The translations under genes were made by a program, and so were the position numbers. Shown one piece after another: positions 1 through 64,000 of a DNA stretch of 64,000 nucleotides. How positions within the stretch are numbered: position 1 is the first letter of the stretch; each line of letters opens with the position of its first letter. The notes below the pieces were generated by a model. That model made no database searches and had not been told where the DNA came from. It saw only the letters and a program-made list of their open reading frames with translations. Source of the stretch: Roseofilum capinflatum BLCC-M114 (GTDB lineage Bacteria > Cyanobacteriota > Cyanobacteriia > Cyanobacteriales > Desertifilaceae). The stretch is taken from contig NZ_JAQOSO010000120.1 in assembly GCF_030068505.1 (NCBI RefSeq), forward strand, positions 1 through 64,000, given 5' to 3'.

Positions 1-58
1 TGTTATCCCCAAACTTGGACGGGAACGAATCGCACGCAATGACATACTATAACTGATC

Positions 59-75
59 CAACGGACTTGATATAA
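59..75. repeat. Possible end of a dispersed palindromic repeat (ATATCAAGTCCG family)
   Basis: The short stretch reads ACGGACTTGATAT, almost the same as the right terminal inverted repeat of the element at 37160-37309 (CCGGACTTGATAT). Only one end is visible, because the rest would lie before it and nothing else there matches. It sits just before the ABC ATPase start. Seen directly; membership in the family is an inference from about 12 bases. Confidence 0.3.
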
Positions 76-76
76 C

Positions 77-1327
77 GTGGCAACAGTAGTTTTAGAAAAT
101 GTTTATAAGCACTTTGATCGGGCTGTTTCATCAGCTCCATCTGAGATTGAGGGTAAAAATGCTCAGAACCAGAAGGCTCCGGTTTTGCGGAATGTTAATT
201 TGACGGTGGAGGATGGGGAGTTTTTGGTGCTGGTGGGGCCGTCGGGGTGCGGGAAGAGTACCCTGTTGCGGATTATTTCGGGTTTGGAGAGTTTGACGGG
301 GGGACAGGTTTGGATTGACGATCGCCAAGTCAATACCTTACCCCCCAAAGCTCGCAATACCGCTATGGTGTTCCAAAATTATGCTCTCTATCCCCACATG
401 ACGGTTTATGAGAACATTGCCTTTGGCTTGAGACGGGGCAATCCAGAGCGATCGCTGGAACACTGGATGAAACGCGGGGGAGTGGCGCTGACGCGATCGC
501 TCCCTCCCGGTTTGCGCTATCTTTCCCCAGAAGAGCGCCAAATTCAAGCACAAGTGCAACAGGTGGCGCGATTATTGGAAATTGAGACGCTTTTGGAGCG
601 CTTACCGAAGCAGTTGTCTGGGGGACAGAAGCAACGGGTGGCTCTGGGACGGGCGATCGCCCGAAATCCCCAAGTTTTCCTCATGGATGAGCCATTATCC
701 AATCTAGATGCTCAGTTACGGATGCAAACGCGATCGCAAATTGTGCAACTTCAGCGCCAAGTGGGAGTAACCACCATCTATGTCACCCACGATCAGGTCG
801 AAGCCATGACTATGGGCGATCGCATCGCCGTCATGAATCAAGGAGAACTGCAACAGGTAGCTCCCCCCTTAGACCTCTATCATCGCCCCGCCAATCAGTT
901 TGTCGCCCAATTCATCGGTTCCCCACCCATGAATTTTATCCCCGTCGAGCTGTCTGCCCCCCTCTTATTGCGCCATTCCCAATTTCGCTTGACCTTACCC
1001 GAAGCCTGGAAATACCCCTTACAGAAATTAGGTGAAACCGCTCTCATCTTAGGCATTCGCCCCGAACACCTTCAAGAAAGTGCCCCCGCGCCTAAAAATT
1101 TACCCATTCAGGTGCAAGCCGTAGAGCAACTCGGCCATGAAACCCTAATTTCGGGAACTCTCCCAGAAGACTCCACAAGGCTTAATCTCCGATTAGATCA
1201 ACCGCGCTCCCTGGAGGTCGGTGAAACCCTCTGGTTCTCCATGATTCCTGAGCAGATCCATGTATTTTCTGCCCAGACAGGATTGGCCATTTTCCCCATT
1301 GACAATCAAAACCATAAGAAGTTCTGA
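77..1327 (+). CDS. Sugar-type ABC transporter ATP-binding protein (MalK/UgpC-like)
   Basis: This is a 416-aa ATPase of the carbohydrate uptake (CUT1) ABC class, expected to power an inner-membrane sugar or polyol importer. Walker A GPSGCGKS is at residues 54-61, the Q-loop Gln at 100, signature LSGGQKQR at about 180-187, Walker B FLMDEP at about 201-206 and the H-loop His at about 238. The last 140 residues resemble the TOBE regulatory domain of MalK/UgpC. The start is a GTG. Compared with ordinary MalK it has an extra stretch of about 20 residues before the first strand pair and about 35 residues between the Q-loop and the signature. No permease or binding protein is adjacent; the only sugar permease in view is at 24560-25432, so pairing of the two is speculative. 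Confidence 0.9.
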   Translation: MATVVLENVYKHFDRAVSSAPSEIEGKNAQNQKAPVLRNVNLTVEDGEFLVLVGPSGCGKSTLLRIISGLESLTGGQVWIDDRQVNTLPPKARNTAMVFQNYALYPHMTVYENIAFGLRRGNPERSLEHWMKRGGVALTRSLPPGLRYLSPEERQIQAQVQQVARLLEIETLLERLPKQLSGGQKQRVALGRAIARNPQVFLMDEPLSNLDAQLRMQTRSQIVQLQRQVGVTTIYVTHDQVEAMTMGDRIAVMNQGELQQVAPPLDLYHRPANQFVAQFIGSPPMNFIPVELSAPLLLRHSQFRLTLPEAWKYPLQKLGETALILGIRPEHLQESAPAPKNLPIQVQAVEQLGHETLISGTLPEDSTRLNLRLDQPRSLEVGETLWFSMIPEQIHVFSAQTGLAIFPIDNQNHKKF

Positions 1328-1411
1328 ACAGTAATCAAAACTACAGCCAAGTCTCTCTCATTTTGTTAATATTTATTTACACTAACAAATTGACTATGAG
1401 GGTTTCAATCC

Positions 1412-1573
1412 ATGGACGATCGGGAAACTTTACCAAACCGTAACGCTTGGAAGGTGGGATTCACCCCCCAAGCAGAAATCTGGAATGGCCGTTTAGCGAT
1501 GGTCGGCTTTGTGGTTGCTCTAGGGATTCAAGTCGCTTCTAGTGATGGATTTCTAGGTGTTTTTGGATTTTAA
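1412..1573 (+). CDS. High-light-inducible protein (Hlip/SCP), 53 aa
   Basis: This small gene encodes a single-helix chlorophyll-binding protein of the CAB/ELIP/HLIP superfamily, which in cyanobacteria protects and supports photosystem assembly in thylakoids. The 53-aa product contains the diagnostic motif AEIWNGRLAMVGF (residues 21-33), with the Glu and Asn/Arg that bind chlorophyll, followed by one hydrophobic helix. A GAGGG ribosome-binding site lies about 8 bases before the ATG. It stands alone between the ABC ATPase and a hairpin repeat behind sigA. The family assignment is strong; the particular Hli paralogue cannot be stated. Confidence 0.9.
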   Translation: MDDRETLPNRNAWKVGFTPQAEIWNGRLAMVGFVVALGIQVASSDGFLGVFGF

Positions 1574-1624
1574 CCAAAAGACGGCAGTTGATTACAGCAG
1601 TTTTGATAATCGCTTATATATATC

Positions 1625-1688
1625 CCGATCCCCCTTGACTTCCTAAAAAAGGTCAATTTTCCGCAAGCGGATATCAAAGGGGGATCGG
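1625..1688. repeat. Inverted repeat with 12-bp arms, possible bidirectional terminator
   Basis: The arms CCGATCCCCCTT (1625-1636) and AAGGGGGATCGG (1677-1688) are perfect reverse complements. The interior holds a smaller palindrome (TTCCGCAAGCGGA). It lies between the convergent Hlip and sigA genes, so it could end transcription on both sides, although no clear T-run follows. The CCCCCTT.AAGGGGG style is common among cyanobacterial dispersed repeats. Confidence 0.6.
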
Positions 1689-1769
1689 AATGAAGCGCAG
1701 ATCGGCAAACCAAGCTGTCAGTGTGCCGTCTATTAGGGTTTTAGATTTAACTCAGTATCAAGTCAATCT

Positions 1770-2891
1770 TTAGCCGATATATTCCCGTAAAATGCTATTG
1801 CGATTGGGATGACGCAGTTTACGCAGGGCTTTCGCCTCAATCTGCCTGATCCGCTCCCGCGTAACATTAAAGATTTGCCCAATTTCCTCTAGGGTTTTCA
1901 TCCGTCCATCATCTAAGCCATAGCGCAGACGCAAAACATCCCGTTCGCGAGGACTGAGGGTTCCCAAAACGCCTTCTAAGTCTTCCCGCAGCAAACTCTT
2001 AGACACATCGTCTTCTGGGGTTTCGCCATCGGATTCAATGAAGTCTCCTAAGCGGGAGTCTTCTTCCTTACCAATGGGGGTTTCTAGGGAGATGGGCAGT
2101 TGGGCAGATTTAGCGATGAACCGCAGTTTTTCGATGGTCATTTCCATCCGTTCTGCAATTTCTTCCTCAGTAGGTTTGCGTCCCATTTCTTGGGAGAGCA
2201 GTTTAGTGGTCTTTTTAATCCGAGAAATGGTTTCGTACAGGTGAACCGGAAGGCGAATGGTACGAGATTGATCGGCGATCGCCCGCGTAATCGCTTGACG
2301 AATCCACCACGTGGCATAAGTTGAGAACTTATAGCCTTTCTCGTGATCGAATTTCTCGGCTGCCCGAATTAAGCCTAAGCTACCTTCCTGAATCAAATCT
2401 TGGAAGGATAAGCCCCGATTCATATATTTTTTGGCGATCGAAACGACCAGACGTAAGTTGGACTGCACCATTTTGTCCTTAGCCCGTCTTCCCAGATGCA
2501 GACGATAGCGAAACTGGGGTAAAGGCATTCCCACAGACTCCGCCCATTCTGCATCACTAGGCTCTCGTTCTAGCCCTTCTTCTAAATCGTCTCTTAGACG
2601 CTCTAATTCTAATAAATCAGCAATTTTACGAGCCAGTTCGATTTCTTCGTCAGCCCTTAACAGTCGAATCCGACCAATCTCTTGTAAATACAGACGAATA
2701 GAGTCTTCTGTATAATGCTTTTTCTTGACTTGGGTCTTCCGACGTATCGCACGAACTTTGCCAGACTTACCGCCGTCCTCATCAGGAGTTGTGCCTAGAT
2801 AATCCTCTAGTTCTTCCTCCTCTATTGCGTACAGTGCCTCTTCAAGTTCGGGGGGTTCGAGGGTTGGGAGTAGGTTTTTAGCCTGGGTCAT
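1770..2891 (-). CDS. sigA: RNA polymerase principal sigma factor SigA (group 1, RpoD)
   Basis: This is the housekeeping sigma-70 factor that directs RNA polymerase to most promoters. From this start it is 373 aa. Region 1.2 ([16 protein letters not shown]), the region 2 core ([12 protein letters not shown], then [14 protein letters not shown] for -10 recognition), region 3, and region 4.2 ([18 protein letters not shown]) are all present. I chose the ATG at 2891 (protein MTQAKNLL) because cyanobacterial SigA proteins begin this way and a GAGGA site lies about 7 bases before it; an upstream TTG at 2999 would add 36 residues unlike the family. The gene is monocistronic with a long leader (2892-3477) containing inverted repeats. 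Confidence 0.95.
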
Positions 2892-3477
2892 GCCGCGTTC
2901 CTCATGCTCCTTTAAATATCTTAAGAAATCAAGTTGAGAAATTGTCTTGGTGAGTATTTCTTCACCATTCTCTACCAACAAACCTTTCAAGTTTAACAAT
3001 ACTTGAGAGATCTGTGGGCCAGATTTTAGAAAATTCCAGGGTTCTCTCTAGTTTCTCTCCTCCAGGAAGTCTGGGGGAGAGACCCTAAACTTTTCTGAGA
3101 GGGTTCACTGACCCCTACTCTATAAAGGCTCCCCCGATCCGGCTACACCAGCATACTCAAAAATCAAGATACTCTGGGTCTTTGGCTAAATTAGCCATTT
3201 GGGTACTGGAGTTTTACCAGGGAGTTAAATACAAGGGGAGTAAAAGTTAGGGTTGGCTTTGTCGTACTACAAAAACACGAAAATGTAGTGGTTTTTGTAG
3301 ATGGACGCTACTAGGGTAGAACCTTACGGTTAACCAGCAATTGAATTGCCCTAGGGATTTCAATTGCCGCCTATTTTCTGTTAAGTTAACTCACTTTTAC
3401 CCAAAATGGGGGGGGCAATTAGGTTAAGTTAATTGACAAATTTAACGTTTTAGCGGCAAGGTCTGGCTCTCTGGATT
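2892..3477. other. Long leader/intergenic region upstream of sigA
   Basis: About 590 bases lie between the sigA start and the end of the next gene, with no convincing gene. Two inverted repeats stand out: CTACAAAAAC/GTTTTTGTAG (3267-3276 and 3291-3300) and GCAATTGAA/TTCAATTGC (3337-3345 and 3359-3367). Promoters of sigA genes in cyanobacteria are often multiple and lie far upstream, so this region probably holds them, but I could not fix a -10/-35 pair. Confidence 0.5.
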
Positions 3478-3807
3478 CTAAGATGGGGGCAGGACATCTG
3501 GCCAGTCGCCGTCTTTGAGAGGACTAGGCAGATCTAAAACTTGGCCATCAATGAGAACGGCTTTAACGATGGGGTCTCGTAAGCTCACCCACAAACTGCA
3601 ATGCTGGTTGGTAATACTAATGACGACTAGGGTTCCATTTTGAGTGAGTTTACAGCCAAACTGATAGAGTTGGGCCCGGAATTGGGGCGCAACGGTGTAT
3701 AACCGACAAAACATTTCCTGTTGGTAGTTCATTCCCTCTTGAATCTGGTCATTCAACCAGAATTTAAAGGTAAAAAGGGTGGTTTCTTTGACGACCAGAG
3801 GTAACAC
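3478..3807 (-). CDS. Conserved hypothetical protein, 109 aa
   Basis: This soluble-looking 109-aa protein has no motif I recognise. It contains a middle stretch rich in Cys and aromatic residues (FRAQLYQFGCKL) and an acidic/proline C-terminus (KDGDWPDVLPP). The reading frame starts at a GTG at 3807 without an obvious ribosome-binding site, and an in-frame stop a few codons upstream limits any extension. It lies between hisH and sigA on the same strand, with short spacing to hisH (90 bases). Codon use is like its neighbours, so it is probably real, but no function can be inferred. Confidence 0.6.
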   Translation of the reverse strand: MLPLVVKETTLFTFKFWLNDQIQEGMNYQQEMFCRLYTVAPQFRAQLYQFGCKLTQNGTLVVISITNQHCSLWVSLRDPIVKAVLIDGQVLDLPSPLKDGDWPDVLPPS

Positions 3808-3897
3808 AATAGTTTGGCTGTAAAATCAACATGCTAAAAGTAAGGCTCCGAGATTTAGGATACAGACATTGTGTCCTAATTGGATCGATGGGTAAGA

Positions 3898-4539
3898 TTA
3901 AACACAAACTTGAGTGGGAGAGCGGACATGCTCCACAAAGTTAGAGAGGATTTGTAATCCGGCACGGTCGGATTTTTCGGGATGGAATTGAACAGCCATG
4001 AGGTTGTTGTGGGCGATCGCCGCAGCGACCCTTTGAGTTCCATGGGTCACGGTAGCCGCGCAGACCCCTTTATCCTGGGGATCGACATAGTACGAGTGGA
4101 CAAAATACATCCAAGACGCAGTTGATAGGTGCTTCCATAAGGGGATATGGGGTTGGGTAAAGTGGAGATGATTCCATCCCATGTGAGGAATAGTAATTCC
4201 CGGTTCCCCGTGGAAACGACGCACTGCTCCAGGGAGAATGCCAAGACCCGGTTGCTGTCCTTCTTCGCTATAGTCAAACAGGATTTGTAATCCTAAACAA
4301 ATACCGAGAAAGGGCTTACCACTGGCGATCGCCTCCTTAATTGGATCTTCTAAGTGGCGCGATCGAATATGCTCCACGGCTGGATCGAAGGCCCCTACCC
4401 CTGGCAAAACCACAGCGTCTGCTTGCTGGATTTCTGTGGCCAGGTCGGTTACTTTGGGGGTTGCACCGGCTTTTTCCAAACCTTTACAGACCGAGTGCAA
4501 GTTACCCATATCGTAATCGATGACGGCGATAACTGACAT
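3898..4539 (-). CDS. hisH: Imidazole glycerol phosphate synthase, glutaminase subunit HisH
   Basis: HisH hydrolyses glutamine and passes ammonia to HisF, which forms imidazole glycerol phosphate and AICAR in histidine biosynthesis. The 213-aa length is normal. The class I glutamine amidotransferase nucleophile is Cys81 in GICLGLQ, the oxyanion strand is PGVGAF, and the His/Glu pair is in FHPEKS (about residues 185-189). HisF is not in this window; another histidine gene, hisIE, lies at 55364. The start ATG is preceded by a separate 190-base intergenic gap shared with the divergent glycosyltransferase. Confidence 0.95.
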   Translation of the reverse strand: MSVIAVIDYDMGNLHSVCKGLEKAGATPKVTDLATEIQQADAVVLPGVGAFDPAVEHIRSRHLEDPIKEAIASGKPFLGICLGLQILFDYSEEGQQPGLGILPGAVRRFHGEPGITIPHMGWNHLHFTQPHIPLWKHLSTASWMYFVHSYYVDPQDKGVCAATVTHGTQRVAAAIAHNNLMAVQFHPEKSDRAGLQILSNFVEHVRSPTQVCV

Positions 4540-4732
4540 GGTGTTTTATCCTTACTCAATTGGCGAATACGACCCTATTGTAGGTTATTTTCTCGGTAAA
4601 GTAATGTAACTATTTCCGAGAATTTGCACAAATTAGGTGAATTCTAAGAAGTAACCCTATAGGCAAAAACCCTAAGTTGAGCAGCCTATCGGTGAACCCT
4701 GTCTCCTGTTGTCACTACACTCAGACTTGACA

Positions 4733-5869
4733 ATGACTCTTCAATTTTTACTCGTTTTTCCCAATATGTTTGGCTTCAAAGGCGGAATCCAAGTTTATTC
4801 AGCCTTTCTACTCCAGGCTTGGCAACAGCTCTACCCCCAAGGCCACTATGATGTGTTGCTCAAATACGATCGAGAGATTCCCCCATCCCATAGTTTTCTC
4901 CCTCAAACTCGATTTTGGGGTTTTGGCTACTTTCCTCGCTGGGTGCAAAGCCTACTTTTGGCCTTCACCTTGCTGAAACTGAGTTTACAAAAGCCTCCCC
5001 AGCTTATGATTTGTACCCATGTGAACTACAGTGTGGTCTTCCATTGGATTAAGCGGTGGTTGGGGATTCCCTATTGGGTTGTGGCTCATGGCACTGAGGT
5101 TTGGGAGATCTCGGAACCTGGATTACAGAAAGCTCTGTATCATGCCGATCGCGTGGTAGCGGTGAGTGAGTATACGCGATCGCGTCTTTTGAAAGAACAG
5201 GATCTCAGAACAGAACAGGTTGTCGTCTTACCCAATACGTTTGATCCGGGACGATTTGAGATTAAACCTAAACCCCAGTATTTACTCGAACGCTATGGAC
5301 TCTCTCCAGAGCAGCCCGTTATTTTAACCGTTAGTCGTCTCGGACGTTCCGCTCGCTATAAAGGGTATGGCATCCTCTTAGATGCTCTGGTGCTACTGCG
5401 CCAAAGAATTCCCAATATTCATTATGTGTTGGTGGGAAAAGGGGACGATCGCCCCTGGATTGAGGCTAAAATTGATGCCCTCGATCTGAGTTCATCCGTA
5501 ACTCTAACGGGTTTAATTCCCGATGAAGAACTCTGCGACCATTATAATCTCTGCGATGTCTTTGCTCTGCCCAGTCAAGGGGAAGGATTTGGAATTGTCT
5601 ATTTAGAAGCAATGGCTTGCGGAAAACCCGCATTAGGAGGAAATCAGGATGGGGCGATCGATCCCTTAGCGGGAGGGGAATGGGGTAGTTTAGTCGATCC
5701 CGAAGATGTGGAGGCGATCGCCGATACTCTTTACCAAATTTTACAAAAAAAACACCCCAACCCTCGATTCTATGAACCTGAAGCGCTCCGGAATTATGTG
5801 ATACAAACCTACAGTCCTGACCAATTTCGCCATCAACTCAATAGCTTACTGTCTTTGCAAGGTCTATGA
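4733..5869 (+). CDS. Glycosyltransferase family 4 protein
   Basis: This 378-aa enzyme has the GT-B fold of family 4 retaining glycosyltransferases and probably adds a sugar to a surface polysaccharide or lipid-linked precursor. The N-terminal domain has the glycine-rich acceptor loop (FGFKGGIQVY), and the C-terminal domain has the nucleotide-sugar motif GEGFGIVYLEAMACGKP with the E-x7-E pattern. I place the start at the ATG at 4733; a TTG at 4709 could add eight residues. Four bases separate it from the next gene, an O-antigen ligase-like protein, so they are probably co-transcribed. Donor and acceptor are unknown. Confidence 0.88.
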   Translation: MTLQFLLVFPNMFGFKGGIQVYSAFLLQAWQQLYPQGHYDVLLKYDREIPPSHSFLPQTRFWGFGYFPRWVQSLLLAFTLLKLSLQKPPQLMICTHVNYSVVFHWIKRWLGIPYWVVAHGTEVWEISEPGLQKALYHADRVVAVSEYTRSRLLKEQDLRTEQVVVLPNTFDPGRFEIKPKPQYLLERYGLSPEQPVILTVSRLGRSARYKGYGILLDALVLLRQRIPNIHYVLVGKGDDRPWIEAKIDALDLSSSVTLTGLIPDEELCDHYNLCDVFALPSQGEGFGIVYLEAMACGKPALGGNQDGAIDPLAGGEWGSLVDPEDVEAIADTLYQILQKKHPNPRFYEPEALRNYVIQTYSPDQFRHQLNSLLSLQGL

Positions 5870-5873
5870 AGTC

Positions 5874-7142
5874 ATGAAACCCTCTTCGGTTAACCTCAAT
5901 CAAGGATTCCTGCTTCTCCTGTTGATCTCCTCTCTCCTGTCACGCCTTAAAATTCCGGGTCTGGGGATTGGTATTCATTTTATCCTCATGGGAACCATTG
6001 GATTAGCTGCCATTCTCTACAATAGACAGTCTTTTATACGAGTAGTCCAGTGCTATCCCCAGTTAGGGATAATACTAAGCCTTTTCTATAGTTGGATATG
6101 GATTTCTGCCTTCTGTAGTGATTGGAGGGCGATCGCCATCCACTATACCTTAAAATACTCAATTTATGGAATCGTGTTATGTGCTTTAGTCGCTTTGCTG
6201 GGGTCAAAACTCCAGATCTCAACTGCGGATAAAATTGTTTTATCGCTACTGATGATCATTGGTATCGGAGGATTTCTAGAGCAAACCTTTCCCAATAATG
6301 GACTCATTAACCTGTTGAGCTACCCAGACTCCTATCCCCGTATCCGCTCCATCATACAAAATCCCAATCCCTTTGGCGTGCTAATGGCCATCAGTGCTAT
6401 CATCACCTTGTTATGGAATCGCGATCGCTCCTATCTGCCTCGGCAGTATTGGGTATATCCCTTCATTATCCTCATCGCCTTATCCGGAAGTCGTAATGGC
6501 TGGCTCGTCTTGTTCATTGGATTTGTTTTGGTTCAGATCACTCACCAAATTTCAGTTCGATTAGTCACCCATATTTTCCTATTTTTCATTATTTGTTTAC
6601 TCGTCATTCAACCCTCCTCTGAGCGTCTTGTTCCCCAAATCTGGGCGAATCTAAGTGCCCCTCAAGCCGCCATTGCCCAGACTTCTTCCCTGCCATCCGC
6701 AAACTCAGCGATTCTTTCTCCCCCACCCATCCCCCATAGCTCCATAGATGACCGATTAATTTTATGGAAACAAGCCACTAAAACCGCCTTAGAACATCCC
6801 ATTTCTGGGGTAGGAGTTGGTGTATTTCAAGAAGTCTTTTGCCGTCAAATCTATGGTCACTCTCGCTTTAATACCCACAACCTCTTCTTGAGTATCTGGG
6901 TTGAACTAGGCATCGTCGGTGTTTTTTTCTTCCTATTGACTTTAGGGATAGTCCTGAAAATAGCAATTCAAGGCCATCAAACCCTACTTCACTTTATCCC
7001 CTTTATTCTATTCTTATCCTCTCAAATGGTTGATTACTTTATTTATGAATATGCAGTAACCACCATAGCCCTTTACTTGTTCGTCCGTCCCCTCATTCTA
7101 ATTCAGGATCGCACGAAAATAGCATCCGATCCGCTTCAATAA
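5874..7142 (+). CDS. O-antigen ligase/polymerase family membrane protein (Wzy/WaaL-like)
   Basis: This 422-aa integral membrane protein has about ten hydrophobic segments and one long periplasmic loop between residues about 255 and 310, the typical layout of the O-antigen ligase family (PF04932). The conserved C-terminal signature is present: SGVGVGVFQ followed by THNLFLSIWVELG. Proteins of this type polymerise or transfer undecaprenyl-linked glycans in the periplasm. It follows the GT4 gene by four bases, and its stop overlaps the next gene's ATG (ATAATGA), pointing to one transcript. Ligase and polymerase cannot be told apart from sequence alone. Confidence 0.85.
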   Translation: MKPSSVNLNQGFLLLLLISSLLSRLKIPGLGIGIHFILMGTIGLAAILYNRQSFIRVVQCYPQLGIILSLFYSWIWISAFCSDWRAIAIHYTLKYSIYGIVLCALVALLGSKLQISTADKIVLSLLMIIGIGGFLEQTFPNNGLINLLSYPDSYPRIRSIIQNPNPFGVLMAISAIITLLWNRDRSYLPRQYWVYPFIILIALSGSRNGWLVLFIGFVLVQITHQISVRLVTHIFLFFIICLLVIQPSSERLVPQIWANLSAPQAAIAQTSSLPSANSAILSPPPIPHSSIDDRLILWKQATKTALEHPISGVGVGVFQEVFCRQIYGHSRFNTHNLFLSIWVELGIVGVFFFLLTLGIVLKIAIQGHQTLLHFIPFILFLSSQMVDYFIYEYAVTTIALYLFVRPLILIQDRTKIASDPLQ

Positions 7143-7651
7143 TGATAAACTACCCTATAATTGGATACTTATCTAACTCGTCATTTATGCTTAATGAACT
7201 CTCTTGGATTTACCTAGCGGCTCCCTTATTTACACAAGCCGAGCAAGAATTTAATACTAAGTTAGCCCAACGGTTACAGTCTGCTGGCAACACTGTTTTT
7301 TTACCCCAAGAAGAAGCAAAAAACCTGACTCAAACTGAAGAAATATTTAAGCGTTGTTTATATGGACTCGATCGCGCCCATCTCGTCTTAGTGATATTAG
7401 ATGGTGCAGACGCAGATTCTGGGACTTGTTTTGAAGTTGGATATGCTTACGCCAAGAAAATACCCGCGATCGGCTTGCGAACAGATTTTAGAGGAACCGG
7501 AGATGACTGGGGATTGAATTTAATGCTGCTTCAAAGCTGCAACCATTTACTCCTAGCTCAACGGAAACCACCCCAAAAAATTCCCTCTAATATTACCATT
7601 ATTTCTCCTGGAGAAGATTATTTTCCCATTTTGCAGAAAATTATTGAATAA
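7142..7651 (+). CDS. Nucleoside 2-deoxyribosyltransferase family protein
   Basis: The 169-aa product belongs to the nucleoside 2-deoxyribosyltransferase family (PF05014), which cleaves or exchanges N-glycosidic bonds of deoxynucleosides and nucleotide-like substrates. It shows the N-terminal IYLAAPLF strand and the active-site region DADSGTCFEVGYAYA with the expected catalytic Glu. The ATG at 7142 overlaps the previous stop; an inner ATG at 7187 (MLNELSWIYLAAPLF) would fit the family length better. Its link to the polysaccharide genes is positional only; it may be a nucleotide salvage or house-cleaning enzyme. Confidence 0.82.
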   Translation: MINYPIIGYLSNSSFMLNELSWIYLAAPLFTQAEQEFNTKLAQRLQSAGNTVFLPQEEAKNLTQTEEIFKRCLYGLDRAHLVLVILDGADADSGTCFEVGYAYAKKIPAIGLRTDFRGTGDDWGLNLMLLQSCNHLLLAQRKPPQKIPSNITIISPGEDYFPILQKIIE

Positions 7652-7655
7652 TTCT

Positions 7656-8249
7656 CTATATATCATAAGACTGAGCATCTAAATTTTCGAGTTCCATATA
7701 TTTGAAGTCTTCTTCCAATATGAGGGAAGGATTTTGGATTAAAAACGGTAATCCAGCACCCTCTAATCCACGTTTGATCCGTTCGGGAGTTTCTGGAAAG
7801 AGAATAAAAATGGGCAAAATTTTCTCGGAACCTTCGCTAATGATATGAGAATAATTTCGAGGCATCACCCACTGATAATCTCCATCTAACCAAACTTGAG
7901 TTTGTCGCCATCGTCCCAAGAGATCAGACACATCTTCACCCGGCCGATGAATAAAGACAAAAATTTCAACTCCAGTTTTAATTTTCCACTCTGGATCGCA
8001 CATTAAGAAACCTAGATCGCAGGGGAGCCGGGTTAATCCAACCGGAGGCTGATGAATCCCTTCAGAGATGATTTCCCTCGGTTTTAAGTCCACAATGGGT
8101 AAGGGGATAGAAATTAAGCTTTCTTCAGGTCGTCTCAGACTGGGCAGAAATTCCACATAGGGGCGATATTGGCGCAATAAGGCGATCGCCGACTTCAGAT
8201 TACTGTATTCTGCTAATAGCGCTTCATAATGGGATTTTTTGATCGTCAT
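7656..8249 (-). CDS. Hypothetical protein, 197 aa
   Basis: The protein begins with a helical segment (YEALLAEYSNLKSAIALLRQ) and continues with a mixed alpha/beta domain without signal peptide or membrane helix. I see no recognised motif. It is convergent with the deoxyribosyltransferase (4 bases apart) and precedes pilC on the same strand with about 80 bases between. Sequence composition is ordinary for the region. It is probably a lineage-specific cytoplasmic protein; no function is claimed. Confidence 0.6.
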   Translation of the reverse strand: MTIKKSHYEALLAEYSNLKSAIALLRQYRPYVEFLPSLRRPEESLISIPLPIVDLKPREIISEGIHQPPVGLTRLPCDLGFLMCDPEWKIKTGVEIFVFIHRPGEDVSDLLGRWRQTQVWLDGDYQWVMPRNYSHIISEGSEKILPIFILFPETPERIKRGLEGAGLPFLIQNPSLILEEDFKYMELENLDAQSYDI

Positions 8250-8332
8250 AGTCTTAACTTAAGAATTCAGCATAGCCAGAAACGGAGAATCAATCCCCGA
8301 TCAGATTACCTTCTCCGTTATCCTTCCAGAGG

Positions 8333-9571
8333 TTACATGGTCTCAAACACCTTAAACATCGGCAGGTACATCGCCAGCAAAATCGAACCCACCATACCCC
8401 CGATGACCACAATCATCACCGGTTCGAGCATACTGGTTAACCCTTTTACCGCTTGTTCTACCTCATCTTCATAGAAGTCAGCCACCTTCATCAGCATCTG
8501 GTCAATTTGTCCTGTTTCTTCCCCAATACTAATCATCGAAATCGCCAGGGCAGGAAAAACTTGATACCGGTCAAGAGCCGCGCTAATCATCCCCCCTCCT
8601 TGGATTTCTTGGCGGGAAGCTTCTACCGCATCCGCAATCGTCTGATTTCCAGACGTATCCCGGACAATTTCCAAAGAAGTAAGAATGGGAACCCCTGCAC
8701 GGGATAGGGTTCCGAAAGTCCGGCAAAACCGAGCCGTTGCCGTTTTTTTAATCAAATCCCCAAACAAAGGCACTTTCAGGAACTGTTTATCCATGATTTT
8801 CTTACCTTGAGGGGTTTTGTACCAGCGATCGTAGACAAACTTGAGAACAATCAACACCACTACAACAGGAACTGATTGCTGGAAATTTGTCAAAAACCCA
8901 CTAATTTTCAGCATCATTTGGGTAAACAGGGGTAACTCTACCCCAATATCAGCAAAGATATCAGCAAAAGTGGGAATCAGAAACACCGTTAAGGCAACGA
9001 AAATAATCACCGCCAAAGTCCCCACCGTAGTGGGATAAGACATGGCTGATTTAATTTGGTTTTCCAGTCTGGCCGAATCTTCCAGCAACTTCGCGAGACG
9101 GTTGAGTACATCATCGAGTACCCCCCCAACTTCTCCGGCTGAAACCATCGCTACATACAGGTCATCATAACAATCCGGGTGTTTACCCATTGACTCAGAT
9201 AAACTTGACCCCTCTTGCACTTCTGCCGAAATTGCTTTGAGCGCTTTCTTCAGTTTAGGATTTTCACACTGTTCAGTTAAAACCCCTAGACAGCGCACCA
9301 TTCCCACCCCAGCATTAACCATCGCAGCAAACTGGCGAGAAAAGATGGCTTTATCTTTTACAGTGACACTAGCAGTCGCCGCCGCAAAGTTTTCATTTAG
9401 CTCGTCCATGTCAATGTTGGCAAAGTCAAACAGGGGTGCTTTTTTGACTGTGCCTACCTCTAAGCCTCGACTGAGTAACTCAGCACGAGCTGCACCAAGG
9501 GAGTCCGCTTTAACGGTTTCTCGCTTGGCATTTCCCATGGAATCTCGAACATCAGCAACAAAGTTAGGCAT
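8333..9571 (-). CDS. pilC: Type IV pilus inner-membrane platform protein PilC
   Basis: PilC (GspF family) forms the inner-membrane platform on which the PilB and PilT ATPases act to assemble and retract type IV pili, needed for phototactic motility and DNA uptake. The 412-aa protein has two GspF domains: the first with FSRQFAAMVNAGVGMVRCL (about residues 78-96), the second with FCRTFGTLSRAGVPILTSL, each followed by membrane helices, and a final helix near the C-terminus. It is the last gene of pilB-pilT-pilC, 55 bases behind pilT. Length and architecture are complete. Confidence 0.95.
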   Translation of the reverse strand: MPNFVADVRDSMGNAKRETVKADSLGAARAELLSRGLEVGTVKKAPLFDFANIDMDELNENFAAATASVTVKDKAIFSRQFAAMVNAGVGMVRCLGVLTEQCENPKLKKALKAISAEVQEGSSLSESMGKHPDCYDDLYVAMVSAGEVGGVLDDVLNRLAKLLEDSARLENQIKSAMSYPTTVGTLAVIIFVALTVFLIPTFADIFADIGVELPLFTQMMLKISGFLTNFQQSVPVVVVLIVLKFVYDRWYKTPQGKKIMDKQFLKVPLFGDLIKKTATARFCRTFGTLSRAGVPILTSLEIVRDTSGNQTIADAVEASRQEIQGGGMISAALDRYQVFPALAISMISIGEETGQIDQMLMKVADFYEDEVEQAVKGLTSMLEPVMIVVIGGMVGSILLAMYLPMFKVFETM

Positions 9572-9626
9572 GGTTCATTACTTCATCAAATAATTGGGGT
9601 GAGTAAATGGGTTAAGTGGGTTAAGT

Positions 9627-10706
9627 TTACAGTTTTTGCTTGGCAGGTTGAACCAGACGCATCAACTCATCGACCTTATTGCATTTACCGATCGCATCTT
9701 CATAGGAGACTTTGCCATCATTGACCAATTTCGCCAAGGCCATCTCCATCGTCTGCATTCCCATTTTCCCACCGGTTTGAATCGCGGAGTAAATTTGAGT
9801 GGTTTTTCCTTCCCGAATCAAGTTGGCAATAGCTGGCGTATTCACCATAATCTCCTGAGCTGCACAGCGTCCGCCACCAATTTTCTGAACCAAGTTTTGG
9901 GAACAAACCCCCACCATAGAGCCAGACATTTGCGCCCGAATTTGGGGCTGTTGAATGGGAGGGAACACATCGAGCAGTCGGTCAATGGTTCCTGCGGCAT
10001 TATTCGTGTGCATGGTTCCAAAGACCAAGTGACCCGTTTCCGCCGCCGATACCGCCAGACCAATGGTTTCCAAGTCCCGCATTTCCCCGACTAGAATGAT
10101 ATCCGGATCTTCCCGCAGAGCCGCTTTCAAAGCATTAGAGAAGCTCTTGGTATCTTCTCCCCGTTGCCGTTGGTGAAACAAACTTTTAATATTGGGGAAA
10201 ACATACTCAATTGGGTCTTCCACCGTCAGAATATGTTCTGCACGAGTGCGATTAATCAAGTCCAGAATCGCCGCCATGGTTGTCGTTTTACCCGACCCGG
10301 TTTGTCCGGTAACTAAGACCATTCCCCGTGGACGCTCGGACATTTCCCGCATGATTTCCGGAACTCCTAACTTCTCAAAGTTAGGAATTTTAGAAGCCAA
10401 GGCTCGCAAGCAAGCCGCATAACACCCCCGTTCCCGATACACATTCACCCGGAAGCGAGAGAGTCCTTTGACCCCATAAGCGCAGTCCAATTCCCAGTTT
10501 TGTTCTAGATCTTTACGCTGGTTATTGTTAAGCATCCCAAAGATCAGGCGCTGACAATCTTGAGGGTCAAGCATTTCCCCAAACTGGGGCTGGGGGGTTA
10601 ATTTACCACTGAGGCGAAAATAGATCGGCGCACCGGCTTGAATGTGCATATCCGATCCTCCTTGTTCAACCAAGGATTCCATCACATCTTCGATCATGTA
10701 GTCCAT
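9627..10706 (-). CDS. pilT: Type IV pilus retraction ATPase PilT
   Basis: PilT is the hexameric ATPase that powers pilus retraction. The 359-aa protein carries Walker A GQTGSGKTTT, the Asp box with EDPIEYVF, Walker B (DIILVGEMRDLET) and the His box (TGHLVFGTMHTNNAA). The C-terminal region ends in the PilT-type stretch, without the AIRNLIRE form known from proteobacteria but with IANLIREGKTTQ, which includes the same core. It lies 76 bases behind pilB and 55 before pilC in one operon. Confidence 0.95.
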   Translation of the reverse strand: MDYMIEDVMESLVEQGGSDMHIQAGAPIYFRLSGKLTPQPQFGEMLDPQDCQRLIFGMLNNNQRKDLEQNWELDCAYGVKGLSRFRVNVYRERGCYAACLRALASKIPNFEKLGVPEIMREMSERPRGMVLVTGQTGSGKTTTMAAILDLINRTRAEHILTVEDPIEYVFPNIKSLFHQRQRGEDTKSFSNALKAALREDPDIILVGEMRDLETIGLAVSAAETGHLVFGTMHTNNAAGTIDRLLDVFPPIQQPQIRAQMSGSMVGVCSQNLVQKIGGGRCAAQEIMVNTPAIANLIREGKTTQIYSAIQTGGKMGMQTMEMALAKLVNDGKVSYEDAIGKCNKVDELMRLVQPAKQKL

Positions 10707-10782
10707 AGGGGTTTCTCCTCCAATCAGTTACACAACAGTTAATCCATTTAAAACCAATACATCTAGATAGAAAAAGGTGATA

Positions 10783-12798
10783 TTAATCACTAAATCTAGG
10801 GGTCATACAATAGGGGCAATCGATCCATTCTTGCTGGAGACCCGCTCCACAGACGCGACAGGTCAAGCCCACTTTTCGTTTGGCCTTGAGTTCTGCCTCT
10901 AAACCACTATCGGTAAAGGTTACCCGCTCTACTTCTTCCAGGGTAGTCGATCCTTCCCGCACCAGGTTTAAGCTGTAGGCTAACAGGGTAACCATGCCTT
11001 CTTCCACGGCTGCTTCTTTAATCCGTTCGGTGGGTGCGCCTTGGTTAATCAGGACTTGTAGATTTTCAGTAATCCGCAGCAGTTCATAGACCCCACAGCG
11101 TCCTTTGTAGCCCACACCGTTACATTTCGGACAGAGTTCTCCTTTTTCTTTCAGGGCTGCCCGTTCATCGGGGGCGATGGTGTTGGCTTTATAAAGGGTT
11201 AAGTTTCCTTCTTTGGCAGCCGATAATCCAAAGCGAGAGAGTTCCTCTGGAGCGGGGGTATAGGGAATGCGACATTCACTACAAACTCGTCGCATCAGCC
11301 GTTGGGCAACGACTCCTAGGAGCGCCCCAGAGACCATGAAGGGTTCTACGCCCATTTCATCTAAGCGGGCGATCGCACCTGATGCATCATTGGTATGCAA
11401 GGTCGTCAATACCAAGTGTCCCGTGAGCGCCGCTTCAATCGCCGTTTTTGCCGTCTCCTTATCCCGCGTTTCCCCCACCAGAATCACATCCGGGTCTTGC
11501 CGCAAGAACGCCCGCAGAATGGAGGAAAAGTCCATATTTTTTTCCCGAATCACCTGCACCTGGTTAATTCCTGGCAGGGCATATTCAATCGGGTCTTCAG
11601 CCGTGGAGATATTGATACCTGGATCGTTCCGTTCAGCTAAGATTGAATACAAGGTCGTCGATTTCCCCGAACCCGTGGGCCCCGTCACCAGAATCAGTCC
11701 AAAGGGGCGAGAAGCCATCTCCCGCACCATTTCCAGGGTTTCTGGATCGGTAATTAATTTATCCAAACCCAACTGCGTCGAGGAGTTATCCAAGATCCGC
11801 AGTACAATTTTTTCACCATAACGGGCTGGCAGGGTATTTACCCGAAAGTCTACCTTGCGTCCTTGGAAAACCCGGCGAATCCGACCATCTTGGGGTTTGC
11901 GTCGTTCGGCAATATCGAGATCCGAGATAATTTTAAACCGGGACGTGATGGCGGGAACAATTTTTTTCGGGAAGGGAGGAAAAGGCTGTTGCAAGACCCC
12001 ATCCTTACGAAATCGAACCCGCATGTCATTTTCTTGGGGTTCCACATGAATATCGGAGACTCCCTCAGATAACGCTTTCGCCAGAATTTGGTTAACGGCC
12101 TTAATCACTGGGGCGCTTTCAGCCTGTCCCAAGGCATCATCCAGGTTAGCATCATCATCATCCTGTGCCTCTCCAAGCTCATCGCCCCCACCAAATTGAC
12201 TAATATCAATTTCGCCTATCTCTACCTTTTTCGGATCGGGTGCTTTTTTAACTTGTTCGTCTAGATACTTGGAGATAATCGCCTGAAAATCTTCTGTGGT
12301 GATCACCATCCGGTTCATGGTTAGCCCCTGGGGACGCAAGACGCGATTGAGGTCATCCTGAGCCGCTAAGTTATCGGGGTCAACCAAGGCCACCAATACG
12401 GCTGGAGGATTCGCATCATTTTTTGACAGGGGAACCAGTTGGTAACGGCGACAGAGATCCAACGGAATCAAGGTATCAATGAGTTCACTGACTTGATTTG
12501 TATCAATTTCATTAATTTCCGGATCGAGGGAATCGACACCGTATAGAATTTTGAGTTCAAAAAGTTGCTGCTTTTTGTACTGGCGAATCAGGTCTGGGGA
12601 AAGTTGCTTACCGGTGAGTTGTTCAAGTACATCAGTAAGCGATCGCTTACTTTTCCGGCTTTCCACCAGAGCCTTTTCCATCTCATCTCGTTCAATAAAC
12701 CCAGACTGAACCAGTTTATTGCCAAAGGGAGAGAGATTATTAGCCACAGCAATCAAGGCTTTAGACTGCTGTCGGCGTTGCATGGGCGATTTTGTCAT
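10783..12798 (-). CDS. pilB: Type IV pilus assembly ATPase PilB
   Basis: PilB drives pilus extension. The 671-aa protein has an N-terminal MshEN/T2SSE_N region (residues about 15-180), a charged linker rich in Asp, and the ATPase core with Walker A GPTGSGKSTT, Walker B (DVILVGETRDKET) and His box (LTTLHTND). A four-Cys zinc site follows (CSECRIPY, then CPKCNGVGYKGRCG), and a second Cys-rich tail at the very C-terminus (CRVCGAG, CPYCMTPR) is typical of cyanobacterial PilB. It heads the operon and is divergent from grpE across a 325-base gap. Confidence 0.95.
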   Translation of the reverse strand: MTKSPMQRRQQSKALIAVANNLSPFGNKLVQSGFIERDEMEKALVESRKSKRSLTDVLEQLTGKQLSPDLIRQYKKQQLFELKILYGVDSLDPEINEIDTNQVSELIDTLIPLDLCRRYQLVPLSKNDANPPAVLVALVDPDNLAAQDDLNRVLRPQGLTMNRMVITTEDFQAIISKYLDEQVKKAPDPKKVEIGEIDISQFGGGDELGEAQDDDDANLDDALGQAESAPVIKAVNQILAKALSEGVSDIHVEPQENDMRVRFRKDGVLQQPFPPFPKKIVPAITSRFKIISDLDIAERRKPQDGRIRRVFQGRKVDFRVNTLPARYGEKIVLRILDNSSTQLGLDKLITDPETLEMVREMASRPFGLILVTGPTGSGKSTTLYSILAERNDPGINISTAEDPIEYALPGINQVQVIREKNMDFSSILRAFLRQDPDVILVGETRDKETAKTAIEAALTGHLVLTTLHTNDASGAIARLDEMGVEPFMVSGALLGVVAQRLMRRVCSECRIPYTPAPEELSRFGLSAAKEGNLTLYKANTIAPDERAALKEKGELCPKCNGVGYKGRCGVYELLRITENLQVLINQGAPTERIKEAAVEEGMVTLLAYSLNLVREGSTTLEEVERVTFTDSGLEAELKAKRKVGLTCRVCGAGLQQEWIDCPYCMTPRFSD

Positions 12799-13123
12799 AA
12801 GGGGTGAAGATCTCCTCTAATATGAATTAATTTAGATATCCTCGGAAGAAACTAGCTCCTGGTTTAGCAGTAGCCTAGAGAGCGCTTGCAGCTAATCCTT
12901 CCATGCTACTATTATGCATGTTAGCCAATGGTGAAAGGAAACGACCAGATAAAGACCGACATCTGGAACAAAACTTAAGCCAAAATTTTATGCCATCCTC
13001 CCGTCAAACCGTCAAAAGACAGGATAAGCTAAAAAACTAGAGCTACCGTGATGGGTGAAGATCCAGAGCCTTTAGCGGAGTGAAATGATTGTAGATATAG
13101 CGAATCAGATTAGGTGACCCCCA
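12799..13123. other. Divergent promoter region between pilB and grpE
   Basis: The 325 bases between the pilus and chaperone operons contain no credible gene. Both operons must start here. I see no CIRCE element (TTAGCACTC-N9-GAGTGCTAA), so HrcA control of grpE through this site is not supported. A TATTATGCAT box near 12911 could be part of a -10 region, but this is weak. Confidence 0.45.
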
Positions 13124-13957
13124 ATGATGGATGAGTCCAAGCCAGTAGAAAATCCTCAGAGTCCTACCCCCGAAGACCCCTTGCATCAGGCAGAACAAGA
13201 AGCCAATGCTTCTGGTGTCGATCTAGAAACTCCCAGAGATCGCATTCCCAGCGATCGCATGGAGAAGGACGCAGATCCAGTTGAAGTCGTGGAAGACGAA
13301 GCAGCTCAAGCCACCCAAGACGCAACTTCGGCCCCTTCACCGACTCCCGATCCGGTTGCCCATGAAGCCGACGTTGCCCAAGCGGCCTTACTAGCAGAAG
13401 TCTTAGCCAGTAAAGAATCTGAATTGGCAACCTTGAAACAGAGTTACGATGAAGTTAAAGCTCAATACCAACGTTTAGGTGCGGATTTTGATAACTTTCG
13501 CAAACGGACGCAGAAAGAAAAAGGGGACTTAGAAGATCAGACCAAGTGTAAGACCCTACAAGAATTACTGCCTGTAGTCGATAACTTTGAACGAGCGCGA
13601 TCGCATATCAAACCCCAAAACGAAGGGGAAATGACCATTCACAAAAGTTATCAAAGTGTCTACAAACAATTAGTCGATTGTCTCAAGCGCATCGGCGTTT
13701 CCCCCATGCGAGCAGAAGGCAAAGAATTCGATCCCAATCTCCATGAAGCCGTCATGAGAGAAGCAACCTCAGAATACCCAGAAGGGACAGTAACCGAAGA
13801 ACTCATGCGAGGCTATCTGCTCAATGATCGCGTCTTACGCCATGCCATGGTAAAAGTAGCATCAGCTCCAGAAGAAGAGGCCGAACCAGAACCCCCCGTG
13901 GAGGAAGAAGCCAGCGAACCCAGCAGTGAACCCGAAGCGGAAAACACTGAGAGCTAA
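13124..13957 (+). CDS. grpE: Nucleotide exchange factor GrpE
   Basis: GrpE releases ADP from DnaK during the chaperone cycle. The 277-aa protein has a long acidic, low-complexity N-terminus (residues 1-90), a coiled-coil dimerisation region (about 90-150, including the [12 protein letters not shown] motif) and the C-terminal beta domain ending in [12 protein letters not shown], the GrpE signature. A further acidic tail rich in Glu and Pro follows, longer than usual. It leads the operon grpE-dnaK-dnaJ-tusA-like-rsgA. Confidence 0.95.
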
Positions 13958-14096
13958 AACCGTGATCTAAAAACTCAACGGTAATTCGGTAAAGTAAAGG
14001 GTAATTCTACCAACTTCAGGTCACTATCGAGCTTGAATCCTTACCCCTTACTGCTCACCCATTACCCGTTATTAACCTCAACATCTGGCAGCTAAA

Positions 14097-16058
14097 ATGG
14101 GAAAAGTTATTGGGATTGATTTAGGCACAACTAATAGTTGTGTATCGGTATTAGAGGGAGGTCAACCCGTCGTCATCTCCAATGCAGAAGGCGGCAGAAC
14201 CACTCCCAGTATGGTCGGCTTTGGCAAAGCTGGCGATCGCCTCATTGGTCAACTGGCCAAACGGCAAGCTGTCACCAACGCCGAAAACACCATCTATAGC
14301 ATCAAACGGTTCATCGGTAGACGCTGGGACGACACCGAAAGGGAGCGCTCCCGCGTCCCCTACAAATGTATCCAGGGTCGCGATAACACCGTCGATGTGC
14401 AAGTGCGCGGGCGCAACTACACCCCCCAAGAAATTTCCGCCATGATCCTGCAAAAACTCAAACAGGACGCGGAAAACTACCTAGGAGAACCCGTTACCGA
14501 AGCCGTCATTACCGTTCCCGCCTACTTTACCGACGCTCAACGGCAAGCCACCAAAGACGCAGGCAACATCGCCGGCCTAGAAGTTCAACGGATTATCAAC
14601 GAACCCACCGCCGCCGCCCTCTCCTACGGTCTCGACAAACAAGACCAAGAACAACTGATCCTCGTCTTTGACCTCGGTGGCGGAACCTTCGATGTCTCCA
14701 TCCTCCAACTCGGCGATGGCATCTTTGAAGTCGTCGCCACCTCCGGCAACAACCATCTCGGAGGCGACGACTTCGATAACTGCATCGTCACCTGGATGAT
14801 TGACGAATTCAAAGACCAAGAAGGCATCGATCTCTCCGTAGACAAAATGGCCCTGCAACGGTTGCGAGAAGCGGCTGAAAAAGCCAAAATTGAACTCTCC
14901 AACATGACGGCCACCTCCATCAATCTCCCCTTTATCACCGCCGATGAAACCGGGCCCAAACATCTAGAAATGGAGCTAAGTCGCTCTCAATTTGAAGAAT
15001 TAGCCCAAGATATGGTTCGAGGAACCTTAGAACCGGTTGAGCAAGCCCTCAAAGACGGGGATAAAACCAAAGACGATATTGACCGGATCATCTTAGTTGG
15101 TGGTTCCACTCGCATCCCCGCCGTTCAAGAAGCCCTTTGCCAATACTTCGACGGCAAAAAACCCGATCGCTCCGTCAACCCCGATGAAGCCGTAGCCCTC
15201 GGTGCTGCCATCCAAGGCGGGGTAATGGGGGGCGAAATCAAAGACCTGTTGCTACTCGATGTCACCCCCCTATCCCTAGGGATCGAAACCCTCGGTGAAG
15301 TCTTCACCAAAATCATCGAACGCAATACGACCATTCCCACCAGCAAAACCCAAATCTTCTCCACCGCCACCGATGGCCAAACTTGCGTAGAAATCCATGT
15401 GCTACAAGGGGAACGGGCCATGGTTGCCGATAATAAGAGCCTAGGAAAATTCCAGCTCACCGGCATTCCCCCCGCCCCCAGAGGTGTACCTCAAATTGAA
15501 GTCTCCTTTGAAATTGATGCCAATGGTATCCTCAAGGTATCCGCACGGGATAAAGGTACGGGACGCGAACAAAGCATCGAAATTACCAATACCGGCGGTT
15601 TAAGTCAGTCAGAAGTCGAGAAAATGCGGCAGGAAGCGGAAGTTTATTCCGAATCTGACCGGACACGCCGTCAATTAGCGGAACTGAAAAACCAAGCTGA
15701 AGGGCTATTCCAAAGTTACTATTCCACATTAGAGCAAAATCAAGACGTAATTCCAGAAGACCTGAAAGTGGAAGCCCAAGGCCGCATTGAGCAACTTCGG
15801 GCCAGTTTAGGCGCTTCAGACACCACCGTGGAAGCGGTCAAAGAACAAATGCATGGGCTGCAACAAATCCTATTTACCATTGGCTCATCGGTATATGCCG
15901 ATTCAGGTTCGACTGATGACTTTAGCCAAGGGGAAACAGTGATTGATTCCGGAGCAGCCACCGTTCAAAGTCCAGTAGAATCAGCTCAGGAGGAAGAAGA
16001 TTTTAGCTTTGATGAGGAAGACGAAACCGTTTCGGCTGACTATGAAGAAATTGAGTAA
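14097..16058 (+). CDS. dnaK: Molecular chaperone DnaK (Hsp70)
   Basis: This ATP-dependent Hsp70 chaperone binds exposed hydrophobic peptide segments with help from DnaJ and GrpE. The 653-aa sequence has all Hsp70 signatures: IDLGTTNS (residues 6-13), [12 protein letters not shown] and the third motif around [10 protein letters not shown], then the substrate-binding domain ([15 protein letters not shown]) and an acidic C-terminal tail ending DYEEIE. Cyanobacteria have several DnaK paralogues; linkage to grpE and dnaJ marks this one, but I do not assign a paralogue number. The gene is 139 bases behind grpE and 134 before dnaJ. Confidence 0.96.
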
Positions 16059-16192
16059 ATCCTGCAAAGTTTTACCCCCATAGTCAAAACTTCAAGTCAA
16101 ACTAAGCTGTCTCCCTCCCCAAGAGACCGCTATAATAATGTGCAGTTCTATATGCCCACTTGTTGAGAGATCCCTGAAAGACAGAGCGCCCT

Positions 16193-17323
16193 ATGGCCGA
16201 CTACTATGAAATTCTCGGTGTTTCCCGCGAAGCAGACAAAGAAGAAATCAAGCGAGCCTACCGCAGGTTGGCGCGAAAATATCACCCGGATGTTAATAAA
16301 GAACCGGGAGCTGAAGATAAGTTCAAAGAAATTAACCGAGCTTATGAAGTCCTCTCTGAACCAGAGATGAAAGCTCGATATGACCGCTTTGGTGAAGCAG
16401 GAGTCAGTGGCGGAGCTGGAGGCCCTGGTTTTGGGGACTTTGGCGATATGGGTGGTTTTGCAGATATTTTTGAGAGCTTCTTCAGTGGCTTTGCTGGAGG
16501 TGGCATGGGAACCCAAGGTGCAAGACGACGGGGCCCAGTCCGAGGTGATGATTTACGATTGGATTTGAAGTTGGACTTCAAGGAAGCTATTTTTGGTGGT
16601 GAAAAAGAGATTCGGATTAATCACTTAGAAGGGTGTAAAACCTGTGGCGGTTCGGGCGCTAAACCGGGAACCAAACCCGTGACTTGTCAAACCTGTGGCG
16701 GTTCAGGACAAATCCGCCGAGCAACCCGCACGCCTTTTGGAAGTTTCACTCAGGTGTCTGTGTGTCCGGCTTGTAATGGTCAAGGACAGGTGATTCAGGA
16801 TAAGTGTAATGATTGTGGAGGCAGTGGAAATAAGCAGGTTACGAAGAAATTGAAGATTAATATCCCAGCAGGGGTAGATAATGGCACTCGGTTGCGGGTC
16901 TCTAATGAGGGAGATTCGGGACAGCAGGGTGGCCCTCCAGGCGATTTGTATGTGTATTTGTTTGTGAATGAGGATGCGGATTTCCGGCGGGATGGTATTA
17001 ATGTACTGTCGGAAATTAAGGTGAGTTATTTACAGGCAATTCTTGGCTCTCGTGTGCAGGTAAAAACGGTGGATGGTACGGAAGAGTTGACGATTCCGCC
17101 AGGAACGCAACCGAGTACGGTGTTAACTCTGGAAAATCGAGGGGTTCCTCGATTGGGAAATCCGGTCAGCCGAGGGGATCATTTGATTACGGTGGCGGTG
17201 GATATTCCGAATCCGAAACAGTTGAATGCTGAGGAGAAGGAGCATTTGAAGGAGTTGGAGCGCTTACGGGGCGATCGCCAAGATAAGGGGGGTGGATTTT
17301 TTGGGGGGATTTTTAATAAATGA
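16193..17323 (+). CDS. dnaJ: Chaperone protein DnaJ (Hsp40)
   Basis: DnaJ delivers substrates to DnaK and stimulates its ATPase. The 376-aa protein is a complete type I DnaJ: J-domain with the HPD motif in KYHPDVNKE (residues about 30), a G/F-rich linker (about 75-110), a zinc domain with four CxxCGGSG-like repeats ([32 protein letters not shown]) and the two C-terminal beta domains. Its TGA stop overlaps the ATG of the next gene (ATGA), implying translational coupling. Confidence 0.96.
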
Positions 17324-17607
17324 GTCCCCAGATGAATTTAGGTACTCCTGACACTCAACTGGATTTACGGGGTACGCCTTGCCCTCTCAATTTTGTGCGT
17401 ACTAAGCTCCAACTGGAAAAAATGGCTCCGGGTTCCCTGTTGGAAGTCTGGTTAGATGCAGGCGAACCCATTGAGCAGGTTCCGGATAGTCTGAAAATGG
17501 CAGGCTATCCCATTGAGGGACTAGAAGAATTTAGCGAGGGCAAGGATGAGCCATTTTTTAGACTCCAAGTCCGGAGACCGGAAACGGAGAACTCGCCTTC
17601 ACCATGA
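17320..17607 (+). CDS. Sulfurtransferase TusA-like (SirA) protein
   Basis: This 95-aa protein has the TusA/SirA fold, with the signature [15 protein letters not shown] containing the conserved Cys-Pro pair that carries a persulfide or acts in redox sensing. Family members move sulfur for tRNA thiolation or cofactor synthesis; the role in the chaperone operon of cyanobacteria is not established. The ATG overlaps the dnaJ stop by four bases and its own TGA overlaps the rsgA ATG, so its translation is coupled on both sides. Confidence 0.85.
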
Positions 17608-18638
17608 ATCAGGTTTGGGTGGGTACGGTGTTAGCGGTTCAAGCGAATTTCTATCAGGTTCAGCTTGATGATCAGGATGAGACTCCTTTGCTCTGTACCC
17701 GAAGATCGCGACTGAAGAAGATTGGTCAACGGGTGATGGTGGGCGATCGCGTGCGGGTGGAAGATCCAGATTGGTCGGGTTTGCGGGGGGCGATCGCCGA
17801 AGTTTATCCCCGCACCACGGAGTTATCTCGGCCGCCTGTGGCCAATGCCGATCAAATATTACTGGTCTTTTCCGTCGATCGACCGGCCCTCGAACCCTAC
17901 CAACTGAGCCGATTCTTAGTCAAAGGGGAATCGACTGAACTGAAGGTGTGTCTCTGTTTGAATAAAAGTGACCTGGTTTCGACTCAGTGGCAAGAGCAAT
18001 GGCATCACCGGTTAGGACAATGGGGTTATGTGCCTCTGTTTATTAGCGTGGTTAGTGGCCAGGGATTAACTGAACTGTCGCAGCAGTTGGCCCAACGAGT
18101 CACCATCGTTGCCGGGCCCTCTGGGGTGGGAAAATCGAGTTTAATTAATGCTCTGATTCCTGATGCTCATTTACGAGTTGGCAAAGTGTCCGGGAAACTG
18201 CAAAAGGGACGACACACCACCCGTCATGTGGAGTTGTTTAAGTTACCGGGTGGGGGACTGTTGGCGGATACACCGGGATTTAATCAGCCAGATGTCGATT
18301 ATCCCCCGGAACAGTTAGGCCACTATTTTCCCGAAGTGCGGGGTCTGATGAAGGTCGAGACTTGTCAGTTTAGTGACTGTTTACACCGGGATGAACCAGA
18401 GTGTGGGATTCGGGGAGAGTGGGAGCGCTACGACCATTATCTGATGTTTTTGGAAGAGGCGATCGCCCGTCAAGAACAGCGCGATCGCCAAAGCGATCCG
18501 GAGTCTACCCTGAAGCGCAAAGGTGATAATAGTTATGAACCTAAGCTGAATACAAAAAAATATCGCCGTCCCTCCCGTCGTACCCAACAACAACAACTGG
18601 AAGAATGGTACAAAGATGCTGAAATTGAAGGCTTATAG
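17604..18638 (+). CDS. rsgA: Ribosome small-subunit biogenesis GTPase RsgA
   Basis: RsgA is a circularly permuted GTPase that helps late maturation of the 30S subunit. The 344-aa protein shows an N-terminal OB fold, then the G motifs in the permuted order G4 (NKSD, residues 120-123), G1 (GPSGVGKSS, 171-179) and G3 (DTPGF), followed by the C-terminal zinc domain (C-x5-C-x-H-x5-C in ETCQFSDCLHRDEPEC). It is the last gene of the grpE operon. The tail is basic (KKYRRPSRRTQQQQ). Confidence 0.95.
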   Translation: MNQVWVGTVLAVQANFYQVQLDDQDETPLLCTRRSRLKKIGQRVMVGDRVRVEDPDWSGLRGAIAEVYPRTTELSRPPVANADQILLVFSVDRPALEPYQLSRFLVKGESTELKVCLCLNKSDLVSTQWQEQWHHRLGQWGYVPLFISVVSGQGLTELSQQLAQRVTIVAGPSGVGKSSLINALIPDAHLRVGKVSGKLQKGRHTTRHVELFKLPGGGLLADTPGFNQPDVDYPPEQLGHYFPEVRGLMKVETCQFSDCLHRDEPECGIRGEWERYDHYLMFLEEAIARQEQRDRQSDPESTLKRKGDNSYEPKLNTKKYRRPSRRTQQQQLEEWYKDAEIEGL

Positions 18639-18664
18639 CGCTTCGCTCTATGATGGGAAATTTT

Positions 18665-19072
18665 CTAATGGGGAGGCTTTAAGGATTTTTGCAGCTCATG
18701 TAAACCGAACCAACCTAGAAAGCAGCCGATCGCATAATGAGGAAAATCCCACCACACAAAGGTTGTTCCTAGGATCAGTTTACCCAACAAGGTCGATCGC
18801 ATCGCTTGCAGTAGGGGAGGATGCCACAGTTGCAGGACTTCCAGAAAACAGGTGAACAGAAAAACGGCGATCGCCACTTTCCAAAGCTTTAATCTTGGCC
18901 AAGCTAAGGTAACTAAAATCATCCACAAAATTTCATAGAGAATACCGCCAGCATAATCATTAATCCACCCTTCTCCCCAACCGCGATAAAACTTCGTCGC
19001 CATTCCCAAAGGAATAATCCCCATCAAACTCACAAATAACCAACGCCGATACGCTTTGATTTGCAATTCCAT
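18665..19072 (-). CDS. DUF2809-family membrane protein
   Basis: The 135-aa product has four hydrophobic segments and resembles the DUF2809 family of small inner-membrane proteins of unknown role (charged YRRW start, GWINDYAGGILYE motif, and WWDFPHYAIGC near the end). The ATG at 19072 is followed by a short cytoplasmic start. It is convergent with rsgA, 26 bases away, and divergent from ahcY. Function is unknown. Confidence 0.75.
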   Translation of the reverse strand: MELQIKAYRRWLFVSLMGIIPLGMATKFYRGWGEGWINDYAGGILYEILWMILVTLAWPRLKLWKVAIAVFLFTCFLEVLQLWHPPLLQAMRSTLLGKLILGTTFVWWDFPHYAIGCFLGWFGLHELQKSLKPPH

Positions 19073-20676
<1,604 letters not shown>

Positions 20677-20746
20677 GATTGTTAGGGTAGAGTTTAGGTT
20701 AGGATGGGACTGATCTAAACTCCACCCTTTACTCTGTTCCCCGTTT

Positions 20747-21355
20747 ATGGCTCAACTTTCGGTCGAATTTAAACGTTATTTTTGGCAAGAAAACCGCTCT
20801 TCTGAGGTGACTTTAGCAGAAATGCTGGAACTGGCAGGAGAGCGGGTTTTTGGTTTTTTGTTTGTGTTGTTGTCTTTGCCATCTGCCTTACCCATCCCTG
20901 CACCGGGGTATTCGATTCCGTTTGGGATTGTGATGTTTTTACTGGCAATACAGCTTATTTGGGGCGCGAAGCAGCCTTGGTTTCCGAAACGAGTTTTGCA
21001 TGGAAAAATGCCGCTCAACAAGGTTCAAGGGGTTCTAGATGCGGGGATTCCCTGGCTTCAGAAGATTGAGGGGTTAACTAAACCTCGCCTGAGTGCGGTG
21101 TGTACGAGTTTACCGGGTCGAGTGGTGTTGGGAGTGGCGATCGCCCTGATGTCGATGTCGATGATGATTCCGATTCCCGGAACGAATACTTTACCGGCGA
21201 TCGCCATTTTTGTCATCGGCTTTGGCTTATCTGAGGATGACGGCTTTATCAGTTTAGCCGGACTCGGACTGTCTCTAGCCGGAGCAACGGTTTCCGTGGG
21301 GATTATTTTCTTTGGCGTGAGTATTTTAAGTTGGCTGAAAGATCTGGTTTTTTAG
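20747..21355 (+). CDS. ExoD family exopolysaccharide synthesis membrane protein
   Basis: The 202-aa protein belongs to the ExoD family (PF06055), membrane proteins linked to exopolysaccharide production in rhizobia, with the mechanism unknown. It has the family's two conserved proline-rich loops: LPSALPIPAPGYSIPFG and MIPIPGTNTLPA, plus about four hydrophobic helices. It is 70 bases behind ahcY. The last codons and stop lie in a 26-bp sequence repeated about 940 bases downstream (see separate entry). Confidence 0.85.
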   Translation: MAQLSVEFKRYFWQENRSSEVTLAEMLELAGERVFGFLFVLLSLPSALPIPAPGYSIPFGIVMFLLAIQLIWGAKQPWFPKRVLHGKMPLNKVQGVLDAGIPWLQKIEGLTKPRLSAVCTSLPGRVVLGVAIALMSMSMMIPIPGTNTLPAIAIFVIGFGLSEDDGFISLAGLGLSLAGATVSVGIIFFGVSILSWLKDLVF

Positions 21356-21367
21356 GAAAATGGCGAT
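21342..21367. repeat. Left copy of a 26-bp direct repeat bracketing the Phd/PIN region
   Basis: The 26 bases at 21342-21367 match 22286-22311 at 24 positions (common core TTTTTTAGGAAA, then TGGCGAT). This copy covers the last codons and the stop of the exoD gene. The two copies are direct repeats 944 bases apart and enclose the toxin-antitoxin pair and the Uma2 fragment. Confidence 0.6.
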
Positions 21368-21449
21368 CGCACTGTGGCATCCATTGAAAATGAGATATAA
21401 TCGATCTTCATCTATGCTACCATCAGGGTGACTTTAACTAAAAAATGCT

Positions 21450-21695
21450 ATGATTACCCTCAATATAAATGATATTCAACAAAATTTATCAGAATTTATC
21501 AAGTTAATTGAAGAAGGGAACCAGTTAATCATAACTCAAGCCGATCGCCCAATTGCTGAAATCAAACCAATATCAACCAATCCATCTCAAAAAGAGCCTC
21601 GTCCTATTGGTTTGTGCGAAGGTGAATTTGTTGTACCCGATGATTTCAACGATCCCCTTCCTGACGAGATTGTTGACTTATTTTACAATACATGA
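21450..21695 (+). CDS. Phd/YefM-type antitoxin
   Basis: This 81-aa protein is a likely type II antitoxin of the Phd/YefM family. The N-terminal part (residues 1-50) has the DNA-binding pattern with GNQLIITQADRPIAEIKP, and the C-terminal 30 residues are the acidic segment expected to wrap the toxin. Its stop overlaps the ATG of the PIN toxin (ATGA at 21692-21695), the classic coupled antitoxin-toxin layout. The antitoxin is expected to autorepress the pair; an operator was not identified. Confidence 0.85.
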   Translation: MITLNINDIQQNLSEFIKLIEEGNQLIITQADRPIAEIKPISTNPSQKEPRPIGLCEGEFVVPDDFNDPLPDEIVDLFYNT

Positions 21696-22078
21696 AAATT
21701 CTCTTAGACACTCATATATTTCTGTGGTTGATTACGAATAACCGCCGACTAGATGAGAGATTTCGTAACGGAATTAGCAATCCAGATAACCAAGTTTACC
21801 TCAGCGTCGTTTCCGTATGGGAAGCAATGGTTAAATATCAACTCGGAAAATTGCCTCTACCAGAATCGCCGGAGATTTACCTTCCTAAACAACGCGAACA
21901 ACACCAGATTGCCAGTTTATCAATTCGCGAAACAACGGTAGCTCAATTAGCGAAGTTACCTCCTTTACACAAAGACCCATTCGATCGCCTTTTACTTTGT
22001 CAATCATTAGAACGCGATCTGAGGATTATGACCGAAGATACAGCCATCATTTCTTATCCCCTGGCTAATATTTTTTAG
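21692..22078 (+). CDS. PIN-domain toxin (VapC-like ribonuclease)
   Basis: The 128-aa protein is a PIN-domain RNase toxin. Conserved acidic residues are visible at LLDTHIFLW (Asp5), VSVWEAMVK (Glu about 46) and KDPFDRLLLCQS (Asp about 92 and 95), matching the metal-binding set of VapC toxins. It is translated from an ATG overlapping the antitoxin stop. The sequence is intact. Confidence 0.88.
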   Translation: MKILLDTHIFLWLITNNRRLDERFRNGISNPDNQVYLSVVSVWEAMVKYQLGKLPLPESPEIYLPKQREQHQIASLSIRETTVAQLAKLPPLHKDPFDRLLLCQSLERDLRIMTEDTAIISYPLANIF

Positions 22079-22122
22079 CGAAAACGAAACTATAGCATAA
22101 TATTATTGCCTTGTTGAATAGA

Positions 22123-22308
22123 CTAAGTTCGCGATCGCAGCGCATCTTCAAATTCTCGCATTGCCACACTCGAACCCATTTCCCAGCCGCGCTCAATATA
22201 CACCGGAATCAGAGCGTTCAGATCGCGATCGCGAAACCAGCGACTGTTTGACACTTCTTGATAACCGTCCGGACTAAAGTGATAAATCTGATTTTTTAGG
22301 AAACTGGC
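22123..22308 (-). pseudogene. C-terminal remnant of a Uma2-family (DUF820) endonuclease gene
   Basis: Reading the minus strand, about 60 codons remain open to a TAG at 22123-22125. The peptide includes YHFSPDGYQEVSNSRWF and then IPVYIERGWEMGSSVAMREF, the pattern at the end of Uma2/DUF820 proteins, which are expanded in cyanobacteria. No start codon or N-terminal nuclease part is present, and a stop lies just upstream, so this is a fragment. It ends inside the right copy of the 26-bp direct repeat. Confidence 0.6.
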
Positions 22309-22311
22309 GAT
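22286..22311. repeat. Right copy of the 26-bp direct repeat
   Basis: This is the partner of 21342-21367 (24 of 26 bases identical, same orientation). It overlaps the broken end of the Uma2 remnant. The arrangement could have formed by insertion of the toxin-antitoxin segment with a duplicated site, or by partial duplication of the exoD end. Confidence 0.55.
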
Positions 22312-22408
22312 TTATATGGTAATTCTAAATGATCCAAAATCAGGAACCTAAGAGCGATCGCCTCTCGTCATTACTGAGTTAAGTTGTTATTCAAATACGC
22401 TTCAAATT

Positions 22409-23122
22409 ATGAAACCTTATCTGAGCTTACTTCTAAGTTTTACAGCCCTGGCCGTGACCTCTCCGAGTCTGGCCCAAACCTGGCCCCATAATTTTCCTGT
22501 GGATACTCGGCCAGCTCCCTCGGAACCCTCTTCTACTGCTCCTACTGAAGGTATTCCAGTAGAAACTAAACCCCGGTTTACCTGCGAAACCCAGCAGGGA
22601 CAGCCGACGGTAATGTATCACCCCAGTAGCCAACCCAGTCAAGCCTATGCTTGGGCAACTCCCATCGAACTCGGAGGAGGATGGACACCGGAGCGTCGCT
22701 GTGCAGAAATTAGCAGACGACTGGAATTTTATCGGGCCGATGGCCTGCTGGAATTGCAAACCGGTTTTGAAAATGGTTATGATACGGTTTGTGTAACCAC
22801 CCGTGCAGACTCTCGTTGTCGCATTGTGCTGACGGTTCCTCCCGGACGCGATCCAGGGTTAATTCGCGATCGCGTGTTTCAGAATTTGGCGATCGCCGAC
22901 AGCGGCCAAAGCACCCTCCCCGTTACCACCTTTACCGAAGGACGCAACACCCGCAACTGGTTAGATCTACTCGGCCAAGTCACCAACCGCGATCTATCGG
23001 GACTGAACCGCATTCCCAACCCCCAACCCCCAACTCCCCAACCGCGCACCTTATCCAACGGCATCGATCTCCGGCCCTTTCTCGATCCGGCTGATGGGGG
23101 TACTGGGCAACATCTGCGTTAA
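22409..23122 (+). CDS. COP23-domain secreted protein
   Basis: The 237-aa protein matches the circadian oscillating protein 23 family (COP23), first described in cyanobacteria. Residues 1-23 form a signal peptide ending in SLAQ. The core domain (about 55-165) shows RFTCETQQGQPTVMYHP, then CAEISRRLEFYRADGLL, and four conserved cysteines likely forming disulfides. The C-terminus is proline-rich. Ten bases separate it from the following recombinase-like gene. The biochemical role of COP23 is unknown. Confidence 0.82.
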   Translation: MKPYLSLLLSFTALAVTSPSLAQTWPHNFPVDTRPAPSEPSSTAPTEGIPVETKPRFTCETQQGQPTVMYHPSSQPSQAYAWATPIELGGGWTPERRCAEISRRLEFYRADGLLELQTGFENGYDTVCVTTRADSRCRIVLTVPPGRDPGLIRDRVFQNLAIADSGQSTLPVTTFTEGRNTRNWLDLLGQVTNRDLSGLNRIPNPQPPTPQPRTLSNGIDLRPFLDPADGGTGQHLR

Positions 23123-23131
23123 AATTCCCCT

Positions 23132-24451
23132 ATGAAAATCTTCGCCTATGTTTGGTGTGACCCCATCCTCGAATCTCCCCCCGATCCAACCATTTGGGGG
23201 TGGGAAGTCGATCGCATCTACCAAGATTTAGGGGACAGAGCGCAACTCAACACCCTCTTTCAAGACCTGGAAAAGGAGGAAGAAACCGAGGAGCTTTATC
23301 TCCTGATTCGGCGACTTGAAGAACTCGGTGATACCCTAGAAACCATGGCCCATGCGCTTTTGCGCTTAGAGTCGCGGAACGTCAAAGTGATTGCACTCCA
23401 GGGAGAAGAGCAGGGTATAGGGGAAGATAGAGGCGATCGCGCCCAAATTCTGCAACTCTTTAATCATCTTCAAACCTATTATCGCAGCCTCCGCATCCGC
23501 CAAGGCCATGCTCAAAACCGTCTGCAAGCCAAACCCCCACCCGGAAAAGCCCCCTACGGCTATAAACGCAGCAAAAATAGCTATATCCTAGACCGCAGTT
23601 ACGCCCCCGTTGTTAAAGACTTTTTTGACCATTTTCTCCTCTATGGTTCAGTACGTGCCGCCGTTCGTTACCTCAATCAAAAATATCGCAAAAAAATCTC
23701 CGTCTCCACCGGAAAACGATGGCTCACTAATCCCGTTTATCGCGGAGATACTGCCTTTAAAAACGGCGAAATTCTCGCCAATACCCATCCCCCCATTCTC
23801 TCACGAGAAGAAGCCGCCCAAATCGATCGCCTCCTGCGTCGCAATCGTCGCCTCCCCCCCCGCTCTGCCAGCGCTCCGCGATCGCTCGCAGGCTTAGTTT
23901 CCTGTCAAAATTGCCAATCCGGGATGAAAATCACCCGCGTCACCCGTCATCGTCAACCCGGTGAATACCTGTATCTACGCCCCATCCACTGTTCCCGCAC
24001 CCCTAAATGTAAAAGCTTGCGCTACCAACAAGTTTTAGACGCAACTATCACCAAAATCTGCCAAGATTTACAGCAAGCCATATCTGGACTCACCCTACCG
24101 GATCTCGATGAAATTAAATCACAACTTCAGCAAAAAATCAAGCAAAATCAACAGATCTTAAACCAACTTCCTGACCTGAAAGAAAGGCAAATTCTAGATC
24201 CACAAACGGCAGATCTTCGTGCTTACAAACTCCGCACAGAACTCTCTCAACTCCAAGCCCGTTTAGCTGAACTGCCTCCAGTTAATTTAGCCTCAGTCGC
24301 CCAAGCTGTTTCTATTCCCCAATTTTGGCTCGATCTCTCGGAATCAGAACGGCGATTTTACTTGCGCGAATTTATCCAGCAAATTCAAATTATCCGCTCT
24401 TTTGAAACTTCTCCCCCCAATTGGTCACTAAAATTAGTCTTTATCTTCTAA
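23132..24451 (+). CDS. Recombinase-family protein with degenerate serine-recombinase catalytic domain
   Basis: This 439-aa protein has the layout of a large serine recombinase (XisF-like): a short resolvase-fold N-terminus (1-95), the recombinase domain (PPPGKAPYGYKR at about 135, then a helix-turn-helix with SVRAAVRYLNQKY and WLTNPVYRG), a zinc ribbon (LVSCQNCQSGMK, then HCSRTPKC) and a C-terminal coiled coil. The catalytic residues of resolvases look replaced: the YARVS motif reads YVWCD and the LDRLGR motif reads LEELGD, so the nucleophilic Ser and key Arg residues are missing. It may be a DNA-binding protein that no longer recombines. No attachment sites were recognised. Confidence 0.8.
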   Translation: MKIFAYVWCDPILESPPDPTIWGWEVDRIYQDLGDRAQLNTLFQDLEKEEETEELYLLIRRLEELGDTLETMAHALLRLESRNVKVIALQGEEQGIGEDRGDRAQILQLFNHLQTYYRSLRIRQGHAQNRLQAKPPPGKAPYGYKRSKNSYILDRSYAPVVKDFFDHFLLYGSVRAAVRYLNQKYRKKISVSTGKRWLTNPVYRGDTAFKNGEILANTHPPILSREEAAQIDRLLRRNRRLPPRSASAPRSLAGLVSCQNCQSGMKITRVTRHRQPGEYLYLRPIHCSRTPKCKSLRYQQVLDATITKICQDLQQAISGLTLPDLDEIKSQLQQKIKQNQQILNQLPDLKERQILDPQTADLRAYKLRTELSQLQARLAELPPVNLASVAQAVSIPQFWLDLSESERRFYLREFIQQIQIIRSFETSPPNWSLKLVFIF

Positions 24452-24546
24452 TTTCTTTCTCTCCTCATTACAGCAGTTTTCGCTGCTATGGGGGACATTT
24501 GAATCGCCCTCAATCTGCCCTTACACAACACTCAGAGGGACTTTCT

Positions 24547-24583
24547 TACTCATTACTCATTACTCCTTACTCCTTACTCCTCC
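24547..24583. repeat. Heptameric short tandem repeat (ACTCATT/ACTCCTT)
   Basis: About five 7-base units run in tandem (two ACTCATT, then three ACTCCTT-like) just behind the recombinase-like gene and into the end of the permease gene. Such heptameric repeats (STRRs) are typical of filamentous cyanobacteria. The permease coding region (from 24560) overlaps the array, so its last residues are partly repeat-encoded. Confidence 0.7.
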
Positions 24584-25432
24584 TAACTTCAAATTTACAA
24601 TCGACAAGCCCATAATCACTAAAAAGAGAACTAAACCAATCGTGCAAGCATAACTAATTTCTAACTTCTGAAACGCCTGTTCATAAACATAATAAACCAA
24701 AGTCTTAGAGCTATTTCTCGGCCCTCCTTGGGTCATAATATACACCTCTTCAAACACTTTGGTGGCGGAAATTGCAGAAATAACGGCCACTAAAAATAAA
24801 TAAGGTTTCATCAAGGGTAGGGTAATATCCCAATGCTTAATGATGCCATCTGAACCATCAATTGCTGCTGCTTCGTAGAGTTCCTGGGGAATACCTTGTA
24901 GTCCAGCTAAATAGATAACCATGTAATAGCCCAGCCCTTTCCATATGGTAACCACCATAACGCTATAAATCGCCCATTGGGGACTGGTTAACCAGGGAAT
25001 AGTAGGCAGATGCAAATAGGTTAACGTTTGGTTGAATAAGCCATTTTCAGCATAGAGCCATCGCCAGGCAATTCCGGCAACGACCATGGAAATAATGACA
25101 GGGGTATAGAAAGCGGCTCTAAAACCACTGATCCCTTTAATTTTTCGATTGACTAAAATGGCTAATCCTAGGGGAAGAATGACCAGTAAAGGGACAACAC
25201 AGAGGAGATAAAGCAGGGTATTACTGAGGGTTTGCCAAAACAGGCGATCGCTCCCTAGTCGCTGGAAGTTTTTTAACCCGATCCATTGGGTTTGCTGGCC
25301 GATCAAATCATAGTTAAATAAACTGAGATAAATGGCTTGCAAAGCGGGCCAAAACACAGTTAAACTTAAAATGGATAGGGCAGGAAGCAAAAATAAATAG
25401 GGAGTTAAAACCCTCCAGCGCGTTGCATTCAT
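24560..25432 (-). CDS. Sugar ABC transporter permease (UgpA/LacF-like)
   Basis: This 290-aa protein has six predicted membrane helices and the binding-protein-dependent permease EAA loop EAAAIDGSDGIIKHWDITLP (about residues 190-209), which docks on the ATPase. It resembles the first permease of carbohydrate (CUT1) uptake systems. A second permease and a binding protein, normally adjacent, are absent here. The upstream gene (25436-25996) ends 3 bases before the start, so they are likely co-transcribed. The C-terminal codons overlap a heptameric repeat. Confidence 0.9.
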   Translation of the reverse strand: MNATRWRVLTPYLFLLPALSILSLTVFWPALQAIYLSLFNYDLIGQQTQWIGLKNFQRLGSDRLFWQTLSNTLLYLLCVVPLLVILPLGLAILVNRKIKGISGFRAAFYTPVIISMVVAGIAWRWLYAENGLFNQTLTYLHLPTIPWLTSPQWAIYSVMVVTIWKGLGYYMVIYLAGLQGIPQELYEAAAIDGSDGIIKHWDITLPLMKPYLFLVAVISAISATKVFEEVYIMTQGGPRNSSKTLVYYVYEQAFQKLEISYACTIGLVLFLVIMGLSIVNLKLGGVRSKE

Positions 25433-25435
25433 CTG

Positions 25436-25996
25436 TTATACCTCTGGCCAGAGTCGCTCTAGTTGCTGTTTCCAAGCGGCTAAAACTTGCTCCCGTTGTT
25501 GGGCATTTTGCGATAATTCTCCCATCATCCCTTCTTCATAAAATCGATGCAGGGTTTGTAAAGTCCCTTCTAGGGTTTGTCCTTGGGCTTTGGAGACTTC
25601 CACAATCATCCGTAACTGCCGATCTAATTGGGCCTTAAAATAAGGGGTTAAACCTTCTTCTTGCAAGCGAGTTAACCGCCCGATCGCCTCTGCAAAAGGT
25701 TCTGGTTTTAAGCTCTCTAATGGGTGGCGATAAACGACCCATATCACCCCTTGATGGATAGCATAGCGAGTTTCTTGGGTGAACTCAAAATTGGACTCTA
25801 ATAGGTCTTGAAAAAAGGGTTTTGCTTCTTCAACTGGAGCCATCGGTGCTAACCCCATGACCCAGGATTCATCGTCGGAGAGCAGTATCAATAATCGTAA
25901 ATTTTCCCGATCGATTTTCCAGGAGCCTGGACTGACTTCAGAGATCTGGTCAGCAAATAGTTCATCTAACACATGATTAATATCTTCAGGAGTCAT
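25436..25996 (-). CDS. Conserved hypothetical protein, 186 aa
   Basis: The protein has an N-terminal alpha/beta region (about 1-95; SPGSWKIDRENLRLLILLSDDESWVMG split across strands) and a helical C-terminus with charged repeats. It has no signal peptide or membrane helix. It precedes the sugar permease by 3 bases and is divergent, 29 bases away, from the metal-sensing regulator gene. The N-terminal half vaguely recalls small chaperone folds, but this is not evidence of function. Confidence 0.65.
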   Translation of the reverse strand: MTPEDINHVLDELFADQISEVSPGSWKIDRENLRLLILLSDDESWVMGLAPMAPVEEAKPFFQDLLESNFEFTQETRYAIHQGVIWVVYRHPLESLKPEPFAEAIGRLTRLQEEGLTPYFKAQLDRQLRMIVEVSKAQGQTLEGTLQTLHRFYEEGMMGELSQNAQQREQVLAAWKQQLERLWPEV

Positions 25997-26025
25997 AACC
26001 CTAAATTTGTTCTACAATTAACATA

Positions 26026-26457
26026 ATGCTCAAAGTAATCACGGCTGGCAATATTGACCTTCATCTAATGACCCACTCTCCATCTCCTAATCCTCCTGAA
26101 TCTTTACCCCATCATCACCATCCCCATGAACCCCATACCTTACACCCCCACGTTCATAGTGAAGAGTCCCTACGGCAAATTGTCAATCAGCTCTCGCGGA
26201 TTGAGGGCCATGTGAGGGGAATTAAGGGTATGGTACAACAAAGTACCCCCTGTCCTGATGTGTTGATCCAATTGGCAGCAGTCCGGGGGGCGATCGATCG
26301 CGTTTCTCGAATTATTTTAGATGAACATTTAACCGAATGTATTGGTCGAGCGGCTCGTGAGGGGAATATTGAGGAAGAGCTGGATCAACTCAAGGCGGCT
26401 CTCGATCGCTTTTTGCCCTTGGCTAAGAAGAAGCCGAAGCCCAAGAAAGGGAGTTAA
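26026..26457 (+). CDS. CsoR/RcnR-type metal-sensing repressor (InrS-like)
   Basis: The protein belongs to the CsoR/RcnR (DUF156) all-helical repressors. After a His/Pro-rich N-terminus (residues about 29-45), the core has RIEGHVRGIKGMV, then TPCPDVLIQLAAVRGAIDRV and LDEHLTECIGRA. The Cys, His and Cys of these motifs match the nickel-binding set of cyanobacterial InrS. Such repressors leave DNA on binding metal and free an exporter gene. No exporter is adjacent. A second ATG at 26068 is possible; the basic KKKPKPKKG tail is unusual. Confidence 0.82.
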   Translation: MLKVITAGNIDLHLMTHSPSPNPPESLPHHHHPHEPHTLHPHVHSEESLRQIVNQLSRIEGHVRGIKGMVQQSTPCPDVLIQLAAVRGAIDRVSRIILDEHLTECIGRAAREGNIEEELDQLKAALDRFLPLAKKKPKPKKGS

Positions 26458-26560
26458 TTAAACAGAATCATCGTAGGGTGGGCAGGAGGATCAGCTATTA
26501 TTTCGAGAACTCTAAGCCCTGCTCACCTTACCCATTTTTTGGCAAATAAAGAGCTAAAAG

Positions 26561-27013
26561 CTATGGGTGAATAGCTTTTAGCTGAAGATGAGAGACTAGG
26601 GCTTGTAACCCTAAACGATAGCTTTCTGGGCCGAAACCGCTAATTTGACCAACAACCACCGGTGCTAAATAGGAGTGGTGGCGGAAGGGTTCGCGACGAT
26701 AAATGTTGCTGAGGTGAACCTCGACGGTAGGAATAGAAACGGCGGCGATCGCATCTCTGAGGGCTACACTGGTATGAGTATAGGCTCCGGCATTAATGAT
26801 AATGCCTTGATAGCGATCGACCGCCTGGTGTATGGTATCGATCAATTCTCCCTCATGATTGGATTGAAAGGGGGTTACCTCCGCTTGAAGGATTTTGCCA
26901 TCCTCTTTCAATTGTTGGTTAATCTGGGCTAGAGTCGTCGAACCATAGATTCCTGGTTCTCGCAGCCCCAACAGATTGAGATTAGGGCCGTGCAATACCA
27001 AAACGTTCAACAA
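26561..27013 (-). CDS. aroQ: 3-dehydroquinate dehydratase, type II (AroQ)
   Basis: AroQ dehydrates 3-dehydroquinate to 3-dehydroshikimate in the shikimate pathway. The 150-aa length is right for type II enzymes. Seen: [17 protein letters not shown] at the start (catalytic Arg and Tyr), [41 protein letters not shown]. The start is a TTG at 27013 (or the adjacent TTG), as no ATG lies in frame upstream. It follows the 45-aa gene by about 30 bases. Confidence 0.95.
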
Positions 27014-27042
27014 GTTTTCAGATCCTCAGTTGATAGAACACT

Positions 27043-27180
27043 TTAGCGTCTCTTTTCGCGGTCATTGACGGGAATGGGAATCGGCTCAGGTTCAGGCTGG
27101 ACATCTGGCCCTAAGAGGGCTTCAATCAGTTTACGAGCCAATTCTTTGATCTTTTCCCAGATTTCGTCGATATAGTCCAT
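27043..27180 (-). CDS. Small protein, 45 aa, upstream of aroQ
   Basis: An ATG at 27180 opens a 45-codon frame ending TAA at 27043. The peptide starts MDYIDEIWEKIKELARKL, an amphipathic helix, and ends in an acidic-proline stretch (PDVQPEPEPIPIPV) and a basic tail (REKRR). A strong AGGAG site lies about 12 bases upstream. It sits between cinA and aroQ on the same strand, 29 bases before the aroQ start, so it is probably in the same transcript. I do not recognise a family. Confidence 0.55.
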   Translation of the reverse strand: MDYIDEIWEKIKELARKLIEALLGPDVQPEPEPIPIPVNDREKRR

Positions 27181-27317
27181 TCAGTATGAAGCTCCTTTCG
27201 CTGAACTTTGACCCAGTATATTGACACTGGGTTAGTCAATCAAAGGCTTAATCCTTTCTTCGATCATAACGAATGATCGCAGATGAGCAACCTTTGTAGC
27301 TCTGAGTTTTCAAAAGT

Positions 27318-28571
27318 TTAAGATTTCAGCAAGTGTTGGCGGAGATGATCCAAAGCCCAGGATTGACTGAAATCGCGTAGGATGGAGCGATCTAAGATAC
27401 TGGCTAACTGTTGGCGATAACTTTTCACTTCCCCGTTGGGTGAGGCTAATCCGATGTAAACTAAGCCGACGGGCTTTTCGGGTGTGCCACCACCGGGGCC
27501 GGCAATGCCGGTGATACTGAGGGCCCAATCGGTGTTTAATTTCTGTTGAATACCCTGTGCCATTTGTTCGGCGACGCGATCGCTCACTGCTCCATAGGCT
27601 TCTAAATCGTCTGGATTCACCCCTAACAGGCTCTCCTTGACCTGATTCTCATAGGCAATGACTCCCCCCCTAAAATAGGCAGAACTGCCCGGCACGGCGG
27701 TAATAGCCGCCCCTAAACCGCCTCCGGTGCAAGATTCGGCGACGGCTAAGGTTTGTCCCGCCTCTAGCAATAGTTTGCCCACTACATCGGCTAAGGTTTG
27801 GTCATTGACTCCGAAGCAGTATTCTCCAACCATGGCTCGAATATGTTCTTCTACGGGATTAATCAGGGCTTGGGCTTCGGGTTCAGACCTGACACGGGTG
27901 GAAATTCGCAACTTCACCAACCCTTTACCCGCATAAGGGGCGACTGTAGGGTTTTTATAGTCAAAGACTTCGGGGATTTTTTCCACTAGGGCAGATTCCC
28001 CAATGCCCCAAAACTTGAGGGTGCGGCTATAAATCATGGTTTCGCCCCATCCCTGCTGTTTGAGGTAGGGAACGGCTGTTTCTTTCCACATGCGATGCAT
28101 TTCGCTGGGAACTCCAGGAAAGGTCATGAGGGTTAAATGGGGGCGCGGATGCCAGATAATGCCCGGAGCGGTTCCACTGGGGTTGGGTAAAATCATGGCT
28201 CCTTCTGGGCTGAGGGCTTGTTTGCGGTTGCTGGGGTTCATGGTGCGCCCCCGTTGGGCATATTTGGCTTCAATGTCGGCGATCACTTCCGGGCGCTCAA
28301 TTAAGGGGGTTTCAAAGAAGGAGGCAATGGTTTCACAGGTGAGGTCATCGGGAGTGGGGCCGAGTCCTCCGGTAAAGAGTATGATTTCTGACTTGCGATC
28401 CAGGGCAGTGGCGATCGCCTGTTTCAGACGCTCCACATTATCCCCCACCACGGTTTGATAGTAGTGGGGAATCCCTAACTGGGCCAATTCTTGGGCTAAA
28501 AACTGGGCATTCCGATTAAGAATATCTCCGAGGAGCAACTCTGTGCCCACACAAATAATTTCGGCTGACAT
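27318..28571 (-). CDS. cinA: CinA-like competence/damage-inducible protein (NMN amidohydrolase family)
   Basis: The 417-aa protein has both CinA parts: the N-terminal molybdopterin-binding-like domain (EIICVGTELLLGDILNRNA, then LFTGGLGPTPDDLT) and the C-terminal nicotinamide mononucleotide deamidase domain (VAESCTGGGLGAAIT). Such proteins recycle NMN and ADP-ribose and are linked to competence in some bacteria. I prefer the ATG at 28571; an upstream GTG at 28583 adds four residues. It precedes the 45-aa gene and aroQ. Confidence 0.93.
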   Translation of the reverse strand: MSAEIICVGTELLLGDILNRNAQFLAQELAQLGIPHYYQTVVGDNVERLKQAIATALDRKSEIILFTGGLGPTPDDLTCETIASFFETPLIERPEVIADIEAKYAQRGRTMNPSNRKQALSPEGAMILPNPSGTAPGIIWHPRPHLTLMTFPGVPSEMHRMWKETAVPYLKQQGWGETMIYSRTLKFWGIGESALVEKIPEVFDYKNPTVAPYAGKGLVKLRISTRVRSEPEAQALINPVEEHIRAMVGEYCFGVNDQTLADVVGKLLLEAGQTLAVAESCTGGGLGAAITAVPGSSAYFRGGVIAYENQVKESLLGVNPDDLEAYGAVSDRVAEQMAQGIQQKLNTDWALSITGIAGPGGGTPEKPVGLVYIGLASPNGEVKSYRQQLASILDRSILRDFSQSWALDHLRQHLLKS

Positions 28572-28649
28572 ACACGCACGCACTAGGTTAGATAATGATT
28601 AATTTTATCATTTCAATGAATGAATCGATTACCAAAACAGGAGATCGTG

Positions 28650-28868
28650 ATGTTTAAATGCCATGTTTGCAGTTCAGAACAATATCACTCTGAGCTAATT
28701 AGTGAATTTTTTCAGATTGACGGTAAGTTTTATCTAGTAGAACAAATTCCAGTCAAGGTTTGTTCTCGGTGTGGTGAAGAAAGTTTTAATCGAGAAACAA
28801 CGGAGAGAATTAGAGTGATGCTCCACGGTGAAGCTAAACCGATTAAATCTATTTCAGTTGAAGTATAG
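28650..28868 (+). CDS. YgiT-type (MqsA N-terminal-like) zinc-finger protein
   Basis: The 72-aa protein has the YgiT/MqsA zinc motif: FKCHVCSS at the start and VKVCSRCGEESF in the middle, giving two CxxC pairs. Members are usually antitoxins with a small partner toxin. The ATG at 28650 has a strong AGGAG site 7 bases upstream and is preferred to the ATG at 28620. No partner toxin gene is visible on either side; the next feature downstream is a palindromic repeat. Confidence 0.75.
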   Translation: MFKCHVCSSEQYHSELISEFFQIDGKFYLVEQIPVKVCSRCGEESFNRETTERIRVMLHGEAKPIKSISVEV

Positions 28869-28897
28869 TTGATTCAATTAACAGTGAGACACCAACG

Positions 28898-28925
28898 AGT
28901 AGGGTGGGCAGTGCCCACCTTACAC
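28898..28925. repeat. Palindromic dispersed repeat (GTAGGGTGGGC...GCCCACCTTAC)
   Basis: The core GTAGGGTGGGCAGTGCCCACC forms a near-perfect hairpin. The same palindrome appears near 53802-53826. It lies in the gap between the YgiT-type gene and the MITE-like element at 29028. A wider GAGAC/GTCTC pair flanks it. Confidence 0.6.
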
Positions 28926-29027
28926 ATTGACTTACATAATGTCTCATTTTTATTTAAATTGACTATATTTGCTTATCAAGAAGCACTCTAGACCTTTTCT
29001 GGGATAGATTTTAGCAGCAATAGAAGT

Positions 29028-29152
29028 AGTGTCGTGACCGCACTAAAATAGGGCATTAGCGTAGGGTGGGTTAGGCGGCTAAAACTTAGACTCTGACAGC
29101 AATCTATCAATCCGCCGTAACCCACCATTTTAGGGTTGTCACCACACGACTC
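29028..29152. mobile_element. MITE-like element with GTGTCGTGACCGC ends (copy 1)
   Basis: The left end AGTGTCGTGACCGCACTAAA and the right end (GTCACCACACGACTC read on the other strand GAGTCGTGTGGTGAC) are related inverted ends. The interior has a second inverted pair (GTGGGTTAGGCGG with CCGCCGTAACCCAC). The same left end occurs at 53510 and the same right end at 33676. It abuts the stop of hydrolase copy A, and the exact 1,245-bp duplication ends inside its right arm. Confidence 0.6.
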
Positions 29153-30382
29153 AACTAAAGGGCATCACACCATTGGGTTTGAATTGACTCAATACACTCC
29201 TCTAAATACTTGGTGTCGAGCCATCCCACATACCCGGCAAACCGGCATATATTTTGACGGTCAAAGAGATAAATATGGTGAACTTTGGCCACATTTACCA
29301 CATGGAATAAAACACCACTCCCATCGGATAAGGTGAGCTGAAGTTTAGGTTCATCGTTAATGTGTAGTTTCAGTTTATTCTCAGTCATTCCTTTAACGGT
29401 CTTTAATTCATCAATCACCCAATGCAGATAGGTTTGATCTAAAACACTCTGTATAGTCTTCTCTTGAATATGGGCAAAAATAAGTTCGGCAACCCTAGGA
29501 GACTGAAAATATCCTTTATGAGATTTACGGGCATCTAAAGCCATGGATGCCATATCTTGACCTAAAGAGCGTGCAGCCATGGCAACCATATTAATATCGG
29601 TCTCAACGTAAATATCTTGGACTTTTAAGTTATCTGTTGGCGTTAACTCGAAACTCGATTTTAAAGGATAGGCAATTAAATCAGAAGAAGCGATGAGATT
29701 GAGCCATTTTAGACCTGAATTCCCCTGTTTTTTGGAAAAGTCTTTCACCGATTGAGGGTTGACGGCTAACATAGTATTTAAGAAGAGAATCGGCGATCCC
29801 ATGGTCGTAATGGTTTTCAGGTTGACCATTCTTCGAGTGGGATTTTCTGATAGATGACGGATGATTCTGCGGATGGTATGGGCTGGATCATTGTTGGCAA
29901 ACCGGTCAGAAAATAAAATATCCCATAAGATGACTGTGCCTAGGGAATGGCAAATGATGTGCAGATCATCTTCTGTGGGATTCTCTTTGAGAAAATCAAT
30001 GAGTTGCTGGGCTAGGGTTTTGCGAATTTGTAACCCACGTTTGGGATTCAGATAGGTAAATAAATCTCCGGCAAATTGGGAGAGAAGGTCTTCTCTAAAA
30101 CTGCGATAGCGCAGAGAGTCCTTAATCTCAATTTGAGGATTTTCGCGTTTCAGAGTTTGTAAATCTTGATCGATATAATTCCAAACTTTTTGCATATCGC
30201 TGAGGGCATTTCCCCAAAAGCTGGCATAAAAGATGGGGGCAGGTTGGTTTAATTTTTGGCTGAGTTGTTTGAGGGACTTTTTGAGTGCATCAGCGTATTG
30301 AATATTCCGCGTGGCGACACCATGAATAAAGAAAATCAGCATAGGAACTCGATAGACCTGTACTCACAGTATTTAAGTATAC
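29138..30382. repeat. Long direct repeat of about 1,245 bp, left copy
   Basis: Bases 29138-30382 appear identical to 33676-34920 (constant offset 4,538) wherever I compared them, and the encoded 395-aa proteins are the same at every residue. Beyond the right edge another 34 bases still resemble each other at about three quarters of positions, then similarity ends. Left of the edge both copies continue into related MITE-like ends. Confidence 0.92.
29155..30342 (-). CDS. Alpha/beta-hydrolase (lipase/esterase-like), copy A
   Basis: The 395-aa protein starts with the strand MLIFFIHGVATRN and the oxyanion region, then carries the nucleophile elbow ICHSLGTVILWD (Ser near residue 152, G-x-S-x-G with Cys-His before Ser). 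The C-terminal 100 residues form a separate region (LKLHINDEPKLQLTLSDG, then HHIYLFDRQNICRFAGYVG). It lacks a signal peptide, so it is likely cytoplasmic. It follows the methyltransferase gene on the same strand and is identical to copy B at 33693-34880. Substrate is unknown. Confidence 0.85.
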   Translation of the reverse strand: MLIFFIHGVATRNIQYADALKKSLKQLSQKLNQPAPIFYASFWGNALSDMQKVWNYIDQDLQTLKRENPQIEIKDSLRYRSFREDLLSQFAGDLFTYLNPKRGLQIRKTLAQQLIDFLKENPTEDDLHIICHSLGTVILWDILFSDRFANNDPAHTIRRIIRHLSENPTRRMVNLKTITTMGSPILFLNTMLAVNPQSVKDFSKKQGNSGLKWLNLIASSDLIAYPLKSSFELTPTDNLKVQDIYVETDINMVAMAARSLGQDMASMALDARKSHKGYFQSPRVAELIFAHIQEKTIQSVLDQTYLHWVIDELKTVKGMTENKLKLHINDEPKLQLTLSDGSGVLFHVVNVAKVHHIYLFDRQNICRFAGYVGWLDTKYLEECIESIQTQWCDAL

Positions 30383-30472
30383 TCATTCTAGTCCCAACCT
30401 GCAAGATTTTTACTGGCGATCGCCTATCCCTGCGTCGGGAGTGTCTTTTTCACTCAACTTAGAAGCCCTTAA

Positions 30473-32029
30473 TCAGATCAAACTTTCCTTACCCTTAGAA
30501 ACGTTCTCCAGAATAACGCCAATTTCTATTGCAGTAACACTAGCCAGTTCTTTGGGTTCTATTTTGTGCATACCACCACCATATACACGCCCTTCATTAA
30601 GCATGACTTTACTTGCGATCTGATTCAAGGCTTTAAGCAAGCTTTTACTCAGCTCCGGGTTTTGATCAATTTCTTTTCTCAAACTTGGCTGGGGATAAAG
30701 GATTAAGTAGGAATTTGCAACAATTGCTTTGGAACGATTCAGGATAAAACGAAATGTTTTTTTACTTTGTTTATCAGAACGCCCAATATATGTGAAATAA
30801 AAAAGGCTTTCAGTCCTGCTTTCTTGGGAATACCAAATTTTACGACTTTTGCACAAATATCTTTCAGATACACCAGACTGAATGCCTTGATTAAGGTATA
30901 TGTATAGTGGAGGGTAAAGCCGTTTAACTTCATCAATAGGAAGGTTACAGTTTAATACAAACAAAGGGTTTTTAATGTCAGGAAAACCTTTTTTATCTGC
31001 CTTGACTTCAGTGGTATCTAAGTAGCGAGGACTGGGCAAGATTGGCCGGAACTGTTCAAGCGGCAAACCATGGATTTCAATTTGTTCGCGTGTGAGGATA
31101 AAAAATTTATTGTCACCTGTCGCAATACCACGCTTCACAGTAAAAAAATCGCCTAACTTTGGTGCATTGGTTTCTTCACGTTCCTTAAATAGTGGAAAGC
31201 GTGTCCATTTCTTTTCTGTTGCTAAAATCTCAAGGGGAACATTTTTTTCATCAGCAGGGTTATCAAGGGTTCCACCATAGGTAAACTTTACCTCGTGAGT
31301 TTTAGGGGGCTTTTTGTTCTTAAACCAAACAATCGCTGATGAAACAAGAGCATCATCAAATTGAACTTCATTAGGGTCAAATCGATGAATCTGGAGCAAA
31401 GTCACTTTATTCAGCAGATAATCTTTAATCGCTTGACCATAATTTACATCCATGAATTCACTGGGAATTAACCAACCAGCAATTCCATTTTTTTTCATCC
31501 ACGAGTGTGAAAGCACTATGAAATAGCAATAAAGACCAGACAATCCGGATAACTTTATATTTGCAACTGACAAAACTTCCGCTTGTAATCGTTTCTTTTG
31601 TCCATTAATATGATGGTGACGAACATATGGCGGATTGCAGACGATCAAATTGTATTTTTCAGCTTCATCAGGTGGCTTTTGTTTTGTAAAGTCTGCTAAT
31701 TGGTAATTGAGTTTGGTTTTTGACCAAAACTCACATGCAGGTTTTCCATAGTGTTCGTCAATTTCGTAACCAGTTGAAAGTTCAATCTGTTTTGAAGGGA
31801 ATACAGTGTTTAATGCACTGTACAATGAACCTGTACCAAAAGCCGGATCGAGAAAGCGAACTTTACTGTATTTCGGCATAATTTTCTTTGCATGAGTCAG
31901 CATATCCTTAGCAAGGGTAATAGGTGTTGAAAACTGCCCCATAGCATTTCGTTCCTCTTGCGTTTTCAAGCTATCCAGTTTAGCTTGTAATACCTGACGC
32001 TCACTTTCAAGTTGATCAAAAATTTTCAT
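30473..32029 (-). CDS. Eco57I/XamI-type N6-adenine DNA methyltransferase
   Basis: The 518-aa protein is the modification subunit. Motif I is LDPAFGTGSLYSAL (SAM binding), motif IV is VCNPPYVRHHH, and the N-terminal TPITLAKDML helix is typical of class gamma methyltransferases. The C-terminal half looks like a target-recognition region. The start lies 2 bases behind the stop of the nuclease gene, so the two are translationally linked. No nuclease domain is fused. It is expected to protect the host at the site cut by the partner. Confidence 0.88.
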   Translation of the reverse strand: MKIFDQLESERQVLQAKLDSLKTQEERNAMGQFSTPITLAKDMLTHAKKIMPKYSKVRFLDPAFGTGSLYSALNTVFPSKQIELSTGYEIDEHYGKPACEFWSKTKLNYQLADFTKQKPPDEAEKYNLIVCNPPYVRHHHINGQKKRLQAEVLSVANIKLSGLSGLYCYFIVLSHSWMKKNGIAGWLIPSEFMDVNYGQAIKDYLLNKVTLLQIHRFDPNEVQFDDALVSSAIVWFKNKKPPKTHEVKFTYGGTLDNPADEKNVPLEILATEKKWTRFPLFKEREETNAPKLGDFFTVKRGIATGDNKFFILTREQIEIHGLPLEQFRPILPSPRYLDTTEVKADKKGFPDIKNPLFVLNCNLPIDEVKRLYPPLYIYLNQGIQSGVSERYLCKSRKIWYSQESRTESLFYFTYIGRSDKQSKKTFRFILNRSKAIVANSYLILYPQPSLRKEIDQNPELSKSLLKALNQIASKVMLNEGRVYGGGMHKIEPKELASVTAIEIGVILENVSKGKESLI

Positions 32030-32031
32030 TG

Positions 32032-32991
32032 TTACAAACCCAAAGATGCCATGTCGTCAATTCGGTGTTCCCATACCCAATCAATACCTTCAGCCGCTTC
32101 ATAGCCAAGATAACCTGAATCAAAATAACCGCACAAAAATAAGTTAAAGGAAATTTTTTCACCATAAGTTTTGCGAAGTTGTTGTATTTTGACAGCCTCT
32201 TCCTTTCGCCGTTTATTTGTGTTCGTAAAATCACCAGCAGACTTTGCTTCAAATAGTTCTGGAAAATCCCCCTTTTGAGCATCTTTACGCATGATAACGG
32301 CATCAACAGGTATATTGACCTGTTTGCCACCAGCCAGTATTACAGGGATGTTGAAGCGAAATGAAAACGTACCTTTCGGCATCGAAAGGAAATCTTCTGC
32401 TTCACCAGGTTCAATTTCACGATAACCACGGGCTTCAAGCCACTGTTTAATGGCAGCCAATTGGCGCTGTTCTTGAGCATTTCTAATGATTGGGTCAACG
32501 ACTGAACCACAGAGACGGTCAGCAATGATGGTTGACGCACGGTAAATTTCTTCTTTCGTACCTTTATCGCCACGTTCCTTCCACACAAAAATATCAGGGT
32601 CAGCCATTTTTGTGATAATCTGCCCGATCATTTCAAGCTGTTCTGTTAATTGAGGTTGCTTCATCTTCGGGGAAACACGGTTGTTAAGTTCCATATTCTT
32701 CACCAAGTTAGAAGATATACCCGCTAGACCCACAAGCCGATCGCGTGCAATTGGTGGACAAGTCGTCATACGAAGCATTGCCAATACAGAAGGATGCTTC
32801 TGAAGAGTTTCAGGGCGAATGTTAGTCAAGTTTTCAGTCCATTGAAGAGCTTGTTCAACCTGCTTTGTGGTTTCAAGGCGAGTGTCCCTAAATGCCTTGG
32901 GTGCAAAAGTCATAAACCAGTAATTGTAAAAATCAATTGACTGGGCAACGTCAGATTTCCACAAGTCTACTTTATCTCGATTAACTGCCAC
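32032..32991 (-). CDS. XamI-family type II restriction endonuclease
   Basis: The 319-aa protein resembles the XamI restriction endonuclease family (RE_XamI). The C-terminal catalytic core is visible as FPELFEAKSAGDFTNTNKRRKEEA, holding an E-x-K type motif after an upstream acidic DAVIMRKD, typical of PD-(D/E)xK nucleases. XamI itself cuts GTCGAC; whether this enzyme shares the site is inference. It is upstream of its methyltransferase in one operon; no controller (C) protein is visible. Confidence 0.85.
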   Translation of the reverse strand: MAVNRDKVDLWKSDVAQSIDFYNYWFMTFAPKAFRDTRLETTKQVEQALQWTENLTNIRPETLQKHPSVLAMLRMTTCPPIARDRLVGLAGISSNLVKNMELNNRVSPKMKQPQLTEQLEMIGQIITKMADPDIFVWKERGDKGTKEEIYRASTIIADRLCGSVVDPIIRNAQEQRQLAAIKQWLEARGYREIEPGEAEDFLSMPKGTFSFRFNIPVILAGGKQVNIPVDAVIMRKDAQKGDFPELFEAKSAGDFTNTNKRRKEEAVKIQQLRKTYGEKISFNLFLCGYFDSGYLGYEAAEGIDWVWEHRIDDMASLGL

Positions 32992-33035
32992 GATCCTCTA
33001 CTTTCCGATTTCTTATACTTTTATAGCATTCGCTT

Positions 33036-33446
33036 TTAAATACCGTTAACACAACTTCTTTGAGGTTGGATAGCTATTCCCTCGATAGCGATAGCACTGT
33101 AGGAGCCTTTCCAGTTCTTGACCTCAATGATGAAGATGCCACCAGGCCCAATGAGGAGGATATCAATTTCGGTTGGTTTGCCTGAAGTTCCGGGGATGAT
33201 TGCGTTTTGGAACATTCCCCAGGTATTAGGTAGTTTTGCTAATCTTGTTGAGATTTGGCTTTCCCCCATGAAGCCTTTGAGATCCTTACCAAACTGTTGG
33301 AATTCATAGAATGTCTCTCCGATCATGCCAAAGAATCCGTTACCCATAGCCTCTCTGACTGTTTCGCGGCGCTGGTCTACTTTGCGATCGACTTCCCTTT
33401 TGAAGGCGGCTTTCAGTTCTGGGGAGTTTTGTCGATAGACTATCAT
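33036..33446 (-). pseudogene. Truncated NERD-domain (nuclease-related) protein gene
   Basis: The first 118 residues are a typical cyanobacterial NERD protein: a basic helical start (MIVYRQNSPELKAAFKREVD), then GKPTEIDILLIGPGGIFIIEV and KNWKGSY with the conserved D and K of the nuclease-like core. The usual continuation after NWKGSYS is missing; instead 18 unrelated residues (ending PQRSCVNGI) lead to a stop at 33036. The break lies about 45 bases from the nuclease start, consistent with insertion of the restriction-modification genes into this gene. A short functional protein cannot be excluded. Confidence 0.7.
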
Positions 33447-33589
33447 ATCTTTACCCTGGTGGTTGGTGGTTGGTTATTATTTTACACCTTCGCAGACATG
33501 AATGTGCGGTAGTTAGTAATGTAATTAGTACCCTGTGCTTGCGCTAACGAACCCTACTGGACTGTTTCAGCTAAAATAGGACAATAGGT

Positions 33590-33690
33590 TTTCTGGAGTG
33601 CGAGCGTCTCGCTCGCTAGGGAACATAACAGCGAGCAAGATGCTCGCACTCCTCTATTGCCTCATTGTTCGTGCGGTCACCACACGACTC
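33590..33690. repeat. Dispersed repeat with GCGAGCAAGATGCTCGC palindrome and MITE end
   Basis: The palindrome AGCGAGCAAGATGCTCGCAC also occurs at about 49867-49900, 49928 and 53611, and a variant GCGGGCAAGATGCCCGCAC at 37190 and 61799. The right end CTCTATTGCCTCATTGTTCG then GTGCGGTCACCACACGAC repeats the end of the element at 53510-53670. It forms the downstream flank of hydrolase copy B. Confidence 0.6.
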
Positions 33691-34920
33691 AACTAAAGGG
33701 CATCACACCATTGGGTTTGAATTGACTCAATACACTCCTCTAAATACTTGGTGTCGAGCCATCCCACATACCCGGCAAACCGGCATATATTTTGACGGTC
33801 AAAGAGATAAATATGGTGAACTTTGGCCACATTTACCACATGGAATAAAACACCACTCCCATCGGATAAGGTGAGCTGAAGTTTAGGTTCATCGTTAATG
33901 TGTAGTTTCAGTTTATTCTCAGTCATTCCTTTAACGGTCTTTAATTCATCAATCACCCAATGCAGATAGGTTTGATCTAAAACACTCTGTATAGTCTTCT
34001 CTTGAATATGGGCAAAAATAAGTTCGGCAACCCTAGGAGACTGAAAATATCCTTTATGAGATTTACGGGCATCTAAAGCCATGGATGCCATATCTTGACC
34101 TAAAGAGCGTGCAGCCATGGCAACCATATTAATATCGGTCTCAACGTAAATATCTTGGACTTTTAAGTTATCTGTTGGCGTTAACTCGAAACTCGATTTT
34201 AAAGGATAGGCAATTAAATCAGAAGAAGCGATGAGATTGAGCCATTTTAGACCTGAATTCCCCTGTTTTTTGGAAAAGTCTTTCACCGATTGAGGGTTGA
34301 CGGCTAACATAGTATTTAAGAAGAGAATCGGCGATCCCATGGTCGTAATGGTTTTCAGGTTGACCATTCTTCGAGTGGGATTTTCTGATAGATGACGGAT
34401 GATTCTGCGGATGGTATGGGCTGGATCATTGTTGGCAAACCGGTCAGAAAATAAAATATCCCATAAGATGACTGTGCCTAGGGAATGGCAAATGATGTGC
34501 AGATCATCTTCTGTGGGATTCTCTTTGAGAAAATCAATGAGTTGCTGGGCTAGGGTTTTGCGAATTTGTAACCCACGTTTGGGATTCAGATAGGTAAATA
34601 AATCTCCGGCAAATTGGGAGAGAAGGTCTTCTCTAAAACTGCGATAGCGCAGAGAGTCCTTAATCTCAATTTGAGGATTTTCGCGTTTCAGAGTTTGTAA
34701 ATCTTGATCGATATAATTCCAAACTTTTTGCATATCGCTGAGGGCATTTCCCCAAAAGCTGGCATAAAAGATGGGGGCAGGTTGGTTTAATTTTTGGCTG
34801 AGTTGTTTGAGGGACTTTTTGAGTGCATCAGCGTATTGAATATTCCGCGTGGCGACACCATGAATAAAGAAAATCAGCATAGGAACTCGATAGACCTGTA
34901 CTCACAGTATTTAAGTATAC
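33676..34920. repeat. Long direct repeat of about 1,245 bp, right copy
   Basis: This is the partner of 29138-30382. Identity ends at GTATAC (34920), where copy A continues TCATTCTAGTCCC and copy B AGATTATAGTCCC. Both retain a diverged 34-base similarity after this point. The copies are in the same orientation and enclose 3,293 bases with the restriction-modification genes. Confidence 0.92.
33693..34880 (-). CDS. Alpha/beta-hydrolase (lipase/esterase-like), copy B
   Basis: This 395-aa protein is identical in sequence to copy A at 29155-30342. The hydrolase elbow CHSLGTVI, the N-terminal HGVATRN and the separate C-terminal domain are the same. It is upstream (on the minus strand) of the truncated NERD gene. 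Two intact identical copies suggest recent duplication or gene conversion. Confidence 0.85.
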   Translation of the reverse strand: MLIFFIHGVATRNIQYADALKKSLKQLSQKLNQPAPIFYASFWGNALSDMQKVWNYIDQDLQTLKRENPQIEIKDSLRYRSFREDLLSQFAGDLFTYLNPKRGLQIRKTLAQQLIDFLKENPTEDDLHIICHSLGTVILWDILFSDRFANNDPAHTIRRIIRHLSENPTRRMVNLKTITTMGSPILFLNTMLAVNPQSVKDFSKKQGNSGLKWLNLIASSDLIAYPLKSSFELTPTDNLKVQDIYVETDINMVAMAARSLGQDMASMALDARKSHKGYFQSPRVAELIFAHIQEKTIQSVLDQTYLHWVIDELKTVKGMTENKLKLHINDEPKLQLTLSDGSGVLFHVVNVAKVHHIYLFDRQNICRFAGYVGWLDTKYLEECIESIQTQWCDAL

Positions 34921-35057
34921 AGATTATAGTCCCAAAATACAAGATTTCTACTCATCAGATTTACTGGGTACTGATGACCATTACATGCATCTCAGCGATC
35001 GCCTAAAGTCCTATAGTTATGTGGTTGGTGAGGGGGTTGCGAGCTGTCAAGGCAGGG

Positions 35058-35201
35058 TTAGAAAAGCTGAGTGACAACTAGGGGATTTTGATGAAGTGAT
35101 AATTTAGTGGTGTTCACTTCAGAGAAGGAGCTTTGACAGATAGCGATCGCCAGGGTAACGATCAGTGCTTCAATGATCATTGAGAGTTTCTTCGATTGCA
35201 T
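35058..35201 (-). CDS. Possible small protein with signal-like N-terminus, 47 aa
   Basis: An ATG at 35201 opens 47 codons. The peptide begins MQSKKLSMIIEALIVTLAIA, a positively charged start followed by a hydrophobic stretch, and then ICQSSFSEV, as in a small exported or membrane peptide. A GAGG sequence lies about 8 bases upstream. No family is known to me; the frame may be chance. Confidence 0.3.
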   Translation of the reverse strand: MQSKKLSMIIEALIVTLAIAICQSSFSEVNTTKLSLHQNPLVVTQLF

Positions 35202-35490
35202 GGCTTCCACCTCACTCCGTGTAAAATTACATCAGCATAGATCACCCTTTTGTTGCTAGATGTGTAGCTCCTATCATTAGAATATCCAAAATTTTCCCAA
35301 TATTCCTCCAGGAAATTACTATATTTTTATCATTATTTTATGTTCAAGATTTATTCGTGTTCCTCCAGGTTGTCCGTAATTCTCCGATCGGCTACTCATC
35401 TTTATAAAAGATTTAGCTTTGCGCTAAAATCTGACCATTGCAGTTTGCACGAGAAGGCTCAACACTCTACTGTCTCCTGTTTCTGCTTCA

Positions 35491-35520
35491 ATCCCCCCTA
35501 GGGGGATGTTACCCTAGGAG
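35491..35520 (+). promoter_or_regulatory. Hairpin next to the ribosome-binding site of the chelatase gene
   Basis: ATCCCCC (35491-35497) pairs with GGGGGAT (35501-35507) across a three-base loop, and the ribosome-binding site CTAGGAG follows at 35514-35520. The site repeats CCCTAGG of the hairpin region, so alternative pairing that hides it is possible. No T-run follows, so it is not a terminator. Whether it regulates is inference. Confidence 0.35.
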
Positions 35521-35528
35521 AATCCGAT

Positions 35529-36710
35529 TTGAAACCCACTGAGGAAACTACCGTGGTTGCAACTCCAGAAAAATACTCAGAACAACAATCTGTTGGCGAT
35601 CGCCAAGCGCCTCGCGTCGCGGTTCTGCTAATGGGCTATGGTGAAGTAGAAAGTTATGACGACTTTGCCAACTATAACGAACAAGCCCTAAATCTTCTCA
35701 CCGCTAAGTTTGCGCCGGTTCCCACTTGGATCTATCCCCCCTTAGCCAAACTCTTAGCGATGTTCGATCTCCATGAATGGAGTCATCAGCATGGCAACTT
35801 CATTTCCCCCCACAATGCCATCTTCGAGCGTCAACGAGCCGGAATTGAGCAACACCTCCAGGAAAAATGGGGCGATCGCATTAAAGTGTTTAAAGCCTTT
35901 AACTTTTGCGCTCCCTTTCTTCCCGCTCAAGTCCTAGAGCAAATTCAAGCAGAAGGGTTTGATAAACTGCTTATTTATCCCCTGTTGGTCGTTGACTCTA
36001 TTTTCACCAGTGGCATCGCCGTCGAGCAAGTCAACCAAGCTCTCGCGAAAGATGAGGGGAGCCAACATTGGGTCACAGGAGAGCGCTATATTCCCTCCTT
36101 TTACAACGAACCCGACTATATCAACCTGATGGCGCAATTGGTTGAGGAAAAAATCGCCCAGAAATTACGCGATCGCATTTTACCCTCCCAAATTGGCATC
36201 GTTTTAATGAATCATGGTTGTCCTCACAAAGCCAAAGGCTTCACCTCTGGCATTACCGAGAGCCAAACCCTCTATGAATTAGTGCGGGAAAAACTCATTT
36301 ACAAATATCCCCTAATTTCCGTGGGTTGGCTCAACCACGATACCCCTCTGATTGAATGGACTCAGCCCAATGCACAACTAGCAGCAGAAAACCTGATTCA
36401 GTTAGGTGCAAAGGCCGTGATCTTTATGCCCATTGGTTTCGTCACCGAAAACCACGAAACCCTACTCGATGTCGAGCATATTATTGAAGCCTTGCAGCGT
36501 CAATACTCCGATATCAACTATATTCAAATGGAGTGCGCCAACGATCATCCAGAATTCCTGCATATGGCGGCCCATTGGGCAGATTCTCACATCGAAGATT
36601 TACTCTCAGAAGAAGCCTTAGCCGTGAATACCCAACTGGGTGTTGAGCATCATCACCACCACCATCATCATCACGATCACGATCATGGCCATCATCACCA
36701 TCATCATTAA
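35529..36710 (+). CDS. HemH-family (ferrochelatase-like) protein with C-terminal His-rich tail
   Basis: The 393-aa protein shows a type II chelatase architecture: VAVLLMGYGEVESYDDF near the start, LPAQVLEQI and the second half with LMNHGCPHKAKGFTSGITES and IFMPIGFVTENHETLLDVEH, resembling HemH conserved His and Glu positions (NHETLLDVEH). Standard cyanobacterial ferrochelatase has a CAB-like tail; this one instead ends in about 20 residues nearly all His with Asp. The start is a TTG at 35529 supported by AGGAG 8 bases before it. Metal (Fe, Co or Ni) and tetrapyrrole are unknown. Confidence 0.75.
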   Translation: MKPTEETTVVATPEKYSEQQSVGDRQAPRVAVLLMGYGEVESYDDFANYNEQALNLLTAKFAPVPTWIYPPLAKLLAMFDLHEWSHQHGNFISPHNAIFERQRAGIEQHLQEKWGDRIKVFKAFNFCAPFLPAQVLEQIQAEGFDKLLIYPLLVVDSIFTSGIAVEQVNQALAKDEGSQHWVTGERYIPSFYNEPDYINLMAQLVEEKIAQKLRDRILPSQIGIVLMNHGCPHKAKGFTSGITESQTLYELVREKLIYKYPLISVGWLNHDTPLIEWTQPNAQLAAENLIQLGAKAVIFMPIGFVTENHETLLDVEHIIEALQRQYSDINYIQMECANDHPEFLHMAAHWADSHIEDLLSEEALAVNTQLGVEHHHHHHHHHDHDHGHHHHHH

Positions 36711-36716
36711 TTACAG

Positions 36717-36741
36717 CTAGGCAATAGGCAATAGGCAATAG
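36717..36741. repeat. Heptameric short tandem repeat (GGCAATA)
   Basis: Three consecutive GGCAATA units start directly behind the chelatase stop. Same type as the arrays at 56506 and 41372. Confidence 0.75.
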
Positions 36742-36797
36742 CTTGTAGTGCTTAGGGTCTAAGGCTTCAAGCTGTACTTCATAGAAGAGAGAAACGC

Positions 36798-36941
36798 TAT
36801 ATAGCAAACCTAAATGAGTTATGTAATGGCTGCCCCTCATCCCCCAGCCCCGAGAAGGGGAGCAGAAGTCCCTCTCCCGTGGGAGAGGGATATAGGGAGA
36901 GGGCATTTCCAGTTGCACAACTCATTGAGACTAGCTATATA
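36798..36941. mobile_element. MITE-like element, TATAGC...AATGAGTT family (copy 1)
   Basis: The left end (TATATAGCAAACCTAAATGA then GTT) and right end (AACTCATTGAGACTAGCTATATA) share inverted TATAGC and AATGAGTT parts. The interior has the common cyanobacterial segment CCCTCTCCCGTGGGAGAGGG. A second copy is at 39967-40188. It has no coding capacity. Confidence 0.65.
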
Positions 36942-36942
36942 C

Positions 36943-37054
36943 CCCTCTTCTGTCACTTTCTAAAAAAGGGGCTTCAAACCCTTATTCTTTCGTTAGCGAT
37001 CGCGGGCTGTAACAACGGAAATTCGTTAGAATTTCCAAGAGTGACAGAAGAGGG
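36943..37054. mobile_element. MITE-like element, CCCTCTTCTGTCAC family (copy 1)
   Basis: Perfect 14-bp terminal inverted repeats (CCCTCTTCTGTCAC, 36943-36956, and GTGACAGAAGAGGG, 37041-37054) enclose about 84 bases. A second copy with an internal tandem duplication is at 46818-47016. The element could be mobilised in trans by an IS transposase; none is in the window. Confidence 0.75.
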
Positions 37055-37114
37055 ATACAGCGCTTCGCGCTGTTATGGTGTACAGTCTTAAAGGCTCAAA
37101 GCCATGTACCACAA

Positions 37115-37147
37115 CCCTATTCCCTATTCCCTATTCCCTATTCCCTA
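37115..37147. repeat. Heptameric short tandem repeat (TTCCCTA)
   Basis: About four and a half TTCCCTA units lie in tandem. This is the complement of the TAGGGAA arrays at 46780 and 48883. Confidence 0.8.
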
Positions 37148-37159
37148 GCGCGAAGCGCT

Positions 37160-37309
37160 ATATCAAGTCCGGTGAATGGGAAAAGACAAGCGGGCAAGAT
37201 GCCCGCACTCCTGGAATCCCTTGATCTTACTGGAGTGGGAGCGTCTCGCTCCCTAGACTTTTAATTAGGGTGTTTCCGCTTCGCGGACATGAATAACCGG
37301 ACTTGATAT
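37160..37309. mobile_element. MITE-like element, ATATCAAGTCCGG family
   Basis: Perfect 13-bp inverted ends (ATATCAAGTCCGG, 37160-37172, and CCGGACTTGATAT, 37297-37309) enclose two palindromes, GCGGGCAAGATGCCCGC and GGGAGCGTCTCGCTCCC. The same interior is found, without the left end, at 61797-61925, and tandemly at 49853-50050. Confidence 0.75.
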
Positions 37310-37367
37310 TACCCATGACCTATTACCTATTACCCATTACCGCGCGAAGCGCTATATTTTTTTCTAA

Positions 37368-37829
37368 TTAATACTCAAAATCGACCAAATCGCGCTCAAA
37401 TTTTACCCCTTTGCGCTCAACCACTTCTGTATCATAAACCTGAAAGCCAAACTTCTTAAATAGACCCAGACTAAACCGACTCGCTTCAGCATATAGTCGT
37501 TTAATGTTCTGATTTTTCCCATACTCTAATATGGCATTCATTAAAGCAGTACCAATGCCTTGATGCAGACAATCATGGCGCACATAGAGTGAGGCAATAT
37601 GACCATCCAATCCAATGCCAGCAAACCCTAAAATCTCTGCCTCATTGACTGCGACAAATGTGGTGACATCGAGGATAAACTTACGGAAATGGCGCTTATT
37701 TAAGGCAAAGGAAGCCCAGATTTGTGTTTGCTCTATGGTATAGTAACTGAGTCCGTGAGTCTGAACGGTTTGATAGTATAGCTCTGCAAGTTGGGGTAAG
37801 TCGGATTCATTCGCCACTCGAATATTCAT
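37368..37829 (-). CDS. GNAT-family N-acetyltransferase
   Basis: The 153-aa protein has the GNAT acetyl-CoA fold: strand ILGFAGIGLDGHIASLYVRHDC (beta4), then the pyrophosphate loop HQGIGTALMNAIL with the Q/R-x-x-G-x-A signature, and a C-terminal strand GFQVYDTEVVERKG. The substrate cannot be read from sequence. It lies 10 bases downstream of uvrB and on the same strand, so may be co-transcribed with it. Confidence 0.88.
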   Translation of the reverse strand: MNIRVANESDLPQLAELYYQTVQTHGLSYYTIEQTQIWASFALNKRHFRKFILDVTTFVAVNEAEILGFAGIGLDGHIASLYVRHDCLHQGIGTALMNAILEYGKNQNIKRLYAEASRFSLGLFKKFGFQVYDTEVVERKGVKFERDLVDFEY

Positions 37830-37839
37830 GATGAAACTG

Positions 37840-39822
37840 TTAATTCTCCTGCCGTTGTAAGGATTTTATGCGATCGCGCAATTGAGCCGCTTTTTCAAAC
37901 TCCAAATTCTGAGCAGCCCGTTTCATCTCGGTTTCGAGTTGCTCAATGAGTTCCGGAAGGTCTTCTAAGGGGACTGGTTCTGGGCTGGGGTCTACCCCCT
38001 GGGCATTCAGGCGACGAGAGATATCTAGGAACGCCAGGATACTGTTGTCGGCGGATTTTTTGATCGGTTTGGGGGTAATGCCATGGAGCCGGTTGTAGGC
38101 CATTTGAATGCCGCGCCGACGTTCGGTTTCGGCGATCGCCTTTTCCATGCTGTCCGTCAGGCGATCGGCGTATAAAATCGCTTGTCCATTTACGTGACGC
38201 GCTGCCCGACCAATGGTTTGAATCAAGGAACGATAGGCGCGTAAAAAGCCTTCTTTATCCGCATCTAAAATCGCCACTAGGGAGACTTCGGGTAAATCTA
38301 AGCCTTCTCGTAATAAATTGACCCCAATCAAAACATCAAATTTCCCCTCGCGCAAGTCCTGTAAAATCTCAATCCGCTCAATGGATTGAATCTCCGAATG
38401 CAGATAGCGGACTTGGATCTCTCGCTCCTCTAAATAAGTCGTTAAATCTTCCGCCATCCGTTTGGTTAAGGTGGTGACTAACACCCGTTCTTTGCGCTTG
38501 ACACGCTGTTTGATTTCAGCGAGTAGATCGTCAATTTGTCCTTCAGTGGGACGAACCAAAACTTCTGGGTCGATCACTCCCGTGGGGCGAATTACTTGCT
38601 CAATAATGCGGTCTTCCGATACTTCTAATTCCCAATCTCCGGGAGTCGCCGAAACAAACACGCATTGATTGACTTTTTGCCAAAACTCTTCGGCTTTTAA
38701 GGGGCGATTATCGGCAGCGCTGGGGAGACGAAAGCCATGATCGATTAACACGGTTTTGCGAGCGCGATCGCCGTTATACATGGCTCGAATTTGGGGAACC
38801 GTCACATGGGATTCATCTATGACTAAGAGCCAATCTTCGGGGAAATAATCGACTAAACATTCGGGGGGTTCTCCCGGTTGGCGATTGGCTAAATAGCGGG
38901 AATAGTTTTCCACTCCATTACAATAGCCGACTTCCTGTAATAACTCCATATCGTAACGGGTGCGCTGATCTAAGCGTTGGGCTTCGACTAATTTTCCGGC
39001 GTTTTCTAGGGCTTCCACGCGCTCTTTTAATTCGAGCCTAATTTGTTCGCAAGCCATTTCCACTTGTTCCTTGGGGGTGACGAAGTGACGAGCGGGATAA
39101 ATATTCAGATTATTGCAGGATTCTAAAGCATTTCCGGTGGTTGGATCGATATAATAGATGCGATCGATTTCATCGCCAAAAAACTCAACTCGAATAATTC
39201 GGTCTTCATAGGCTGGAGCAATTTCTAGGATATCCCCTTTTACGCGAAAGTTTCCGCGACTGAGTTGGGTATCATTGCGGGTATATTGAATCGTTGCTAA
39301 GTCCCGCAGGAGTTGCCGTTGATCGATTTCTTGGCCAATTTCTAGAGAAATAGCTGCGTTGAGATATTCGGCTGGCATTCCCAACCCATAAATGCAGCTA
39401 ATGGAAGCGACAACAATTACATATCGATGCTCAAATAAAGAGCGAGTTGCCGAATGGCGCAGCATGTCGATTTCTTCGTTGATGGCGGCGCTTTTTTCAA
39501 TGTAGGTATCGCTGAGGGGAAGATAAGCTTCTGGTTGATAATAGTCGTAATAACTGATAAAATACTCTACAGGATTGTGGGGGAAAAACTGGCGCAATTC
39601 ATGGCAAAGTTGGGCCGCTAGGGTTTTGTTGTGGGCCAAAACCAATGTCGATTTACCGATCTGGGCGATCGCCTGGGCAATGGTATAGGTTTTTCCTGTG
39701 CCCGTGGCCCCCAAAAGAGTTTGATAGGCATGTTGGCCCTTTAGGGTTTGGGTTAATTGGGCGATCGCCTCTGGCTGATCTCCCGTTGGCTCAAAAGGCG
39801 CATCTAGCTCAAATCCGTCCAT
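37840..39822 (-). CDS. uvrB: Excinuclease ABC subunit UvrB
   Basis: UvrB is the damage-verification helicase-like subunit of nucleotide excision repair, handing damaged DNA to UvrC. The 660-aa protein (ATG at 39822) has Walker [11 protein letters not shown], the beta-hairpin with [16 protein letters not shown] box (VIDESH), helicase motif VI ([12 protein letters not shown]) and the C-terminal UVR domain with [15 protein letters not shown]. Full length and intact. A TTG one codon earlier is less likely. Confidence 0.97.
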
Positions 39823-39966
39823 CAACGATACCGATTAAGAAACCAAAACAACCCGCTTAATCTATAATTACATTTATTTACAGATTTTTGTGTTTTTGCA
39901 CAATTTTTCGTACACTAGAGACAGTTTAAGCTTTTTTTAAAGTTTGTTAGGTCTATTATTTGCCCC

Positions 39967-40188
39967 TATATAGCAAACCTAAATGAGTTATGTAATGGCT
40001 GCCCCTCATCCCCCAACCCCTTCTCCCGCAGGCGCTGCCCTGCTTGCCCTGAGCGAAGTCGAAGGGAGCGAAGTCGAAGGGAGAAGGGGAGCAGAAGTCC
40101 CTCTCCCGTGGGAGAGGGATTTTCCGCCAAGCGGACATGAAAGGGAGAGGGCATTTCCAGTTGCACAACTCATTGAGACTAGCTATAT
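39967..40188. mobile_element. MITE-like element, TATAGC...AATGAGTT family (copy 2)
   Basis: Ends match copy 1 (36798-36941) over the outer 50 bases on the left and 40 on the right. The interior has about 70 extra bases, including a doubled GAGCGAAGTCGAAGGG, and a short GCCAAGCGGACATGAAA insert. It abuts the next element. Confidence 0.65.
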
Positions 40189-40345
40189 ATAGCGTTTTCA
40201 GTTGATTGGTGAAGCGACAAGATCTTGCCCTCATCCCCCGACCCCTTCTCCCACGGGAGAAGGGGAGATAAGTCCCTCTCCCGTGGGAGAGGGATTGAGG
40301 GAGAGGGCATTTGTCAAGGAGCGCATCTCATTTGAAAATGCTATA
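40188..40345. mobile_element. MITE-like element, TATAGCGTTTTCA family (copy 1)
   Basis: The left end TATAGCGTTTTCA (40188-40200) and right end TGAAAATGCTATA (40333-40345) match as inverted repeats at 12 of 13 positions. The interior is the CCCTTCTCCC/GGGAGAAGGGG segment. A related copy at 63228-63369 has moved into a coding region. Confidence 0.7.
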
Positions 40346-40380
40346 AGCAAACTCTCTGAGCGGTAAAAAGGCAATGGGTT

Positions 40381-40896
40381 ATGAGTGACAAAACAAATAA
40401 CGGTACAACCACCAGCAGCAGTGCAACCCCAGACCAATCCCCCGATCCGGCCTCATCCAGTGCCATTGAGACCCCAAAACCTGTGACATCTCAAGATAAG
40501 GAAGAAACTCCCATGACTCAACCTCTGAAACTTGGCTCCAAGCCAGAATCAACAGCAGCAATTAGCGAGCAACCCACCCGTTTTTCCCCCTTACCGGGTA
40601 ACCGTCCGGTAGGCACAACGGATCTGAAAATCAGTAATACCCTCAAAACCGGGCCTCTTCCAGGGAATCGTCCCATTGAAGCCAGCCACCTGCAAGTCAA
40701 CAGTACCCTATCTTCTTCAGGCGCTCGTCCAGTGGCCTCTAGCGGCATTAAAATTAAGGAAACCTTTGCCACCTCTGGGAATCGTCCCGTATCTACCACC
40801 GACTTAAAAATCAGCCAAAGCATAACAGTAATGGGCAATCGCCCCGTGGCTGACAACACCATAGATGGGCCCGACTTAATGGGATATATTGACTAA
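40381..40896 (+). CDS. GNRPV-repeat protein, 171 aa
   Basis: After a Ser/Thr/Pro-rich, disordered N-terminus (1-65), the protein has five spaced repeats of about 22-25 residues built on GNRPV or GARPV followed by x-x-TDLKIS or a variant: PGNRPVGTTDLKIS, PGNRPIEASHLQV, GARPVASSGIKI, GNRPVSTTDLKIS and GNRPVADNTI. It has no signal peptide or membrane segment. A strong terminator follows. I know of no assigned function; the repeats may form a binding array. Confidence 0.8.
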   Translation: MSDKTNNGTTTSSSATPDQSPDPASSSAIETPKPVTSQDKEETPMTQPLKLGSKPESTAAISEQPTRFSPLPGNRPVGTTDLKISNTLKTGPLPGNRPIEASHLQVNSTLSSSGARPVASSGIKIKETFATSGNRPVSTTDLKISQSITVMGNRPVADNTIDGPDLMGYID

Positions 40897-40934
40897 AAAT
40901 TTTCCCATAACCAGCCATCTCTTAGCCCATAAGC

Positions 40935-40969
40935 AAAAACCTGAGTCAGTTGTACTGCCCAGGTTTTTC
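40935..40969 (+). terminator. Rho-independent terminator of the GNRPV-repeat gene
   Basis: The arms AAAAACCTG (40935-40943) and CAGGTTTTT (40960-40968) form a perfect 9-bp stem with a 16-base loop, ending in a T-run within TTTTTCTGTC. It lies about 40 bases behind the stop. The stem also has A-rich 5' side, so it may work in both directions. Confidence 0.75.
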
Positions 40970-40995
40970 TGTCTATTGGGGTTTGGAGAGTCATC

Positions 40996-41208
40996 TCAAG
41001 CCAAATGAATTAGATATTCTCCATAGTTGGGAACCCAGCTCATCCACTTACCGGGAGAAACTTCACACAATAATAGGGCTTCATGGGCGGCCCAATGACT
41101 GGGCAGTTCTTCTAAGGTAATCCAGGAACCAGACTGGAGGGAACTCGAAAAGGGAGTAAAACCCGATTGAGTGGCGATCGCCCTTTGACCTTGATGTAAG
41201 ATCGACAT
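40996..41208 (-). CDS. Conserved hypothetical cyanobacterial protein, 70 aa
   Basis: The 70-aa protein reads MSILHQGQRAIATQSGFTPF and includes LPSHWAAHEALLLCEVSPGKWMSWVPN. The single Cys, several Trp and HxxHEALL pattern suggest a compact small domain. It is convergent with the GNRPV-repeat gene. I recognise this only as a cyanobacteria-type hypothetical protein; no function is claimed. Confidence 0.65.
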   Translation of the reverse strand: MSILHQGQRAIATQSGFTPFSSSLQSGSWITLEELPSHWAAHEALLLCEVSPGKWMSWVPNYGEYLIHLA

Positions 41209-41894
41209 CGTTTAAACTCCTGACCTCATCCTAGAGGCGCTTGCGTATCCTACTACCCTAAATCAAATCTAAAAACTGTATCGCAAAATACAGAAAAAGT
41301 TATAAAATCGTAACTTTTACCCCCTTCAATCCTTAATAACTCTTAACAACCTACTCATCTATAGCGCTTCGCCCTAGGCAATAGGCAAAAGCTTGTCTTG
41401 CTTAGGGTCTAATCATCCGGAATGAGCAAGAGTGCCCATGTAGCCTGCCCTAGCCTGAACGTCCCTATCTTTAAGGTGTCCATTACCTGTAGATTCACAG
41501 AAGTTTGTCCCTCAGTCCCCTCAACTGCCCCAATCTACAGGCATAAATACGGATGTTTTATTTCCGCTATCCGCAGAAATCCGGAAATGGTTACTGAGTC
41601 TACGCCCGTCAATCTTCTCCTCAACTGAAAATGCGGCCGATAATTCCGTAAAACTTAGGAATATTTTTCCCATAGTCCTTAGAGGACAGGAGGTTCAGCC
41701 GTTTCAAATCTCCGTAAACCACGGAAACTTCACCTCAAAATCAAAAAAAATGCTCCAGGATGAAGAGTTGGTAAAGTGTGGTTTTTTCTGTAGACGTTCC
41801 TCTACGAGTTCCCTATGATAGAGACATAAGGAAATGCAGAGGAAAGCAAACAACGCTTTTCCGATGCCCGTTCTAAGTTCTAGGAGTACATATA
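41209..41894. other. Intergenic region upstream of the PEP-CTERM gene
   Basis: These about 690 bases hold no convincing gene. One repeat unit (CAATAGGCAAAAGC) is near 41375. Two CCGTAAA motifs (TTCCGTAAAACTTAGGAA at about 41645 and CTCCGTAAACCACGGAAAC at about 41709) lie 64 bases apart, upstream of the next gene and might be operator-like. AGGAG 8 bases before the ATG at 41895 is clear. Confidence 0.4.
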
Positions 41895-42590
41895 ATGAAA
41901 TTTGCTATCTCTACCCTAATTAGTTCTACTCTTCTCGCTACCAGTCTCGTGGGCTTCTCTGCTGTTGATGCTCAAGCTAGACCCAACCAGAACACAGAAC
42001 CAGCAGAACCTTTACTCTGTAGTGCCTCGACCATTACCCTGGCTGGCATCAGCTACAGTGCTTGTGAAGGTCAATTTTCAGGTAATGATACTGGAAATAA
42101 AGGGACTCTAGAGGGTGACCTCAACAATGGAACAGTATTTGGTTCCTACGGCTTCAGCAGCGACTGGTCACTCGATGGTAAGTCCGATGGTGGTGGTGGA
42201 ACCTATGGATTTATCGCAGATAACGGTTCTACTGATGCTACATGGTCTTTAACCAAGAATCTAGACCAACTCTTTGGAAACGATTTAACGGCAACATTCG
42301 CGGTTAGCTTCAAAGCTTCTACAGGATACAGTGTTTACTTGTTTGAAGATTTCTCGATTACTCAAGCCCAACTCGACTCTGGTAAGCTTGAGGGTACATT
42401 CACCACTGATGGTGTTTCTGTGAATAACAAAGGTAAGGCTCAAGGTTTATCTCACGGTAGCTTCTGGGCTTACAGTGGCGAAGAAGACACCTACGAACCT
42501 CCCAATGAAATCCCTGAACCCAGTGCGGCTGCTGCTTTAGGTCTGCTGGCTGCTGGCATGTTGGGCATGAAGAAGAAAGGTCGTAAGTAA
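41895..42590 (+). CDS. PEP-CTERM domain exported protein
   Basis: The 231-aa protein starts with a signal peptide (residues 1-27, SSTLLATSLVGFSAVDAQA) and ends with a PEP-CTERM sorting tag: EIPEPSAAAALGLLAAGMLG followed by a basic KKKGRK. Such tags are read by exosortase (EPS-associated), cut near PEP, and the protein is released or fixed to the cell surface. The middle is Gly/Ser/Thr-rich with two Cys. The exosortase gene is not in the window. A strong terminator follows. Confidence 0.88.
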   Translation: MKFAISTLISSTLLATSLVGFSAVDAQARPNQNTEPAEPLLCSASTITLAGISYSACEGQFSGNDTGNKGTLEGDLNNGTVFGSYGFSSDWSLDGKSDGGGGTYGFIADNGSTDATWSLTKNLDQLFGNDLTATFAVSFKASTGYSVYLFEDFSITQAQLDSGKLEGTFTTDGVSVNNKGKAQGLSHGSFWAYSGEEDTYEPPNEIPEPSAAAALGLLAAGMLGMKKKGRK

Positions 42591-42677
42591 GACTCTGGGG
42601 TAGTTGAGTTCTGAGGAATGGCTCCTACTTCAAGATAGATGCGTTGAGTGCTTTCAGTAAAACTTGTAGATCGGATG

Positions 42678-42708
42678 AGGGGGTGAGATTCACCCCCTAT
42701 TTTTTTTG
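42678..42708 (+). terminator. Rho-independent terminator of the PEP-CTERM gene
   Basis: AGGGGGTGA (42678-42686) pairs perfectly with TCACCCCCT (42690-42698) across a three-base loop, followed by ATTTTTTTT. It is the clearest terminator in the window. Confidence 0.85.
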
Positions 42709-42774
42709 ACAATTAACAATTATCCCTCTTTAGATGAAACAATCCACTACGATGAGTGGCTGTAATTTGACCCA

Positions 42775-42804
42775 TTTTTAATTTTTAATTTTTAATTTTT
42801 AATT
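42775..42804. repeat. Heptameric short tandem repeat (AATTTTT)
   Basis: About four AATTTTT units lie in tandem. On the minus strand the repeat encodes the last codons (LKIKN) and the TAA of the rhodanese gene. Confidence 0.75.
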
Positions 42805-43219
42805 GATTTTTCCGCCAGGCTTGAATGCCTCCTTCTAAACTCACGGCTTCAATACCGGCTTGTTCGAGGATTTGTTGGGCTGTACCGGAGCGAAACCCGG
42901 AGAAGCAATAGAGGATGACCAGGCGATCGCCCGCTAATTGACGAATTTTCTCAACGCCTTCTCCCGATCGAATCTCTGCCATGGGAATTAAAGGACTCTC
43001 GCCAATGCGATCTTGGGCGTATTCTTGAGGCGTGCGAACATCAATCAATAGGGCTTGCTCGGCGAAGGTTCCCGGTGCTTCAGCCACCAGTTGCTGCACC
43101 TGAGCGACACTAATTTCGGCGATCGCCTCTTGGCTATTCCCAGGAAGGGCGCAACCGGCGATCGCCGCACTTAAATACAAAGCAGATAGAACTAAAATCC
43201 AGCGCTTCCCTTTCATCAT
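42785..43219 (-). CDS. Rhodanese-domain lipoprotein
   Basis: This 144-aa protein is a periplasm- or membrane-anchored single-domain rhodanese. A type II signal peptide ends in the lipobox SAAIAGC (Cys about residue 22), then the domain shows LLIDVRTPQEYAQD and the active-site loop LYCFSGFRS with Cys, which carries sulfur from thiosulfate. The start is taken at the ATG at 43219; a TTG at 43231 adds four residues. The C-terminal residues QLKIKN and the stop are encoded by a heptameric repeat. Confidence 0.85.
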   Translation of the reverse strand: MMKGKRWILVLSALYLSAAIAGCALPGNSQEAIAEISVAQVQQLVAEAPGTFAEQALLIDVRTPQEYAQDRIGESPLIPMAEIRSGEGVEKIRQLAGDRLVILYCFSGFRSGTAQQILEQAGIEAVSLEGGIQAWRKNQLKIKN

Positions 43220-43342
43220 ATTAACTCTCAATTTGAATACCTTGTTGGAACAGGCGATCGCGCGATCGGGATCATTGTAATCGATAGATCTAGGAAAAAG
43301 GGGAAAATTAAGAGAAAATAGACCAGAGTTCAGGTAACTTTT

Positions 43343-44044
43343 ATGGGATTTTGGTCTGAAATCACCGATAGTCTTCTCAATCTATTTTTGCGCTCCAATT
43401 GTCCCCTGTGCGATCGCCCCACGGATGGGGATATATTGTGTTCCTCCTGCGGCCGATCCTTGCATCAACTGCAATTTTGCCCCTCCCGTCGCCGTCTCTA
43501 TACTTGCCCCTCCTCTCCGATTCCCGTTTGGGTTTGGGGAAAATATCAAGGACAGCTCAAACGGGCGATCGCCAGCTTAAAATATGACAACCATCCGGAA
43601 ATTGCCCGCCCCTTGGGGCAATGGTTGGGGGAAGCCTGGAGCGCTACAAACGTTTCTAAGCAGGTTTCTCCCCTCGTCATCCCCATTCCCCTACATCAAG
43701 ACAAACTCAAACAACGGGGATTTAACCAAGCCGAGCGCCTAGCCGCCAGTTTTTGCCAAGTTACAGGCTTTCCTTTATCTGCAAACGGTCTGATTCGGTC
43801 ACGTCAAACCGAAGCTCAATTTGGTAAAAGTGCCCATCAACGTCGTGTTAATCTTAAAGATGCCTTTACCGTAAACACAGCTCAGATTTCCCGGTATCCA
43901 TCTTCCTCTGTGCTATTGTTGGACGATATCTATACCACAGGGGCAACGATTCAATCCGCGACCCAAGCTTTGCGTCATCAGGGGATATCCGTTTATGGTG
44001 TAGTGGCGATCGCCACCACATCCGTCACCCAACCTCCCGTGTAA
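43343..44044 (+). CDS. ComF-family phosphoribosyltransferase-like protein
   Basis: The 233-aa protein resembles ComF: a zinc finger-like start (CPLCDRPTDGDILCSSC) and a phosphoribosyltransferase core with VIPIPLHQDKLKQRGFNQAE and the PRPP loop VLLLDDIYTTGATIQS. ComF supports DNA uptake in naturally competent bacteria, though its exact activity is uncertain. It is 36 bases before the response regulator gene. Confidence 0.9.
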   Translation: MGFWSEITDSLLNLFLRSNCPLCDRPTDGDILCSSCGRSLHQLQFCPSRRRLYTCPSSPIPVWVWGKYQGQLKRAIASLKYDNHPEIARPLGQWLGEAWSATNVSKQVSPLVIPIPLHQDKLKQRGFNQAERLAASFCQVTGFPLSANGLIRSRQTEAQFGKSAHQRRVNLKDAFTVNTAQISRYPSSSVLLLDDIYTTGATIQSATQALRHQGISVYGVVAIATTSVTQPPV

Positions 44045-44080
44045 ATTTTTTCCTCAATTATTATCGAGCGCCATTACATT

Positions 44081-44737
44081 ATGTCTGCTGCCCCAGAACA
44101 CCCGACCCCCTTAAGGGTTCTCATTGTTGAAGACGACCCCATGATGCAACTCGGCTTAGAACAAACCCTCACCGAAGTTCCCCACTTGGAAATTATCGGT
44201 CAAGCCGAAGACGGTTATCTAGGGGTGCAAGCCGCCCAAAACTTGCAACCCGATCTCGTGGTCATGGATATTGGTTTGCCTCGCTTAGATGGCATTGCCG
44301 CCACCCAACAAATTAAAGCCCAACTCCCCCAGACCAGGGTGGTAATGCTCACCTCCCATACCACCGAAAATGAAATTATTGCCGCCCTCTCTAGCGGGGC
44401 AGATGCCTATTGTATTAAAGGAGCCAATGTAGACCGACTCTTGGCCGCCATTTCTGCTGCACAGGAAGGCGCGACCTATCTTGACCCACAAATTGCCCGC
44501 CAAGTGATTAGTCATCTCAAACCCCCCACTCCCCAAGGCAATATTGCCAATTTATCAGAGCGGGAGTCGGAGGTACTCAAGTTAATGGTGGAAGGATACA
44601 GCAATCCGCAAATTGCCGAGCAACTTTACCTCAGTCCCAATACCGTTAAAACCCATGTACGGGGCATTATGAACAAATTAGCCGTTGATGACCGGGTACA
44701 AGTGGCGGTTAAAGCATTGCGAGAGGGGTTGGTGTAG
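44081..44737 (+). CDS. NarL/FixJ-family response regulator
   Basis: The 218-aa protein has a receiver domain with the acidic pocket (VEDDP, residues 16-20), the phosphoacceptor Asp63 in VVMDIGLPRLDG and the Thr/Lys of MLTSH, and a C-terminal LuxR-type helix-turn-helix (LSERESEVLKLMVEGYSNPQ, then PNTVKTHVRGIMNKL). It is a DNA-binding transcription regulator. A histidine kinase is encoded 560 bases further on in the same direction, but their pairing is only suggested by position. Confidence 0.93.
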   Translation: MSAAPEHPTPLRVLIVEDDPMMQLGLEQTLTEVPHLEIIGQAEDGYLGVQAAQNLQPDLVVMDIGLPRLDGIAATQQIKAQLPQTRVVMLTSHTTENEIIAALSSGADAYCIKGANVDRLLAAISAAQEGATYLDPQIARQVISHLKPPTPQGNIANLSERESEVLKLMVEGYSNPQIAEQLYLSPNTVKTHVRGIMNKLAVDDRVQVAVKALREGLV

Positions 44738-44785
44738 GGAGTAATGCCCCTCTGTTGGTATCGGTCTCAGGGATTTCTAAGCTAT

Positions 44786-44977
44786 CTAAGCCTCTCGATT
44801 CTTTTCTGTTAATCCTAATCCGGCCACTTCCATCAGCAGAGCAGTACCGGTTAATCCAGGAGGGACATTGTTCAGGGCTAAGAGTCCTGAAGCCACACAG
44901 CCTCCACCAATTAGAAAAAGAGCCACGCCACCGGAGACTAATCCTTGGGCTACTTTGGTTTGCAGTTCGCGTTTCAT
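44786..44977 (-). CDS. Small membrane protein, 63 aa
   Basis: The 63-aa peptide has a positive start (MKRELQTKVAQG) and two short hydrophobic Gly-rich segments (GVALFLIGGGCVASGLLAL and LTGTALLMEVAGLGL), suggesting a small membrane protein. A longer frame exists on the other strand here, but its composition looks random. The ATG at 44977 has only a weak ribosome-binding site. No family recognised. Confidence 0.5.
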   Translation of the reverse strand: MKRELQTKVAQGLVSGGVALFLIGGGCVASGLLALNNVPPGLTGTALLMEVAGLGLTEKNREA

Positions 44978-45303
44978 ACAGTGTTTTAAGTTTCTTGTCG
45001 ATTGTGGGCAATTTTGAGGGATCTAATGTTAAGCAATGATAAGTCTTTTTCAGCGTTTTGTCATCTCATGGATGGATTGACATTTAACAGAGATCGATCA
45101 AGAGCCTCAACCCAACCTTACAGAGTTACTCTCAAAGTTATTAACTTTTGTCATGAGTGGGATGGTAAGTTCTAGATTTTATCGTCTTTTGACCGCGATC
45201 AAACGGATGACCGGTCTAAAGTTAGATACCCTTAAGAAGATAGTCCTTAGATGTTCGACTAGGGGCGATCGCAATTCTCAACCACTTCCAATCAGCAACT
45301 GCT
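44978..45303. other. Intergenic gap upstream of the histidine kinase gene
   Basis: About 325 bases. I see no gene, repeat or recognisable RNA. The region just before the kinase ATG has no strong ribosome-binding site; it ends CAGCAACTGCT before the ATG. Confidence 0.4.
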
Positions 45304-46701
45304 ATGAGCATTCAGCCTCCTAATTCCGATCTCTCTTCCCTAAATTCTGCCGATAGCTCGCCCAAGCTCGACTCCATGGTTCAGCAGCGCACGAGTCAAC
45401 TCGAGCAAGCCTTAGAGTTTGAAGCCATGCTCAAGCGAATTACGGATAAAGTCCGAGATAGCTTAGACGAGACCCAAATTTGGCAAACGGCGGTTCGAGA
45501 ATTAACCGTAGTTTTGGGAATTAAGGGATGTAATGCCTCTTTGTATGATTTAGAAAAGGGAACCTCAACCATTTGTTCGGAATATGCTGCCACGATTCCT
45601 GCAATTCACGGCCGGGTGGCCAAATTGGCGAAATTCCCGGAACTGTATAAACAGTTGCTTAGAGGGCAGTATTTTCAATTTTGCTCCCTATTGCCCAATC
45701 CAGAACGGGGGCGATCGGCTATGTTGGCCTGTCCGATTTTTGACAATCAAGGGGTCTTAGGGGATTTGTGGTTAGTTCACCATGCTGACTATGAGTTTAG
45801 CGAGCTAGAACTTCGCTTAGTGCAGCAAGTCGCCAATCAATGCGCGATCGCCATCCGTCAAGCGCGTCTGTTTCAATCATCACAAGCTCAAGTGCAGGAG
45901 TTAGAGAAACTCAATAATCTCAAAGATGATTTTCTCAGCACGGTTTCCCATGAACTCCGCACTCCCGTGTCGAATATGAAAATGGCGATTCGGATGCTCA
46001 ATATCTCCTTAGAACGGTATATGACTGCTGCTCCCCCAGAAAGTGGGAACACTCAACAAGAAGCCTTAGAGAAAAAAGTGAACCATTATTTACAAATTTT
46101 GGGGGCTGAATGCGAACGGGAAATTAATCTGATTAATGACTTGCTCGATCTCCAGCGATTGGAAAATCAGGAAGCCCCCAGCGATTTGGATCGGATTAAT
46201 TTAGTCGAGTTTATGGACAAGATTCTACCCTCGTTTCGCGATCGCGCCCACAGTCGTCAACAACACCTTTCAATTGAAATTGCTGATGACATTCCCGATT
46301 TTCTCTCCGAGACATTTAGCTTAGAGCGGGTGATAGCCGAACTTTTAAATAATGCTTGTAAATATACCCCTCCAGATGAATCGATTCAATTTAAGGCATG
46401 GTTAGAGCAACCCCCAGAATTTTTACCCGCCGATCCCGAACGGGTGGTGAGCAATCGTCCGAAGCTATGGATAGAGGTTAAAAATACAGGAATAGATATT
46501 TCTCAATCTGAATTAGATCGAATTTTTGATAAGTTTTATCGCATTCCCAGCGCCGATCCTTGGAAGCAAGGGGGAACAGGTTTGGGACTGGCTTTAGTGA
46601 AAAAATTAAGCGAGCGTTTAGGCGGAAAAATTCAGGTTAACAGTGGCAGTGCATTTGTTTCTTTCACGGTTGTATTACCCATACAGACTGAACATAGATA
46701 G
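45304..46701 (+). CDS. GAF-domain sensor histidine kinase
   Basis: The 465-aa protein has a helical N-terminus (20-60), a GAF domain (about 55-190, with the LLRGQYFQF and ACPIFDNQGVLGDLW segments), a HisKA dimerisation domain with the phosphoacceptor His216 in LSTVSHELRTP and an HATPase domain (N box LLNNACKYTPP, G boxes GTGLGLALVKKL). It has no membrane helix, so it likely senses a cytoplasmic signal. No canonical bilin-binding Cys-His is evident. The nearby NarL regulator may be its partner. Confidence 0.93.
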   Translation: MSIQPPNSDLSSLNSADSSPKLDSMVQQRTSQLEQALEFEAMLKRITDKVRDSLDETQIWQTAVRELTVVLGIKGCNASLYDLEKGTSTICSEYAATIPAIHGRVAKLAKFPELYKQLLRGQYFQFCSLLPNPERGRSAMLACPIFDNQGVLGDLWLVHHADYEFSELELRLVQQVANQCAIAIRQARLFQSSQAQVQELEKLNNLKDDFLSTVSHELRTPVSNMKMAIRMLNISLERYMTAAPPESGNTQQEALEKKVNHYLQILGAECEREINLINDLLDLQRLENQEAPSDLDRINLVEFMDKILPSFRDRAHSRQQHLSIEIADDIPDFLSETFSLERVIAELLNNACKYTPPDESIQFKAWLEQPPEFLPADPERVVSNRPKLWIEVKNTGIDISQSELDRIFDKFYRIPSADPWKQGGTGLGLALVKKLSERLGGKIQVNSGSAFVSFTVVLPIQTEHR

Positions 46702-46779
46702 TTGATAGAGCCAATCTTGGGGAATACGGGGCTTTGCGCTGTATCGGTGGACAGTAGGAAAAGATCCCCCCTTGCCCCC

Positions 46780-46817
46780 TAGGGAATAGGGAATAGGGAA
46801 TAGGGAATAGGGAATAG
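46780..46817. repeat. Heptameric short tandem repeat (TAGGGAA)
   Basis: Five TAGGGAA units precede the MITE-like element at 46818. It is the same unit as found inside the cobyrinate synthase gene at 48883-48917. Confidence 0.8.
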
Positions 46818-47016
46818 CCCTCTTCTGTCACTTTCTAAAAAAGGGGCTTCAAACCCTGATTCTTTCGTTCGCGATAAAACTCCGTTTTCGGCTGTCGCCG
46901 ACATGAAACGCTTCGCGATAAAACTCCGTTTTCGGCTGTCGCCGACATGAAACGCTTCGCGATCGCGGGCTGTAATGGCGGAAATTCGTCAGAATTTCCC
47001 AGTTTAACAGAAGAGG
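46818..47016. mobile_element. MITE-like element, CCCTCTTCTGTCAC family (copy 2, with internal tandem duplication)
   Basis: The left end is the same 14-bp repeat as copy 1; the right end is mutated but keeps ACAGAAGAGGG. In the middle, a 44-base unit starting GCGATAAAACTCC occurs twice in tandem (46871-46914 and 46915-46958), absent from copy 1. The unit holds GGCTGTCGCCGACATGAAACG. It lies just behind the FAD oxidoreductase stop. Confidence 0.7.
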
Positions 47017-47027
47017 GGTATTACTCA

Positions 47028-48200
47028 TTACTCATGACTTGTTAGGGTAAATGGAGATAATAGGGGATCGGGAGTACCGGTTAACTGCTTGGCAAACCGA
47101 GGGGCGATCGCCGGAACTAAGGTAATGGGAGCAGTAAACCCAGAAAAAACATATAACCCCTCTTGGTTAGGTACAGCCCCCATCAGGGCAAAATTCTGAT
47201 GCACAAACGCCACCAAACAAGAGTGCCAAGTTCCCGCTTCTTGGGCTAAAGCGGGTAAGATTTGGCCAACTTTTTGGCGAATTTCTTGCTCGCTTTTTTG
47301 AGGATTAATCTGAGCCTGGGGATCGGTTACGGTGCGGCTCAATTGTCCCAATAAGAGTCTACCGTCTTGAAACTGTACTGCACTGGTATCGACAATGGCG
47401 GGGGCTAACTCATGTCCGGGTTCATCCCAAAGGGGTTCTAATTCTGGACTACTAGCATAGGTTTCAAGCTGATAAAGTTGGGTTTGGGAAGGCATAACAA
47501 ATGTGGATAACCGTTGATGAGGGTTGAGAATTTCCACCAGTTCTGCATGGGTAAAATAAATAGGGATATCAATTCCCGCTTGTTTGAGCAGTTGGCGAGT
47601 CCATCCCCCAGCACAAACGACTGCGTTTTTCCCTCGATAGGTATCTTCAGATGTGGTGACAGAATAGGAACGATCGCGATGGTTTTCTAATTCCTGGACT
47701 TCACCCATTTCCATGACTCCCCCTTGACGAATCAGGGCCTGTTGATAGGCTTGATTGAGGAGAATGGGGTTAACTTGGCTCTGCTCTAAGGTTAAAGCAT
47801 GAACGATCGCCTCTGGATTCAGCAGAGGTTCGATTTCACAGGCTTCTTGGGGCGTTAAAATCTGAAAGGGATCGCTCATCTGCTCATAAGCGGCGATCGT
47901 TCGTTCCACATCCTGCCCTGGATCAATGGTAAGGAGCAGATCTACGGATCGAAACTCCGTATCCATGCCTAACTCATCGGATAATTGCTCGTGTCTGCCT
48001 TTTCCTTCGTGGAACAATTGCCCGATATCTCCCGAAGTGCCATACCAGAACACTCCGCCATAACTATAGCGAGTTGCGCGATCGCCATCAGCATTTTGAT
48101 CCAAAAGAAGTATGTCTAATCCTAGCTTACTGAGTTCATAAGCTAGAGCGCTTCCGGTAATGCCTGCTCCAATTACGATCCAATCATAGGTTTTTGTCAT
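47028..48200 (-). CDS. FAD-dependent oxidoreductase (DAO/glycine oxidase-like)
   Basis: The 390-aa protein has the N-terminal FAD-binding motif VIGAGITGSALAYELSKLG (GxGxxG) and the DAO-family second motif (VVCAGGWTRQLLKQAG). It resembles amine/glycine oxidases such as ThiO, but the substrate cannot be read from sequence. The ATG overlaps the stop of the cobyrinate synthase gene (ATGA), so the two proteins are translationally coupled, unusual for either family. The end lies next to a MITE-like element. Confidence 0.85.
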   Translation of the reverse strand: MTKTYDWIVIGAGITGSALAYELSKLGLDILLLDQNADGDRATRYSYGGVFWYGTSGDIGQLFHEGKGRHEQLSDELGMDTEFRSVDLLLTIDPGQDVERTIAAYEQMSDPFQILTPQEACEIEPLLNPEAIVHALTLEQSQVNPILLNQAYQQALIRQGGVMEMGEVQELENHRDRSYSVTTSEDTYRGKNAVVCAGGWTRQLLKQAGIDIPIYFTHAELVEILNPHQRLSTFVMPSQTQLYQLETYASSPELEPLWDEPGHELAPAIVDTSAVQFQDGRLLLGQLSRTVTDPQAQINPQKSEQEIRQKVGQILPALAQEAGTWHSCLVAFVHQNFALMGAVPNQEGLYVFSGFTAPITLVPAIAPRFAKQLTGTPDPLLSPFTLTSHE

Positions 48201-49690
48201 CTTCCCCTACTCCCTTCCCTAATTGCCAACATTTTTTGCACAAAACGCCGAGGAATATCCAGTCGATCGCCCCAGTGTAAATGCAAATAGGATGCATGAA
48301 GATTATAAATTTGCCATCCTTCGCTTACGGGGAGCTTATGGCGATCGTATCCTTTTAATTGAAATAAGGGAAGCGTGTTTTCTTCTCCCCTGGGGAAAGG
48401 GGGAGTCAGTTGGGAGCGGTGAAACTCATGCCCTTGAAGGGTTGTACCCGCTTCTACCAAGGGACTATCATTCACGACGGTGGCTTGTCGATAGCCGAGA
48501 GTCAGCTTTTTCTCCATGGTGACATCAGCAGGAAGAATTCCTATCATCTCCCAGGTTTTGCCTTCAAAGGAGGTAATACTTTGGCACAGAACCATTAAAC
48601 CCCCACATTCGGCATAGGTGGGCATTCCCCTTAAGATGGCTTGATAGATGGCAGTGCGAGCGGGTTGATTTTCTGCTAATTGTTCGGCGAATACCTCCGG
48701 AAATCCTCCCCCGAAGTAGAGTCCATCGATATTCGGGGGAAGGGTACGATCGCCCAGAGGACTCCAGGGAACGAGTTCTGCGCCTAGGTTTTGCAAGAGG
48801 TCTAAGTTATCGGCATAGTAGAAGCTAAAAGCTGGATCTTGGGCGATCGCCAATCGGACTTTAGGCTTATCGCGCTCCGCGCTAGGGAATAGGGAATAGG
48901 GAATAGGGAATAGGGTTGGGGTAGATGGATTTGAGGCTTGACTTTGTGCTGTATTTTTATCAGGCGCGTTCGATCCCCCTAAATCCCCCTTAGAAAGGGG
49001 GACTTTGAGAAATTGCTGCAATTTTTGCCAATTAAAATGATGTTTGCCTAAGTGGGCTAATCGGTCTAAAATCCGGTTCAAATCGGGTAATTCAGCCGTG
49101 GGAATTAGCCCTAGATGGCGGTCTGGGATGGTAATTTGAGTTTGACGGGGAAATACGCCTAAAATGGGCAGATTCAGGGGTTCTAGCGCCGCTTCCAGGT
49201 ATTGTTGATGGCGACTACTACCCACCCGATTTAGCACAATTCCGGCTAAGTTAAGACTGGGGTCAAAGGTTTTGAAGCCATGGGCGATCGCCGCCACCGA
49301 ATTCGACATCCTTCCACAATCTAACACCAGCATCACCGGCAAATTGAGCAGTTTTGCCACATGAGCCGTAGAGCCGAAAAAGGGATCATTCGGGTAGCTA
49401 TTATAAGGCAAACCATCAAACAACCCCATCACCCCTTCCACCACCGCACAATCAGCCCTTTGCCGATGATAAAAATAACTGCTTTGCACCCATACAGGAG
49501 ACGTTAAAACCGGGTCTAAATTGCGGCAGGGGCGACCCGTAATATAAGTATGAAACATAGGGTCGATATAATCCGGCCCCACCTTAAAGGATTGCACCGA
49601 TACCCCTTGCTCTCGCAAACTCGCCAAGAGCGCCAAAGTAATCGTCGTTTTCCCCACTCCGGAGCGATCGCCCGCAATAATCAACCCCAT
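48197..49690 (-). CDS. cbiA: Cobyrinate a,c-diamide synthase (CbiA/CobB) with repeat-derived linker
   Basis: CbiA amidates carboxylates of cobyrinic acid in cobalamin synthesis. The N-terminal ATPase domain starts with the P-loop AGDRSGVGKTT (residues about 6-16), and the C-terminal class I-like glutaminase domain shows GLYFGGGFPEVFAEQL and YAECGGLMVL with the Cys nucleophile, then HEFHRSQL. At 497 aa it is longer than usual (about 450-460). Between the domains lies an unusual segment (about residues 225-275) that reads like repeat DNA: PLSKGDLGGSN and TLFPIPYSLFPS. Confidence 0.9.
   Translation of the reverse strand: MGLIIAGDRSGVGKTTITLALLASLREQGVSVQSFKVGPDYIDPMFHTYITGRPCRNLDPVLTSPVWVQSSYFYHRQRADCAVVEGVMGLFDGLPYNSYPNDPFFGSTAHVAKLLNLPVMLVLDCGRMSNSVAAIAHGFKTFDPSLNLAGIVLNRVGSSRHQQYLEAALEPLNLPILGVFPRQTQITIPDRHLGLIPTAELPDLNRILDRLAHLGKHHFNWQKLQQFLKVPLSKGDLGGSNAPDKNTAQSQASNPSTPTLFPIPYSLFPSAERDKPKVRLAIAQDPAFSFYYADNLDLLQNLGAELVPWSPLGDRTLPPNIDGLYFGGGFPEVFAEQLAENQPARTAIYQAILRGMPTYAECGGLMVLCQSITSFEGKTWEMIGILPADVTMEKKLTLGYRQATVVNDSPLVEAGTTLQGHEFHRSQLTPPFPRGEENTLPLFQLKGYDRHKLPVSEGWQIYNLHASYLHLHWGDRLDIPRRFVQKMLAIREGSRGR
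48883..48917. repeat. Heptameric short tandem repeat (TAGGGAA) inside the cbiA gene
   Basis: About five TAGGGAA units lie in the middle of the cobyrinate synthase gene, in frame on the minus strand, encoding LFPIPYSLFP. Same unit as 46780-46817 and 37115-37147. The insert keeps the gene open. Confidence 0.85.
48960..49008. repeat. Dispersed CCCCCTAAATCCCCCTTAGAAAGGGGGA repeat inside cbiA
   Basis: The motif CCCCCTAAATCCCCCTT then AGAAAGGGGGACTTTG is a repeat widely seen in cyanobacterial intergenic DNA (it encodes PLSKGDLGG when translated). It is in frame on the minus strand. Together with the heptamer array it makes up the extra linker. Confidence 0.65.
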
Positions 49691-49696
49691 AATCCA

Positions 49697-49727
49697 TTAA
49701 CAATTAACAATTAACAATTAACAATTT
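49697..49727. repeat. Heptameric short tandem repeat (TTAACAA)
   Basis: Four TTAACAA units sit just upstream of the cbiA start. Confidence 0.8.
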
Positions 49728-49852
49728 TAGATGCAAACGATCTTTGTGTTCTCTCTATCTTTGTGGTTAACCTCCTTCATGCTCATACCAGAATCAGACG
49801 ATGTTAAGCTAAGGAATAGCAATATTGTCTGGGAGATGAGCAGAAGATGGGC

Positions 49853-49974
49853 GTTGCAGTATAAGCAGCGAGCAAGATGCTCGCACTCCTGAAAGCTTTA
49901 ATATCAAGGAGTGGTTGCAGTATAAGCAGCGAGCAAGATGCTCGCACTCCTGAAAGCTTTAATATCAAGGAGTG
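49853..49974. repeat. Tandem duplication, 61-bp unit, two copies
   Basis: The 61-base unit starting GTTGCAGTATAAGCAGCGAG and ending ATCAAGGAGTG occurs at 49853-49913 and 49914-49974, identical as read. It carries the GCGAGCAAGATGCTCGC palindrome. Further downstream, a 12-base unit (CTAAATTTTTCC) repeats three times at 50003-50038. Confidence 0.85.
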
Positions 49975-50076
49975 GGAGCGTCTCGCTCCCTAGATTTTTT
50001 TCCTAAATTTTTCCCTAAATTTTTCCCTAAATTTTTAATTAGGGTGTTTCCGATTCTGAGCGAGAAACCGGGTTTC

Positions 50077-50847
50077 TTAGAAAACTGGGTTTAACCATCG
50101 CAAAATCTCGGCTTTTAACCGGGTAATATCCTTATAAATAAACTCCTGTTTCACCCATTGACCCATGGCATCTAGGGGACTAAATTCTCGTCCTGCTTGC
50201 CAATTGATATCCTGTCCAAGGGGCGTTAAATGATTACCCGGCAGCCTTTGCAAAGTGACCATATTGGCAAACTTGGCTTGCAAAATTTCAATTAACCGCG
50301 AACTTTGATCGATATCGTCTTTCTGAAAGCGAATTAATAGATTGCGGCGAATTTGATAATCTGTTTGGATCAAATTTTCCATTTCTTCTGGAGAGGGGGT
50401 AAATTCCAATTGAAACATGCGGGAAAGATTGAGTTCTTGACCCAGAGGAATCGATTGATTAACAGGGTAATTATTATAAGCAATCAGGATATTTCCGGCG
50501 CGATTAATTTTGGGTAAAGTGCCGATTATCAGGTGTAGTTTACAGCCCATGCTATGGCCTAAACCATAAAGGGGTAAATAGCGCCGCCGCAGTTTTCCTA
50601 ATCGTTCTAGTTCACTTAGAGTATGATTCAATTGCTCCAAAACCGATCGCGCAATCTGATAATGATCGAAGGTATTGATAAAGGGGGTAGTGACGATAAT
50701 ATAGCCTTGATTGGCGATCGCCTCCAACAGCCAGCGATAGGTCACATGGGGAGCAGCACCAATAAACGCACCGCCCAAAAAATGAACCACGGCGATCGGT
50801 TTTGGGGGCACTAAAACCCAATTGTCATCAATCTCTAACCAGTTCAT
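50077..50847 (-). CDS. DUF1350 family protein (alpha/beta-hydrolase-like)
   Basis: The 256-aa protein matches DUF1350, found mainly in cyanobacteria and plastids, with an alpha/beta-hydrolase-like fold. It shows VVHFLGGAFIGAAPHVTYRW at the start and LPLYGLGHSMGCKLHLIIG (G-x-S-x-G nucleophile elbow; Ser near residue 100), then AYNNYPVNQSIPL. Function unknown, possibly a lipase or esterase. It lies 9 bases downstream of the armadillo-type gene. Confidence 0.85.
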   Translation of the reverse strand: MNWLEIDDNWVLVPPKPIAVVHFLGGAFIGAAPHVTYRWLLEAIANQGYIIVTTPFINTFDHYQIARSVLEQLNHTLSELERLGKLRRRYLPLYGLGHSMGCKLHLIIGTLPKINRAGNILIAYNNYPVNQSIPLGQELNLSRMFQLEFTPSPEEMENLIQTDYQIRRNLLIRFQKDDIDQSSRLIEILQAKFANMVTLQRLPGNHLTPLGQDINWQAGREFSPLDAMGQWVKQEFIYKDITRLKAEILRWLNPVF

Positions 50848-50856
50848 ACACTCAAC

Positions 50857-51591
50857 TTACAAAGACCGACGACGACGCAGTTGGGGAGATTGGGGATATT
50901 TTAAGGGTGGTTGTGCAGTGGGGGTGGGGGATTGAGGCTCAAGATTCAGGGGAATAGATAGGGGACGACGAGGAACAGAATCCATCGATAAAGGAGCTTG
51001 CATCCCCTTCAGACTCTCCAACAGAGCATCGCGCACCACCGGTTCTTGTTCCCGACTGAGCATTAACCTGAGCGCATCGAAAATCATCCCCGACTCCTGT
51101 TGTCCATAGCGAGTATAGAGCAACCGATTCACCCGACGCACCGCCAACAACCGTAGCAGGGGTTCCGGGTGAGTCAAGTCCATCAATACCCGGTCGAGTT
51201 CCAATTCCTGCTTTTGAGACTGGGAAAGCAGCGATCGCCCCACTAAAAGCCCTAAAATCGCCAAAATACCCAACCCTTCCAAAATCTGGCTGGCAGCAAC
51301 CCAACCATTTTCCGCTTCTATCCAGACCGAAATCGCCATATAGGTAGCTAACGTTACACCACTTCCCCCCGTGACCGCAAACGCCAAGTGACGATTGGGC
51401 CCAGTCATCCAGCGTCGCAGGTGGGCCCATTGCCGTTGCCAGTCCCAGGATTGCATCCGATACAGAACCACCATCATCGTAATCCCTAAACCGGTTGCCA
51501 ACACCAGTCGCCAGTTCCAGGCCATTAATACAGCAATCAGGGTGAGGAAAAACAACCAACTTCCTGACCCCTGAAATGGGGATTTCCTCAT
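50857..51591 (-). CDS. Membrane protein with armadillo-type helical repeats
   Basis: The 244-aa protein begins with two membrane hairpins (residues about 10-45 and 70-125) and continues with a helical region (LLRLLAVRRVNRLLYT, then SREQEPVVRDALLESL) that looks like HEAT/armadillo repeats. The C-terminus is Pro- and Arg-rich (QLRRRRSL). It is upstream of DUF1350 by 9 bases and probably in the same transcript. The role is unknown. Confidence 0.7.
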   Translation of the reverse strand: MRKSPFQGSGSWLFFLTLIAVLMAWNWRLVLATGLGITMMVVLYRMQSWDWQRQWAHLRRWMTGPNRHLAFAVTGGSGVTLATYMAISVWIEAENGWVAASQILEGLGILAILGLLVGRSLLSQSQKQELELDRVLMDLTHPEPLLRLLAVRRVNRLLYTRYGQQESGMIFDALRLMLSREQEPVVRDALLESLKGMQAPLSMDSVPRRPLSIPLNLEPQSPTPTAQPPLKYPQSPQLRRRRSL

Positions 51592-51672
51592 CGGGTTAAC
51601 CTTTGCCTTCCATAGTTGCTCGTAATTGCATCTGTCTATCTTAACCTGACTTCGCAGAACATCAGAGAGAAT

Positions 51673-53478
51673 TCAGCTCAAATCCTCATAACTTGACGAT
51701 TGTAGGCGAAACATCTGGGCGTAAATCCCATTCAAGTCCATCAGTTGCTCATGGCTTCCCATTTCTTGGATCGAGCCATTTTCCAGAACAATGATGCGAT
51801 CGGCCATGCGTACCGTAGAAAATCGGTGACTGACTAGGAATGTAATTTTACCGGCGGCCAGTTTGCGGAAACGCTGAAAAAGGTCATATTCGGCGATCGC
51901 ATCTAAAGCAGCCGTCGGTTCATCCAAAATCAGAATCTGGGCAGGAGTCATAAACGCCCGCGCCAACCCCACTTTTTGCCATTGCCCCCCCGACAATTCC
52001 CGCCCCCCTGGAAAGATTTTTCCTAACAGGGTTTCATAGCCATCTTCTAATGCTTCAATCACACTATCAGCCCCCGCATCCACCCCCGCCTTGCGAATCC
52101 GTTCCTGATTATCATATTCGTCAATATTGCCAAAACCAATATTATCACTGATACTCAAATGATAACGGGCAAAATCTTGGAAAATTACCCCAATATTCTG
52201 CCGAAGATCCTTGAGATCCAATTGATTAATGGGAATATTATCAATCAGAATTTCTCCAGACGTGACATCATAAAACCGAGTCAATAACTTGAGTAAAGTC
52301 GTTTTCCCTGCTCCATTTCTTCCCACCAACGCAATACTTTCCTCTGGCGCAATCGACAAATTAATATTCTTTAACGTCGGTTTGCTGGCTCCTAAGTAGG
52401 TGAAGCTGACATTCTTAAACTCTAATCCTTGGTGCAGAGGACAGGGAAAAGCCTGGGGATTTGGGGGATTTTTGACATAAGGTTTCAGGGCTAAGAAATC
52501 AAAAAACTGACTCACATAAAGATTGACTTCATATAATTTAGCTATTTCTTCTAACAGTCCTTGAATCGAGGATTGAGATTGACGAAATGCCCCCGAATAC
52601 ATCGTTAAAGACCCAATTGTAATTTCAGCACTCAGGGTAGCCGCAATAATCCAAACATAGGTAAAATAAAATCCCAGTTTCGAGATCAGATTAGAGCTAA
52701 TCAGAGCAAAAACTTGTTGACGGGACATTTCTTCCGCCTCCATATTAAATTCCCAGCGAATCTGTCGCCATTTCTCTAACAAGTGATTGCTTAAGTTAAA
52801 CAAACGAATTTCTTTAACAAAATCTTGATGGGTTAAAATGCGCTGTAAATAATCAGCAAAGCGCCCACTTTGGGTTTGTTTGCGGAGAATCTTAAACCGC
52901 TTCCCGGAAAATTGCACACTAATCATAAATGCGGGAAAGGAACTTAGCATTAAGATGATCGTAGCCAGGGGACTAAAACTGATAATAAGGCCCAAGAGAG
53001 TCAAGAGTTTCAGGGTTTGGCCCAGAAAGCTGGTGAAGTAGGTCAGGGCGCGAACTGGATAGGTGCTACCGCTTTGTTGGGCCCGGCTTAAGAGATCGTA
53101 AAATTCGGGGAGTTCGTAATGGGCTAAATCGAGATAAACCGCTTGTTTGAGCAGGAGCTGACTGGCATAGAGATTAAAGCGATCGCCTAAAATTTGATCG
53201 GTATAACTCGATAATGACTTCAGACTATCACTCAACAGATGGAGGCCAAAGACTGTGAAGACCAGTATAAAGATGGGAGACCACTCGGAACTCGGCTGTC
53301 CAATCGTATCGATGATGCGATCGATAATTAGCTTACCAATATAAAGTTGCACAGCCGGTAATACAGAAGCACTCAGGGTAGTCAGCAAAGACAATAACAG
53401 CCACCGAGGACTCGCAGACCACACTAAGCGCAGCAGTCGAGGGGTATTACCGAGGACAGAAAAAAAGCGTAAGGACAC
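51673..53478 (-). CDS. ABC transporter, fused permease and ATPase (exporter type)
   Basis: This 601-aa protein (GTG at 53478) combines about six membrane helices (ABC_membrane-like) with an ATPase: Walker A GRNGAGKTTL, signature LSGGQWQKVGLARA, Walker B ILDEPTAALDA and the H-loop SHRFS. Such half-transporters work as dimers exporting lipids, peptides or toxins; the substrate is unknown. A longer frame runs to 53634, but its first 52 codons lie in a MITE-like repeat and look unlike protein (HERTPYANAF), so I prefer the GTG. The start has only a weak ribosome-binding site. Confidence 0.88.
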   Translation of the reverse strand: MSLRFFSVLGNTPRLLRLVWSASPRWLLLSLLTTLSASVLPAVQLYIGKLIIDRIIDTIGQPSSEWSPIFILVFTVFGLHLLSDSLKSLSSYTDQILGDRFNLYASQLLLKQAVYLDLAHYELPEFYDLLSRAQQSGSTYPVRALTYFTSFLGQTLKLLTLLGLIISFSPLATIILMLSSFPAFMISVQFSGKRFKILRKQTQSGRFADYLQRILTHQDFVKEIRLFNLSNHLLEKWRQIRWEFNMEAEEMSRQQVFALISSNLISKLGFYFTYVWIIAATLSAEITIGSLTMYSGAFRQSQSSIQGLLEEIAKLYEVNLYVSQFFDFLALKPYVKNPPNPQAFPCPLHQGLEFKNVSFTYLGASKPTLKNINLSIAPEESIALVGRNGAGKTTLLKLLTRFYDVTSGEILIDNIPINQLDLKDLRQNIGVIFQDFARYHLSISDNIGFGNIDEYDNQERIRKAGVDAGADSVIEALEDGYETLLGKIFPGGRELSGGQWQKVGLARAFMTPAQILILDEPTAALDAIAEYDLFQRFRKLAAGKITFLVSHRFSTVRMADRIIVLENGSIQEMGSHEQLMDLNGIYAQMFRLQSSSYEDLS

Positions 53479-53509
53479 TGGAATTCTAATGAACTCTATA
53501 CAAGCTAGT

Positions 53510-53670
53510 AGTGTCGTGACCGTGCTAATTGGGTGCTTTAGGAATGCGTTAGCGTAGGGTGTCCGTTCATGTCCGCGAAGCGGAAAAGACCAACATCTTG
53601 CTCGCTGTTGCCCTAGCGAGCAAGATGCTCGCACTCCTCTATTGCCTCATTTTTAGCGCGGTCACGGGAG
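53510..53670. mobile_element. MITE-like element with GTGTCGTGACCG ends (copy 3)
   Basis: Left end AGTGTCGTGACCGTGCTAAT and right end TTTTTAGCGCGGTCACG are inverted repeats of each other over about 15 bases. The interior has GGGTGTCCGTTCATGTCCGC and the GCGAGCAAGATGCTCGC palindrome. It inserted about 30 bases before the chosen ABC transporter start and keeps the reading frame open. Confidence 0.65.
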
Positions 53671-53679
53671 TAGTGGACC

Positions 53680-53796
53680 GGCAAGCTTAAAATTGGGGGT
53701 AAGAGTGTAGGTTGGGTTGAGGAACGAAACCCAACACCCGTCTGACGAAAGTTGGGTTTCACTTCGTTCAACCCAACCTACAGTTTTAAGCTTGCC
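53680..53796. mobile_element. Palindromic MITE-like element, GGCAAGCTTAAAA ends
   Basis: Perfect 13-bp terminal inverted repeats (GGCAAGCTTAAAA, 53680-53692; TTTTAAGCTTGCC, 53784-53796) enclose nested palindromes (GTAGGTTGGGTTGA with TTCAACCCAACCTAC, and GAAACCCAAC with GTTGGGTTTC). The whole 117-bp element could fold into one long hairpin. It lies 65 bases behind hemL. Confidence 0.75.
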
Positions 53797-53801
53797 AAGC
53801 C

Positions 53802-53826
53802 AGTAGGGTGGGCATTGCCCACCTTA
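53802..53826. repeat. Palindrome GTAGGGTGGGCATTGCCCACC (copy 2)
   Basis: Same dispersed palindrome as near 28898. It lies between the MITE-like element and the end of hemL, and may serve as a terminator for hemL, though no T-run is seen. Confidence 0.55.
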
Positions 53827-53861
53827 CAACCTAATTAACTGACAAAATCTTGGGGCAACCC

Positions 53862-55160
53862 CTAAAGAGAACTCATCACTTTCCGAGCCGCTTCCAGAGT
53901 CTTGTCAATATCTGCTTCCGTATGAGCCAAAGACGTAAACCCAGCCTCAAACTGAGAAGGAGCCAGATAAATCCCCTGCTCCAACATGCCCCGATGGAAG
54001 CGGCCAAACTTAGCCGTATCCGACTGTTTCGCATCCGTGAAATTATGCACCGGGCCAGCCGTAAAGAACAAGCCAAACATGGCACTAATGGAGCCGCCAC
54101 AAGCCTCATGGCCCGTTTCTTTAGCAACAGCCAGCAAGCCATCAATCAGTTTTTTAGTCATCTTCTCCAAACGCTCATACTGGCCATCTTTATTCAAGAT
54201 TTCCAGAGTTTTAATCCCAGCCGTCATCGCCAAAGGATTTCCTGATAAAGTTCCCGCTTGATACATGGGGCCAGCCGGAGCCACCAAAGACATAATATCC
54301 TTACGACCGCCATAGGCTCCCACGGGTAATCCGCCCCCAATCACCTTACCCAAGGTGGTCAAATCCGGAGTTACGCCAAATTTGGCCTGCGCTCCACCGT
54401 AAGAAATCCGAAATCCGGTCATCACTTCATCAAAAACCAATAAAGCGCCATGATCTTGGGTAAGCAAGCGTAACCCTTCTAAAAATCCGGCATCGGGGGT
54501 AATGAATCCAGAGTTGCCCACAACCGGCTCTAGGATGACTCCGGCAATTTGGTCAGGATTGTCATCAAAGAGAGCTTTCACCGCTTCTAGGTCATTGTAG
54601 GGGGCGGTGAGGGTATTGGTAGTGGTAGATTTAGGCACTCCAGGAGAGTCGGGTAGGCCTAGGGTGGCGACCCCAGAACCGGCTTTCACCAGGAACATAT
54701 CAGCGTGGCCGTGGTAGCAGCCTTCAAATTTAATAATTTTTTCCCGTCCGGTGAAGGCTCGCATCAGGCGCAGGACGGACATACAGGCCTCGGTTCCAGA
54801 GTTAACAAACCGAACCATTTCAATGCTGGGAACGGCGTTAATCACCATTTCCGCGAGGACATTTTCTTGGGCACAGGGAGCGCCAAAGCTGGTTCCTTTG
54901 TCGAGGGCTTCATGCAGTGCTTTAATGACATCGGGATGGGCATGGCCGCAAATGGCAGGGCCCCATGTGCCAACATAATCGATATATTGGTTGCCATCGA
55001 CATCCCAGATATAGGCTCCGTTTACCCGGTCAAAAACGATGGGTTGGCCGCCAACAGATTTAAAGGCCCGCACGGGAGAGCTTACCCCACCCGGCATGAG
55101 ATTTTGGGCGGCGGTAAAGATTTCTTGGGATTTTGTGGTGTTTAGTGTGGTTGCAGTCAA
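53862..55160 (-). CDS. hemL: Glutamate-1-semialdehyde 2,1-aminomutase HemL
   Basis: HemL converts glutamate-1-semialdehyde to 5-aminolevulinate, the start of tetrapyrrole (heme, chlorophyll, bilin) synthesis. From the TTG at 55160 it is 432 aa, the family length, and begins [14 protein letters not shown]. Seen: [12 protein letters not shown], the PLP lysine in [32 protein letters not shown] lies 6 bases before this TTG, which settles the start over an upstream TTG at 55223. It is divergent from hisIE. Confidence 0.96.
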
Positions 55161-55363
55161 GGTTATCTCCTTGGTGAAAATACTGATTATTTGGGGTTTA
55201 ACGCTCAGGTTGTTTTTTGGCAATAAGGGTTAGATTACACTAAAATTTAGGCCCTTCGTTACTGGCTCTGTTAGAGAAGGGGTAAGATTGGGTAAGGATG
55301 CTTACAAGGTTTTCGAGCTACTGCAAGCGATCTGTTGTTTGTTGGGGTAATTGATTAATTTTT

Positions 55364-56008
55364 ATGTCTGTTGAGTCTTTTCCGTCCCAGGCGATTCCGG
55401 TCGATCGCATTCAGTATAACGATCGCGGTTTAGTTCCTGCCATTGTTCAAGATGCTCTCGATGGCACGGTGCTGATGATGGCTTGGATGAATCAAGAATC
55501 CCTACAAAAAACCCTAGAGACGGGGGAAACTTGGTTTTGGAGTCGTTCCCGTTCCCAGTTGTGGCATAAGGGGGAAACGTCGGGTCATCTCCAGAAGGTG
55601 CGATCGCTTCGTTATGATTGTGATAGCGATGCCCTGCTCATTGGAGTCGAGCAAATCGGTGATATTGCTTGCCATACCGGAGAGCGCAGTTGTTTTCATC
55701 AGGTGGAAGGAGCAATTTCTGCTCCTCCTGCGGATATGCTCTCTCAAGTCTATGAGGTGATTTGCGATCGCCGCGACAATCCTACGCCAGAATCCTACAC
55801 TTGTAAATTATTAGCCGATGGAGACAATAAAATATTAAAGAAAGTGGGTGAGGAAACAGCAGAAGTCGTCATGGCCTGCAAAGATGACGATCCAGAGTCC
55901 ATTGCTTCAGAGGTTGCCGATTTGTTCTATCACACCTTGGTCGCTCTTTCTTATCATGGTGTGCCCTTAAAGGAAGTGTATCGACAACTGCAACAGCGTC
56001 GCGGCTAA
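55364..56008 (+). CDS. hisIE: Bifunctional phosphoribosyl-AMP cyclohydrolase / phosphoribosyl-ATP pyrophosphatase (HisIE)
   Basis: HisIE carries out the second and third steps of histidine synthesis. The N-terminal HisI domain (about 1-115) shows [33 protein letters not shown] and the metal-binding Asp and Cys residues ([19 protein letters not shown]). The C-terminal HisE domain (about 125-214) has [20 protein letters not shown] and [13 protein letters not shown]. The 214-aa length is complete. It is 30 bases before tsaE. Confidence 0.95.
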
Positions 56009-56038
56009 ATCTATTCTCTCAACACTTAACTTTCAACT

Positions 56039-56542
56039 ATGCATCTTTCTCTTGACCTACCCGATGCACAAGCGACCAAGGAATTGGGAATTAAACTCGG
56101 TCAAATTCTCGCCCCTGGAAGCGTTGTCCTCTTCAATGGGGATTTGGGTACGGGTAAAACTACGTTAATTCAGGGACTGGGTAAGGGACTGGGGATTGAG
56201 GATCTCATCGACAGTCCCACCTTTACCCTGATTAATGAATATGCCGATGGCAGAGTACCCCTCTACCATTTCGATCTCTATCGCCTCAGTCCAGCTCAAG
56301 TGCCTAACCTCAATCCAGAACTCTATTGGGAAGGAATAGAAGTCCCTCCTGGTATTGTGGCTATTGAGTGGGCCGAAAAGCTCCCCTATTCTCCCCCAGA
56401 GGTGTTGATCTTAGATCTCAGCTACCAGGGTGACCAAAGACGGGTTGAGTTGTGGTCTAAAGGGCCGTTAGGAAAAGCTGCTCTAGAAGCTATTGCCCAA
56501 GAAGAAGGCAAGAGGCAAGAGGCAATAGGCAATAGGGAATAG
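56039..56542 (+). CDS. tsaE: tRNA threonylcarbamoyladenosine biosynthesis protein TsaE
   Basis: TsaE is the ATPase partner of TsaD/TsaB in making the t6A37 modification of ANN-decoding tRNAs. The 167-aa protein has Walker [11 protein letters not shown] (residues about 34-43), a TsaE switch region [11 protein letters not shown], the YHFDLYRL motif and the conserved Trp/Glu (VAIEWAEKL). The last about 12 residues ([11 protein letters not shown]) and the stop are encoded by the start of a heptameric repeat array. Confidence 0.93.
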
Positions 56543-56700
56543 GTAATAGGGAATAGGGAATAGGCAATAGGGAATGGGCAATAGGGAATGGGCAAAAGGC
56601 AATAGGCAAGAGGCAAAAGGCAAAAGGCAATAGGTAATAGGCAAGAGGCAATAGGCAATAGGTAATAGGCTATTTCCCCATTCCCCCATTCCCCCACTCC
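56506..56700. repeat. Long heptameric repeat array (GGCAATA/GGCAAGA/GGGAATA/CCCCATT)
   Basis: About 195 bases made almost wholly of 7-base units: GGCAAGA, GGCAATA, GGGAATA, GGTAATA and GGCAAAA, then CCCCATT/CCCCCATT. It begins inside the tsaE gene and ends just before the stop of the amidohydrolase gene, filling the whole space between convergent genes. Confidence 0.9.
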
Positions 56701-56701
56701 C

Positions 56702-57925
56702 CTAGAGCGGATAACGCTCGGCAAACTGCTCGGCGCAGCGCACAAACAGTTCTACCCCCATCTGTAATACAATCTCGTCGAAGTTAAAGCGGGGATGGTG
56801 ATGGGGATAGGCCAGATCTCGCTCTGGGTTGGCTGAACCCAGGAAGAAGTAGCATCCAGGCACTTCTTGTAGGAAGAAGGAGACATCTTCGGCGGCTAGG
56901 GTTTGATAGTCAGGCAGCAGTTTATCAGAGGTTTCGACGACTTCTTGGGCGACGGAATATACAAAGTTAGCCATGCGGCGATCGTTGATGACGGCGGGAT
57001 ATTGTCGCCAATAGTTGAGATCGTAGGTTGCTCCATGGATCTGACAGATCCCGGCTATGGTTTGGTCGATACGTTCTTGTAGATAGCCTTGCAATTGGGG
57101 ATCGTAATAGCGAACAGTTCCGCTTAGTTTGGCCGTATCCGCAATCACGTTATGGCGGGTTCCTGCATGGAGTTCACCCACGGTAACCACGGCCGATTGT
57201 AAGGGGTTGACGTTGCGGGAGACAATGGTTTGCAGCCCATTGACAATTTGAGCGCTGACGATGACTGAATCGATGGTTTGATCGGGCATGGCTCCATGGC
57301 CGCCTTTGCCCATAATCAGGAGTTTAAAGGATTCGACGGCGGCCATAAAGGGGCCACTGCGAACGGCGACTTTACCCATGGGTAGAGAATTCCACAGGTG
57401 TAGACCGATGAGGCCATCCACATCTGGATTTTTCAGCACCCCGGCTTCGATCATGGGTTTAGCACCCCCTGGCCCTTCCTCTGCGGGCTGGAAAATGATT
57501 TTTATGGTTCCGGAAAAGTTTTGTCGGTGTTGGGCTAAATAGCGGGCGGTTCCTAGGGCGATCGCCGTATGGCCGTCATGGCCGCAGGCGTGCATTTTGC
57601 CTTGATGCTGCGATCGATACGGGACTTGATTGAGTTCGTCAATGGGTAAGGCATCCATATCGGCACGAATGGCTAAAACGGGGCCAGGGGTTTGGCCGGT
57701 AATGGTGGCGACAATACCGGTTCTGGCGATCGCCGTTTGATGATCGATGCCCCATTGGGTCAATAGTTTTGATACCAACGCTGAGGTCAGATTTTCTTCA
57801 AAACCGAGTTCAGGATATTGATGAATTTGCCTTCGCCATTTGACCAGTTCGGGCTGTAAGGCTCGAATTTCTAATCTTACGGACTCAAGATTGATAGAGG
57901 GAGGAACCAGGGTGGATGAAATCAT
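56702..57925 (-). CDS. M20-family amidohydrolase (N-acyl-amino acid/hippurate hydrolase-like)
   Basis: This 407-aa zinc-dependent enzyme hydrolyses N-acyl bonds of amino acid conjugates. It has the M20 metal motifs: [15 protein letters not shown] (Cys and His), the general-base Glu pair in [28 protein letters not shown] and HHPRFNFDE near the C-terminus, plus a dimerisation insert. No signal peptide. The natural substrate is unknown. It is convergent with tsaE, separated by the heptameric array. Confidence 0.9.
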
Positions 57926-58498
57926 GGGATTGGGTGGCCAGGAAAAACAGGACGGTCTAAAGTGATATTAAAAACAAAATAACTCTCAATTAATACGGGT
58001 GTCTGCTGAATATCGAGTAGATTCTTCTACCCTAGGAGTCATCAGTAGACTATTGTCTAGACCTGGATTAAGTTAGAGAAAAAATCTCTAATTATAGTAT
58101 AACCGGTCATCAGAGTCTGTTCTTCCTTTTTGGGAAAACTTAGCTATATTGGTTACACGGATGTACTTTGAGAAAAAGTTTGATATAATCAAGCAATAGA
58201 AAAACTTAAATTTATGCTTTCTGGAGCAATTGTTAACTTCCCTATCCCTCCCAATCGAGGTCAAGCGAATGGAGAATTGAAGCGTCAATCAAACCCTTAC
58301 CAATTGCACAGCCAAAAAATTTTAATACGGGAAAAGTAGTTCATTAAAGCAGTTCATTAATTATGAATCATTTGAATCATTCAGATAAAGTTAATGGGAA
58401 CGCCATATACACTCAGGTCATCTAGGTTTCAAACCCCTAACACTAATTTGATCTCCTAAGATACTCTGTCCTCTTGTAAGAATTAAGGATTGGCAGTT
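57926..58498. other. Intergenic region upstream of the anti-sigma-type kinase gene
   Basis: About 570 AT-rich bases with no convincing gene. Near 58340-58380 there are short direct repeats: AGTTCATTAA twice and GAATCATT twice. The region probably contains the promoters of two genes, but I could not fix -10 boxes. Confidence 0.4.
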
Positions 58499-58933
58499 GT
58501 GATTGCTATTTCACCTCGTCCAGTGCGCCGACAATGGAATACCATTAGTTTCGCGTCTACTTTGTACCTGTGTCCCATACTCGATCTACTCCTCACTCAC
58601 ATCCCTTCTCATGTGCCTTCAGACTGGCAAGAACAGGTTAGACTCGGACTACAAGAAGCCCTAGTGAATGCGGCCAAACATGGTAATAATCTCGATCCGG
58701 GTAAGCAAGTTCATGTCCGTTTTTCGGTCTCCCCCGATCATCACTGGTGGGTCATTTCCGATCAGGGATGTCAAGGATCGGAGCAATGTGCCTGTATCCC
58801 GATCAGTGCAGCCGATCTTCCCGAACATGAAGCTGAATGTGGACGAGGTTTATTTATTTTGCACCAGATTTTCGATCAAGTGCAGTGGTCTCCAGAAGAC
58901 CGGGAACTGCGGTTATGTAAAAGCTGGCGATAA
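58499..58933 (+). CDS. Anti-sigma regulatory factor-type serine/threonine kinase (HATPase_c)
   Basis: The 144-aa protein has the single HATPase domain of the RsbW/SpoIIAB family. Seen: QEALVNAAKHGN (N box), VISDQGCQG (G1-like) and HEAECGRGLFILHQ (G2-like). Family members bind and phosphorylate anti-anti-sigma (STAS) proteins; in cyanobacteria they usually act in partner switching with PP2C phosphatases. I take the GTG at 58499 (AAGGA nine bases before); a TTG at 58490 is the alternative. No partner gene is adjacent. Confidence 0.85.
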   Translation: MIAISPRPVRRQWNTISFASTLYLCPILDLLLTHIPSHVPSDWQEQVRLGLQEALVNAAKHGNNLDPGKQVHVRFSVSPDHHWWVISDQGCQGSEQCACIPISAADLPEHEAECGRGLFILHQIFDQVQWSPEDRELRLCKSWR

Positions 58934-58941
58934 TCTAAACC

Positions 58942-59220
58942 CTAGCGATGATCGGGGCAAGGGGGAGCGCTAATGGAGCGATCGAGCCAACCGGTGGCTT
59001 GTTGCAGTCTAGGAAGCGCTTCTTCAGGCTGGTTGTTTAACAGAAAAATGAGAGCGGCGATCGCCTGTTCCTGGGCCCGGGCTGTACGATTAGACTTGAG
59101 TTTATGCCAATCGGCCGAAGAAATGGCCAGTCGTTGAGCTAATACTTGGGCGATCTCTAGGGTGCTGAGATCCGAGAGCTGATCGGCGATCGGGGTTTCT
59201 GTAGTAGAAAGATTCGACAT
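58942..59220 (-). CDS. Conserved hypothetical cyanobacterial protein, 92 aa
   Basis: The 92-aa protein starts MSNLSTTETPIADQLSDLST and contains LEIAQVLAQRLAISSADWHKL and SNRTARAQEQAIAALIFLLN, a helical soluble fold. It is of a cyanobacterial unknown family. The frame runs open to 59364, but that part contains a heptameric repeat and Lys/Gly-rich residues, so I chose the ATG at 59220. It is convergent with the anti-sigma-type kinase. Confidence 0.72.
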   Translation of the reverse strand: MSNLSTTETPIADQLSDLSTLEIAQVLAQRLAISSADWHKLKSNRTARAQEQAIAALIFLLNNQPEEALPRLQQATGWLDRSISAPPCPDHR

Positions 59221-59280
59221 AAGAGCAGATAACTTTGATAAAATACCGTTGCCCTTGATTGTAATCGAAAGGCTACGGAC

Positions 59281-59312
59281 TTGCCTCTTGCCTTTTGCCT
59301 TTTGCCTTTTGC
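59281..59312. repeat. Heptameric short tandem repeat (TTGCCTT)
   Basis: About four TTGCCTY units lie between two divergent genes, just before the ATG at 59326. Confidence 0.8.
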
Positions 59313-59325
59313 CTCCCCCTAGCTT

Positions 59326-59655
59326 ATGTCCGATCGCCCCCCCTCCTCTGATACCGATCCCCAACCTGACTGGGAACAGAGCTTGATAGACCTAGAAGCA
59401 AGTCTATCGAGTCTTAAACAACGGTATACCCAAGTCAGAGACGGACAGCAGCAAAAACAGGATCTTCAGGAACGGTTAGGACAACTGCAAACAGAACTTA
59501 AACAGATTAAACAACAACTGGCAGTCTTAGAAGTGGAGCTAGAGAGTCGTCTGCTGTCTTGGTTAACAGTCAAAGAACCCTTTTGGCAAGCGGTGCGGTT
59601 TGGGGGATTGGGTTTTGCGATCGGCTGGGGTTTACACTGGTGGTTAAGACGATAA
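59326..59655 (+). CDS. Coiled-coil protein with C-terminal membrane helix, 109 aa
   Basis: The acidic N-terminus is followed by a long coiled coil (about 20-75; LEASLSSLKQRYTQVRDGQQ, LKQIKQQLAVLEVELE) and a C-terminal hydrophobic helix (FGGLGFAIGWGLHWWL) with an arginine end, as in a tail-anchored protein. It is divergent from the 92-aa gene and precedes the adenylyltransferase by 34 bases. No assigned function. Confidence 0.7.
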   Translation: MSDRPPSSDTDPQPDWEQSLIDLEASLSSLKQRYTQVRDGQQQKQDLQERLGQLQTELKQIKQQLAVLEVELESRLLSWLTVKEPFWQAVRFGGLGFAIGWGLHWWLRR

Positions 59656-59689
59656 ACGATGCTCTACAGCGTTTACATTTTATTTAAAA

Positions 59690-60166
59690 ATGCTATATAC
59701 CCTTGAGCAACTGCAAACCAAAATTACAGCAGATCCCCAAAACTGGCGGCCGTTGGTACTCACGAATGGCTGCTTTGACTTGCTGCATATTGGCCATTTA
59801 CGCTATTTACAACAGGCAAAAGCTTTAGGGCGATCGCTGATCGTCGGCATGAATAGCGATCGCTCCGTACAACAGCTCAAACCCAATCGCCCCATCATAC
59901 CCCAAGCCCAACGAGCAGAACTGGTCATGGGCTTAAAACCCGTTGATGGGGTCGTTATCTTTGACTCTAGAACCGCTACGGGCTTAATTGAAACCCTCAA
60001 ACCCGATATTTATGCCAAAGGAGGAGACTATACCCCAGATACCTTACCGGAAATGCCAACCGTTAGGGCTTGTGGTTGTCGTCTGGAACTGATTCAAATT
60101 GAAGTCTCTACATCCACCAGTAGTATCATCGAGAAAATTTTAGCTCAGGGCCTCCAATCGCTGTGA
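59690..60166 (+). CDS. rfaE2: D-glycero-beta-D-manno-heptose 1-phosphate adenylyltransferase-like (RfaE2/HldE C-terminal)
   Basis: The 158-aa protein is a nucleotidyltransferase with the LTNGCFDLLHIGHLRYL HxGH motif and VGMNSDRSVQQLK, then STSSIIEKI (the ISTT-like end motif). Sequence resembles the cytidylyl/adenylyltransferase half of HldE, which makes ADP-heptose for surface glycans. A separate kinase half (RfaE1) is not in the window. It lies before a glycosyltransferase gene. Confidence 0.88.
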   Translation: MLYTLEQLQTKITADPQNWRPLVLTNGCFDLLHIGHLRYLQQAKALGRSLIVGMNSDRSVQQLKPNRPIIPQAQRAELVMGLKPVDGVVIFDSRTATGLIETLKPDIYAKGGDYTPDTLPEMPTVRACGCRLELIQIEVSTSTSSIIEKILAQGLQSL

Positions 60167-60242
60167 CTCACCACCGATTACCAGGGCGTAGCTCTAAGGT
60201 AAAATACGGAAGCGTTGACCATGGACGCTCAAAGACAAAAAT

Positions 60243-61022
60243 ATGGAATCGCTAGAAGGGGTGAGGATGGAGAATAATCTGGTGAAGAGTCCAGAACCAG
60301 CGCGGGTGATGGATATTCCCATTCATTTATCAGAGGATTATCCAGGGTGGTTGCTGCATCTGCTTAGAGAAAAACGGGGGGCCCATGTGGTGACTCTGAA
60401 TGCGGAAATGACCATGCAAGCGCGGGAAAATCCAGCTCTCGCCCAAATTATCCGCCAAGCAGATTTGGTGATTCCTGATGGGTCAGGAGTGGTTTTATAC
60501 TTACAATGGCAAGGCTATCAGATCCAGCGCTTTCCAGGGATTGAATTAGCGGAAACTTTGCTCTGTCGTATGGGTGAGTTCTCTTCATTAGAGGGAGACT
60601 CTAGAGGGGCGTTTTTCTATGGCGGAGAGCCGGGAGTTGCCCAAGATGCGGCGCAAATGTGGCAGCAGCAATGCCCGGATCTGAAGATCGCCGGGGTGCA
60701 ACATGGCTATCTGTCGGAGGCTGAAGAGCAAGATCTTTTAGCTACCGTGAAAGAAAAACAACCTCACCTCATTTATGTGGGGTTAGGGGTTCCCCGGCAA
60801 GAATTATGGATCGCCCAACATCGCTCCCTGTGTCCGGGTTCTATTTGGATCGGGGTGGGGGGCAGTTTTGATATTTGGGCAGGACGCAAGGATCGCGCTC
60901 CGGCTTGGTTGCGCGATCGCCATTTAGAATGGGTGTATCGCCTCTACCAAGAACCGAGTCGTTGGCGCAGAATGTTAGCCCTACCTCGGTTTGCCTGGTT
61001 ATCCCTCACTCAGTCTTTCTGA
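60243..61022 (+). CDS. WecG/TagA/CpsF-family glycosyltransferase
   Basis: The 259-aa protein belongs to the WecG/TagA family, which transfers N-acetylmannosamine or related sugars to lipid-linked acceptors in surface polymer synthesis. Seen: VTLNAEMTMQARENP, ADLVIPDGSGVVL (catalytic Asp), RFPGIELAETL, FYGGEPGVA and LIYVGLGVPRQELWIAQH, plus GVGGSFDIWAGRKDRAPAWL. ATG at 60243 or 60270 are both possible. It is 9 bases before the FtsE-like gene. Confidence 0.92.
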   Translation: MESLEGVRMENNLVKSPEPARVMDIPIHLSEDYPGWLLHLLREKRGAHVVTLNAEMTMQARENPALAQIIRQADLVIPDGSGVVLYLQWQGYQIQRFPGIELAETLLCRMGEFSSLEGDSRGAFFYGGEPGVAQDAAQMWQQQCPDLKIAGVQHGYLSEAEEQDLLATVKEKQPHLIYVGLGVPRQELWIAQHRSLCPGSIWIGVGGSFDIWAGRKDRAPAWLRDRHLEWVYRLYQEPSRWRRMLALPRFAWLSLTQSF

Positions 61023-61031
61023 TTTCTTCAG

Positions 61032-61781
61032 ATGAAAACCCTCAAGCAAACCCTACAGTCGGTTCAGCAATGGTGGCAACCCTCTCCTTCCCCAAAATCT
61101 TCGGCATCGGGAAAAGAAATTATCATTGAGTTTCAGAGTGTCCACAAAACCTATAACAACGGCGCTTCTCCCCTGCGTCAAGTCTCCTTAGTCGTCTATC
61201 AAGGGGATTTTCTTTTTATTACGGGAGCCTCTGGAGCCGGAAAATCTACGTTTCTCAAGCTCATTTATGGGGCAGAACAGCCCACATCCGGTAACTTAAC
61301 GGTTTTAGGGGAAACCATGGCAGGTTTAAAAGGCGATCGCCTCTGCCAACTGCGGCGTAAAATGGGTATCGTCTTCCAGGACTACCAACTCATTCCCCAA
61401 AAAACCATCGCCGAAAACCTCACCTTCGTCCTTCGCGCTCAAGGATTCAGCCCCCCAGAAATCCAGCGCCGTCTACCCGCTACCCTGAAAATGTTAGGCT
61501 TATCCCATAAAGCCAACTCTTTCCCCCACTACCTCTCTGGAGGAGAACAGCAACGAGCCAGTTTAGCTCGCGCTCTCGTCGGTACACCGCCCCTATTGTT
61601 AGCCGATGAACCCACAGGTAACCTAGATTCCCACAACGCTATCCAAGTGATGAAAATCCTGCAAAAACTAAATCGCATGGGCATCACCATCCTGGTGACT
61701 ACCCATGACGAGCGTCTGATTCAGTTCTTAGGTAAACCGGTATTATCTTTACATCAAGGGAGTTTAAAGCCTGTTCTTTAA
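61032..61781 (+). CDS. ftsE: FtsE-like ABC transporter ATP-binding protein
   Basis: The 249-aa protein is closest to FtsE, which together with FtsX couples division-site peptidoglycan remodelling to ATP use. Walker A GASGAGKST, signature LSGGEQQRASLARA and Walker B LLLADEPTGNLD are normal, and the QDYQLIPQKTIAENL Q-loop region is FtsE-like. The N-terminus has an extra about 30 residues (Ser/Pro-rich). FtsX is not next to it; only repeats and a pentapeptide gene follow. Confidence 0.82.
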   Translation: MKTLKQTLQSVQQWWQPSPSPKSSASGKEIIIEFQSVHKTYNNGASPLRQVSLVVYQGDFLFITGASGAGKSTFLKLIYGAEQPTSGNLTVLGETMAGLKGDRLCQLRRKMGIVFQDYQLIPQKTIAENLTFVLRAQGFSPPEIQRRLPATLKMLGLSHKANSFPHYLSGGEQQRASLARALVGTPPLLLADEPTGNLDSHNAIQVMKILQKLNRMGITILVTTHDERLIQFLGKPVLSLHQGSLKPVL

Positions 61782-61796
61782 CAGAAGGAAAAGAGA

Positions 61797-61925
61797 AGCG
61801 GGCAAGATGCCCGCACTCCTCCAATCCCTTGATCTATGACTGGAGTGGGAGCGTCTCGCTCCCTAGATTTTTAACTATGGCTAGATTTTTAACTATGGTG
61901 TTTAACGGGACTGGATATCATCACG
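61797..61925. repeat. Dispersed repeat related to the ATATCAAGTCCGG element (one end missing)
   Basis: GCGGGCAAGATGCCCGCACTCC and GGGAGCGTCTCGCTCCCTAG also occur at 37190-37260. The right part is GGGACTGGATATCAT, a variant of CCGGACTTGATAT; ATTTTTAACTATGG occurs twice. The left end is not recognisable. Confidence 0.65.
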
Positions 61926-61937
61926 GTTAGAACTGGG

Positions 61938-62399
61938 CTAAAATTCTACGTCTTCACCCGGTTCGGGTGCTGCTCCACCTACCCCAATTTGGGTATTGTA
62001 AATGGTGGCTTCTGTAATCGTCAGGTCTTTCATTTCTGCTTGGGTAACATCAACTTCAATCAAAGACGCACGAGTAAAATTAACGTCAACGAGATTCGCT
62101 TCATGTAAACTCGCTTGATTGAGGAACGCATCCGTAAGGTTAGCGCCTTCTAAATTAGCACCGGTCAGATCTGCGCCTTCTAAGTTGGCTTTCGTCAAAT
62201 TTGCACCGGATAAATCCGCATTGCGTAAGTCTGCACCAATCAGATGTTGCACACTTAAATCTGCACCAGAGAGGTCACATCCCATGCAAGCGCGAGTTTC
62301 GAGGAGTTGTTGGACGTGATGAGGATTTTCAGCTTTAGCCGGACTGAACCATAGAAGGGGAGTAAATAAGGCTAAAACGGCTGCATTGGTAAGTTTCAT
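61938..62399 (-). CDS. Exported pentapeptide-repeat protein
   Basis: After a signal peptide (residues 1-23, ending SPAKA), the 153-aa protein has about 15 pentapeptide units A(D/N)Lxx (GADLSVQHLIGADLRNADLS and on), forming a right-handed beta-helix. Two Cys (ACMGCDLSG) lie before the repeats, typical of a cyanobacterial family. The C-terminal tail is acidic. Possibly in the thylakoid lumen or periplasm. Function unknown. Confidence 0.85.
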   Translation of the reverse strand: MKLTNAAVLALFTPLLWFSPAKAENPHHVQQLLETRACMGCDLSGADLSVQHLIGADLRNADLSGANLTKANLEGADLTGANLEGANLTDAFLNQASLHEANLVDVNFTRASLIEVDVTQAEMKDLTITEATIYNTQIGVGGAAPEPGEDVEF

Positions 62400-62563
62400 A
62401 TTTTCCTGCCTCCCACACTGGTGTATAGATCGGATGTTATGGTTACGAGTATAGGAAAATTCTGGAATAATTTCTTCCTCCAGGTGGAGGATTTACAGTT
62501 CATTCCGATGGAGGATGTACGATCGCCTCAGCTATGGTATAATTATTTAGCGAGTTACTGAAA

Positions 62564-63355
62564 CTAAAACATCCATTCCAGACCAATACTTACTCGACTG
62601 TCTTTGCGATCGCTAGAATTCTGCTTTTCAATCTCCGTTGCTAACCGCCATCGCTCCGTTAGAGCATAACCCATCGAGAGGGTTGTTAAACCGATTTCTG
62701 TGCCACTTCCAGGATTGACAAACGTTTGAGACAGGGATAAATCTGTACCGCCTCCCCGTGAGGGAATCAGGGTCAGTCGAACCCCTAAGTTAACCCCTCC
62801 CCTTGAATAATCGGGGGTTCCCAGATGATGATAGCCTAAAACGGGAGCTACGTTAAAATATCCCCCTAGGGGTAATAAATGATAATGGAGATCCAGAGAT
62901 AGGTGCGATCGCTCCCCCCCAAACGATCCCTCATACCCCGCACTCACACTTAACCCCGTTTTCCCCAGCCACCAATCTTCCAACCCCACATGAAACCCCC
63001 CCAAATGCTCCGAGGAAGGAAACTGGGAATACCCCGCTCGTACTCGCGTCGGAAGACTCGGATCAGTTTGGATCTCCTCCAGCACATTCGGCACATCCTC
63101 TTGCCAACGTTGTAAAACCGGAGACTCTTCTAAAACCTCTGGCGGCACATCAACCTCATCAGCATAGGCGGCGATCTGAATTCCCCATAGTCCCAGCAGA
63201 GATCCCAGAATGAGATAGAGGAGAGATTTTGCCCTCTCCCTATATCCCTCTCCCACAGGAGAGGGACTTCTACTCCCCTTCTCCTGCGGGAGAAGGCTTG
63301 CCCTGAGCGAAGCCGAAGGGGGCTGGGGGATGAGGGGCAACCGTTGATAACTCAT
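62564..63355 (-). CDS. Exported outer-membrane-type beta-barrel-like protein with a repeat-derived N-terminus
   Basis: The conserved part (from about residue 47) has a signal peptide (LLYLILGSLLGLWGIQIAAYA) and then beta-rich sequence with alternating aromatic residues and a final WMF, as in outer-membrane barrels (SRVSIGLEWMF). The first about 43 residues (MSYQRLPLIPQPPSASLRAS, then PSPVGEG) are encoded by a MITE-like repeat at 63228-63369. A GTG within the repeat (about 63253, VGEGYRER) would give a normal signal peptide directly. Substrate or partner unknown. Confidence 0.65.
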   Translation of the reverse strand: MSYQRLPLIPQPPSASLRASLLPQEKGSRSPSPVGEGYRERAKSLLYLILGSLLGLWGIQIAAYADEVDVPPEVLEESPVLQRWQEDVPNVLEEIQTDPSLPTRVRAGYSQFPSSEHLGGFHVGLEDWWLGKTGLSVSAGYEGSFGGERSHLSLDLHYHLLPLGGYFNVAPVLGYHHLGTPDYSRGGVNLGVRLTLIPSRGGGTDLSLSQTFVNPGSGTEIGLTTLSMGYALTERWRLATEIEKQNSSDRKDSRVSIGLEWMF

Positions 63356-63369
63356 TTGAAAACGCTACA
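63228..63369. mobile_element. MITE-like element, TATAGCGTTTTCA family (copy 2) overlapping a gene start
   Basis: It shares the right end CTCATTTGAAAACGCTA (63351-63369) and interior CCCTCTCCCACAGGAGAGGG and CCCCTTCTCCTGCGGGAGAAGG with the copy at 40188-40345. The other end runs into the coding region of the neighbouring gene, so the end of the element is not clear. It supplies the upstream sequence and perhaps the start codon of that gene. Confidence 0.65.
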
Positions 63370-63383
63370 TAGCCTATTAAACC

Positions 63384-63421
63384 CAACAAAAAGGGTCTGC
63401 CAACAGTGACAGAACCCTTTG
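63384..63421 (-). terminator. Rho-independent terminator of acsF
   Basis: Read on the minus strand, AAAGGGTTCTG and CAGACCCTTT form a stem (arms 63410-63420 and 63390-63399, with a small bulge) followed by TTTGTTGGG. It lies 22 bases behind the acsF stop. Confidence 0.7.
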
Positions 63422-63441
63422 ACCTCATGAAAACAATCAAA

Positions 63442-64000
63442 TTAAAGGACAGCGCCTTCCATCTGAGTCGTATCAACCGGCTTCATGAAATACAGTTTGA
63501 TGAACTGCACGCCATTAGACAGATAATGAGGAAGCTTTTGCAGAGGTTTCAAGAACTTGGGACTGCTAGAAGCATCAATTTCCCGCAACTTCTTATTGTT
63601 CTCGACGCAAAGATCCAAATATTCATAGAATTTAGGATTCTCTACATCTAACATAACCGGGAATACCCGACCCGCCGTTTCATTGGTTTTCTTAATCACG
63701 TAAATATCATATTCACGAGCATCCAAACCAATAGACGCATAGAAATCTGACCGTTGAATATCGTTCAGGAACATGGTCGCAAACACCGACAACAGGAAGA
63801 AGCGACTCCAAAGTTTAGCTTTCCAATCATTGAGAATTTGCGGCTGAGATTTCATGATGGCATCAAAGAAATCACCATGGCGGTTTTCATCCTGACACCA
63901 ATTTTCAAAGAAGCGGAAGATAGGATAAATTCTATCTTCAGGGTGTTGTTCTAAATGGCGATAGATGGTGATATAGCGCCAGTAGCCAATTTTCTCAGAC
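63442..64000 (-). CDS. acsF: Mg-protoporphyrin IX monomethyl ester (oxidative) cyclase AcsF, C-terminal part (runs off the window)
   Basis: AcsF is the diiron enzyme forming the isocyclic ring of chlorophyll. The frame enters the window at 64000 with [20 protein letters not shown], continues with [20 protein letters not shown] (the diiron Glu/His ligands in ENRHGD), and ends in [20 protein letters not shown]. It is part of the 5' truncated gene, about 186 codons present and about half of the protein missing. The product is membrane-associated with cyclase partner Ycf54 in other cyanobacteria. Strand is minus; a terminator follows. Confidence 0.93.

Follow-up and report, generated by a model that had tools for sequence, protein, structure and literature searches.

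We analyzed a 64,000-nucleotide stretch of the genome of Roseofilum capinflatum BLCC-M114 (contig NZ_JAQOSO010000120.1, positions 1–64,000), referred to here as the window, with its genome as G000. Towards the end of the window a gene for a predicted outer-membrane-type β-barrel protein lies on the minus strand behind acsF, and a repeat runs from the intergenic region into its reading frame. The features of this region, together with a second copy of the same repeat family in the window, are:

36797–36945, plus strand: same-family copy with both terminal inverted repeats
62564–63355, minus strand: open reading frame from the repeat's ATG, 263 amino acids, with 42 repeat-derived codons followed by signal peptide and β-barrel
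62567–63160, minus strand: mature protein, a predicted 10-stranded β-barrel whose nearest solved folds are outer-membrane barrels
63161–63229, minus strand: remainder of the Sec-type signal peptide, KSLLYLILGSLLGLWGIQIAAYA, with an AYA cleavage motif assigned by inspection
63230–63371, minus strand: focal MITE-like repeat copy, 142 nt, comprising the left terminal inverted repeat and the core, the right one missing
63254–63256, minus strand: GTG of the palindromic core, the less favoured start, which folding predictions place inside a hairpin
63338–63340, minus strand: TTG inside the repeat, in frame
63353–63355, minus strand: ATG in the left terminal inverted repeat (TAGCGTTTTCAAATGAG), preferred start codon
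63386–63413, minus strand: terminator-like hairpin followed by a run of T, behind acsF and some 30 nt ahead of the ATG of the repeat, with similar sequence in relatives
63442–64000, minus strand: acsF (Mg-protoporphyrin IX monomethyl ester cyclase), upstream neighbour and synteny anchor

The signal segment contains a hydrophobic stretch with a mean value of 2.09 over 15 residues, its AYA motif resting on inspection only. The structure model of the protein (12 sequences) exhibited 10 strands with a mean pLDDT of 74.4 and a pTM of 0.66, where residues 1–29 fell below 50. The 30 best PDB structure matches, at E ≤ 0.001, were titled as outer-membrane proteins or as complexes holding one, with KdgM in first place (E 5.3e-5), and the superpositions were weak (best row TM 0.41/0.51, rmsd 8.7), so that the model supports the fold class of outer-membrane β-barrels and no closer kinship. 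At the sequence level the gene product yielded no Pfam or NCBIfam family at E ≤ 0.001 and no PDB match up to E 1. A sigma-70-like promoter was sought at 63200–63480 and none was found.

On the minus strand the focal repeat begins with TATGTAGCG at 63371 and ends with GGGAGAGGGCA at 63230; a previous sequence-only reading had recognized the repeat correctly but placed it at 63228–63369. The last repeat codon, GCA, joins the signal peptide directly, the next codons AAA TCT CTC encoding Lys-Ser-Leu, and no ATG, GTG or TTG of non-repeat origin lies between the repeat end and the signal peptide. The repeat continues from the intergenic region into the gene at 62564–63355, as that reading had noticed, and does so in frame into the signal peptide. 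The encoded peptide PSPVGEGYRER, described there as repeat-like, is indeed encoded by other copies as well (e.g., L216, L243, L244). The focal copy carries one of the two terminal inverted repeats, the right arm being absent at 63230, and its sequence is that of a truncated family member; some other copies comprise the core alone. Its end, TAGCRTTTTYAAATGAG, is of the less common type, found at 11 sites in G000 with ≤1 mismatch. Within the window the focal repeat matches 36852–36905 (54 nt, 96% complementary) and 40080–40120 (41 nt, 95%).

Full copies of the family measure about 150–180 nt, too small for a transposase gene, and are numerous, with both ends inverted (TATAGC...AATGAGTT) around a GC-rich, palindromic core. 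The core word GGGAGAGGGATATAGGGAGAGGG occurs at 182 sites (78 + 104) with ≤3 mismatches in the 5.37 Mb genome, a count for which the reversed-pattern control is void, since the word is mirror-symmetric and reads the same backwards. We therefore judged the copy number on the E-values of the genome search, where it is far above chance: a 191-nt repeat query gave at least 64 matches at E ≤ 0.001 from the 40 of 262 first-look candidates that were scored. The copy clusters surveyed, which are part of all copies, amounted to 120 in G000 (120 partly overlapping loci), 48 in Roseofilum halophilum BLCC-M91 (G003) and 28 in R. acuticapitatum BLCC-M154 (G005). Mobility is evident at locus L081, which is filled in G000 and empty in both G003 and assembly UBA2566 (G002); at this single compared site, the flanks of which are somewhat diverged, TA stands on both sides of the element in G000 and once in the two empty genomes. 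Based on this filled and empty site with its TA duplication, and on the inverted ends, the family is MITE-like by its sequence characteristics.

Both terminal inverted repeats carry an ATG reading inward (ATGAGTT). Among 84 ends of own-genome copies, the frame was open to the end of the core from 33 of 46 ATGs in left arms and from 15 of 30 in right arms, with no recognizable far end for the other 8. An open frame from the arm ATGs is the default in this family; we dropped it as evidence of coding, and for the same reason gave little weight to an in-frame difference of 24 nt between G000 and G005.

Homologues of the gene were present in 50 of the 59 genomes searched, loci being given for 30. 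Five of 41 homologue loci (L031–L071) carry the repeat, corresponding to three species, two of them represented twice. G003 and G005 share with G000 the same repeat and the same right junction, GGGAGAGGGCA/AAATCTCTC, and the homologues in G001, G002 and G004 are devoid of the repeat and have their own ATGs, in line with the earlier proposal that the 5′ end comes from the repeat and the native start is gone. The gene follows the end of acsF in G000, G003, G005, G001 and G002 by alignment and in G004 by inspection, making the insertion site orthologous across all six genomes. A repeat-less homologue with the same N-terminus, named beforehand as the observation that would speak against this proposal, was looked for in the 41 loci, and the N-termini of the repeat-less homologues differ from the repeat-derived one. 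A sequence resembling a second dispersed repeat, CACGGAGAAACACGGAG, lying at the same place in G001 and G002 was also considered and dropped, as it has one copy in each and one near-copy elsewhere in G005.

Past the repeat, pairwise dN/dS values were 0.103 (G000/G003), 0.126 (G000/G005) and 0.124 (G003/G005), compared with 0.138 for the repeat-less pair G001/G002. The gene downstream of the repeat is under purifying selection and not dead, and translation should thus start inside the repeat. The in-frame starts of G000 ahead of the mature protein are an ATG, a TTG and a GTG at −41, −36 and −8 from the last repeat codon, all within the repeat, and the next one after it is a GTG at +28. An extra GTG lies within the hydrophobic core of G003, at +12, and G005 has an extra TTG at −44, upstream of the repeat. 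Since the only ATG, GTG or TTG codons of G000 before the end of the signal peptide are located in the repeat, the codon positions argue for a repeat-derived start unless a rare codon is used.

To compare the candidate codons, we used RNA folding predictions for four assumed RNA 5′ ends, which gave an opening cost of 4.4–6.6 kcal/mol for the ATG region and 26.1–26.7 kcal/mol for the GTG region; as naked-RNA predictions these energies form a comparative scale only, the first ATG of G001 itself costing 14.6 kcal/mol. In these predictions the GTG codon resides in a strong hairpin with an unpaired probability of 0.00. Because it is predicted to be buried in this way, the GTG is not favoured over the ATG at 63355, which we infer to be the start codon. 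Neither codon has a well-placed Shine–Dalgarno sequence; this, the negative promoter search and the terminator-like hairpin just upstream count against the start proposed here. The sequence-only reading had pointed to the GTG and to a purine-rich stretch upstream of it; both exist, the stretch being GGAGAAGGGGAGTAGAAG, but 16 nt separate the end of its GGGGAG from the GTG, a gap exceeding the usual Shine–Dalgarno spacing.

Initiation at the GTG (63256) would still be donated by the repeat, with nine repeat-coded residues, VGEGYRERA, preceding KSLLYLIL and the frame further upstream being accidental. Such a start would give a signal peptide of normal length, whereas the 42-residue n-region that follows from the ATG is unusual for a Sec signal, and would produce an N-terminus resembling the MGESVKSL of G001 and G002. 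The three species do not differ over the 27 nt that run from the GTG to the end of the repeat, and copies of the family commonly have an open frame starting at the ATG anyway. Furthermore, the substitutions between ATG and GTG are mostly amino-acid-changing: the single one in the focal extension between G000 and G003 changes the amino acid, as do 3 of the 4 between G000 and G005, so that the extension gives no sign of protein-level constraint in its sequence. Nevertheless, the opening cost of about 26 kcal/mol for a codon paired in the folded RNA, the lack of a well-spaced Shine–Dalgarno sequence and the case of a pentapeptide-repeat protein described below, in which a long repeat-coded extension seems to be translated, render the GTG an unlikely start.

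We regard as very improbable that the signal peptide is not translated as such, with a start behind it (the GTG at codon 28) or at a rare CTG or ATT within it and the repeat serving as 5′ untranslated region. Codons of this kind exist, but the signal-peptide segment shows dN/dS values of 0.13–0.19 among the repeat-bearing species, albeit over few sites, and an outer-membrane barrel starting past its signal would not be exported. That the loss of the native start has left a pseudogene in the repeat-bearing species is hardly credible, given an intact frame and dN/dS values of 0.10–0.13 in three lineages, similar to the repeat-less pair.

Low divergence of the repeat was likewise dropped as evidence of coding constraint, as the effect is general across family sites. 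Between G000 and G003 the focal repeat differs at 2 of 143 or, in a second alignment, 1 of 143 sites, and the gene at 75 of 666. We compared 15 pairs, two of them representing the focal site, at sites picked by their similarity to the repeat, which introduces a bias; in 10 of the 13 others the repeat was less diverged than its flanks, in one of these hardly so (0.033 vs 0.037), with interspecies divergences of 0–6% for the repeat vs 3–11% for the flanks. The repeat was more diverged than the flanks in two of the 13 (L013/L164, 0.233; L022/L155, 0.194), possibly due to misalignment or a different copy, and for the pair at L089 the examined position contained no interval.

Frames extending at least 70 codons beyond a repeat copy numbered 18 in G000, 16 in G003 and 4 in G005. 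In an earlier listing of 26 such frames, 18 had an ATG no more than 20 codons past the repeat, where translation of the repeat itself is therefore not required. The other eight comprised the focal gene, a pentapeptide-repeat protein, one dnaB intein copy and five short frames; in two of these short frames a GTG or TTG follows the repeat by no more than 20 codons. The focal gene and the pentapeptide-repeat protein have in common that the signal core follows directly after the repeat.

The gene for the pentapeptide-repeat protein, a second protein of exported type, is found at L200 (G003), L201 (G005) and L202 (G000, where it is cut by the contig end). It starts with MNIYPLKLFVLFLFIF in G001 and G002, which have no repeat there, and with MNRYRIFQQVLPSSPNPL...GRGHHFLKLFVLFLFIF in G003; we read the ATG shown as the native start from the relatives and not from annotation. 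On this reading, the repeat of G003 and G005 is an in-frame insertion that separates the native ATG from the signal core. The insert contains no in-frame ATG, GTG or TTG in G003 and one TTG in G005. Between the two species it shows in-frame gaps of 24 and 3 nt and a dN/dS of 0.235 (S 6.0/34.8, N 5.0/112.2; Fisher p = 0.02 on rounded counts), and after the insert dN/dS values are 0.072–0.100 among G000, G003 and G005. The in-frame gaps and the dN/dS of the insert suggest that translation can pass through the repeat and that n-regions of 50–60 residues are tolerated.

The repeat itself, the shared junction, the lack of other standard starts in G000, the selection on the gene and the repeat-less relatives can all be read from the sequences. 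To account for them we propose that the start of a conserved gene for an outer-membrane-type β-barrel received the insertion of a miniature inverted-repeat element, most simply in a common ancestor of the three Roseofilum-type species. The right arm of the element and the gene's own start codon would then have been lost, with the core becoming fused in frame to the hydrophobic core of the signal. The gene could have survived because the element brings a start of its own, the ATGAGTT reading inward in the terminal inverted repeat, from which the frame is usually open through the core when read from the left end. That the element inserted, that native start and right arm were lost and that the gene lives on with a start codon of the element, most likely the ATG at 63355, is in our view probably correct. 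The order of these events, common ancestry over interspecies exchange, the ATG over the GTG, and export with a long n-region are what we infer. With the ATG as start, the 42 repeat-encoded residues would form an extra-long n-region ahead of an ordinary Sec signal peptide, and the extended signal peptide would be removed on export.

In-frame fusions of MITEs with genes are known. RU-2 (YPAL) of Yersinia, a MITE-like repeat, constitutes residues 1–30 of YPO1552, a putative exported protein, and some of the signal peptide predicted for it, and YPO1552-like proteins of other genera are described as having signal sequences unrelated to RU-2 (passages on RU-2 in Delihas 2007, PMC2759123; PMC2229807). 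In contrast to RU-2, which according to these passages forms part of the predicted signal itself, the repeat described here would contribute start codon and n-region to a native hydrophobic core. The present case further differs in its cyanobacterial host, homologues in 50 of 59 relatives, a junction common to three species and measured selection. The palindromic elements of Rickettsia (Ogata et al. 2000, as summarized in the review PMC10969869) are short mobile elements of about 150 bp lying in frame within genes; likened by description, they are within-ORF insertions, whereas here a lost native start appears to be replaced by the element's own. From a cyanobacterium, Anabaena PCC 7120, the same review lists MITEb and MITEe, which are said there to code for proteins or peptides whose function is unknown, again a likeness by description. 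Correia/NEMIS, ERIC and RUP elements, compared in the same manner, occur in other hosts and share size (about 100–200 bp), terminal inverted repeats with terminal TA and strong RNA hairpins with the family studied here, some of their open frames being fused to genes according to the passages on them in PMC2229807. At title level, our literature search returned no report of such a case in cyanobacteria, and no paper found in it joined Rickettsia palindromic elements with a signal peptide. The present case adds the conserved gene without native start, the junction in three species, the measured selection, the start within an inverted repeat and a second gene of like kind.

The locus provides a natural case in which a mobile repeat takes over the start of a conserved, selected gene, with repeat-less relatives for comparison. 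It suggests why such fusions survive, as the added peptide precedes a cleaved export signal and the mature protein would be unchanged. It is possible, if somewhat doubtful, that the element acts more generally as a portable start-codon cassette with the Sec n-region as tolerant landing site, the exported proteins of this clade repeatedly gaining repeat-encoded N-termini that are removed on export. As a caution, automatic start calling near such repeats can be wrong.

Several further associations of the repeat with genes were observed, the gene names being assigned by inspection. A copy lies in frame in an apparent intein region of dnaB at L254 (G000, 1051–1138), L144 (G003, 1496–1627) and L192 (G005, 3177–3260), representing a mobile repeat inside a mobile intein in three species. 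An NdhD-like NADH dehydrogenase subunit ends in repeat-encoded sequence, APHPPTPFGFAQGKPSPAGEGE, at both L012 (G000) and L143 (G003). At L099 a copy (1501–1651, minus strand) interrupts a PIN-domain-toxin-like gene, the downstream fragment of which is open from the repeat's ATG. The window also contains another dispersed repeat, AGCGAGCAAGATGCTCGCACTCC, with variants (33630, 37189, 49928, 53615, 61797), and an array of AATAGGG-like units at 56503–56675.
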